Both the position numbers and the translations under genes were made by a program. Shown one piece after another: positions 1 to 35,213 of a stretch of 35,213 nt of DNA; within the stretch, counting starts at the first letter, position 1; each line of letters opens with the position of its first letter. The DNA comes from an uncultured Verrucomicrobiota bacterium (GTDB lineage: Bacteria; Verrucomicrobiota; Verrucomicrobiia; Opitutales; Opitutaceae), in contig CAJXQX010000039.1 in assembly GCA_913058185.1 (NCBI GenBank), forward strand, positions 1-35,213, in the 5' to 3' direction. The notes beneath the pieces were generated by a model. That model was not told the DNA's origin, made no database searches, and saw only the letters and a list, made by a program, of their open reading frames with translations.

Positions 1-21
1 ACCGCGGACGACACGGAGGTC

Positions 22-39
22 GTCCCTCCCGGGAGGGAC
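22..39. repeat. 18-nt perfect palindrome at the left edge
   Basis: GTCCCTCCCGGGAGGGAC is a perfect palindrome just downstream of the stop codon of the minus-strand DUF1592 gene. No T-tract follows, so it is not a classical intrinsic terminator. It could be part of an intergenic repeat cut by the window edge. Confidence 0.4.
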
Positions 40-59
40 CGGCTCCACCCGGCCCGGGA

Positions 60-2480
60 TCAATGCTGAGCGACTTCGGTGGAACCGAATTCGCCGCGGA
101 AGAGTGGACTGGTGCAGATCTCGATGATTAGGTCTTGGAAGCCACCTTCGCGGTTCATATTCGCCGTCGCCATGTCGTCTGCGACCAGGCGCTCACCGAC
201 CGAAAGCGGATGACCCAGCGCGTAGGTGAAGAGCTTCTCGGTAATCGCCCGGGCAAATTGATCCGAACGCCCCACTAGCACTTTTTTCATCTCTTCCGAG
301 TTGGTGAAGGATCCGCCGGGCACACTGCCGCGCGCATCGATGGGTTGCCCGCCGCGATAAGCGCTACGGTATTGTCCGACTGCATTAAAGTGCTCCAAAC
401 CAAAGCCCCACGGATCGATGCTCATGTGGCAATCGCGGCAGGACTCGACGTCGCGATGTTTAGCCAGCATTTCGGGAATCGTTTTACTCCCCCGCACATC
501 CGGTTCGATCGGCTCGACATCAGCCGGGGGCGGTGATGGCGGGTCACCTAAAATATTCTCCAACACCCACACCCCACGCACCACGGGCGACGTGCGCGTG
601 CCATTGGACGTGAGTTTTAATACGCTGGCCTGCCCCAATAATCCTCCGCGCGGGCTGTTCGCGGGCAGCGCGACTTTACGAAAATCACTTCCCCGCACTT
701 CAGGGATTTCGTAGTGCTTGGCGAGGCGCTCGTTGATGACGACAAACTCGGAATCCAAGAACGTTGCCAGCGGCAGGTTTTCGCGCAGCACCAGGTCAAA
801 GAAGTTCTCACTTTCCTCGCGCATGAGCGACTCGAGCAAGGGGTCGTAATCTTTGTAGAGCTTGGGGTCAGGTTTCATCAGCTCGATGTGATTGAGACCC
901 AACCATTGTCCGGTGAAATCGGTCACGAATCGATGGGCTTTCTTATCGGCCAGCATCCGTACTGCCTGGGCGCCCGATACGTCCGGATCTCGCAGCTGAC
1001 CGGCGGCGGCGAGACGGAGTAACTCATCGTCCGGCATGGAATTCCAGAGGAAATAAGATAGCCGACTAGCTAAGGCCCAATCGTCGCTCTCGTCACCTTG
1101 GTCGTAGTTGAAAAGGAAACGCGGCGAACACAACGCACCCGCCACCACGTTGCGCATGGACTCCTCGTCGGAGAGTCCCTGACTCAATCCTGTGCGATAA
1201 AGGCGTTGGAAATTCGCGACCGTGCTGTCCGGAACGGGACGACGAAAAGCCCTCAGCAGGAAGTCTGCGATTGGTTGGTTGGTTTCCGTATTCGCGCCAA
1301 GCAGCTGCTGATGCGCCGGCGAAGGCCAGTCGTGAATATCGGGGCCGGAAACCGTGATCGACTTCACCTCGAGCAGATCACCGACCACGCGTTCCTCACC
1401 CTCTACCATCGCGAGCGGGGCGCCGTTGAGCACCGAAGCAGAGGCATAATGCACCATGATGTTCTCCCCCGCATTTAACTCCACATCCACCGTTTGCGCT
1501 TCGAGTTCATCGCCGAGGTAAAAATAAGCGACGCGCCTGCCCGGAACGCTGGCGGCATCCATGTGCCGCGCTTCTGATGCTTGAATCGCGATGATCGACA
1601 CCAAACCCGGCTCGTCAGCCGCGCGACGTTTACGCGTCTTCAACTTGTCTTCATAGCTCTCACTATTATAAACATAATCGGTTCCCGCCTCCTCCAACAC
1701 GGTCCGAAGGTCGCGGGCCAAGCCCTCCACGCGCACCCGATAGACTCCCTTTTGCGGTGTCACAAAATCCTCAGGCCACATCACGTATTTTCGATCACGA
1801 CTGGATGACGTGATCACAAAGTCGCCCCGCTCCTCGACATTATTGCCGTGGCCGATTGAGCCGATCGTATAGACGCGGTCTTCGCGCACATCCGGTCCCC
1901 CCGCGATGGCCAACCGCGCTATGTGTTGGGCATTGTTTTGCAGTTTGAGAATCATCTCTGGACTCGCATCCAGCGTGATCGCGAGATTCTCAAAACCATC
2001 GATTTCGGGATCGGCTGGCAGGTTTTCCGAGAGACTCAAATTGATGCCGAGCAGATCCTCCACCGTGTTATCCAGGGCGGTGTGGCTGAGTCGGCGAATC
2101 GCGATGCGACCGTGATTGCCCTGGGCGGCCACGGCGGCCCGCAATCGCGAATCAATCGCTCCGATCACCTGCGACATCAACGCGGCATCGGGCCTGACTT
2201 CCTCCTCTGGAGGCATGTCGCCGATGACCAACATATCCGACACATCCTGCCAAGAAATCGCGTTGCGCGCCTGAGTGAAATCGAACCCCAAGGTATCGAG
2301 CCGGATATCGCCCTTTTGCTTCTCCTCATCGTGACATTTAAAACAGTTCTCCTCCATGAAGGGAGTGAGCAACTGGCCAAAATCATCCATGGCCGTCGCG
2401 GCTCGGGGAATCAGTAAACCCAAACCAGCGATAAGGATCCGCCTCGAGAAAAGGCCGGGGAAAACAGGGGACGAATTCAT
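60..2480 (-). CDS. Exported c-type cytochrome, DUF1592/DUF1588/DUF1585 family
   Basis: This is a planctomycete-type exported cytochrome of about 806 aa. An N-terminal signal peptide (residues 1-30, ending RAATA) is followed by a PSCyt1-like haem site CFKCH (residues 46-50). A DUF1587-type segment (IAIRRLSHTALDNTVEDLLG), DUF1595/DUF1592 (the LASRLSYFLWNSMPDDEL block) and DUF1588 follow. A second haem motif CRDCH lies at 681-685, just before DUF1585. Two CxxCH motifs imply covalent haem and an extracytoplasmic electron-transfer role; the substrate is unknown. The ATG at 2480 is preferred because it gives a clean signal peptide. A TTG at 2522 would overlap the stop of the upstream gene (TTGA), so translational coupling is possible. 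It lies directly downstream of its usual partner, the DUF1552 protein, and is almost certainly cotranscribed with it. Confidence 0.9.
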   Translation of the reverse strand: MNSSPVFPGLFSRRILIAGLGLLIPRAATAMDDFGQLLTPFMEENCFKCHDEEKQKGDIRLDTLGFDFTQARNAISWQDVSDMLVIGDMPPEEEVRPDAALMSQVIGAIDSRLRAAVAAQGNHGRIAIRRLSHTALDNTVEDLLGINLSLSENLPADPEIDGFENLAITLDASPEMILKLQNNAQHIARLAIAGGPDVREDRVYTIGSIGHGNNVEERGDFVITSSSRDRKYVMWPEDFVTPQKGVYRVRVEGLARDLRTVLEEAGTDYVYNSESYEDKLKTRKRRAADEPGLVSIIAIQASEARHMDAASVPGRRVAYFYLGDELEAQTVDVELNAGENIMVHYASASVLNGAPLAMVEGEERVVGDLLEVKSITVSGPDIHDWPSPAHQQLLGANTETNQPIADFLLRAFRRPVPDSTVANFQRLYRTGLSQGLSDEESMRNVVAGALCSPRFLFNYDQGDESDDWALASRLSYFLWNSMPDDELLRLAAAGQLRDPDVSGAQAVRMLADKKAHRFVTDFTGQWLGLNHIELMKPDPKLYKDYDPLLESLMREESENFFDLVLRENLPLATFLDSEFVVINERLAKHYEIPEVRGSDFRKVALPANSPRGGLLGQASVLKLTSNGTRTSPVVRGVWVLENILGDPPSPPPADVEPIEPDVRGSKTIPEMLAKHRDVESCRDCHMSIDPWGFGLEHFNAVGQYRSAYRGGQPIDARGSVPGGSFTNSEEMKKVLVGRSDQFARAITEKLFTYALGHPLSVGERLVADDMATANMNREGGFQDLIIEICTSPLFRGEFGSTEVAQH

Positions 2481-2518
2481 CGAAGGAACGGTCGCTTCAG
2501 CGCAGCAATCGCCGGAGC

Positions 2519-3790
2519 TCAACCCAACTCGTTGTTAATATTTCCGGTGCTGGCCGCGAAGGTTTCCTGCTCCACTCCCATGCTCTGGAGCATGGTCACA
2601 AATACGTTACTCAGCGGCATCGTGCCTTGATCGAAGATCAGGTCTTTCCCGGTGTGGTTCAGGTCACCGCCGGCCACCAAAACGGGTAGGTTTTTATTGG
2701 AGTGGGAACTGCCGTTGCCCAAACCACTACCAAACAGAATCTGCGTGCGGTCGAACAGGCTCGCGCCGCCGTCATCGATCCCCTTCAAACGGGTAATAAA
2801 TTTCGACAGCGAACGGGTATGCATTTGCTCGATCCGGACGAGCTCGTTGATCACTTCCGGATCTTTTCCGTGATGAGATTGGCCGTGGTAGCCGGAGAGT
2901 TGCTCACCACCGACCGTTATGGGCAGGCCTCCCGCCGGCAGTTCAACCGAAGCGACGCGGGTGGAGTCATGCTGCAGGGCCAACGCCACCATCTCGAACA
3001 TGATGTCTAAATTCTCGTGGAAGGTGGTGGGCCGTTCGAGCAGCGGCGGCACGCCAGGCTTGGGCGTATTGATCCACTGCTGCTGACGCTCGATGCGTTT
3101 TTCGACGTCGCGGATGGATGAGAAGTAATCGTCGACCTTCTGACGGTCCTCGTAACCGATTTCTCTTTGCAGGGCCTTCGCGTCTTCGGCGACGAGATCG
3201 AGCACACTGCGCTGGAAGCCCATCGCGCGATCAGCGGCAGCGGGATTCAGGTCGTCAACGAAGAGTCGTTGAAACGCTTTAATCGGATCGGCCTCCGGCA
3301 GCAGCGGAACGCCGTTCTCGTCCCACGAAAGGGTTTGAGAGGGTTTACCTTCGGAGGCGCCGAGTTGGAGCGAATGGAACCGGCTGTTTACGCTGAGGTG
3401 CTTCGCGGCGAGTTGATCGAGCGTGATCTGGTTACGCACCATGATCGATTCGCCGATGAACTCGGGTTGGTATACGCCGGAAAGAAACGAAGGGGTGCCT
3501 TTGTGGCCACCGTTGATGCCGTGATCGACGCCCGACACGACGGTGAAGTCGTTGCGGTGCTCCATCAGCGGTTCGAGGAGCCGGGGAACCCGCGCGGATC
3601 CTGCCTTCGGGTGCCACTCACCGGGATACATGCCGAGGAAGGTGCCGACACAAACCAGTCGTTTGCGGGCTTCGAGCATCGGCTTCGCGGCTACAGCCGG
3701 TAGCGGCATTGAGCTGAGGAACGGCAAGGCCATCAATCCCCCAGCGCCGCGCAAAAATTGTCTGCGATTTAGATTGGTGGCGTTTCTCAT
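2519..3790 (-). CDS. Tat-exported DUF1552 (HXXSHH) protein
   Basis: This is a protein of about 423 aa with a twin-arginine signal (NRRQFLRGAGG, residues 9-19, then a hydrophobic stretch to about residue 34). It belongs to the family formerly called DUF1552, now named for the motif HxxSHH, seen here as HGQSHH at residues 302-307. The family is found mostly in Planctomycetota, Verrucomicrobiota and Myxococcota, is encoded beside DUF1592 cytochromes, and has no established reaction. The start at 3790 places the Tat motif near the N-terminus; the frame is open to 3913 but the extra residues look non-coding. The stop abuts the DUF1592 gene, so the two form an operon. The shared export and pairing suggest an extracytoplasmic redox or hydrolytic unit, which is inference. 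Confidence 0.9.
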   Translation of the reverse strand: MRNATNLNRRQFLRGAGGLMALPFLSSMPLPAVAAKPMLEARKRLVCVGTFLGMYPGEWHPKAGSARVPRLLEPLMEHRNDFTVVSGVDHGINGGHKGTPSFLSGVYQPEFIGESIMVRNQITLDQLAAKHLSVNSRFHSLQLGASEGKPSQTLSWDENGVPLLPEADPIKAFQRLFVDDLNPAAADRAMGFQRSVLDLVAEDAKALQREIGYEDRQKVDDYFSSIRDVEKRIERQQQWINTPKPGVPPLLERPTTFHENLDIMFEMVALALQHDSTRVASVELPAGGLPITVGGEQLSGYHGQSHHGKDPEVINELVRIEQMHTRSLSKFITRLKGIDDGGASLFDRTQILFGSGLGNGSSHSNKNLPVLVAGGDLNHTGKDLIFDQGTMPLSNVFVTMLQSMGVEQETFAASTGNINNELG

Positions 3791-4130
3791 GGGTAAGGAG
3801 TGGGTCGACGGGGTGTTCGAGCTAGAAGGGGAAACCCTACGCAGCTTATTCACTACCGCAAACAGGCGTGACTCTTCCAGCCCAAACCTCCTTTCCCAGG
3901 TAAGGAAAGTCATGAAATTTAAGCCGACTACAAACCTCCGGGACGCAAAAAGCCCAGGAACCTAATCGCTAATCAAATCTCTGTTGTAGCCGGTCTCGTT
4001 GAGGCCGGAGCGGTTGCCCCTCGGCACCAGGCCAGATGGAACACCGGGGTCAGCATGTCTCGACGAAGCTTTAGCGAAGTTGGACGACCCCCGGCTACAA
4101 TTATACCTTCTCTCGATTACAGCCCAGGGC
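3791..4130. other. Intergenic region with a repeat element
   Basis: This gap lies between the DUF1552 gene and the stop of the oxidoreductase gene. It must hold the promoter of the minus-strand DUF1552-DUF1592 operon, but I see no convincing -35/-10 pair. The distal part is occupied by the inverted-repeat-bounded element at 3984-4100. No tRNA or credible small gene is seen. Confidence 0.5.
3984..4100. repeat. Intergenic repeat bounded by 10-bp inverted repeats
   Basis: TTGTAGCCGG (3984-3993) and its exact complement CCGGCTACAA (4091-4100) bracket the interval. Inside are a GAGGCCGGAG segment, an ACCGGGGTCAGC segment and GACGAAGCTTTAGCGAAG. The GTAGCCGG terminus and the GGGGTCAGC word recur in the perfect inverted repeat at 11329-11412, so the two are probably members of one dispersed repeat family. 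The position just after the oxidoreductase stop codon fits a repeat tolerated at a 3' end. Confidence 0.55.
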
Positions 4131-5504
4131 CTAAGCCTTGAAAATGGGGAATTCCCAACCTTCGCGATACTCGCGTCGGATCATGGTGTCGGCCTCGGGA
4201 GCGCCGATAACCTTGAGGTTCTCCGAGTCCCACTTGATGGGCTTGCCCAAACGGATAGCGAGGTTACCGAGCAACACGACTTCGGTGAGTCGCGAGGCAT
4301 ACTCGAAGTTCGCCCCGGGTTGGGTGCCATTCTTGATCGCCTCGACCCACTCCTGAATCGGTCCGCCTTTCACGCGGGGATATTTCTTCGCCGGACGCTT
4401 GAACGATCGCATCGCCTCTTCCGGAAGCAGACGCAGGCTTTCGCAGTAACCGCCTGGTGAGTAAATCATACCATCCGTGCCGTGCAGGATTTGGCCAAAC
4501 TGTTCGTGCAGCTCAACGCCTTCGGCCAACTCGGCCGGCGGAGCCGGTTTGAGGCCGCCATCGGACCAGAGAAATTCGACGGGCTTGATCTTTTTCCCCG
4601 CGCTGTTGCTGGTAAATTTGTAACGCAGCACGGAACTGGCCGGGGCCGAGAGTTCGGTGAAGTCGGAAACGGCATCGACCACAACTTCGTCTGGGATACC
4701 GAGATCGAGCGCCCAGAAGGCCGCGTCAAAGAGATGGCAACCAATGTCTCCCAGGGCGCCGCAACCGTATTCCCAGGAGGCACGCCACTTCTTCGGGTGC
4801 AGTCCGTCACTGAAGGGTCGGTCTTCCGCCACCGAGCCCTGCCACATGTCCCAGTTCACGCCACGAGGATTGGCCGTGGGCGCGTAGTCGACCTCCGGGC
4901 CCTGCGGCCAGATTGGACGATTCGTCCAATAGCGCACTTGCTCGACGTCACCAATCGCTCCGGCCTCCAACCATTCGCGCAGGATGCGTATACCTTGGTA
5001 GGTGTGACCCTGAATGCCCATTTGCGTGACGACCCCGTAGTGGCGTGCAGCGAGCAGGAGTTGACGGGCTTCCCAGATGGAATTGGAGAGCGGCTTTTGG
5101 GAAAAGACATGTTTGCCCAGAGCCATCGCCATCATAACGGCCGGATAGTGCGTGTGGTCGGGAGCAGTAACGGTGACCGCATCGATATCGTCGCCCATCT
5201 TGTCGAACATCTCGCGGTAGTCGGTGAAGAGCGGCAGGTCGGGAAACTTCTTCACCGTAGTCGCCGCATCCCCTTCGAGATCGACGTCACAGAGAGCGAC
5301 AATGTTGCCATGGTAAGACGCATCAACGACATCGCCCTTGCCTTTTCCGCCTACGCCGATGCAGGCGATGTTGAGCTTGTTGCTCGGCGAGTCGCTCTGT
5401 TGGGCGCGAATAAAACTGGGGGCTGCGACGAAGCCCGCCGCAATCGCGGAGGTCTTCATAAAGTCACGGCGACTGGAGGCGGGGGTAAGCGATGTAGGGG
5501 GCAT
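4131..5504 (-). CDS. Tat-exported Gfo/Idh/MocA family oxidoreductase
   Basis: This 457-aa NAD(P)-dependent sugar or glycoside oxidoreductase has a Tat signal (SRRDFMKTSA, residues 11-20, cleavage near FIRAQ at 35). A Rossmann fold follows with the glycine-rich IACIGVGGKGKG at about 47-57 and an acidic residue at the end of strand 2 (LCDVD). The usual EKP motif is SQKP here, in GKHVFSQKPLSNS. The C-terminal half has the family's alpha/beta dimerisation domain. Exported members are common in Verrucomicrobiota and Planctomycetota and are thought to oxidise glycosides or cyclitols in the periplasm; the substrate cannot be read here. The ATG at 5504 is the only start that keeps the whole Tat signal. 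It lies downstream of the TonB receptor but beyond a strong terminator, with its own operator-like palindrome, so it is probably a separate, co-regulated transcript. Confidence 0.93.
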   Translation of the reverse strand: MPPTSLTPASSRRDFMKTSAIAAGFVAAPSFIRAQQSDSPSNKLNIACIGVGGKGKGDVVDASYHGNIVALCDVDLEGDAATTVKKFPDLPLFTDYREMFDKMGDDIDAVTVTAPDHTHYPAVMMAMALGKHVFSQKPLSNSIWEARQLLLAARHYGVVTQMGIQGHTYQGIRILREWLEAGAIGDVEQVRYWTNRPIWPQGPEVDYAPTANPRGVNWDMWQGSVAEDRPFSDGLHPKKWRASWEYGCGALGDIGCHLFDAAFWALDLGIPDEVVVDAVSDFTELSAPASSVLRYKFTSNSAGKKIKPVEFLWSDGGLKPAPPAELAEGVELHEQFGQILHGTDGMIYSPGGYCESLRLLPEEAMRSFKRPAKKYPRVKGGPIQEWVEAIKNGTQPGANFEYASRLTEVVLLGNLAIRLGKPIKWDSENLKVIGAPEADTMIRREYREGWEFPIFKA

Positions 5505-5556
5505 AATTGAGTGAGGTTATCGAGGGGAAATCTCTGGCTGTAAATCGAACGTTACC

Positions 5557-5569
5557 TGTAACCGTTCCA
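5557..5569 (-). promoter_or_regulatory. Operator-like near-palindrome upstream of the oxidoreductase
   Basis: TGTAACCGTTCCA is nearly identical to the perfect palindrome TGTAACCGTTACA upstream of the TonB receptor (8564-8576). It overlaps a second short inverted repeat, GTTACCTGTAAC (5551-5562). Odd-length palindromes with a CG at the centre are typical of LacI/GalR-family operators. It lies about 53 bases upstream of the start codon, between the terminator and the gene. The regulator assignment is inference. Confidence 0.5.
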
Positions 5570-5570
5570 A

Positions 5571-5611
5571 CCTAAAGTAAAAGACTATGGCCCACAAACG
5601 TGGGCCATAGT
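5571..5611 (-). terminator. Rho-independent terminator of the TonB receptor gene
   Basis: ACTATGGCCCAC (5584-5595) and GTGGGCCATAGT (5600-5611) form a perfect 12-bp stem with a 4-base loop. On the minus strand it is followed by a T-rich run (CTTTTACTTT). It lies 30 bases past the receptor stop codon and separates the receptor transcript from the oxidoreductase gene. Confidence 0.85.
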
Positions 5612-5640
5612 TCCTACTATTTAGCTGACCTAATCACTAA

Positions 5641-8337
5641 CTAGAATTTGTAACCAAAGCTGACGTTGATGTGCATCGTCTCCATGGTGAGCTGCTCGAG
5701 ACGGTCATAGACGTCGTAGTAAATATAATCCTGTTCCTCAGTTAGGTTGATGATATCAACCGCGATCTTGAAACCACTTTCCCAACGATAACGGATGCCG
5801 ATATCGAGGCGGCCCACACCTTCAGTGAACTCATTGTTCCGACCGTCGCCAGTCGGCGAAGGAACTTTAAGATAGTCGTCGCGGAAGTTGTAAGCGAAGC
5901 GGGTGGAGAAACCACCCTTCTCGTAAAAGAGCACAATATTATAGGTGTTCTCCGACGTGCCCGGGAAGGGGTTGGAGTTGCCGGCCTCGTCGATGAACTC
6001 CGAGTCGATGTAAGTATAGTTGATCATCGTGCCGAAGTCACTTAACGGGGAGGGCAAGAACGTGAACGGAGTCTGGAAACTCATCTCCACGCCTTTGATG
6101 TCGGCGGTGCCACCATTTTTGAAGGTGTCGACTTGGAAGGACTGGGATGGAATTCCTGCACTCGGGAAACCAACGGTCTCATTGAATGAAGTCGGAACGA
6201 TGAAACTCTCCACGTCTTTAATAAAGCCCGTGATGGCGAACATGCCCTCATCGTTATCTCCGAAGAAGGTCTCGATACCGAGGTCGTATTGCCACGCCGT
6301 GAAGGGATCAAGCTGCGGGTTGCCACGTTCGATTTCGCCATCCGGCTCGCTGATGCTCACCAATGGACTCATCTCGCGGGTTGTCGGGCGGCTCATGGCC
6401 TTGGAGGCCGCCATACGCACCTGATAGGGAGCCTGCGGATCATCCGGCGACAGGATCAGATTTAGCGACGGCAGCAACTCGGCGTAGTCTTGATCGAGGG
6501 TCGTAGGTTCGCCCACAACCACAAGGTCACCACTGTTGGTCTCGGCATTGATATTACCCACGCCACCCGCCTTGGTGTCGACGTAGCGCACCCCGATATT
6601 GCCGCGAGCACGATTGTTCCCAAAGCTCTCCGCGAAGTTCGCCATGAAGTAAAGCGCGGTGGTTTCTTCCTCCACCGTATAGACGTTATCGTTATTGAAT
6701 GGGATGATGGTATCCTCCAGAGGGTTTTGCTCGATCAGTAAATCGGGGTCAGTCACAGCCCAACTGACGGGGAATCCAGCCGACCCTTTGCCAAAGCCAA
6801 AATCTCCCTGTAATCCCCACGAGGGGTTTGCACCTTGAGCAAACGTGATGTCGCCAGCGTTGGAAGCCGTACGAGAGTCTCCCTGCTTGCGATCGAACTC
6901 ATTGTCCGTCACCCGGATTCCGGCTTCTATTGAAGAGAAAAATTCACCTTCCAATGCCCGCTCAATGTCGAGACTCATCACGTCCTCCTTATAAAAGATG
7001 ATCCGATGTTGGCGAAGCAGGGCCCGCAACGAAATGTCTTCGGGATTACGGAAAATTCCCGGCGTGGTCATGATGGGCATCTGGTGATTGGGCCGGATGT
7101 CGTAAGACGCCACGCCATCACGATTGACTCGGCTTTGAGCCTGAGATTGGAACCAGTCTTCCGAGCCCTCCGAGATACTAATCTCGCCGGATACTTTCAG
7201 CAAATCGTGGTTCCAGATGAAACCGCCGGTGACTCCCGTGGATTCCACATCGGTGTCGCGGATAAGCGAATCTTGATCGACACGGTGACGGTCAATCGTC
7301 GCTTGCACGAGCGTGCCGGTGACCGGGTCCACCACGCCGCTGATCAAGTCACCGCGGCTCCACGTCATTTGAATGCGTGAGCGATCTTCGTCACGCCTCT
7401 CCCGCGAGATGAGACCATCGATATAAAGTTCCAAGTCCTCCGTAGGCTGGAACTGCAACGTGCTCGTGAGGTTGAACCGAGGGTTGTCCCCTGCCTTAGA
7501 GAAATAGCGGGTGCGACCAGGATAAGCTGCTCCGACGAGTGCCAGCTGGGCCGGGTCGGAGTCGTCCTTCAAAAAACCGGTGTCCACAATGAGAAAGTCT
7601 CGATTGCTTTCGATCCGATCAACCCGACGGTCGCGCTCCTCGAACGTTGCTTGAACCAGGAAACCGGCTTTGCCGTCGGCGAAGATATTGGAGTAGAACG
7701 CGCTGATGCCCGGTTCGTCGGAGTCCTTGAAATCGTTCATGGCATAACTGACGTCAAAACCGTAAGACATCTTGCCGATTTGCAGTGGTTTGAAGGTGTT
7801 GAGCTTCACCGTGCCGCCGATTCCACCCTCAACGTCGCGAGCCGAGGGGGACTTGATGACTTCAATGGAATTGTAGAGGTCGGAGTTGAAAACGGACAAC
7901 TGAGCATCACGCTCGGGACTGTTGTCGTCGACCGTCATCATGGAGGAGCGACCGTTGATCTCTACGCGGGTGAAGTTGGGATTGAGACCGCGGACGGAAA
8001 CCTTTTCACCCTCACCGTTGTTACGCGTCATGGCGACACCGGCGATACGTTGGATGGCCTCGGCCAAATTGGTGTCCGGAAACTGGCCAATCTCCTCGGC
8101 CATGATGGAGTCGGAGACTTGGTTGGACTGACGCTTGGCATCGAGCGAGTCGGCCAAGGCGGAGCGATAACCGCTCACTTCGAACGCTTCCAACTCAACC
8201 GTGGTTCCTTCGGTATCGATGGTGGTTTGAGCGAAAACGGAAAGGGGGAGCGTAATGGCGGCGAGAAGCGCGCTTAACCCGAGCCGCGGCCCGCGTTCGA
8301 TGGCCCGGTGGCCGCTGAATATGTGTTGGGATTGCAT
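5641..8337 (-). CDS. TonB-dependent receptor
   Basis: This is an outer-membrane active transporter of about 898 aa. A long signal peptide ends near LPLSVFAQ. A TonB-box-like stretch (TVELEAFEVSGYR) precedes the plug domain, which has the conserved FPDTNLAEAIQRIAGV and VSVRGLNPNFTRVEINGR segments. A 22-strand-type barrel follows and ends in GYKF, the aromatic C-terminus expected for outer-membrane assembly. It resembles the Xanthomonas/Caulobacter-type receptor family (TIGR01782-like) used for oligosaccharides. The start is uncertain: ATG at 8337 or ATG at 8355 both fit, and the frame is open to 8559. The neighbouring exported oxidoreductase and DUF6807 protein suggest uptake of a sugar or glycoside. 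Palindromic operator candidates precede it and a strong terminator follows it. The stop codon is TAG. Confidence 0.93.
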   Translation of the reverse strand: MQSQHIFSGHRAIERGPRLGLSALLAAITLPLSVFAQTTIDTEGTTVELEAFEVSGYRSALADSLDAKRQSNQVSDSIMAEEIGQFPDTNLAEAIQRIAGVAMTRNNGEGEKVSVRGLNPNFTRVEINGRSSMMTVDDNSPERDAQLSVFNSDLYNSIEVIKSPSARDVEGGIGGTVKLNTFKPLQIGKMSYGFDVSYAMNDFKDSDEPGISAFYSNIFADGKAGFLVQATFEERDRRVDRIESNRDFLIVDTGFLKDDSDPAQLALVGAAYPGRTRYFSKAGDNPRFNLTSTLQFQPTEDLELYIDGLISRERRDEDRSRIQMTWSRGDLISGVVDPVTGTLVQATIDRHRVDQDSLIRDTDVESTGVTGGFIWNHDLLKVSGEISISEGSEDWFQSQAQSRVNRDGVASYDIRPNHQMPIMTTPGIFRNPEDISLRALLRQHRIIFYKEDVMSLDIERALEGEFFSSIEAGIRVTDNEFDRKQGDSRTASNAGDITFAQGANPSWGLQGDFGFGKGSAGFPVSWAVTDPDLLIEQNPLEDTIIPFNNDNVYTVEEETTALYFMANFAESFGNNRARGNIGVRYVDTKAGGVGNINAETNSGDLVVVGEPTTLDQDYAELLPSLNLILSPDDPQAPYQVRMAASKAMSRPTTREMSPLVSISEPDGEIERGNPQLDPFTAWQYDLGIETFFGDNDEGMFAITGFIKDVESFIVPTSFNETVGFPSAGIPSQSFQVDTFKNGGTADIKGVEMSFQTPFTFLPSPLSDFGTMINYTYIDSEFIDEAGNSNPFPGTSENTYNIVLFYEKGGFSTRFAYNFRDDYLKVPSPTGDGRNNEFTEGVGRLDIGIRYRWESGFKIAVDIINLTEEQDYIYYDVYDRLEQLTMETMHINVSFGYKF

Positions 8338-8480
8338 GGTATTGGGTGGGGTCATTTCGGTGACGCCGTAAACGATACGAACAACTCCCATCGGGGATTG
8401 GCCGCATCGGACGACGCCTAGGTTCAAACAAGGTGACCCCAGCAAGCATCTCCCGCTGCAACAGCTCGATTTGATATCCG

Positions 8481-8493
8481 TGAAACCGTTACG
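8481..8493 (-). promoter_or_regulatory. Second, degenerate operator-like site
   Basis: TGAAACCGTTACG matches the palindrome TGTAACCGTTACA at 11 of 13 positions and lies 71 bases from it, between that site and the receptor gene. Paired sites at this spacing would suit a looping LacI-type repressor. This is inference from sequence alone. Confidence 0.35.
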
Positions 8494-8562
8494 TAAAACA
8501 GGGCGCCCTTCCACCGTCCCACCCACCCGTAATGCAGCTAAAACCGACCCGGAGGCCAATAT

Positions 8563-8577
8563 ATGTAACCGTTACAT
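8563..8577 (-). promoter_or_regulatory. Perfect 15-nt palindromic operator candidate
   Basis: ATGTAACCGTTACAT is palindromic around the central C (7-bp arms). Its shape matches LacI/GalR-family operators. It lies about 225 bases upstream of the receptor start and recurs in a close variant upstream of the oxidoreductase gene (5557-5569). No LacI-type regulator is encoded in the window. Confidence 0.55.
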
Positions 8578-8661
8578 TACGGGCGCAATCCACGTCCAAA
8601 ATTCACCGTGGTGGCAATATCGCGCGGCTGCCTCAGCCGAACGGAAATTAATCCAAAACGA

Positions 8662-9609
8662 TCAGTCGGTTTGGCGGTAGCGTTGCCAGTGCGGCGCAAT
8701 GTCGGATTCGTGCAGTCGTTCGCTCGCGACGACCACGCGGTAACGCAGCGTGATGGTTTCACCGGGCGCGATTGCCCAATCAAATTCCTGGGCAGGCACG
8801 TAGTTAAAAAACACCTTCCCTTTCGGCCAGATCCGCACGTGTTGCGGAGCATCATGATTCGTCGGATGGCCCATAATCACGACCGTCGCATGTCCCTGCT
8901 CGGTCGGTCCGTGCATCGCCACCCAATCACCGCGGGTCGCGTGGCCTTCCGTCCGGTCAAAACCTGCCGAAGTAAAATAGGAATCGTTGGGTTCTCCCCA
9001 CGTTTCAGGACCACGAAAAGCGATGCCGCCGCCGTAACGGTAAGCCGGGAACTCCAACGCCGCGTCCGAGACGTTGGTCTGCGTGATCACATAATCCACG
9101 ATGTTGGCATCGTCAAAGGCCGACACCGCAATCTCTAGGACCTCATCCAACACCACGGTCTCTTTTCTTTCGCTGTTGGCTAAAGCCACATGTTGCTGAC
9201 GCACCGTGAAACCCACCGTGCCACCGCTTGAATCCCGCTCCAACACTTCCACAAACCGCACGGTGCCTACTCCTAGTAGTAGGTTCCATGAGTCAAATTC
9301 CTTACCTTTCCACTGTGATTTCACCCACGCGTGCCACAGGCCCATGTGATGCACATGATCCGGTGCATGGATGCCCGTCACCACATCGCCATTGGGCGCG
9401 TGCAGGGGATGAATGAATCCATTGCGTCGATAGAGCTCAGACTCACCTTCCGGCGGGAGAACCTCGGCCTTGTGATAGGTGAGAACCGGGACGGACTCGT
9501 TTTCGATCATGATCCGATCGGTATCCTCAGAGACGGCCAGAGATCCGGCGGCGACTGATCCGGCAATCAAACAACCCACTCCGACAAACACGATTCGACA
9601 GGTATTCAT
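8662..9609 (-). CDS. Secreted DUF6807 (PmoA-like) protein
   Basis: This exported protein of about 315 aa belongs to DUF6807, often mis-annotated as methane oxygenase PmoA. A signal peptide (MNTCRIVFVGVGCLIAGSVAAG) is followed by the conserved family blocks: the FIHPLHAPNGDVVTG segment, HVHHMGLWHAWVK, YRYGGGIAFRG, and NYVPAQEFDWAIAPGETITLRYRVVV near the C-terminus. The His-rich DHVHHMGLWHAW motif is the most likely active or metal-binding centre, but no reaction is established. The family commonly sits in glycan-use loci beside Gfo/Idh/MocA oxidoreductases, as here. The start at 9609 is chosen because it opens directly into the signal peptide. It lies 20 bases after the phospholipase-like gene, so the two may be cotranscribed. 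Confidence 0.88.
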   Translation of the reverse strand: MNTCRIVFVGVGCLIAGSVAAGSLAVSEDTDRIMIENESVPVLTYHKAEVLPPEGESELYRRNGFIHPLHAPNGDVVTGIHAPDHVHHMGLWHAWVKSQWKGKEFDSWNLLLGVGTVRFVEVLERDSSGGTVGFTVRQQHVALANSERKETVVLDEVLEIAVSAFDDANIVDYVITQTNVSDAALEFPAYRYGGGIAFRGPETWGEPNDSYFTSAGFDRTEGHATRGDWVAMHGPTEQGHATVVIMGHPTNHDAPQHVRIWPKGKVFFNYVPAQEFDWAIAPGETITLRYRVVVASERLHESDIAPHWQRYRQTD

Positions 9610-9629
9610 TGTCGCAATCCCAGCGGAGC

Positions 9630-10136
9630 TCAGTCGCTTTGGCGACCAAATCCCCACGAAAACGTTGCACCCAAATGCTCCGTGCCTCCAACCCGCACCC
9701 CAGCATACATGGTCTCCGCCATCGCGGTATTCCCCAAGATCCGGACCACATCAATCATGAGCTCCGCATCAGCCACAACTCGTGCCACCTTTTCGCCCGG
9801 ATACCCCGCCCAATACTTCAAATCGTGTAAGAAACACGCCGGGCAGATGCTGCGGCCCTTGGACCGGTCCACCCAGCTGGTGCAACCATCACTCACAAAA
9901 GGTTTCGCAGGCGGATCCGATTCGATTTTCACCCACAGTGATTTCAACCCGAAGTGTTCACAGATCACTTTTATTTCGGCCAACGAGACCTCCATTCCCT
10001 TCGCCGGAAGGGGAAACGCGGCAGGCTCGGGTTGCGACTCAACCGCCGCCGCCGCCGACAACGAGCAACAGGTCATGCAAAAAGGGATGAACCACCGGCA
10101 TAATCGTAATCGCATACCGGCATTGTGTTCATTCAT
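9630..10136 (-). CDS. Small secreted phospholipase-A2-like protein
   Basis: This is a protein of about 168 aa. A signal peptide (CRWFIPFCMTCCSLSAAAA) precedes a mature domain with DGCTSWVD and CPACFLHDLKYWAGYPGEK, followed by an Ala/Asp-rich helix. The Cys-x-x-His-Asp arrangement, with flanking aromatic residues and a nearby Gly-Cys, resembles the catalytic helix of prokaryotic phospholipase A2-like domains. I infer a lipase or acyl-hydrolase-type fold, but have no proof of activity. Starts at 10136 (ATG) and 10115 (ATG) are both possible; the reading frame extends to 10196 without a better candidate. It is divergent from the gene at 10185, with 48 bases between them, and is followed closely by the DUF6807 gene. 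Confidence 0.7.
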   Translation of the reverse strand: MNEHNAGMRLRLCRWFIPFCMTCCSLSAAAAVESQPEPAAFPLPAKGMEVSLAEIKVICEHFGLKSLWVKIESDPPAKPFVSDGCTSWVDRSKGRSICPACFLHDLKYWAGYPGEKVARVVADAELMIDVVRILGNTAMAETMYAGVRVGGTEHLGATFSWGFGRQSD

Positions 10137-10184
10137 GGTGGGGGTTCGCACGTCCTTTCTGACTGCCTTTGTCCCCACCGCCTC

Positions 10185-10610
10185 ATGCGCCTCCACTCTA
10201 TCGCCGCCATTCTTATCGGGTTAAGTTGTTCTTCACTCCCCGCCCAACCTTCCGAGACCGAACCTGCGGCCGAAGTTCCCGCCGCAGTGAAATCCGGCAA
10301 AGTGCTGGAAGGCTCCTGGCAACGTCCCGACGGGGACTACGTCGTCAAGATCAGCGCGGTGACGGAAAACGGCATGATGCAAGCGGGCTACTTCAATCCT
10401 CGGCCGATCCGGGTGGCGAGTGCCCGTTGGCGCTTTGGCGGCAACCGCCTGCAAGTCCGCATTGATCTCAACGATACCGGCTACGAGGGGTCCTACTACT
10501 TGCTGCAATTCAACCCGGAATCCGGCAAACTCGAAGGCGAATACACCCCCGCTGGCCAAGGGGGTTTTCCCGTCGAATTCGAGCGCCAACTCGGCCCGAT
10601 AGCGCTGTAG
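10185..10610 (+). CDS. Conserved secreted hypothetical protein
   Basis: This is a protein of about 141 aa with a signal peptide (MRLHSIAAILIGLSCSSLPAQ) and one small beta-rich domain. Visible blocks are LEGSWQRPDGDYVVKI, MQAGYFNPRPIRVASA, LNDTGYEGSYYLLQFN and LEGEYTP. I recognise this pattern as a widespread uncharacterised periplasmic family and do not assign a function. The start at 10185 is chosen because the 20 upstream codons open to 10125 overlap the divergent gene and do not look like protein. It stands alone on the plus strand and ends in TAG 17 bases before a polypyrimidine tract. Confidence 0.75.
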   Translation: MRLHSIAAILIGLSCSSLPAQPSETEPAAEVPAAVKSGKVLEGSWQRPDGDYVVKISAVTENGMMQAGYFNPRPIRVASARWRFGGNRLQVRIDLNDTGYEGSYYLLQFNPESGKLEGEYTPAGQGGFPVEFERQLGPIAL

Positions 10611-10627
10611 GATTGGCGAAGTCAGAT

Positions 10628-10652
10628 CTTTCTTCGTTCTCTTTCTCTTTCC
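10628..10652. repeat. Polypyrimidine tract resembling the GTTCTC repeats
   Basis: The tract TCTTTCTTCGTTCTCTTTC and its continuation resemble the arms of the inverted-repeat elements at 18843, 23843, 24691 and 26117. No matching opposite arm or GGCGC core is obvious, so it may be a half-element or a chance tract. It lies between the gene at 10185 and the truncated acetyltransferase. Confidence 0.35.
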
Positions 10653-10718
10653 ATGTCCGCCATAGCCCTAGGGACGGCGGATCTTTCTCGACAGTCCTGC
10701 CTCCCATCCCCTCCTGCC

Positions 10719-10966
10719 GTGCGCCTAATAGCCATCGAGCCGCAACCCGACGAGTTTGACGCCTGGCAGGCCTATCAAGCGCGGGAGTATTCCCGCGAAA
10801 AGGTGGCCAGTGGAGCCTGGAGTGCCGAGTCCGCCTTGGCCCGCGCGGAAACCGAAAACGCCGCCCTCTTACCCAACGGTTTCGCTATTACCGGCCACCA
10901 CATCCGACGAATCGAAGACAAAGCTACGCAAGAGTTGATCGGCTGGATATGGGTCAGTCTCGCCGG
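10719..10966 (+). pseudogene. 5' fragment of a GNAT-type acetyltransferase gene
   Basis: The translation from the GTG at 10719 (RLIAIEPQPDEFDAWQ) to GWIWVSL at about 10962 looks like the N-terminal half of a GNAT acetyltransferase: a charged helix-rich start and the HHIRRIEDKATQELIGWIWVSL beta strands. The acetyl-CoA-binding R/Q-x-x-G-x-G/A segment is absent. After about residue 82 the frame reads the antisense of a cytochrome gene fragment and runs on to 11150 as nonsense. An ATG at 10653 is an alternative start. The gene is best read as truncated by a deletion or rearrangement with its junction near 10957-10970. Confidence 0.6.
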
Positions 10967-11220
10967 TGATACGAGGCGTGCCAGCTGTCGTAGTTGCTCG
11001 GATGGCAGGAACGGCACGTTTCGGAGGAAACGTAATCTTGGGCCAGCACTGCCACGGGGCGATTCGCGGGCCCGACGGAATCGTCCTGCATCAAATGCAC
11101 CAAGCCAACCCCGGTCACCACCGTGCCCCAAAGAACCGCGATCATCGTGAACCAACCGCCCACCGTGCGGGGGGGGATCCAACCGCTGGTGGATGATGGT
11201 GAGCGTTCCGATTGGGGCAC
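10954..11220 (-). pseudogene. 5' fragment of a multihaem cytochrome c gene
   Basis: From the GTG at 11220 the translation gives an N-terminal membrane anchor (FTMIAVLWGTVVTGVGLVHL), then YVSSETCRSCHPSNYDSW and ASYHRRD before a stop. The CRSCH haem motif followed by NYDSWHASYH is the usual beginning of a long multihaem cytochrome c, often fused to TPR repeats. Only 88 codons remain. The frame ends exactly where the oppositely oriented acetyltransferase fragment begins, so the rest of the gene was probably lost in the same event. Confidence 0.65.
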
Positions 11221-11328
11221 CTAATCACCATGCCAGCTTTTGGCCGCAAATCAATACAGCGGGTTCACCCAGCCGAAATTGGCTACCTACTCGCGATGGA
11301 TCCAGCTTCGGTTTGGTCCGAGATGGTT

Positions 11329-11412
11329 GTAGCCGGGGTCGCTGACCCCGGTGCGGTGGTATTGCTACGAATCTCTAAGAGGCAGAATTCCGGGGTCAGC
11401 GACCCCGGCTAC
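11329..11412. repeat. Perfect 23-bp inverted repeat pair
   Basis: The 23 bases at 11329-11351 (GTAGCCGGGGTCGCTGACCC plus CGG) recur as an exact reverse complement at 11390-11412, separated by 38 bases. Each arm is itself partly palindromic (CCGGGGTC..GACCCCGG). The element lies in the gap between the truncated cytochrome gene and the LRR-cytochrome stop codon. It shares its GTAGCCGG end and GGGGTCAGC word with the element at 3984-4100. Confidence 0.75.
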
Positions 11413-11451
11413 GGTTGGTTATTGGGAGGTCGTAACTTTCTTTGAAAGTTA

Positions 11452-12897
11452 TTACTCGGCCTCGACCTCGGGAGCTTCCGGCAAAACGAGCGGCTTCGCT
11501 CCGAAATCCACCCGGAATGTTTCCTCGGCAATCCGGCGTTGATTGGCGGCGATTTGTTGCCGGTAACGGTCGAGCTTGCGGCGATTCTCCAACTCCTCCG
11601 CGAGGGCCATCACGGCGGTTGGAGTTATGCCGGTTTGCCATACATAAATTTGCCGAAGACGAGGAAGCCCGGTGAGTGCTTCCAGGGCTGCATCCGTGAC
11701 GCTAGTGGAATGAAGATTGAGCGAAACGAGCCGCTTCAGCGGACTCAATTGGGCGAGACCGGTATCGGTGATCGCGGTGTCGTCGAGCCGGAGGCGTTGC
11801 AGCCCGGCCATTTCCCCGACCAGCGCCAAGCCCGCATCGGTCACGCTTGTGCCACCGAGATCTAATCGGTGTAGGGCTGGGGCCAACGGCATCAATCTCG
11901 CCAACGCGTCATCATCGAAGGCATCACCCGCCAAGCGTGCATTCGCGCCCAGCCAGGGATCCTCGGTGGTGAGCGGTCGAATCGTGATGCCAAGCTGCAT
12001 CTCGAGAGATTTGGCCAAAACCAGCATTTCTGCGCGATCCGGAATCGGCGGAAGCGGAAGACCCAGTTGAGTCGCTACGATTTCAACCACTTCCGGATCG
12101 GGCGAACGCGCCATGAATCCACCCTCGGCGGGAGCCTCGTCAGAGATCCACCATTCCAAGACCACGATGTCAGTATCGGTGGGTTGCGGCCGGCCTGTCG
12201 GTGGCATGTGTTCTTTGTGATCGAGCGGTAAATACAGTCGGCGTAGGAGCAGGCTATCGCTCGGTTCACCGGGAACCAGGGCATCGCCATGTTCGCCGCC
12301 GGCCACAATCGCCTCAAACGAATCCAATCGCAGGTCCCCATCGCTACGCGACTCGCCGTGACAGGCGACGCATCGCGCATTGAGCACCGGTTGCACGACA
12401 TCGAGAAACACGTCGGCCTCGGCCAGAGTTGTAGGCGTCGGGCGACCGGGTTCACCTCCACCCAATAACGGCTGCAAAATGGCCGGGGCATGTTCGGCCA
12501 AGTAACCCGGGCCATGGGTCAAAGCCCCGCCGTTATGGCCCGTCCAGCTCATGATCCCCAACGCCACTGCCAGCACCGCACCGTAAAACTTGGGCCAACG
12601 CTGAATCACTACGAGCACGACCGTGAGTCCCAGCGTCACAAACCCGAGAATCCGATGCCGATCTACGAGAACCTCGTCGTAACTCCCCTGTTGTCCGAGC
12701 AACCAGCCACAGCCCGCTGCCAACGACGCACCGACCACCGCGAAAACCAAAATTACGGTGCGCGCACCGGGCGTGAGTCGGAGCTTCGACCACCGCCAGC
12801 CCACCGCTTCAGTCACGGCCAAAACCAGCAACACCCCGATCGGTAGGTGAACGACCAGAGGATGAAAACGGCCAACAAATATCGCAAAATCAGACAT
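11452..12897 (-). CDS. Membrane cytochrome c with leucine-rich repeats
   Basis: This 481-aa protein has three parts. Residues 1-120 hold four hydrophobic segments (about 13-33, 43-68, 83-101, 104-120) resembling the DUF2231-type membrane module. Residues 160-260 form a planctomycete-type cytochrome c domain with the haem motif CVACH (176-180) and a distal HMPPTGRPQPTD loop likely to supply the Met ligand. Residues 350-455 carry leucine-rich repeats (LHRLDLGGTSVTDAGL, LQRLRLDDTAITDTGL, LVSLNLHSTSVTDAAL). The combination suggests a membrane-anchored electron carrier with a protein-interaction surface. It is the last gene of a tight operon, 22 bases after the DUF1501 stop, and probably serves as the membrane link of that module. 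Confidence 0.9.
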   Translation of the reverse strand: MSDFAIFVGRFHPLVVHLPIGVLLVLAVTEAVGWRWSKLRLTPGARTVILVFAVVGASLAAGCGWLLGQQGSYDEVLVDRHRILGFVTLGLTVVLVVIQRWPKFYGAVLAVALGIMSWTGHNGGALTHGPGYLAEHAPAILQPLLGGGEPGRPTPTTLAEADVFLDVVQPVLNARCVACHGESRSDGDLRLDSFEAIVAGGEHGDALVPGEPSDSLLLRRLYLPLDHKEHMPPTGRPQPTDTDIVVLEWWISDEAPAEGGFMARSPDPEVVEIVATQLGLPLPPIPDRAEMLVLAKSLEMQLGITIRPLTTEDPWLGANARLAGDAFDDDALARLMPLAPALHRLDLGGTSVTDAGLALVGEMAGLQRLRLDDTAITDTGLAQLSPLKRLVSLNLHSTSVTDAALEALTGLPRLRQIYVWQTGITPTAVMALAEELENRRKLDRYRQQIAANQRRIAEETFRVDFGAKPLVLPEAPEVEAE

Positions 12898-12919
12898 GCA
12901 AAAAAGAGGCGCCGAAAGA

Positions 12920-14365
12920 TCAGGTCATGATGCCGTTGACCACATGGCCATGCACATCGGTGAGGCGGAAATCGCGACCCTGGTAACGGTAGGTCAGTTT
13001 TTTATGATCAATCCCAAAGCACGCTAACATCGTCGCGTGGAGATCATGGACGTGCACTTGCTGGCCATCATTGAGGTAACGGTAGCCAAGATCATCGGTC
13101 GAACCCCAGGTCATACCCGGACGAATTCCGCCGCCTGCCATCCAAACCGAGAAGGCGTTGATATGATGGTCGCGCCCGGTGCCCTGCCCCATTGGCGTGC
13201 GACCAAATTCTCCGCCCCAAATCACGAGGGTGTCTTCCAACATACCGCGTTGCTTGAGATCCTTCACCAAAGCGGCCGATGCTTGATCCACCAGCGTACT
13301 CGCCACCTGGATATTTTGATCGAGTTTACTGTGATGGTCCCACCCGCGGTGATAGAGCTGCACAAAACGGGAGCCACGTTCGAGCAGACGTCGCGCGAGC
13401 AAGCAGTTGGCGGCAAACGATCCATCCCCCGCTTCTTTTACGCCATAGAGGTCAAGCATGGATTGCGGTTCCTCACTCAGATCCGCGAGCTCCGGCACAC
13501 TCGTCTGCATCTTGAAGGCCAACTCATATTGCGACACCCGCGTCTCGATCTCCGGGTCCAACGAATGCTCCTTTTGCAGGTTGTTGAGACGGGCAACTTC
13601 GTCGATGATCTGGCGTTGAGTGCTCTGGCATACGCCATCGGGATTACCGACATAATGCACCGGCGCGCCGCGACTCTGGAACTGCACACCTTGAAATTTA
13701 CTTGGTAAAAATCCGGCCGACCATTGTCGGGCCGAGATGGGTTGCGCGCCGCCTCCCCCTTCCGAAACGAGCACCACATAACCGGGTAGATTTTCGGCTT
13801 CGGAACCCAAACCATAGAGCAACCAAGAACCCATGCTAGGCCGACCTTTGTTGATCGAACCCGCGTTCATGAACGCGTGCGCTGGGTCGTGATTTATTTG
13901 CTCGGTGTGCATCGAACGCACGACGCAGATGTCATCGGCAATGCTTTGGGTGTGCGGCAACAGATTACTGATCATTTGGCCGGAGATACCACACCGGCGG
14001 AAGTCGACCGCGGCCCCGCGAGCTAGCAGCTCCGCGCCCTGCAGTTGCGCCAGTTGCTCGCCTTTGGTAAAGGACTCGGGAAACGGCTGACCGTGCAGTC
14101 GATTAAGCATCGGTTTGGGATCAAACAGGTCCACGTGGGAAGGACCGCCGGCCATGCAAAGATGCACCACGCGTTTGGCCTTCGGATAAAAATGAGGTCC
14201 ATCCAACACCCCGCGCCAAGGCTGCTGCTGGCCCAGTAGATTCGGGTTTATGATCGAACCAAGAGCGAGCGTGCCGATCGCCTGCGCTGACTTGCCCAGA
14301 AACGTCCGCCGCGACCAAGCGCGCTGGTGGTTCTCCAAGTTCTTAATGTCCTGAGGGGTGATCAT
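12920..14365 (-). CDS. Tat-exported DUF1501 protein
   Basis: This protein of about 481 aa has a Tat signal (SRRTFLGKSAQAIG, twin Arg at 19-20) and the DUF1501 domain. Family blocks visible are VVHLCMAGGPSHVDLFDPKP, the VVRSMHTEQINHDPAH segment, VWGGEFGRTP and GRDHHINAFSVWMAGGG. DUF1501 belongs to the alkaline phosphatase/sulfatase-like superfamily; the His and Asp residues in those blocks are the likely metal ligands, but its substrate is unknown. The start at 14365 places the Tat signal at the N-terminus and leaves 14 bases after the PSD1 stop. The order PSD1 cytochrome, DUF1501, membrane cytochrome is a standard gene set in Planctomycetota and Verrucomicrobiota. Confidence 0.93.
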   Translation of the reverse strand: MITPQDIKNLENHQRAWSRRTFLGKSAQAIGTLALGSIINPNLLGQQQPWRGVLDGPHFYPKAKRVVHLCMAGGPSHVDLFDPKPMLNRLHGQPFPESFTKGEQLAQLQGAELLARGAAVDFRRCGISGQMISNLLPHTQSIADDICVVRSMHTEQINHDPAHAFMNAGSINKGRPSMGSWLLYGLGSEAENLPGYVVLVSEGGGGAQPISARQWSAGFLPSKFQGVQFQSRGAPVHYVGNPDGVCQSTQRQIIDEVARLNNLQKEHSLDPEIETRVSQYELAFKMQTSVPELADLSEEPQSMLDLYGVKEAGDGSFAANCLLARRLLERGSRFVQLYHRGWDHHSKLDQNIQVASTLVDQASAALVKDLKQRGMLEDTLVIWGGEFGRTPMGQGTGRDHHINAFSVWMAGGGIRPGMTWGSTDDLGYRYLNDGQQVHVHDLHATMLACFGIDHKKLTYRYQGRDFRLTDVHGHVVNGIMT

Positions 14366-14379
14366 GGTCGGGTCACGCG

Positions 14380-17300
14380 TCAGTAACGCATGAGGGTTTC
14401 GTTGAGATTGAGCAGCACGCGAGCGACCTGGGTCCAAGCGGCAAGTTCGACTCGGTCCAGCACTGCATTTGTCGGACGAAGCCCGACCGCCGCCAGCTTC
14501 GCCGCATCTTCCATTTCATCGCTATAGTTCGCGTGTTGAGTAAAATAAAATTCCTTCAACCCAGTGGCTTCTGCCTGAGTCGGGGAACGCGCCAAGACCA
14601 GTCGATACGCATGCTCGATCCGTGATTCGAAATCGGTCTGGGAAGGCTCCGTCATAGCTCGCTCCGCCAACGCCCGGGCGGCTTCCACGAAGGTAGGGTC
14701 GTTGAGTAAGGTGAGGGCCTGTTGCGGGGTGTTCGAGACCGTGCGATCTGCGGTGCACTCTTCGCGCGAAGGCGCGTCAAAGTTGGCCATCATCGGATGA
14801 GGGAACGTGCGCTGCCAATGGGTGTAGACGCCGCGACGATACTGGCGTTCATCGAGGTCCGCTTGATACTGGCGTTTCGGAAAATTCAACGAGGCGTAGT
14901 AACCCTCGGGCTGATAGGGTTTCGCACTCGGGCCACCGATTTCCGGGTCCAGTAAACCGGCGGCGAACAGCGCATTGTCCCGCACAAACTCCGCCCCTAA
15001 ACGTCGCGACGGGTGCGATGCCAGCAACCGATTATCGGGATCAATATTCCGGAGATCTTCACGGTAGGTCGACTGTTGCCGATAGGTCGCGGAACTCACG
15101 ATCAAACGCACCATAGCCTTCACATCCCAATCCAACTCGACGAATTCCACCGCCAACCAATCCAACAACTCTGGATGACTCGGATACTCCCCTTGCAGTC
15201 CCAGATCATCAATCACCGCCGAAAGACCTGTGCCAAAAAACTGGTTCCACATTCGGTTCACTTGTGTCCGCGCGGTAAGTGGATTTTCGGGCGATACAAT
15301 CCACTCGGCCAAATCCAGGCGCGACGACCGTCCCGCTGAAACCGGAAGTCCCTTCGCGATAAAACTAGGAGGAGCCGGTTGCACCATCTCACCCGATTCG
15401 TCCTGCCAGTTTCCTCGCGGCAGCACGCGGGTCTCGAGCGGCTCCATCGCTTCGGTGATCATCGTAAATGCCATGCCTTCCCGACACGCCGCAATCTCGC
15501 GTAGGGTTTCCAAGGCGGTCGCATAGGCCGTGGCATCGGTTGCACCCGTGCTTTTAAAATACTCTGCGGCTAAGAGCCGCAATTGGGCGTCGGTTAGAAT
15601 AGCCCCGGCACTTGATACCGCTGTCGCCACCGCGGAAGACAGGCCGCTCACCACGTCATCCCAGTTTCGCCGCACGCCCAACGGCGAGGAATACAAACGA
15701 GTCCGGGCCAAATTGGTCGTCTTGAGCGTCACCACCAATTGGTCCCCCGCTTCAATTTCGATCGGTGCCGCGAGCTGATAAACCACGTTATGTTTTTCGC
15801 GAGCAAACTGCGGCGCCGTTTGCCAACGGGATTCCACCGAAGTGATCAGGTAGGCGTTAATATAGGTCCACGAATCACGATCCGGATATCCTCCCGCCAA
15901 TTCAATTTTCTGGGATTCCGTCGCCCCTTTACGGCGTAGTTCGATCTGGGGACTCACCGCGAAGGAACCAAACGTGTCTCGCGCCACAGTGCCACTTCCC
16001 TGCAGGTCGGGTAAGGCTTCGAGCCGCACCGCCGAGATCGTGCCAGAGGCTGGAGCAAGGACCAACAGGGTGCCGGATTTATCGTTACCTTTTTGATCCG
16101 CTTTGGGGATGTTCTCCATCCGCACGAAATTGTCGGACTGCGTCGTAACCACGGTGAGATCATCCCCGGTCGCTTGAACAACCTCCATGACCGACCAAGA
16201 ACCGTTTGATTCAAACAACACGTCGGCATTGTCGCGGGCCCAATCAATCACGCGCCTTCTCTCGCTGGGTCGGGCTAGGATGTTTTCGACGATTCGTTCG
16301 ACACGCTCATCCTGAGCTTGCTGGAGTCGAATCGCGCGACGCTTCAGGTAATCGTTTTCGACATCCATCTCGGGAGGAAATGGGAAGCTGTTATTAAAAC
16401 CCTTTAGTTCGGGATTGGGCGTGTATTTGTAATCATTATACACGCCCCACTGCTTCACGTCGGCGAAGTAGGCGGCGAGGCTATAGAAGTCGCGGGTCGT
16501 GAACGGATCGTATTTGTGGTCGTGGCATTCCGCGCAGCCCACGGTTGAACCCATGAAGGTCGTCGAAACGGCGCGAACGCGGTCGGCGGCGGACTTGGCC
16601 AGGTATTCTTTAGGCTGCGCCCCACCCTCGCGGGTCATGAGGTTCAGGCGATTGAAACCAGTCGCGACGATTTGTTCGGGAGTGGCGTCGGGCAACAAAT
16701 CACCGGCCAATTGCTCACGCACAAAATCGTCGTAAGGCTTGTTCTGGTTGAACGCGCCGATGACGTAGTCGCGGTAAGGGAAGATGTTTTGATTTTGGTC
16801 GCCATGAAACCCGACTGAGTCGGAAAAGCGCACCAGGTCCAACCACGGCACCGCCATGCGTTCGCCGAAGTGGGGAGAGCTCAAAAGCCGGTCGACGGCG
16901 TGCTCGTAGGCATCGGGCCGATCGTCGGCTAAAAACAGGTCCAATTCGTCTGTCGTGGGTGGCAATCCAACCAGATCGAGCGAAACGCGGCGCAGGAGGG
17001 TCGCACGGTCAGCCTCGGGGTGCGGCGTGATGCCTTGTTCCTCAAGCTCGCGAACAATGAACTGGTCGATCGCATTGCGCGCAAAACCGGTTGGCTCTAC
17101 GGCTGGTGGCGCTACTTTCTTCGGCTTAATGTAAGCCCAGTGCGGTTGGTATTCGGCGCCCTGCTCGATCCATCGCTTGATGACCTCGCGATCTTGTTCG
17201 GTCACCTGATGCAGGGCATCGGGCGGCGGCATGATTTTGACGGGGTCCGAACTTGTCAGGCGCATCCACACTTCCGATTCCGCCGGCTTTCCGGGCACGA

Positions 17301-17538
17301 TTCCCGTGATGGTGCGACCCGCCTTGTTGACGTGCGGTTTGATGGCTAAATCGCGTAGATCCAAACGCAGTTTGGACTGGTTAGCCTCAGTGTCGGGTCC
17401 GTGGCACTTGAAGCACGTGTTGGACAGGATTGGCCGCACATCGCGGTTGAACTCGATCTGCTCAGGGATGGGTTCCGCGCTCGCAGACACAATCAAGCCG
17501 AGACAGAAAATCAGCTCAGCTCGGCGCAAACAAGTCAT
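14380..17538 (-). CDS. Exported PSD1/PSCyt1 cytochrome (DUF1549-DUF1553)
   Basis: This is a protein of about 1052 aa. A signal peptide (MTCLRRAELIFCLGLIVSASA) is followed by a planctomycete cytochrome c domain with CFKCH at 42-46. DUF1549 spans about 155-360 and contains a second haem-type motif, CAECHDHKYDPF at 335-345. A long variable middle region looks like a carbohydrate-binding or jelly-roll insert, and DUF1553 spans about 740-1010 (NPLTARTQVNRMWNQFFGTG, SHPSRRLGAEFVRDNALF). It is the first gene of the three-gene module. The start at 17538 is chosen for the signal peptide; the frame is open to 17601. The family is thought to act outside the cytoplasm with DUF1501, but the reaction is not established. 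Confidence 0.92.
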   Translation of the reverse strand: MTCLRRAELIFCLGLIVSASAEPIPEQIEFNRDVRPILSNTCFKCHGPDTEANQSKLRLDLRDLAIKPHVNKAGRTITGIVPGKPAESEVWMRLTSSDPVKIMPPPDALHQVTEQDREVIKRWIEQGAEYQPHWAYIKPKKVAPPAVEPTGFARNAIDQFIVRELEEQGITPHPEADRATLLRRVSLDLVGLPPTTDELDLFLADDRPDAYEHAVDRLLSSPHFGERMAVPWLDLVRFSDSVGFHGDQNQNIFPYRDYVIGAFNQNKPYDDFVREQLAGDLLPDATPEQIVATGFNRLNLMTREGGAQPKEYLAKSAADRVRAVSTTFMGSTVGCAECHDHKYDPFTTRDFYSLAAYFADVKQWGVYNDYKYTPNPELKGFNNSFPFPPEMDVENDYLKRRAIRLQQAQDERVERIVENILARPSERRRVIDWARDNADVLFESNGSWSVMEVVQATGDDLTVVTTQSDNFVRMENIPKADQKGNDKSGTLLVLAPASGTISAVRLEALPDLQGSGTVARDTFGSFAVSPQIELRRKGATESQKIELAGGYPDRDSWTYINAYLITSVESRWQTAPQFAREKHNVVYQLAAPIEIEAGDQLVVTLKTTNLARTRLYSSPLGVRRNWDDVVSGLSSAVATAVSSAGAILTDAQLRLLAAEYFKSTGATDATAYATALETLREIAACREGMAFTMITEAMEPLETRVLPRGNWQDESGEMVQPAPPSFIAKGLPVSAGRSSRLDLAEWIVSPENPLTARTQVNRMWNQFFGTGLSAVIDDLGLQGEYPSHPELLDWLAVEFVELDWDVKAMVRLIVSSATYRQQSTYREDLRNIDPDNRLLASHPSRRLGAEFVRDNALFAAGLLDPEIGGPSAKPYQPEGYYASLNFPKRQYQADLDERQYRRGVYTHWQRTFPHPMMANFDAPSREECTADRTVSNTPQQALTLLNDPTFVEAARALAERAMTEPSQTDFESRIEHAYRLVLARSPTQAEATGLKEFYFTQHANYSDEMEDAAKLAAVGLRPTNAVLDRVELAAWTQVARVLLNLNETLMRY

Positions 17539-17651
17539 AGGGGTAAAGACGAAGGAAATCACTAAACGGGTGAACTTCCATAAAGAGCGATCCTCCCTCA
17601 CTCGCGCAAGTGCCAGATTTATGGATCGTTAAGGTGGGCGTGACCGGGCCA

Positions 17652-18266
17652 CTATTCCGCTGCGGCAACTCGACTCGCGATCGTCCGCCAAATTTCCAGG
17701 AGGGCAGAAAAATCCGCCTCTTTTGAAGTGCTCGTGATCACGTGATCGAAGTTGTCCCGTTCCTGCTGTTCCTTTTCCGCCGTGATCATCCGTCCCTCAA
17801 TTTCAGCTTCGGCCTCACCGCGGCCCGAGAGACGCACCCGTAACTCTTCGATCGGTAAGTCGATATACACCGTCGCCATATGACGAGCGAGCAGCGGGTT
17901 TCCCGCGGCCGCTCGCTGGAAATTACCCACCCCTTGCACATCAACATTGATGATCAGGCTCTGACCAGCCGCCAGCGGATCGAGCACCGAAGAAGCGAGC
18001 GTGCCGTAGCGGTTCTTGCGGTGAACCCATGCCCACTCCAAAAATGCATCAGCAGCGAGGCGTTCATCGAACTCCTCTGCAGTGAAAAAATGGTAGTCGC
18101 GGCCGTTCACTTCGCCGGGTCGCGGCTCACGCGTCGTGCTCGTGATAATCCGGGAGAAGCCCGAAACCTCGGCCACCATGCGTTCGCAAAGGGTGGTTTT
18201 GCCCGAACCCGCGGGACCCGCGAGGACGAGAAGGACGGGAGCAGCACTGGTGGAATCAGCCGACAT
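17652..18266 (-). CDS. gmk: Guanylate kinase
   Basis: This enzyme of about 204 aa phosphorylates GMP to GDP with ATP. The P-loop GPAGSGKTTL lies at 17-26. The GMP-binding block with TSTTREPRPGEVNGRDYHF follows and matches the guanylate kinase signature, as do YGTLASSVLDPLAAGQSLIINVDVQG and the lid region RLSGRGEAEAEIEGRM. The start at 18266 is chosen because it lies eight bases past the stop of the upstream membrane-protein gene and gives normal family length; the frame is open to 18308. The P-loop has Ala where many family members have Ser, a mild variation. Confidence 0.93.
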   Translation of the reverse strand: MSADSTSAAPVLLVLAGPAGSGKTTLCERMVAEVSGFSRIITSTTREPRPGEVNGRDYHFFTAEEFDERLAADAFLEWAWVHRKNRYGTLASSVLDPLAAGQSLIINVDVQGVGNFQRAAAGNPLLARHMATVYIDLPIEELRVRLSGRGEAEAEIEGRMITAEKEQQERDNFDHVITSTSKEADFSALLEIWRTIASRVAAAE

Positions 18267-18273
18267 ACCCAAA

Positions 18274-18831
18274 TCAGTAAGTGAATGAAACCGTAGAGAC
18301 GATCGCACCGTAGCAAGCGATCACCAGTCCGACGAGGCGGGCCCGGCCCGGTTTACGATAGAGCCACTCCAGAAAGTCACGCATGCGAAACGGGGAAGCC
18401 CCGAGATAGATCGCCAAAGCGACGGCAACGAAGATCGCTATCTTGTAGAGATACAGTCGGCCAAAGTCAGTGACTTCTCCGTAATCCCACACCATGTAGC
18501 TGGCATCAAGCAGCGGCGATGCCGCCAGCAGGATCAATACGCAGGCTCCCCGCACGGCGAGGAAGTCAGGGACAAACTTGAAAGATCCAATCGCCACGAT
18601 GGCGAAGAATACAAAGAGCGCTTTCCTATATTGCCCGAAATCTGCGGCGGATAAATTAGCAATACGATACAGGAACCACGCGGCTCCGGTCCCGAAGAGA
18701 ACATAAGCCAAGGTGCGCGAACGCGGAAACCGCTTGATCGAGGTAACGATCGCGGGAAACGGCAGCAGAATTAAAACTCCCAGAATGAGGAGGAGCAAAC
18801 CGGTGATGAGCGTAGCGAGGGTGATTGTCAT
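18274..18831 (-). CDS. Integral membrane protein of unknown function
   Basis: This 185-aa protein has about five hydrophobic segments: residues 5-30, 40-58, 70-88, 92-108 and 128-145, with another near the C-terminus at 165-182. A basic loop (FLEWLYRKPGRARL) lies before the last one. I do not recognise a family. It is separated from gmk by seven bases, so the two are probably cotranscribed. Upstream is the four-helix-bundle element, which separates it from miaB. Confidence 0.75.
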   Translation of the reverse strand: MTITLATLITGLLLLILGVLILLPFPAIVTSIKRFPRSRTLAYVLFGTGAAWFLYRIANLSAADFGQYRKALFVFFAIVAIGSFKFVPDFLAVRGACVLILLAASPLLDASYMVWDYGEVTDFGRLYLYKIAIFVAVALAIYLGASPFRMRDFLEWLYRKPGRARLVGLVIACYGAIVSTVSFTY

Positions 18832-18842
18832 GGGCTAGGGGA

Positions 18843-19332
18843 TCTTTATCTTACTCGTTCTCTTTCTCGTTCTCGATATAATCTTCAAGGCCATAGTCAG
18901 ATTGTTCTTCTGCAACCGAGGAAGAGGGGCCGTTGCCTCCGAATCGAGAAATCAATCCCGCAATCATGGAGACAATCGCAACGAGTTGGTCCTTACCTGC
19001 TGCGACCGTGGCATCATCCACCCTTGCCCTCGTCTGAAGGACATCCAAGCAGGCGGCACACTCAACTGCCGAACCTCGGGCGATATCCAGAAATCGGCAC
19101 CGATCCGGGTGGGAGCGCTTCCCGTTCCCCTCCGCAATGTTCAGCACGATGCTCGTGGACGCGCGGTCCAACTGATTCTTCACCGCAAATTTACCCTCGG
19201 TTGATTCGATCAAATTTCCCGCCCAACCACAGAACTTCACCGCGTCTTGATAGACTCGGAGTTTTTCGTGATCAAAACGAGTCTTCATACAGAACGAGGG
19301 AGAATGAGAACGAGTAGGAGTAAGAATAAAGA
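18843..19332. mobile_element. Inverted-repeat element carrying a four-helix-bundle gene
   Basis: The arm at 18843-18874 (TCTTTATCTTACTCGTTCTC and on) matches, allowing gaps, the reverse complement of 19292-19332 (TCTTTATTCTTACTC, CTACTCGTTCTC, ATTCTC). The arms enclose only the four-helix-bundle gene and its leader. The same outer word, ATCTTTATCTT followed by CTC, ends the gene-less hairpin at 23843-23930. No target-site duplication is evident. The element sits in a minus-strand gene row between miaB and a membrane-protein gene, as an insertion would. Calling it mobile is inference. Confidence 0.55.
18851..19288 (-). CDS. Four-helix-bundle protein, S23/Avd family
   Basis: This is a 145-aa protein of the family first seen in 23S rRNA intervening sequences and related to the Avd accessory protein of diversity-generating retroelements. 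Typical blocks are HEKLRVYQDAVKFC, NQLDRASTSIVLNIAEGNGK, FLDIARGSAVECAACLDVL and a closing helix. Such proteins form basic pentameric barrels thought to bind nucleic acid. The ATG at 19288 is the family start; the frame is open to 19360 through the upstream repeat. The last residues, ENEKENE, are encoded by the GAGAAC terminal repeat itself, so the repeat is part of the gene. There is no ribosome-binding site of note. No rRNA or reverse transcriptase is nearby. Confidence 0.9.
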   Translation of the reverse strand: MKTRFDHEKLRVYQDAVKFCGWAGNLIESTEGKFAVKNQLDRASTSIVLNIAEGNGKRSHPDRCRFLDIARGSAVECAACLDVLQTRARVDDATVAAGKDQLVAIVSMIAGLISRFGGNGPSSSVAEEQSDYGLEDYIENEKENE

Positions 19333-19346
19333 GGTCGCAGCTGGCC

Positions 19347-20714
19347 TTATTCCGTCCCAATACCAGCCAGCATGAGATCGCCGTAGAGGGTGCTGATCGT
19401 CGAACGGGTTACGTTTACATCGACGATTTCGCCGACCAGACGCGGATCGGCATCGATAATCACGACCCGATTTCCGCGGGTGCGACCGGTGAAGTGTTGG
19501 CCGGTCTTGTCCGGACCTTCGAGCAGGACTTTCTGCACAGTGCCCACCAGTGACTCGTTGCGGCGTTTCGAATTTACTCGCAGCACGTCAAGGAGGGCTT
19601 GGTTACGGGCTTCTTTGACCTCGTCCGTGATTTGATCCTCGAGCTCGGCCGCCACAGTGCCGCTACGGATCGAATACTTGAAGATGTAGGCCATATCGAA
19701 GTTGCAGGCCTCGAACAGTTCTTTGGTTTGCTGGAAATCCTCTTCCGTCTCGCCAGGATAACCTACGATCACATCGGTCGAGAAATACATGTCCGGACGC
19801 ACGGCGCGGAGCGAATCGACGATTTCCTTGTAACGCTCCCGCGAGTAGGGGCGATTCATCGCGCGCAACATGGTGTTACTGCCACTTTGCATCGGCAGGT
19901 GCACATATTCACAGAGTTTGGACAGCCGACCATACGCCTCGATTAGATCCTGCTTGAAACCGCGAGGATGCGGCGAGGTGAAACGGATACGCTCGATGCC
20001 ATCGATCTCGTGGACCTTCTCGATCAACTGCACGAACGGCGAAATGCCATTGATTCCCTGGTAGTCGCGACGCCCGTAGCTCGTCACTATCTGGCCGAGA
20101 AGGGTGATCTCCCTCACGCCGCGTTGGGCAAGATTGCGGCATTCGGAGATGATGTCTTCCATCGGCCGCGAGCGCTCGTCGCCGCGGGTTTTCGGGACGA
20201 TACAAAAATTGCAGGACATGTTGCAGCCCTGCTGGATCGAAACAAATGCGCTGACTTGGCGCTCTTCGGTTTCGAGGTGATCGCGAATCGTGTTCTGCGA
20301 GTCGACCTCATCCCCGATATCAACGATGGAGTCGCCGATCGGCACGCCGGCGTCCCTCGCGGCCCGGATGTTATCTAGATAGTCGGGGACCTGGTGAAAT
20401 TTCTGAGTGCCGACGATGAGGTCGACGTCCGGTAACGTCTCGAGAATCGAGGCACCCCGGTTTTGGGCCATGCAACCGAGGATCCCTAATACGAAGTCCG
20501 GATTCTTCCTTTTTCGGCGCTTAACATAACCCGCCTTGCCGAGGGCCTTTTGCTCGGCGGAATCGCGAACACTGCAGGTATTGAGCAACAAGATGTCACA
20601 TTCAGCCTCCACATCGACGATCCGATATCCCCGCTCACGAAGCATCGCCGCAACAGCATCACTGTCGCGCTCGTTCATCTGGCAGCCATAAGTCTTAATG
20701 TAGACGCGGTTCAT
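19347..20714 (-). CDS. miaB: tRNA-2-methylthio-N6-dimethylallyladenosine synthase
   Basis: This 455-aa radical-SAM methylthiotransferase modifies A37 of tRNAs that read UNN codons. The N-terminal domain has the three cluster cysteines C11, C47 and C81. The radical-SAM motif is GCNMSCNFC with C164, C168 and C171. The MiaB-type FCIVPKTRGDERSR and GYPGETEEDF blocks are present, and a TRAM domain closes the protein (VLLEGPDKTGQHFTGRTRGN). Length and cysteines are complete. It is the first gene of a minus-strand row, with the four-helix-bundle element 58 bases past its stop. Confidence 0.95.
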   Translation of the reverse strand: MNRVYIKTYGCQMNERDSDAVAAMLRERGYRIVDVEAECDILLLNTCSVRDSAEQKALGKAGYVKRRKRKNPDFVLGILGCMAQNRGASILETLPDVDLIVGTQKFHQVPDYLDNIRAARDAGVPIGDSIVDIGDEVDSQNTIRDHLETEERQVSAFVSIQQGCNMSCNFCIVPKTRGDERSRPMEDIISECRNLAQRGVREITLLGQIVTSYGRRDYQGINGISPFVQLIEKVHEIDGIERIRFTSPHPRGFKQDLIEAYGRLSKLCEYVHLPMQSGSNTMLRAMNRPYSRERYKEIVDSLRAVRPDMYFSTDVIVGYPGETEEDFQQTKELFEACNFDMAYIFKYSIRSGTVAAELEDQITDEVKEARNQALLDVLRVNSKRRNESLVGTVQKVLLEGPDKTGQHFTGRTRGNRVVIIDADPRLVGEIVDVNVTRSTISTLYGDLMLAGIGTE

Positions 20715-21073
20715 TTAGGGAAACGTTTGCCTAGAGGGAGGGCACGAGGGGTCAACGGGTAAAGGAAAAGGTCGCCATCACCCCCATCGCGGACAGGGAC
20801 GTTCAGGCAGGATTAGAGAAAAAAAGGCATTTTTATGAAACTGGCACGCGTTCTGCCGCGTTATACCCTTATTATGGTTCAATTATTTCAGACGTTCTGG
20901 ATTTCCGTGCGCTGCGTGTATTCACCCGACATCGCGGCCCAATTTATGTTTCAGGATGATCACGAGCCGAGACGGTCCAGATTCACGGCACCCCGTCCGG
21001 AAGTGAGCATTCACTAGTCTGACCTCGAGAAAACCCCTCGCCTTCTGGCGAGACCCACGCTTTGAAATTTGGC
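20715..21073. other. Divergent intergenic region with a sigma-54-like promoter
   Basis: This interval separates miaB (minus) from the gene at 21074 (plus), so both promoters must be in it. It holds an AT-rich patch around 20818-20834 and the sigma-54-like site at 20841-20857. A 60-codon open frame at 20835 overlaps that site and looks non-coding. No RNA gene is apparent. Confidence 0.5.
20841..20857 (+). promoter_or_regulatory. Putative sigma-54 (-24/-12) promoter
   Basis: CTGGCACGCGTTCTGCC matches the sigma-54 consensus closely: an intact TGGCACG block, then four bases, then CTGC where TTGC is expected. The invariant GG and GC are separated by exactly ten bases. It faces the gene at 21074 and would give a leader of roughly 200 bases. 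An upstream activator-binding site is not evident. Confidence 0.45.
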
Positions 21074-22408
21074 ATGGGATTCTTTGATCGTTTCACTGGT
21101 AAATCGAAGCCGTCCGATCCGTCGACAGCCAACCAACAACCCGACCCCTCCGCTGCGGAGACTAACGGCGCCGATACCGCGCGCCCGGCCGCCGACCCGA
21201 GCCCTGTCGGCCCTCGTCTGCAAGCCGCCCTGGAATTACTCGAGCTGCGCAACCTCGAAGACGCCCGAGTCATCTACGAAGAAGTGCTCAATTCACCCGC
21301 CGGCAAACGACCTGATGTGCTAGTGCGGATTTCAGGCGATCTCGGTTCCACGGGGCATATCGCCGCGATTCCTGAGTTAATCGCACCACTCTACGACGCT
21401 GAGCGGCACGGTCCCGCCACCGGCATCAATCTCTTGCAGGCTTACCTAGCCCTGCGCCAACCCGAGTCAGCGCAACACGTGCTCGACCTGCTCTTCGCCC
21501 TCAACAACCCCGCTATCGAGGAACGTCTCTGGGGCTTTTCCAACGCGATTGCCGAGGTCATGGAATCCGGCCGCCACGGCGGTGGAAATTCGACCAAAAC
21601 AAGTGTCGAACTCGTGAGCATCAGCAAACCCATCTGGGCCTACGGCGTGGAGAGCTTGCCCAATCTGCTCCCCGAAAAAGACCCTGCCGCCAAAATCGTC
21701 GCATTTGCCCAACTCGCCCTACCCGACCATGACGATACCGATGGTCTCTCCCGGGAACCGGAAGAAAGCCTCGGTCGCCTATGTCGGGGCTTCCCCCTTT
21801 GGCTCGCGGAATCGATTTATTTTTCCCCGCAATACACCACCCTCGGTGTCATCGGTATCCTCGAAAAGCAGAGCTACATGATGTTTCCCGTCGCTTGGAC
21901 GGCCGACAATATCCGTCAACTCATCGATACCTCGGGCTATGCCATCGACTACATCGTCACCGGTGACCTGCGCGAACAGGACGGTGACTTCAGCCTCAGT
22001 TTGCACCTATGGGAAATAAAGGGCTTCAGCGAACGAAAGACCTTCCAGGCCCATTGGACTCCCGCCACCGCCGAAACCGCGCTCGCCGAAGTGCAGGAGC
22101 AAATCCGCTTCTACTTCGAATGTCGTGAAGGCCCTGGATTACCCTACCAACCACCGGCTTCACCAACCGCTTGGATCAACACTCTGGCTGCTTCGCTCTC
22201 GACCTTCCTGGCCGATAAAAATGTGCTCCCCAGCGATCAGCTGGCGGATCTACCTTCGCCCCTGATCGATCCTCATTCAGGGGACGCCGCTACCCTCGCG
22301 CGCCTCACTCTAGACGACCGAGCCAAACGGGCAGGCATGACCATCGAAGATGTCGAGTATCCGGAGGCCGATTTGGTGAAAATAGCTCGCTCCGCCCTTT
22401 GCGGCTAG
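21074..22408 (+). CDS. Hypothetical protein with TPR-like and TolB-like regions
   Basis: This protein of about 444 aa has no recognised family name. A short N-terminus (MGFFDRFTGKSK) is followed by a Pro/Ala/Asp-rich linker to about residue 50, then helical TPR-like repeats (LLELRNLEDARVIYEEVL, LLQAYLALRQPESAQHVLDLL). The centre has IDYIVTGDLREQDGDFSLSL and HLWEIKGFSERKTF with LAEVQEQIRFYFE, an arrangement resembling the TolB-like module that precedes effector domains in some cyclases; this is inference. No signal peptide or membrane segment is seen, so it is probably cytoplasmic. The ATG at 21074 is chosen over an in-frame TTG at 21062. A sigma-54-like site lies upstream. Confidence 0.75.
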   Translation: MGFFDRFTGKSKPSDPSTANQQPDPSAAETNGADTARPAADPSPVGPRLQAALELLELRNLEDARVIYEEVLNSPAGKRPDVLVRISGDLGSTGHIAAIPELIAPLYDAERHGPATGINLLQAYLALRQPESAQHVLDLLFALNNPAIEERLWGFSNAIAEVMESGRHGGGNSTKTSVELVSISKPIWAYGVESLPNLLPEKDPAAKIVAFAQLALPDHDDTDGLSREPEESLGRLCRGFPLWLAESIYFSPQYTTLGVIGILEKQSYMMFPVAWTADNIRQLIDTSGYAIDYIVTGDLREQDGDFSLSLHLWEIKGFSERKTFQAHWTPATAETALAEVQEQIRFYFECREGPGLPYQPPASPTAWINTLAASLSTFLADKNVLPSDQLADLPSPLIDPHSGDAATLARLTLDDRAKRAGMTIEDVEYPEADLVKIARSALCG

Positions 22409-22538
22409 AGAACTCCCCCTAATTCTCTCGTAATAAATAGGTTAGATTAGGCTTTCCTTAACGCAAATAATAGACAATGAGTGAGTGATGTAAGTTACCC
22501 CTGACTCATGTGAGGAAAGCTCGATCCCACCCTAATCT

Positions 22539-22724
22539 TTGAACGATACCCTCATCGTCGTTGCCTGTATCGCGGCCGCCATTCTTGGTGCCATGGCATT
22601 CACTTCGTGGCGGATTAAACGGCTGCAATACCCGCCGCACCTTCGCTGGCCCACCGAGAAAGAACGGCGCCGCGCCAAGAAAAAGGCTGCGAAAGACGAC
22701 GGTCCCGAAAAAACGGAACGGTAA
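22539..22724 (+). CDS. Small single-pass membrane protein
   Basis: This 61-codon frame begins with TTG at 22539: one membrane segment (LIVVACIAAAILGAMAF) followed by a basic tail (EKERRRAKKKAAKD). The pattern of a hydrophobic helix plus highly charged tail is credible for a real small protein, but the TTG start and lack of a close ribosome-binding site leave doubt. It lies 51 bases upstream of the DAHP synthase gene, and its stop codon is inside the palindrome at 22714-22732. Confidence 0.5.
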   Translation: MNDTLIVVACIAAAILGAMAFTSWRIKRLQYPPHLRWPTEKERRRAKKKAAKDDGPEKTER

Positions 22725-22732
22725 CCGTTCCG
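22714..22732. promoter_or_regulatory. 19-nt palindrome upstream of the DAHP synthase gene
   Basis: CGGAACGGTAACCGTTCCG has perfect 9-bp arms around a central A. It ends 43 bases before the DAHP synthase start and overlaps the stop of the small upstream gene. With no loop it suits a dimeric repressor better than a terminator. Its GTAACCGTTCC half is identical to part of the operator-like site at 5557-5569, which may be chance. Confidence 0.5.
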
Positions 22733-22775
22733 CCTCTTGCCAAGACTCGGGCCACCGGCCACGTTCACGATTTCG

Positions 22776-23828
22776 GTGCCTGAAACCGCCGATCTGCACA
22801 TCCGCGCCATTAAACCCCTGATTGCTCCCGGCCTGCTCGCCGAGGAGATCCCCTTGCCGGATTCCGCCCGCGACCAGGTCGCGCAAGCTCGTCGTGAAAT
22901 CGCGGCTATTATGCGAGGCGAAGACGATCGTCTGCTCGTCGTCGCCGGCCCCTGCTCGATCCACGATCCCGCCGCGGCGTTGGACTACGCGGACTTACTC
23001 TCCCAAGCCGCCAACCAACATCGCGAGGATCTGGTGGTGGTCATGCGCGTCTACTTCGAAAAACCTCGGACCGTCGCGGGCTGGAAGGGACTGATCAACG
23101 ACCCCACCCGCGACGGATCATATAAGATCAACCAAGGTCTGCGCATCGGTCGCCAACTCCTCATCGATGTCACCGCCAAAGGACTGCCGATCGCGACGGA
23201 GTTTCTCGATACCACTCTCGGACAATTTTATGCCGACGTGATCAGTTGGGGCGCCATCGGGGCACGCACAGTTGAGAGTCAGATCCATCGTGAACTTGCC
23301 TCGGGCCTATCGATGCCCGTGGGCTTCAAAAACCGCACCGACGGAAATCTCAAAGTGGCGATCGACGCCATCCGCTCGGCCGGCAATCCGCACTGGTTCC
23401 CCACCCTTACCAAAGAAGGTGCTCCCGCCATCATGGGCACCACCGGAAACCCCGATAGTCATCTGGTCCTCCGAGGCGGCTCAACGGGCCCCAATTTTTC
23501 CGCCAACCACATCGCCGAAGCCAAGGAGAAGCTTACGGCGCAAAAATTGCCGCCCTTCGTGATGGTCGACTGCAGCCACGCTAACAGCGGAAAGGACGCC
23601 GAGAAACAACCCGCCGTCGCGGGCGATCTCGCCGCCCAGATTGCAAACGGCGAAACCGCCATTGCCGCTCTCATGCTCGAGAGCCACCTCGTCGGCGGTA
23701 ACCAATCACTCGACGCCGACCCCCTCGTCTACGGCCGCAGCATCACCGACGCCTGCCTCGCCTGGGAAAAGACCGTCCCTGTGCTCGATCAACTGGCCCA
23801 AGCCGTGCGGAGACGTCGCGAAACATAG
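22776..23828 (+). CDS. 3-deoxy-7-phosphoheptulonate (DAHP) synthase, class I
   Basis: This enzyme of about 350 aa catalyses the first step of aromatic amino-acid biosynthesis, condensing phosphoenolpyruvate and erythrose 4-phosphate. Blocks visible are LLVVAGPCSIHDP, MRVYFEKPRTVAGWKGLINDP, ATEFLDTTLGQFYAD, SWGAIGARTVESQIHRELASGLSMPVGFKN and MVDCSHANSGKD. The GTG at 22776 gives PETADLHIRAIKPL, which aligns with the start of E. coli AroG/AroF; a TTG at 22737 would add 13 unconvincing residues. The AroF/G/H-type N-terminal regulatory segment is present, but which feedback inhibitor it uses cannot be read. A palindrome precedes the gene and a hairpin element follows its TAG stop. Confidence 0.93.
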   Translation: MPETADLHIRAIKPLIAPGLLAEEIPLPDSARDQVAQARREIAAIMRGEDDRLLVVAGPCSIHDPAAALDYADLLSQAANQHREDLVVVMRVYFEKPRTVAGWKGLINDPTRDGSYKINQGLRIGRQLLIDVTAKGLPIATEFLDTTLGQFYADVISWGAIGARTVESQIHRELASGLSMPVGFKNRTDGNLKVAIDAIRSAGNPHWFPTLTKEGAPAIMGTTGNPDSHLVLRGGSTGPNFSANHIAEAKEKLTAQKLPPFVMVDCSHANSGKDAEKQPAVAGDLAAQIANGETAIAALMLESHLVGGNQSLDADPLVYGRSITDACLAWEKTVPVLDQLAQAVRRRRET

Positions 23829-23842
23829 TTTTTCTCATCGGT

Positions 23843-23930
23843 CTCACTCTTTCTCTTTCTTCTTTCTCTGACGGCGCCCCGCGCCGCACGCCCTGCCTTG
23901 CCATCCGGGAATAAAGAGAAAGATAAAGAT
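23843..23930. repeat. Short GTTCTC-type hairpin element, reversed copy
   Basis: The left arm CTCACTCTTTCTCTTTC and on (from 23844) is complementary to the right arm ATAAAGAGAAAGATAAAGAT (23911-23930). A central stem GGCGC-CCC-GCGCC lies at 23873-23885. Read on the minus strand, it shares GGCGCCGTCAGAGAAAGA with the element at 26117 and ATCTTTATCTT with the four-helix-bundle element. It lies 14 bases past the DAHP synthase stop and may also act as a terminator. Confidence 0.7.
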
Positions 23931-23968
23931 TTCCTGCCCGCCCGTTCTCACCCCTCTCTAAAAAACGG

Positions 23969-24640
23969 ATGAACCCCGCGCAACTCGCCGCCGCCCTCCT
24001 CGCCGAGTTGCTCGCCGAATCTGATCCGGCCAACATCGCGGGCCAACTCCGTTTCGGTATCCGTCCGAAGACCGAAATGCTCGGCGCTTCCATGGTGCGG
24101 TTGCGGGGAATGGCGAAGATCCATCAGCGCGAGCAAGGCCTCGCCCTCGCGCTCTGGGAACACCCCATCCACGAAGCGCAAATCCTCGCCGCCCTAACTG
24201 CCGATCCCCAACAATTCACCCCCGAGCTCGCCGACGCGTGGATCACCAAATTCGATTCGTGGGACGTCTGCGATCAGATGTGCATCAACGTATTTCGCGA
24301 AACCGATTTCGCCTTCGCCAAGGTGCGTGAGTGGGCACCCCGCGAACCTGAATTCGAACGCCGCACCGCCTTCGCGCTCATGGCCACCCTCGCCCTGAAA
24401 CGCAAAAAGGAACCCCACCAAACGTTCCTCGATTTCCTGCCCTTGATTGTTCAAGCCGCCGATGACGAACGAAACTTCGTGAAGAAAGCGGCAAATTGGG
24501 CTCTACGCCAAATCGGCAAACGCCAAAGCGACACCTGCCTCGCCGCGGCGCTTGATCTCGCTGAATCCCTCATCGCCCGTGAATCGAAATCCGCCCGCTG
24601 GATCGGCCGCGATGCGTTCCGGGAATTATCCCGCCGCTAA
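23969..24640 (+). CDS. DNA alkylation repair protein, AlkD-like
   Basis: This 223-aa all-helical HEAT-like DNA glycosylase belongs to the AlkC/AlkD superfamily (PF08713), which excises 3- and 7-alkylated purines. The family blocks are FGIRPKTEMLGASMVRLRGMAK, ITKFDSWDVCDQMC with the conserved Trp-Asp pair, FERRTAFALMATLAL, DERNFVKKAANWALRQIGKR and SARWIGRDAFREL. Length fits the family. The ATG at 23969 follows the hairpin element by 38 bases. The gene stands alone and is convergent with the DUF3024 gene beyond another hairpin element. Confidence 0.88.
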   Translation: MNPAQLAAALLAELLAESDPANIAGQLRFGIRPKTEMLGASMVRLRGMAKIHQREQGLALALWEHPIHEAQILAALTADPQQFTPELADAWITKFDSWDVCDQMCINVFRETDFAFAKVREWAPREPEFERRTAFALMATLALKRKKEPHQTFLDFLPLIVQAADDERNFVKKAANWALRQIGKRQSDTCLAAALDLAESLIARESKSARWIGRDAFRELSRR

Positions 24641-24690
24641 ATCCTTCCTAAATACATCGAATCTTTCGCCTCCGACTCACTGCGCCTCTG

Positions 24691-24780
24691 CTCTTACTCA
24701 TTCTCGTTCTCGTTCTCGTTCTCTCCGAAACTTGCGGGCTGATCAGGCGGCGCCTCGCGCCGTCAAAGAACGAAGAAAGA
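24691..24780. repeat. Short GTTCTC-type hairpin element
   Basis: The arm CTCATTCTCGTTCTCGTTCT (24697-24716, continuing CGTTCTC) partly matches the complement of AAAGAACGAAGAAAG (24765-24779). The core stem GGCGC-CTC-GCGCC lies at 24749-24761. The loop flank GAAAC, GCGGGCTGAT, GGCGGCGC aligns with the element at 26117. It lies between convergent genes alkD-like and DUF3024. Confidence 0.7.
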
Positions 24781-24854
24781 TTGTGGGTGCGACCGGGGTA
24801 GACGACCAGGCAGATTATGATTTGGTGAACTCTCTTTCGGTTTCCGCTCCGTAA

Positions 24855-25205
24855 CTATCCGAAAAAACAGCAATATCGGTCCTCATCGACGAGACGCAAA
24901 AAGGAGTGCAAAGTGGCGACTTGTTTTCGCTGAGGATAAGGATGCCATCGGCCATCGGCCCGTTCCCAGTATACCTTCCACATTCCCGAAGACTGCACAT
25001 ATGTTGTCCTGGCGATCGACTCCTCAAGCCAATCGGTCGGATCGTTCCACGCCGGCCGCATAAAAAACAGCTCAACAGACTGTCCTTCCAGTCGCTGCCC
25101 CTCACGAATCTGGTCTCGTATCCCCAAGGGCGGTCGCCGTTTCGACCAAAAATATTTTTCTAAATCCTGAAGATGCCGGGCTATTTCATCGGGGGTAAAT
25201 GCCAT
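24855..25205 (-). CDS. DUF3024 domain protein
   Basis: This is a cytoplasmic protein of about 116 aa. It carries the DUF3024 signature: RRPPLGIRDQIREGQRLEGQ, SVELFFMRPAWNDP, ARTTYVQSSGMWKVYWERAD and a C-terminal FLRLVDEDRYCCFFG. The family is widespread and has no known function. The ATG at 25205 is preferred to a TTG at 25235. It is convergent with the AlkD-like gene and divergent from the ankyrin gene. Confidence 0.88.
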   Translation of the reverse strand: MAFTPDEIARHLQDLEKYFWSKRRPPLGIRDQIREGQRLEGQSVELFFMRPAWNDPTDWLEESIARTTYVQSSGMWKVYWERADGRWHPYPQRKQVATLHSFLRLVDEDRYCCFFG

Positions 25206-25341
25206 CGCCCGAATATCCTCAGGTGACCCCGTCAATGTAAAGCGCGGCGCGGGGGAGAGTGGAGTTTACGGAACCAATCAACTATGGGAATATATCACCC
25301 TAAAGATCAGATCTTACCACAGTGTATCGCTCCCTATCACA

Positions 25342-26044
25342 ATGAATCGCGAATCCTTCCTCAAACATACTTTGGTCGCTTCCGGCGTCGCATTTTCCGC
25401 GCCGTTCATTCGCGCTCAACCCGTCGAAGCCGACACCGGCCGCGGTCCCGGAAAAGGTCCCTGCTCCGATCTGCGCAAAGTCTACGAATTTGTGCAGGCC
25501 GCCCATCTCGATCTGCCAAAAGTAAAGGCGATGCTCGCGACGGACTCTTCGCTCATTCATGCGCGCTGGGACTGGGGAGACGGCGATTGGGAAAGTGGAC
25601 TCGAAGGCGCCGCGCACATGGGCGCGCGAGACATCGTGCGCTACCTGCTCGCTAACGGGGTGCGATGCGACGTGTTTTCCGCCGCGATGCTCGGCCACAC
25701 CGAAACGGTGAAGGCCATGATCGATCTCGAATCAGCCACCGTAGACTCGCACGGCCCGCATGGAATCAACCTGATGTTTTACGTGGGTTACGGCGGACAA
25801 ACCGCCATGGCTGATGCGGTGTTGCAGCATATCCCCGATCGTGGCCCGCACTGTAACCGGGCCATCCACACCGCGACGCTTTCCAACCACGTGGAGCTCG
25901 TCGGCTGGTTGATCGATAACGGCGCGACCGACATCAACACGCCCAATTTTCTTCGAGAAAACCCCTCTCGATGCCGCAACTGAACGCGGCTTCACCAAGT
26001 TGGCGGAACTGCTGCGGGAAAATGGCGGAGTGTCTTCGAAGTAA
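25342..26044 (+). pseudogene. Secreted ankyrin-repeat protein, frameshifted
   Basis: A signal-like N-terminus (FLKHTLVASGVAFSAPFIRA) precedes ankyrin repeats: LEGAAHMGARDIVRYLLANGV, the AAMLGHTETVKAMIDLES block, and AIHTATLSNHVELVGWLIDNGATDIN. The frame then shifts near 25945-25960 within a T/A-rich stretch. After the shift the +1 frame continues the repeat (TPLDAATERGFTKLAELL, then RENGGVSSK and a stop at 26044). Without a shift the frame ends at 25983 with a short nonsense tail. It may be a true pseudogene or a sequencing error. The signal resembles a Tat leader but has NRE in place of a twin Arg. Confidence 0.8.
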
Positions 26045-26116
26045 CGTGCGATACTCCAAGGCCCCTCCCCGGCTGTCGGGCGTAAAGCCCGACCCACATA
26101 AAGCCTACACCCTCTC

Positions 26117-26217
26117 TACTCTTAATCGTTCCTCGTTCTCGTTCTCTCTGGAAACCACGGGTTGATGGGGCGGCGCTTCTGCGCCGTCAGAGAAAGAGAA
26201 CGAGAACGATTAAGAGA
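26117..26217. repeat. Short GTTCTC-type hairpin element, longest arms
   Basis: The outer arms CTCTTAATCGTT (26119-26130) and AACGATTAAGAG (26205-26216) are perfectly complementary. The pairing continues inward through CTCGTTCTCGTTCTCTCTG against CAGAGAAAGAGAACGAG, with one small gap. The core stem GGCGC-TTCT-GCGCC lies at 26172-26185. It lies between the convergent ankyrin and sulfatase genes. Confidence 0.8.
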
Positions 26218-26254
26218 ATCGATTGGGTCGTCCGACTTCGTAGGGTGAATGGGC

Positions 26255-27748
26255 TCAGTATTTCCCGTAGGTGCCGAACATGTCCTTTTTATCGGGACGT
26301 GGGCGACGGCGCACGGAGTGATCGGGTTCGCCCGTGATACGGTCAAACTCGTCTGGTGTGCGGACCGTCGGGATGTAATCCGCCGTGCGTTTGGCCCAGT
26401 CGGCCAACGCGCGTTGCATCCGATGCAGGGTCTTAGCGTGGGCCGCCGAACTCGCTAGATTGTTGATCTCATCGGGATCGTTTTTCAAATCGTATAGCTC
26501 CCAGCGTGAACGCGGTGCCACGATGCAGCGGAGCTGAGCCGGAGTCAGTTTCCCCTGCTTATTGAGGGCCGTGAGCGCAACCCAACTCGGGCTACGGCCG
26601 GCGTCGGCCGAGGGCGTGTTGGGCAGGTCATCGTAGTCGTTACGGATTAGCTTCCAGTCGCCGTCCATGACCGCTCGTCCGTGGTCAGTGTAATCATGCC
26701 AATCGTCTTCAGCGAAGGCGTAATCACGGATCACAACGGACGGATCCTGCAACACCGGCATCATGCTGACGCCCACCATTTGATCAGGGGTATGCAATCC
26801 TGCGGCCGCGAGAAACGAGGGGCCGATATCGACCGAACTGATGAGGCTGGGGGTAGTTTGACCGGCCTTAACTTTGGCAGGCCAACGCACGATCCAGGGT
26901 GTCTTGATGCCACCTTCGTAGGTGGTCGTTTTGTAACCGGGAAAAGGTCGGCCGTTGTCCGTGATGAAGAGCACGAGCGTGTTGTCGGCCACGCCTTGGG
27001 CCTCCAGCTCCGTCATGACTTTGCCGACGTAACGATCGAGTCGGCCAATCTCATCGTAATAGAGTCGCAGATCGTTGCGCACCCCTGGCGTATCGGGGAG
27101 ATGCACCGGGACGATGACGTCGTCGATGGTGTGAGCGGGTTCAAAGGAGCCCTCTTCGTATTCACGATGCGGATCCAATGCGGCGAGCCAGAGGAAAAAT
27201 GGCTGATCACGGGGGCGACCTTCTAGCACCGGCAGCCAATCTTCACAGCCGCTCGGTGAGCTCGCGACCATCTTGGCGGGCTCGCCGCCAGCGCCCGGCG
27301 TGGGGAGCATGAAGCCAGCTCCATCCGCTTCTTTAATCGTATCAAAGTGATCGCGGATCCGGTCGCCCATGTGCCACTTACCCGCGGCCGCCGTGTAGTA
27401 ACCGGCATCCTGCAAGCGCTCGACCCAGGTCTTCGTGTCAGGTGGGAGGGCCCAGTGAAGTTGTTCAGCGCCGGTATTATGCGGGTAACGCGAGGTAATG
27501 ATGCTGGAGCGACTCGGGCTGCAGCTGTTGATCGTCAGATAAGCGCGGTCGAAGCGCATTCCTTCTTCCGCCAGGCGGTCGATGTTGGGCGTGTGAATTG
27601 AGGGATGCCCGTAAGCACCGTTATCTTCCCAATTCATGTCATCCGCGATGATCAGAACGAGATTTGGCTGCTCGGCAACGACCTGCATGGAGACGAACAA
27701 CACCAAAAACATGGCACCTAAGCGCCGCGGGGATAAAAGCGAAAGCAT
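26255..27748 (-). CDS. Exported sulfatase (S1 family)
   Basis: This is a protein of about 497 aa with an N-terminal signal (LGAMFLVLFVSMQVVAE). The sulfatase fold follows: NLVLIIADDMNWEDNG holds metal-binding Asp residues (36-37), and CSPSR at 76-80 is the formylglycine site, with Cys as the modified residue. The AGKWHMGD and FITDNGRPFPGYKTTTYEGGIKTPWIVRWPA blocks complete the active site. It should hydrolyse a sulfate ester of a polysaccharide or glycosaminoglycan-like substrate, which is not identifiable here. The ATG at 27748 is preferred to a GTG at 27757. It begins 18 bases after the rlmN stop, an odd neighbour for a catabolic enzyme, and no maturase is in the window. Confidence 0.93.
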   Translation of the reverse strand: MLSLLSPRRLGAMFLVLFVSMQVVAEQPNLVLIIADDMNWEDNGAYGHPSIHTPNIDRLAEEGMRFDRAYLTINSCSPSRSSIITSRYPHNTGAEQLHWALPPDTKTWVERLQDAGYYTAAAGKWHMGDRIRDHFDTIKEADGAGFMLPTPGAGGEPAKMVASSPSGCEDWLPVLEGRPRDQPFFLWLAALDPHREYEEGSFEPAHTIDDVIVPVHLPDTPGVRNDLRLYYDEIGRLDRYVGKVMTELEAQGVADNTLVLFITDNGRPFPGYKTTTYEGGIKTPWIVRWPAKVKAGQTTPSLISSVDIGPSFLAAAGLHTPDQMVGVSMMPVLQDPSVVIRDYAFAEDDWHDYTDHGRAVMDGDWKLIRNDYDDLPNTPSADAGRSPSWVALTALNKQGKLTPAQLRCIVAPRSRWELYDLKNDPDEINNLASSAAHAKTLHRMQRALADWAKRTADYIPTVRTPDEFDRITGEPDHSVRRRPRPDKKDMFGTYGKY

Positions 27749-27766
27749 GCCGCCCACGCTGGCCGG

Positions 27767-28906
27767 TCATTCCCGCAAGACAACCCTAGTTCGTGGTGAA
27801 TCGTTTAACGTAGCGAGTTGGCCGCAGCCCGCCGCGATATCGATGCCTCGACGTTGGCGCACCGAGCTGGGTAGATCGTATTCGGTCAGAATCGACTGAA
27901 AGCGTTTGGCCGCCTCGCCATCACTGGCTGTGCCAGCGTATCCATCAGTCGGATTCAGCGGGATGAGATTCACCTGACAGGGAATCTTCTGCAGCAGACG
28001 GCCGACCGCATGCGCGTCTTCCGGACGATCATTCTCCCCATCGATCAGCGTCCATTCGAAGAAGATCCGGCGCTGCATCTTCTCGGTGTAGTAGTTACAA
28101 GCATCCATCAACATATCGAGCGGCCACTTTTTGGCCACTGGCACGATCGACGCACGTTGGTCTTGATCCGCCGCATGCAATGAAACCGCGAGATGGATGG
28201 GTTGGCGTTCGTCGGCGAGACGGATGATGCCGGGCACCACCCCTACCGTGCTGAGTGTGATCCTTTTGGCTCCGAGTGCGAGGCCGCCCGGGTCCCGTAA
28301 AATCTGAGTAGCTTTGATGACCGCATCGTAGTTGTGCAGGGGTTCACCCATCCCCATGAGCACGATGTTGCGCAGGCGCTCGTGGCGGTGGTGCGGCGAT
28401 TCATGGTCGGTCTCGGCTAGGGATGGCGACTCGTTCGCGGTTGCTCGCAAAATACGATCAACATGCATCGTTTGTGCGACGATCTCCGCCGTCGTGAGAT
28501 GCCGGGTGTAGCCCATCTGACCGGTTGCGCAGAAGACACAGCCCATGGCGCATCCGACCTGAGAACTCACGCAGGCCGTGACCCGCCCCGAGTAGCGCAT
28601 CAACACCGTTTCGATTTGGGGACCATCCTTAAGACCGAGCAGATATTTGCGCGTAAACCCGTCGTCCGAACGCGTCTCGAGCGTTATCGGTAAGAGTGCG
28701 GCCGTCGTATCGCGTTCAAGCCGTTCGGCCAACGCGGTGGGCAACTCGGGGATTTGATCCCAGTCATTGCGCCCGTGCAGATAAAGGTGACTCCAAATTT
28801 TGCCCACGTGCACGGGTTTGAAGCCCCAGCGCTCGATCAATGCTGCCAACTCTTCGCGCGTCACTCCCCATAAAGATAGCGGTGATTCAGGGATTACCCG
28901 CGCCAT
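27767..28906 (-). CDS. rlmN: Dual-specificity rRNA/tRNA adenine-C2 methyltransferase
   Basis: This 379-aa radical-SAM enzyme methylates C2 of A2503 in 23S rRNA and A37 in some tRNAs. It has the radical-SAM motif CAMGCVFC (C119, C123, C126), the VLMGMGEPLHNYDAV block, the SLHAADQDQRASIVPV block and the C-terminal GIDIAAGCGQL, with the conserved catalytic Cys. Residues about 155-178 form a His/Glu-rich insertion unusual for the family. The ATG at 28906 overlaps the upstream stop as ATGA, so translation is probably coupled. Confidence 0.94.
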   Translation of the reverse strand: MARVIPESPLSLWGVTREELAALIERWGFKPVHVGKIWSHLYLHGRNDWDQIPELPTALAERLERDTTAALLPITLETRSDDGFTRKYLLGLKDGPQIETVLMRYSGRVTACVSSQVGCAMGCVFCATGQMGYTRHLTTAEIVAQTMHVDRILRATANESPSLAETDHESPHHRHERLRNIVLMGMGEPLHNYDAVIKATQILRDPGGLALGAKRITLSTVGVVPGIIRLADERQPIHLAVSLHAADQDQRASIVPVAKKWPLDMLMDACNYYTEKMQRRIFFEWTLIDGENDRPEDAHAVGRLLQKIPCQVNLIPLNPTDGYAGTASDGEAAKRFQSILTEYDLPSSVRQRRGIDIAAGCGQLATLNDSPRTRVVLRE

Positions 28907-29733
28907 CACTCTTGCGGGGACGACGTTGATGTCAGCGAAGCTAAGGCATCAGCGATCGGTATCGGAGTGCGTTGGCGATCGAGGAAGATGTTCACCTCCG
29001 TAAATCCAACCTGCTGCAACGTCCGAAGCGCTTCAGGATATCCTTCGCCCACGCGGTGCGGCACGTGAGCATCGGCACCGATCACGACCGGGATTTTGCG
29101 CTCCAACATCATCGATAACATACTCGGGCTCGGGTTCATCTCCGGGATCGTTTTGTAGCGACCGCTGGTGTTGAGCTCCATCGCCACGCCGGTGGCCGCG
29201 ATCCGATCGAGCGCCTCGCCAATGTAGGGCGCAATCCGTTCGAAGTCCCAAGAATCCGCCGTCTGGTTTTTCACCAAATCCGGATGAGCCATGGTATCGA
29301 ACAATCCCGTCTCCGCCGCTTGGGCAACATGGTCGAAGTAGGTCTGCTGAAATGCGAAGTCATCACCATGGTAATAAAGGTCCCGATACTCGGGTAACTG
29401 CGGATGAACTGAACCCAACACATGATTGAGCGGATGGCGCGCGTGCAGTTCTTCCAACCACGGTTCTACTCCCGGAAAAAAATCACTCTCGATCCCGGCG
29501 CGCACATCGAGACGACCCGCATACTCCTGTCGCGCGACCTCGATCATCTGGTGATAAAGCTCATATTCCGTCGGTCGCATCCGCACCCAATCGCTATGCC
29601 CTCCTGGTAACGGGCAATGACAAGTCACGGTGATTCCCTTCAGGCCGGCAGCGAGCGCGGCGGCCGCGTATTCGGTCGGCTCGCCCTGGGCGTGATTGCA
29701 CAATGGAGTGTGGCAGTGGGATTCGTATAACAT
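28906..29733 (-). CDS. PHP-domain histidinol-phosphatase family protein
   Basis: This 275-aa protein of the PHP metal-dependent hydrolase superfamily resembles the HisJ/HisK type, which releases phosphate from histidinol phosphate. Metal-ligand blocks are ESHCHTPLCNH at the start, ITVTCHCPLPGGHSD, RAGIESDFFPG, HVLGSVHPQLP, FDTMAHPDLVKN and IGADAHVPHRVGEGYPEA. All family histidines are present. It is the first gene of a coupled pair with rlmN, so it may not act in histidine synthesis, and no his genes are nearby. Confidence 0.88.
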   Translation of the reverse strand: MLYESHCHTPLCNHAQGEPTEYAAAALAAGLKGITVTCHCPLPGGHSDWVRMRPTEYELYHQMIEVARQEYAGRLDVRAGIESDFFPGVEPWLEELHARHPLNHVLGSVHPQLPEYRDLYYHGDDFAFQQTYFDHVAQAAETGLFDTMAHPDLVKNQTADSWDFERIAPYIGEALDRIAATGVAMELNTSGRYKTIPEMNPSPSMLSMMLERKIPVVIGADAHVPHRVGEGYPEALRTLQQVGFTEVNIFLDRQRTPIPIADALASLTSTSSPQE

Positions 29734-29828
29734 TTTGGGTATTTTATAGGGCCGAATGGATCTAGTGCGAATAGATCGTCAAATAGTTGTAAAGTATTGG
29801 TTGGATTGCGGGCTTTTTTGATGTGCTT

Positions 29829-29858
29829 TTGACAACCCGTCTCACTTACCACGAGATA
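29829..29858 (+). promoter_or_regulatory. Possible promoter of pdxH
   Basis: A perfect TTGACA (29829-29834) is followed 18 bases later by GAGATA (29853-29858), a weak -10 match. The start codon follows 10 bases later, so the transcript would be nearly leaderless. The region is divergent between two genes, so a promoter is expected here; the exact position is tentative. Confidence 0.35.
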
Positions 29859-29868
29859 ACCAATCTCA

Positions 29869-30507
29869 ATGACGAAATTAACTGAACTGCGAAAGGAATA
29901 TACCCAAGCCGGGTTAAATGAAGCCGAACTCTCGGCCAATCCATTCGAACAGTTCAATCATTGGTTCGAAGAAGCGAAAGCGGCGGGTATCCTCGAACCC
30001 AATGCCATGACTCTCGCCACGGTGCGCGAAGACGGCACGCCAGCAGCACGCACCGTGTTACTCAAAGAAGCAGACGAACGCGGTTTCGTTTTCTTCACCA
30101 ACTACCAAAGCGCGAAAGCCGCCGACTTGGCCGCGCAACCTCGTGCCACCCTCGTGTTTCCGTGGCTCGGGCTGGAACGGCAGGTCATCATCAGTGGCGA
30201 GGTGGCTAAGGTTTCCCGCGAAGAAACTGAAGCGTATTTCAAAATCCGCCCGTCAGGCAGTCAGCTCGGGGCCTGGGCCTCGCAACAAAGCACCACCGTC
30301 ACCGATCGAGCGACGCTGGAAGCCAAACTCGAAGCGGTAACGGAGCGTTTCGCTAAAGAACCCATTTCCGCCCCACCGCATTGGGGGGGCTACCGAGTCG
30401 CGCCCACTCAGATCGAATTTTGGCAAGGCCGCCCCAACCGCCTGCACGATCGTTTGGTGTTTCGCCGCGAATCCGACGCGTGGGTTGTTGAAAGATTAGC
30501 CCCTTAG
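29869..30507 (+). CDS. pdxH: Pyridoxamine/pyridoxine 5'-phosphate oxidase
   Basis: This 212-aa FMN-dependent oxidase makes pyridoxal 5'-phosphate in the last step of vitamin B6 synthesis or salvage. The N-terminal LRKEYTQAGL, the NPFEQFNHWFEEA block, ATVREDGTPAARTVLLK, FVFFTNYQSAKA and the C-terminal FWQGRPNRLHDRLVF with the substrate-binding RLHDR are all present. Length matches the family. It begins a plus-strand row that continues with the interrupted kinase. Confidence 0.95.
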   Translation: MTKLTELRKEYTQAGLNEAELSANPFEQFNHWFEEAKAAGILEPNAMTLATVREDGTPAARTVLLKEADERGFVFFTNYQSAKAADLAAQPRATLVFPWLGLERQVIISGEVAKVSREETEAYFKIRPSGSQLGAWASQQSTTVTDRATLEAKLEAVTERFAKEPISAPPHWGGYRVAPTQIEFWQGRPNRLHDRLVFRRESDAWVVERLAP

Positions 30508-30539
30508 TTGGCGTTCCTCTCTAAGTCTGTTTCCTCCCG

Positions 30540-32089
30540 ATGCCTAATCCTGCTTCAAATCCCGTAACCACCGCCCCGCAACCCGCGGTGCTCGCGCGGA
30601 TGTTTAACGGGCTCACCGAAGGTGTCGCTATCGTCGAAGGAGCGTTTGGTAAAAACGGCTGGGTGATCGCCCACTCCAACCCGGCGTTGAGTAAACTTTC
30701 CGGCTATGCTCCTGCCGAGCTGCAGAAGATGACCCATGGTAAGCTGCACAAAGACCGCAGCGATCTCGACGCCATGCGCCGCTGGGCTATACAGGGCGCC
30801 GACGCCGCCCCCCTCGCTCAAGAGGGTTATCTCAAGCGCAAAGACGATACGACGCTGTTCGTCGCCTGGACGCTCAGCGCATTGGTCGACGACGCGGGCA
30901 ACCTCACGCAGGTCATGATCACTTACTAGGACATGACAGCCAATCGGCAGTTGCGGGAAGCCCTGGTGCATTCTCAGCGACTGGACGCGGTAGGCCGACT
31001 GGCCGGCGGCGTCGCCCACGATTTCAACAACCTCCTCTCGGTTATCAACGGCTACACGGAGATTTTGCATCACCGCTTGGGCGAAGAATCGAACGTCCGC
31101 AAAGAGCTCCACGAGATCCACCAGGCAGGCCAGCGCGCGTCGTCTCTAGTGCATCAACTACTGGCCTTTGGTCGACGCCAGAAGATGGCGCCGCGCGTCA
31201 TCGAGATTAACCGTCTCGTGCACGAGCACGTCGATATCCTATCGCGGCTCCTGGGCGAGCATCGTTCACTCGAACTCGAGCTCGGCGAAACCACGGGCAA
31301 CATCCACGTCGACCCGACTCAGATCCAACAGGTTTTCCTCAACCTCGTGCTCAACGCTCGCGATGCCACCAAAAAGAGTGGCCGCATCTCGGTGAAGACG
31401 CAGAACGCGACTCTAAGTGGAGAGCGAAATCGCCGCGCCACCGATCCTAAACCCGGTGAATACGTGCAACTCACCGTCTCCGACAACGGCACCGGCATGG
31501 ACGCCACCGTCTTAAAGACGCTCTTCGAACCCTTTTTTACCACAAAAAGTGAAGGTAGCGGAACCGGTCTCGGGCTCGCCCTCGTTTATGGGGTAGTCAA
31601 ACAAAGTGGCGGCCACATTACGGTGGCCAGCGAGCTCGGCCAAGGCTCCACCTTCGACGTATTTCTCCCACGCACCTCTGAACCGGTATCCCGGGTGCAC
31701 GGAAAACTCACTCCTCTCCCCGTTACCGGTGGCCGCGAGACCTTGTTGATCATCGAAGAGGACAATGTCGTCTGCAAGATGGCCGAAGGCATTCTCTCCG
31801 CGGACGGCTACGACGTGATTCCGTAGCGGCGGCCGAGATGGCCGTGGAACGCCTGAGCGGCGCCGTGCATTTGGTCATTGCCGACCCTGAAGGCCAAAAC
31901 GGAGAAGTCGCGCGGGTCGTGCGAAAGCTTCACCGCGCGCAAAAAGGACTCCGTCTCCTCGGCATTCCCAATCAGGAAACGGATCCGCTCATGGGATTCC
32001 CCGCCAAACATCAGGCATTTTTGACCAAACCCTTCGCCCTCAGCTCACTCCTCTACGAGGTGCGTAGTCTGCTCGACGCGAAAGGCTGA
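30540..32089 (+). pseudogene. Hybrid histidine kinase broken by TAG and a frameshift
   Basis: Read as one frame, this encodes a PAS domain (30540-30926; VIAHSNPALSKLSGYAP) and a HisKA/HATPase_c kinase (VGRLAGGVAHDFNNLL H-box, LVLNARDATKKSG, VSDNGTGMD, GSGTGLGLALVYG). A receiver-like domain with IADPEGQNGE and FLTKPFALSSLL follows. An in-frame TAG at 30927-30929 splits PAS from kinase (MITY-stop-DMTANRQ). A lost base near 31821 puts GYDVIP and AAAEMAVERL in different frames. If translated separately, the pieces would be a PAS protein, a kinase from 30933 ending at 31826, and a receiver remnant. It is probably a pseudogene, though errors in the sequence could mimic this. Confidence 0.8.
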
Positions 32090-32106
32090 ATCGATCTTGA
32101 TGGCGC

Positions 32107-32628
32107 ATGCGCCTGTTTTTGATCCGTCACGCTCACGCCCTCGACCTCAAGGTCGATACCGAACGCCCGGTCAGCCCACGCGGCCAAGCGATCACGCGTC
32201 TCGTCTCCGCTTATTTTAAAGCCAACGGACTGCTCAACCCGAAACAATTTTGGCACAGTCCACGGCGAAGAGCGTTCGAAACGGCTGCGGATATGGTGTC
32301 ACAGATCGGTTTGGCGTGCCCACTGGTTGAAACCGATGGGCTCGATCCACTCGATGATCCGAATATCATCGCTGAGCGGCTGCGCATTTACCCCACCACT
32401 CACGATATCGCTCTGGTGGGCCATCAGCCCCATTTGGGCCTTTTGGCGTCATTACTGGTGACGGATTCCACCCGCGCGAACCTGTTTCACTTCAAGAAAA
32501 ACGCCGTGCTCGCGCTTCGCCGCACGGATGATACTCACCCCAAGTCCCAGCGCCCACAGTGGCGCGTCGCGTGGCATTTCTCGCCGGAAATGTTACCGAG
32601 ATTCGCCAAGATCACCGACGGATCTTGA
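32107..32628 (+). CDS. Phosphohistidine phosphatase, SixA-like
   Basis: This 173-aa protein is a short histidine-phosphatase-superfamily enzyme. It opens with LFLIRHAHAL, where the RHA motif carries the phosphorylated His. SPRRRAFETAADMV, the second active-site block DIALVGHQPHLGLLASLL and a C-terminal strand with WHFSPEML follow. SixA dephosphorylates phospho-His on Hpt or PTS-like proteins. The neighbouring hybrid kinase could be a partner, but it is broken. The start at 32107 is the natural one, 17 bases past the kinase remnant. Confidence 0.88.
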   Translation: MRLFLIRHAHALDLKVDTERPVSPRGQAITRLVSAYFKANGLLNPKQFWHSPRRRAFETAADMVSQIGLACPLVETDGLDPLDDPNIIAERLRIYPTTHDIALVGHQPHLGLLASLLVTDSTRANLFHFKKNAVLALRRTDDTHPKSQRPQWRVAWHFSPEMLPRFAKITDGS

Positions 32629-32665
32629 TTGGCGGTTGGCCTTCCTGGATTTGTTATCGCTTCTC

Positions 32666-33376
32666 ATGCCGCTCGACCTCTTGCCTGCGCGTTCTGACTC
32701 CGCTGCTGCCAATATGGCCGCGGACTTTCTGCTGTTGCAGCACTACCCCAACCCAACCCACGCGCGTTGGCGACACTACCACTGGCATCGGCCAGCAATA
32801 ACCTTTGGTTACGGCCAAAAGATCGCCGACGTGCGCACTCAAATTGGCCCGGAGGCCGCCGAGCTCGAACTCTGCCGCCGACCGACCGGCGGAGGCATCG
32901 TGGATCATCGAGACGACTGGACTTATGCGCTCGTGATTCCTGCCAAACACCCCCTCGGAGCCGCGCCCGCAGGGGAAAGTTATGCGGCGGTGCATCAAGC
33001 GCTGGCCGACACGCTGAATGCCCAACACTGCCCGGCTATTTTACAACCACCTGAATGTGTGACCCGCGCGGACAAAGGACCCGCGGTGTGTTTTACGCGC
33101 GCAGAACCGGCAGACGTCATTCACGCAACCACCCGCGCTAAGATTGGGGGAGCAGCGCAGAAACGCAGTAAGCGCGGCCTGCTTTTTCAGGGATCAGTCG
33201 CGCGATCGACGGTCGGCGAGATTGATTGGGATCAGTTCGAGGCAGAATTCGCGGATGCGATCGGAAAAATACTCCAAGAACCGGCTGAACCCGTGCCCTG
33301 GCCAGAGACATGGGATGAAACGGTAGATGCGTTGGCCGAAGATTACTCAACCGAAGCTTGGATCGAGCGCCGCTAG
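32666..33376 (+). CDS. Lipoate-protein ligase A-like protein
   Basis: This is a protein of about 236 aa with the biotin/lipoate A/B ligase fold. Blocks are ANMAADFLLLQHY at the start, WHRPAITFGYGQ, LCRRPTGGGIVDHRDDWTYALVIP and AKIGGAAQKRSKRGLLFQGSV, with the catalytic-type Lys in the last. It should attach lipoate, or transfer an octanoyl group, to E2 or GcvH proteins. Whether it is LplA or a LipM-type octanoyltransferase cannot be decided here. The start at 32666 is chosen because the earlier in-frame codons overlap sixA. It ends in TAG. Confidence 0.85.
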   Translation: MPLDLLPARSDSAAANMAADFLLLQHYPNPTHARWRHYHWHRPAITFGYGQKIADVRTQIGPEAAELELCRRPTGGGIVDHRDDWTYALVIPAKHPLGAAPAGESYAAVHQALADTLNAQHCPAILQPPECVTRADKGPAVCFTRAEPADVIHATTRAKIGGAAQKRSKRGLLFQGSVARSTVGEIDWDQFEAEFADAIGKILQEPAEPVPWPETWDETVDALAEDYSTEAWIERR

Positions 33377-33399
33377 GCCGATCGAAGCCGGAATTTGTC

Positions 33400-34386
33400 A
33401 TGCATCCGCTTCGCGATCTGATCGACGTTCTGGATATCGCTCATCCGATCACCTTCACGGTCGTATTTCTACCCGCATCGTGGCTGATGATTTGGCGACT
33501 CGAGTCCTTATTGCATCGCGGACTGGAAGGCACGGCACTCGGAACCCTCGTGGTGCCCTACTGCTCCGGATTGGGAAATCTCGTCTTCGTTTTTCTCCTG
33601 TAGCGCGACAATGGACCACCGCAAGAGATCATGGTGAACAGTTTGGTGAACAACGTCACCAACCTCACCCTACTGTTAGGATTGCCTGCGCTGATTTGGC
33701 CACTGCAGGTCGTTTTAGCCAAAGGTAGCAAAACGGCGCGCCGCGAACAGCGACTAAGTCGACTCGCCCTTTTACTCACCCTCGCGGCCGTTTTGTTTTT
33801 CTCCGGACTCACGTGGGCGCTGGGCCGCGACGGAACCCTGGATCGCGGCGACGGACTCGCGCTTATCGGGGTCTTTCTGTTTTGGCAGTGTTTCCAGGTC
33901 TATGATGTGCTTAAAAACAACCTGCGGAAAGATCATCGCTTCGGTCTAGTATTCTATACGGACCTCGCCCTGATCGCGGCGGGCGGCTGGTTCATCTACG
34001 AAAGTCTCGATGGGGCGGTCACCCAAATTACCGCGACTGAAAAGGGATTCTTCAGTGCCGCCAATCTGGGATGGATCACCGGCTGGTTGCTCGTATTACC
34101 CAATGCACTACTCGCTTTCTACTACGCCGCGCGAAAAAGAGCCGACATCGTCTACAGTTCTCAGATCGGTGACGGGCACATCTGCATTCCGCTGTGTTTA
34201 GGCATATTTGCCGTGCTGCGACCGATCCCGCTACCTGATTTCTTTCCGACCGCCATGATCGTGCTAGGCGGAGCGGCCATCGCGCATGCTTTTTGCCTAC
34301 TCGCCTTCGGTCGTCTACCGCGTTGGGTAGCTGCCGGTCTCGTAGTGGCTTACGCGGTCTTCGTTTACGTGGGATTTTCGTCCTAG
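33400..34386 (+). pseudogene. Na+/Ca2+ exchanger-like protein interrupted by in-frame TAG
   Basis: The frame from the ATG at 33400 to 34386 is continuous except for TAG at 33601-33603. Across the stop the sequence reads GLGNLVFVFLL, stop, RDNGPPQEIMVNSLVNNVTN. This fits the first alpha-repeat of a CaCA-type cation antiporter. The second repeat is intact in the downstream part (VLPNALLAFYYAARKRADIV, YSSQIGDGHICIPLC). About ten membrane segments are seen in total. The downstream 251 codons from 33631 could be made on their own but would lack the first repeat. It is a recent nonsense mutant, a readthrough gene or an error. Confidence 0.7.
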
Positions 34387-34392
34387 GGCGAC

Positions 34393-34821
34393 TTATCCCT
34401 CGCTCACTACCACCGGATCAGACCGAAACTGTTCACACATGGTCGCAAAGGTCTCCTGCGCTGGCAACCAAGCGCCAGATTTTCGGATTTCTTCCAGAGT
34501 TGCACTCGTGTGATTGCACCAAAGGTAAGTGGCCTCGCCGATTCGCACACAGGCATCGTAAGCGGTGCCAACGGCATCGGCTACAAACACAAAATCGCCA
34601 ACGGATAATTGCCGGCCATCCATTTCAGCTTGGAGAGGTCGACTATCTGCCTTGAAGCCCAATCGAAACTGCTCAATGCGCGGGCCGATATACGTGATTA
34701 ATTTTGCGCCGTTCGACGTTAATGAAATCACCGCCCATTCATCGAAAATAATCTCACCACTTTGAGTCTGCATGCGTTCACGGCACTGCTCAATCAACTG
34801 ATTCGTTTCACTAATCGTCAT
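34393..34821 (-). CDS. Hypothetical protein, roadblock-like or profilin-like size
   Basis: This 142-aa cytoplasmic protein has no recognised domain. Visible features are FDEWAVISLTSNGAKLITYIGPR, followed by SVGDFVFVADAVGTAYDACVRIGEATYLWCNHTSATLEEIRKSG. The alternating hydrophobic strands and a terminal helix suggest a small alpha/beta protein; the size comparison in the call is descriptive and not an assignment. It starts with ATG at 34821, ends in TAA and is convergent with the interrupted exchanger. The gap to the divergent histone-like gene is 262 bases. Confidence 0.7.
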   Translation of the reverse strand: MTISETNQLIEQCRERMQTQSGEIIFDEWAVISLTSNGAKLITYIGPRIEQFRLGFKADSRPLQAEMDGRQLSVGDFVFVADAVGTAYDACVRIGEATYLWCNHTSATLEEIRKSGAWLPAQETFATMCEQFRSDPVVVSEG

Positions 34822-35083
34822 GTTTCAAATGCAAACACTATCGCGTTTTCTCGCAAGCACGGTTCGATGGATTTACCTCGTATTCACATTCTGAATATAT
34901 CGCAAAATAGGGCCCAAAACGATGTCAAATAAATCTGCAAACCACGTGTACTGGATACTTGCAATTGGTGACGAGTGATCGAAGCTGATCCAACGCGGCG
35001 CACGTTGCGCCAAGTGTCCGTGCGACATCTGTCGAGCGGATGTTTGATCAGAACCAACACATACATCCCAAAAGGAAACTGAT
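34822..35083. other. Divergent intergenic region before the histone-like gene
   Basis: This gap must hold promoters for both flanking genes. A short stem GGCGCA-CGT-TGCGCC lies near 34997-35011. A good ribosome-binding site (AAGGAAA) lies at about 35072-35078, before the ATG at 35084. I see no tRNA and no confident promoter boxes. Confidence 0.4.
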
Positions 35084-35213
35084 ATGGCCAAAGCCAAAAA
35101 AACGGTAAAGAAAGCTGCTAAAAAAGCTCCTGCTAAAAAGGCTGCTGCTAAAAAAGCTCCTGCTAAGAAGGCTGCTGCTAAGAAGGCACCTGCTAAGAAG
35201 GCTGCTGCTAAGA
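35084..35213 (+). CDS. Histone H1-like Lys/Ala-rich protein (partial)
   Basis: The frame opens at ATG 35084 after a good ribosome-binding site and runs off the window without a stop. The 43 codons seen give MAKAKKTVKKAAKKAPAKKA, then repeats of AAAKKAPAKK. This alternation of PAKK and AAAKK is the C-terminal-tail type of bacterial histone H1-like nucleoid proteins. They bind DNA non-specifically and often affect compaction. The AAAAAAGCTCCTGCT-like DNA repeats probably arose by unequal copying, and repeat number may vary between strains. Confidence 0.85.
   Translation, partial: MAKAKKTVKKAAKKAPAKKAAAKKAPAKKAAAKKAPAKKAAAK

Follow-up and report, generated by a model that had tools for sequence, protein, structure and literature searches.

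A gene of the S23 type standing alone between two complementary repeats, in a spacer between protein-coding genes, raises the question of whether gene and repeats together form a mobile unit and by what means such a unit could spread. We report the analysis of a locus of this kind in the window, by which we mean the whole 35,213-nucleotide stretch of Opitutaceae DNA that was analysed. The gene (145 amino acids, 18851-19288, minus strand, ATG start at 19286-19288, stop codon at 18851-18853) is a member of the S23/23S_rRNA_IVP family of four-helix-bundle proteins, matching PF05635 in Pfam (E-value 2.4e-22, 79.6 bits against a cut-off of 33.8) and TIGR02436 (E-value 4.8e-21, 75 against a cut-off of 24), and its solved relative is 2gsc (E-value 2.3e-9). 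It is the sole gene found between the arms. In the sense of the gene, the 5' arm lies at 19300-19332 and the 3' arm, complementary to it, at 18843-18874, where it covers the last seven codons (ENEKENE) and the stop codon.

The pairing of the arms is 85% complementary across the 26 nt of 18843-18868 and 19300-19325, and the gapped pairing of 18843-18874 with 19300-19332 scores 39, whilst 800 control windows of the same geometry, taken at a distance from the gene in loci that carry S23, reach at most 28 (3.75% at a score of 24 or more, none at 30 or more), which rules out a chance origin. With this score and the PF05635 match, the complementary arms around a lone S23-type gene that were proposed in the preliminary description of the locus are confirmed, as is its placing of one arm at 18843-18874; the other, which it had put at 19292-19332, is better drawn at 19300-19332. 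What it had called inverted repeats are indeed inverted, but they are more than that, being arrays of a short word (TTCTCG and TTACTC, for example) with a period of 6 nt, which is 7 nt in most relatives. The element is bordered upstream by a gene for a MiaB-type radical SAM protein (19347-20714, minus strand) and downstream by a gene for a 185-amino-acid protein that has no Pfam match (18274-18831, minus strand); both serve as markers of the site and lie outside the element, and the three genes share one direction. With these flanks, and with no Rfam match at the gathering threshold in the window, a location of the element in rRNA can be rejected.

The accessory protein Avd of diversity-generating retroelements (DGRs) is said to share the S23 fold family. 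A DGR would place a reverse transcriptase near such a gene, but a Pfam scan of 20 window proteins, including 17 of the 18 open reading frames of at least 230 amino acids, found no reverse transcriptase domain, which excludes such a partner beside the S23 gene here. The same scan found no transposase among the 20 proteins and none inside the element, which thereby departs from a classical DNA transposon in that S23 is its only gene, and no nuclease or polymerase family matches the S23 protein itself. Plasmid searches with the window protein gave no match, and those with one Nostoc element gave four short partial matches only, all on Riemerella plasmids.

Among the closest known systems are the intervening sequences of 23S rRNA. 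The preliminary description knew of no described element with these repeats, a claim that does not stand, as the intervening sequences have an S23 open reading frame and terminal inverted repeats (PMC4990558). That of Coxiella, as presented in the accessible text of the same source, spans 428 nt, with a single S23 frame, a terminal stem of 28 bp and, immediately ahead of the S23 start codon, repeats of the heptamer GACAGAT; the source describes it as selfish and, with reference to earlier work, as possibly mobile, and intervening sequences of this kind are excised by RNase III (PMC4990558). The window element shares the S23 frame between complementary termini but lies between protein genes and not within a 23S rRNA gene. 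The S23 elements described here differ further in occurring as several copies per genome, with words that go by lineage and with dispersed hairpins that lack S23, and in the accessible text of PMC4990558 the heptamers are not linked with S23 genes located elsewhere than in rRNA. We therefore file the window element as an extension of the S23 intervening sequences to the spacers between protein genes. Among the open-licence PMC papers listed by title and start of abstract, preprints lying outside this search, none described heptad-armed S23 genes in places other than rRNA, nor S23-less hairpins of the same word; two of those listed mention a 'four helix bundle protein' when comparing genomes.

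Folding of the transcript had been suggested as a check, and its outcome is divided: the arms do pair in the predicted transcript, but the fold of the entire element is only slightly, and not significantly, better than that of shuffled sequences (z of -1.09, with 15 of 100 shuffles as good). The cores of S23 proteins are uncharged on average (mean net charge 0.24; 46% of 170 positive), which argues against unspecific binding. The 2gsc structure is that of XCC0516 and has five chains, and an X. campestris S23 structure has been described as a homopentameric ring (PMC4990558); the two are presumably one and the same. That the ring has five members and each arm four to five heptads may be regarded as suggestive, and no more.

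To place the window element amongst its relatives, S23 genes were collected from a family sample of 61 genomes, namely the host (G000) and 60 others drawn from the larger family. A total of 143 raw matches was reduced by three (duplicates or short flanks) to 140, and omission of two second matches (L006b and L073b) left 138 copies, 134 from the family itself and four from the word scan described below. Arms score at least 24 in 116 of the 138 and at least 30 in 90, against 3.75% and 0% in the controls; with L006b and L073b counted, 117 of 140 score at least 24. A cross-pair null in a genus set of 45 copies, 9 of which lie above its 99th percentile, is inflated by shared words, and random windows were used as the control for this reason. 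The S23 gene and its own inverted ends thus recur as a unit, as had been predicted, although the contrary case that the preliminary description named, the gene without repeats in other genomes, also occurs, with 22 of the 138 copies scoring below 24 and so lacking detectable arms. The host genome holds six S23 copies, five with clear inverted arms and each pair with a word of its own; the sixth (L002) has no clear arms, with a score of 17. Just downstream of the S23 gene at another host locus (L006 on contig C88, oriented positions 1876-2041) there is a shorter S23-like stretch, possibly a remnant.

A typical element of the family has a median length of 448 nt and arms of 32 nt, and the arms are periodic: self-match between positions is 0.65 at lags of 7 and 14 and 0.24-0.29 at the remaining lags from 2 to 15, and the best lag among 114 arms tested is 7 in 96, 6 in nine and 8 in nine. 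A purely coding origin of the 6-nt words, through the overlap of the 3' arm with the gene, was considered and rejected, since the open reading frame takes in half or more of the arm in just four of the nine lag-6 copies, and a non-coding hairpin of the window also has a 6-nt period. G outnumbers C in the 5' arm of 96 of 116 copies and is outnumbered by it in 18, the window subtype being among the C-rich ones. The two arms of one element, compared with margins of 15 nt, agree with one another better than orthologous arms agree between genomes in 135 of 195 pairs.

Armed S23 genes extend well beyond the family. A scan of genome contigs with a DNA word gave at least 116 places, and among the matches listed S23 adjoins the word in only five, whilst inverted pairs at a score of 32 or more occur in 29 of the 116 listed, these five included. 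Thirty loci in 29 genomes were picked from the same 116, five with S23 known beforehand, from Nostoc and other cyanobacteria, Bacteroidota, Ignavibacteria, Planctomycetota, KSB1, candidate phyla and others. S23 is present in 26 of the 29 genomes, partly through the choice of loci, and absent from G085, G090 and G092. The 30 S23 loci returned from these other phyla, which are a part of all matches, have arms at a score of 26 or more in 24 cases, against 0.4% of 3366 control windows, and a lag-7 self-match of 0.67. Long tandem heptad arrays were also seen in Vibrio sagamiensis (L137) and in two cyanobacteria (L098 and L129); S23 was not found in these 8-kb loci, nor was a strong inverted partner of the array within a distance of 800 nt.

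The word in the arms follows the lineage of the protein. Amongst pairs of S23 genes with non-aligning outer flanks, a common word is found in all ten pairs with at least 80% protein identity and in 86% of 56 pairs at 70-80%; the share then falls to 10% of 78 pairs at 60-70%, 8% of 119 pairs at 50-60% and no more than 3% of pairs with a lower identity than 50%. Close relatives at different sites therefore agree in their word, and different lineages of S23 differ.

The same words are found in hairpins that contain no gene. Within the window, a hairpin with the word of the S23 element lies at 26119-26215 (arms 26119-26147 and 26185-26215; z of the RNA fold -8.5), a second, eroded one at 24689-24789 (array 24689-24727, with a weak partner at about 24767-24780 whose score of 16 is at chance level) has a loop that by eye resembles that of the first, and a lone array of the word occupies 10634-10658. 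All four hairpin RNAs that were folded gave z values from -7.4 to -9.8. Across the host genome the window word has 76 matches (one for the reversed pattern) and the word AGTAGCG has 67 (none for the reversed pattern), although AGTAGCG is carried by just one of the six S23 copies, an element whose flanking translations we take to be pheS and pheT. Twenty AGTAGCG regions were inspected in the host: nine hold 11 inverted pairs with loops of 21-75 nt and the remainder hold a lone arm. At four loci of this genome (L344, L347, L357 and L358) an arm of one word stands beside an arm or array of another.

Abundance of a word goes with possession of the corresponding S23 element. Matches to AGTTGAA number a median of 17 in the 13 genomes with that S23 word and 0 in the other 48 (p = 1e-6), those to AGTAGCG 26 in 11 genomes and 2 in 50 (p = 4e-4), and those to the window word 72 in the eight genomes with S23 at the miaB site and 1 in the 22 without (p = 5e-5); these tests take no account of phylogeny, and those for AGTTGAA and AGTAGCG draw on the fetched S23 copies only. 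Reversal of the pattern gives no usable control for AGTTGAA, whose pattern is palindromic in reading order, and apart from the single host match the control is non-zero in G010 (22, for AGTAGCG) and G013 (24, for the window word). There are exceptions to the rule: PF05635 is absent from ten of the 61 family genomes, and words nevertheless occur in S23-less genomes, with 40 and 45 matches for two words in G011, 37 in G050, 9 in G048, and 7 and 2 in G031, whilst G001 has 66 matches to AGTAGCG, yet none of its five S23 copies carries it. The many heptad words of G011 and G050 may be orphans.

We consider it probable, with some reserve, that these loci comprise an autonomous S23 element together with non-autonomous hairpins that lack S23, an arrangement resembling REPIN/RAYT but without a transposase and related to the rRNA intervening sequences. 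The element would consist of the S23 gene between two inverted arms, each of about four to five copies of a word of 6-7 nt. Lying in a spacer and pointing the same way as its neighbours, it is likely to be transcribed by read-through, with arms that can pair both in the transcript and in single-stranded DNA. Most likely the S23 protein recognises its own word in the hairpin and enables hairpins of the same word to spread into other intergenic spacers, presumably by way of an RNA or single-stranded intermediate and a copying enzyme; the S23-less hairpins would then depend on S23 in trans, as REPs are thought to depend on TnpA-REP/RAYT. In favour of this reading are the observed anatomy and heptad period, the match between word and S23 lineage, the very similar hairpins in different spacers, the common orientation with neighbouring genes and the change of occupants at one site between close relatives. 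Counting against it are the lack of a nuclease or polymerase match for S23 and of a transposase or reverse transcriptase among the scanned window proteins, the failure to see a target-site duplication by eye, the genomes with words but no S23, the many copies that look vertically inherited, the S23 cores without net positive charge on average, the modest fold of the whole window element and the scanned word that adjoins S23 in only five of the 116 places listed.

RAYT genes are arranged between inverted repeats. In REPIN/RAYT systems, as far as the sources consulted in part describe them, such a gene is associated with dispersed short palindromes that may be non-autonomous mobile elements (PMC3116915, PMC8049555, PMC8266576). 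The S23 elements likewise have dispersed gene-less hairpins that share the flanking repeat of the gene; RAYT, however, is a Y1/HUH transposase, and the window arms enclose instead S23, a four-helix bundle without known catalysis. We thus regard the S23 elements as working like REPIN/RAYT, the system nearest to them in arrangement, without being members of it. In one alternative, S23 is a passenger between the arms and a different enzyme moves the hairpins, be it a reverse transcriptase or a Y1/HUH transposase of the RAYT kind. Genes matching Y1_Tnp are present in 53 of the 61 family genomes, including G011 and G050, two genomes with heptad words and no S23 match. Twenty RAYT-like Y1_Tnp loci (L365-L384) were examined and appear as a separate inverted-repeat system beside the heptad hairpins: inverted ends scoring at least 30 flank 16 of the 20 genes, and in most cases their core is GGGGTCA-like or GTCAGG. 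The self-match of these ends at lag 7 is at most 0.52, against a mean of 0.65 in the S23 arms, and with this and their different core words they were rejected as the source of those arms. Since G024 and G029, moreover, lack a Y1_Tnp match while possessing S23 elements and words, and the agreement of the word with the S23 lineage also counts against another enzyme, we hold this alternative to be unlikely.

Many S23 copies occupy orthologous sites across genera (110 copies fall into 44 groups, 25 of them single) and look vertically inherited. With one copy taken per site and genes approximated as the longest open frame, S23 shares the direction of the upstream gene in 34 of 42 cases and that of the downstream gene in 37 of 42. 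The miaB site of the window was compared in the 30 loci returned from 38 matching genomes. S23 is present in eight and truncated in one (L270, in G008, counted as without S23); by eye, S23-less two-arm hairpins of other words stand in two (L274 and L278), lone arms in six (L254, L256, L261, L263, L269 and L275) and no clear array in the other 13, two of which (L253 and L264) had a called frame that ran on across the spot. At this site arms can abut stop codons. In L270 the word of the 3' arm differs from that of the 5' arm, as in a collapsed double insertion. The window word gives no match in two genomes outside this set of 30, G042 and G055, even though in G042 an S23 match adjoins that to miaB and the S23 copy of G055 (L248) groups with the window site.

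Two close relatives, G009 and G057, are collinear in 16 blocks across about 87 kb with 88-98% identity (length-weighted, 94%). Period-7 inverted pairs number 10 per 200 kb in G009 and 8 in G057, with two S23 elements in each, whilst other periods from 4 to 12 gave 0-2 pairs and one shuffle, called at periods 5 to 10, gave none. One shared spacer, with nearly identical flanks that by eye hold permease/ABC genes, contains an S23 element with the word TTTTCGA in G009 and a different S23 element with the word GGAATGC in G057. The genome-wide counts follow the same pattern, TTTTCGA occurring 168 times in G009 and 54 times in G057, and GGAATGC 56 and 101 times, respectively (Fisher p = 8e-15, for matches that overlap and so are not independent). 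Twenty TTTTCGA places in G009 show both arms in 17 (105-299 nt) and one arm in three. Ten of the hairpins, 105-109 nt in length, were aligned and have 92% mean column identity, although they lie in different spacers and in both orientations, a similarity which indicates copying; these ten and the G009 S23 element have in common the arms and an inner motif like GCGCTACCGCGC.

By eye, G057 has at 14 of the G009 hairpin sites the same word in three, a GGAATGC hairpin in four, another small repeat hairpin in two, no hairpin in three and other short repeats in one, with one site left unresolved by this inspection. The comparison of filled and empty sites between related strains that had been proposed at the outset thus bears out a change of occupants. 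The insertion boundaries, whose precision the preliminary description had also made a criterion, are not perfectly exact, as the divergent tract of the S23 swap reaches slightly past one arm. Inspection by eye found no consistent target-site duplication at the 17 hairpins or the 14 compared sites, and none of the 14 is a clean empty site at base resolution; since spacers can differ as far as the stop codon itself, the swaps could be products of homologous recombination. A second class of hairpin, with words of about 9-10 nt (ACCACGGATTACACGGATTA...), was seen in G009 (contig C1, 42945-43172 and 72714-72841; L417 and L418) and is absent at the same spots of G057.

A further alternative makes S23 a regulator and the hairpins immobile: within operon transcripts the arms would serve for processing or regulation, either as RNase III sites or as repeated sites bound by the S23 ring. 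TRAP-like binding of repeated sites by a protein ring offers a comparison for such a role. The co-directional spacers, the many orthologous sites and the arms that abut stop codons all suit it, and there are precedents, in the partial texts consulted, in the RNase III excision of rRNA intervening sequences (PMC4990558) and in the TAACTGA heptamers proposed as post-transcriptional sites (PMC4679880). The similar hairpins of about 109 nt in different G009 spacers and both orientations, and the three of 14 sites that are hairpin-free in G057, point instead to copying, and we judge this reading a little less probable still than movement by another enzyme. Slippage and quasi-palindrome correction readily affect tandem words and inverted pairs. 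On a third account, the arms are made and exchanged solely through slippage, recombination and template switching in hairpins, and their association with S23 is one of descent. This account can draw on the tract that extends beyond the arms and on the closer agreement of arms within an element, but it leaves unexplained both the similar 109-nt units at many spacers and the arms on S23 genes across phyla, and it is improbable.

Returning to the autonomous S23 element with its dependent hairpins, we advance a wider version of this reading more tentatively, giving it somewhat less than an even chance: S23 would define a class of mobile element that dispenses with a transposase and spans phyla, in which every S23 lineage has a code word of its own and the S23 ring reads that word and copies matching hairpins into spacers. 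The rRNA intervening sequences and the heptad stem-loops of cyanobacteria would be members or relics of this class, and arrival of a new S23 lineage in a genome would change hairpins genome-wide to its word. In the P6b stem of the Nostoc trnL intron there are 7-nt repeats of the form TDNGATT or NNTGAGT, which have repeatedly replaced one another and whose origin is stated not to be known (PMC4476775, seen in part). The arms of a Nostoc S23 element (L386, GCTGAGT) fit NNTGAGT, as those of no other among the 30 loci do, and TDNGATT is matched solely by a candidate-phylum locus (L390); the P6b stem-loops differ in lying within an intron and having no S23 gene, so that the link is one of word resemblance and behaviour. 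If true, a single hypothesis, that S23 reads a heptad word and spreads its hairpins, would tie together the S23 elements, the intervening sequences and the Nostoc P6b motifs; the elements would represent a type of mobile element without a recognised transposase, and the hairpins a built-in record of which S23 lineage had been active.

Other reports touch on parts of this picture. Intergenic 7-nt TAACTGA repeats are described from Beggiatoaceae, cyanobacteria and Bacteroidetes, and the proposal of post-transcriptional sites concerns those before start codons (PMC4679880, in the text available). Their host range overlaps that of the S23 arms, but they are direct repeats with one inverted case, and a text search of that source found no S23 or helix bundle. 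In the portions available, a figure legend of PMC10910872 includes the 23S rRNA IVP among CRISPR adaptation associations, and O. terrae is reported to be highly enriched in GTAG repeats (PMC3733652), where a text search did not find S23. Elsewhere in the window, planctomycete-type gene sets of PSCyt/PSD and DUF1501/DUF1552 genes occupy positions 60-3913 and 11452-17601.
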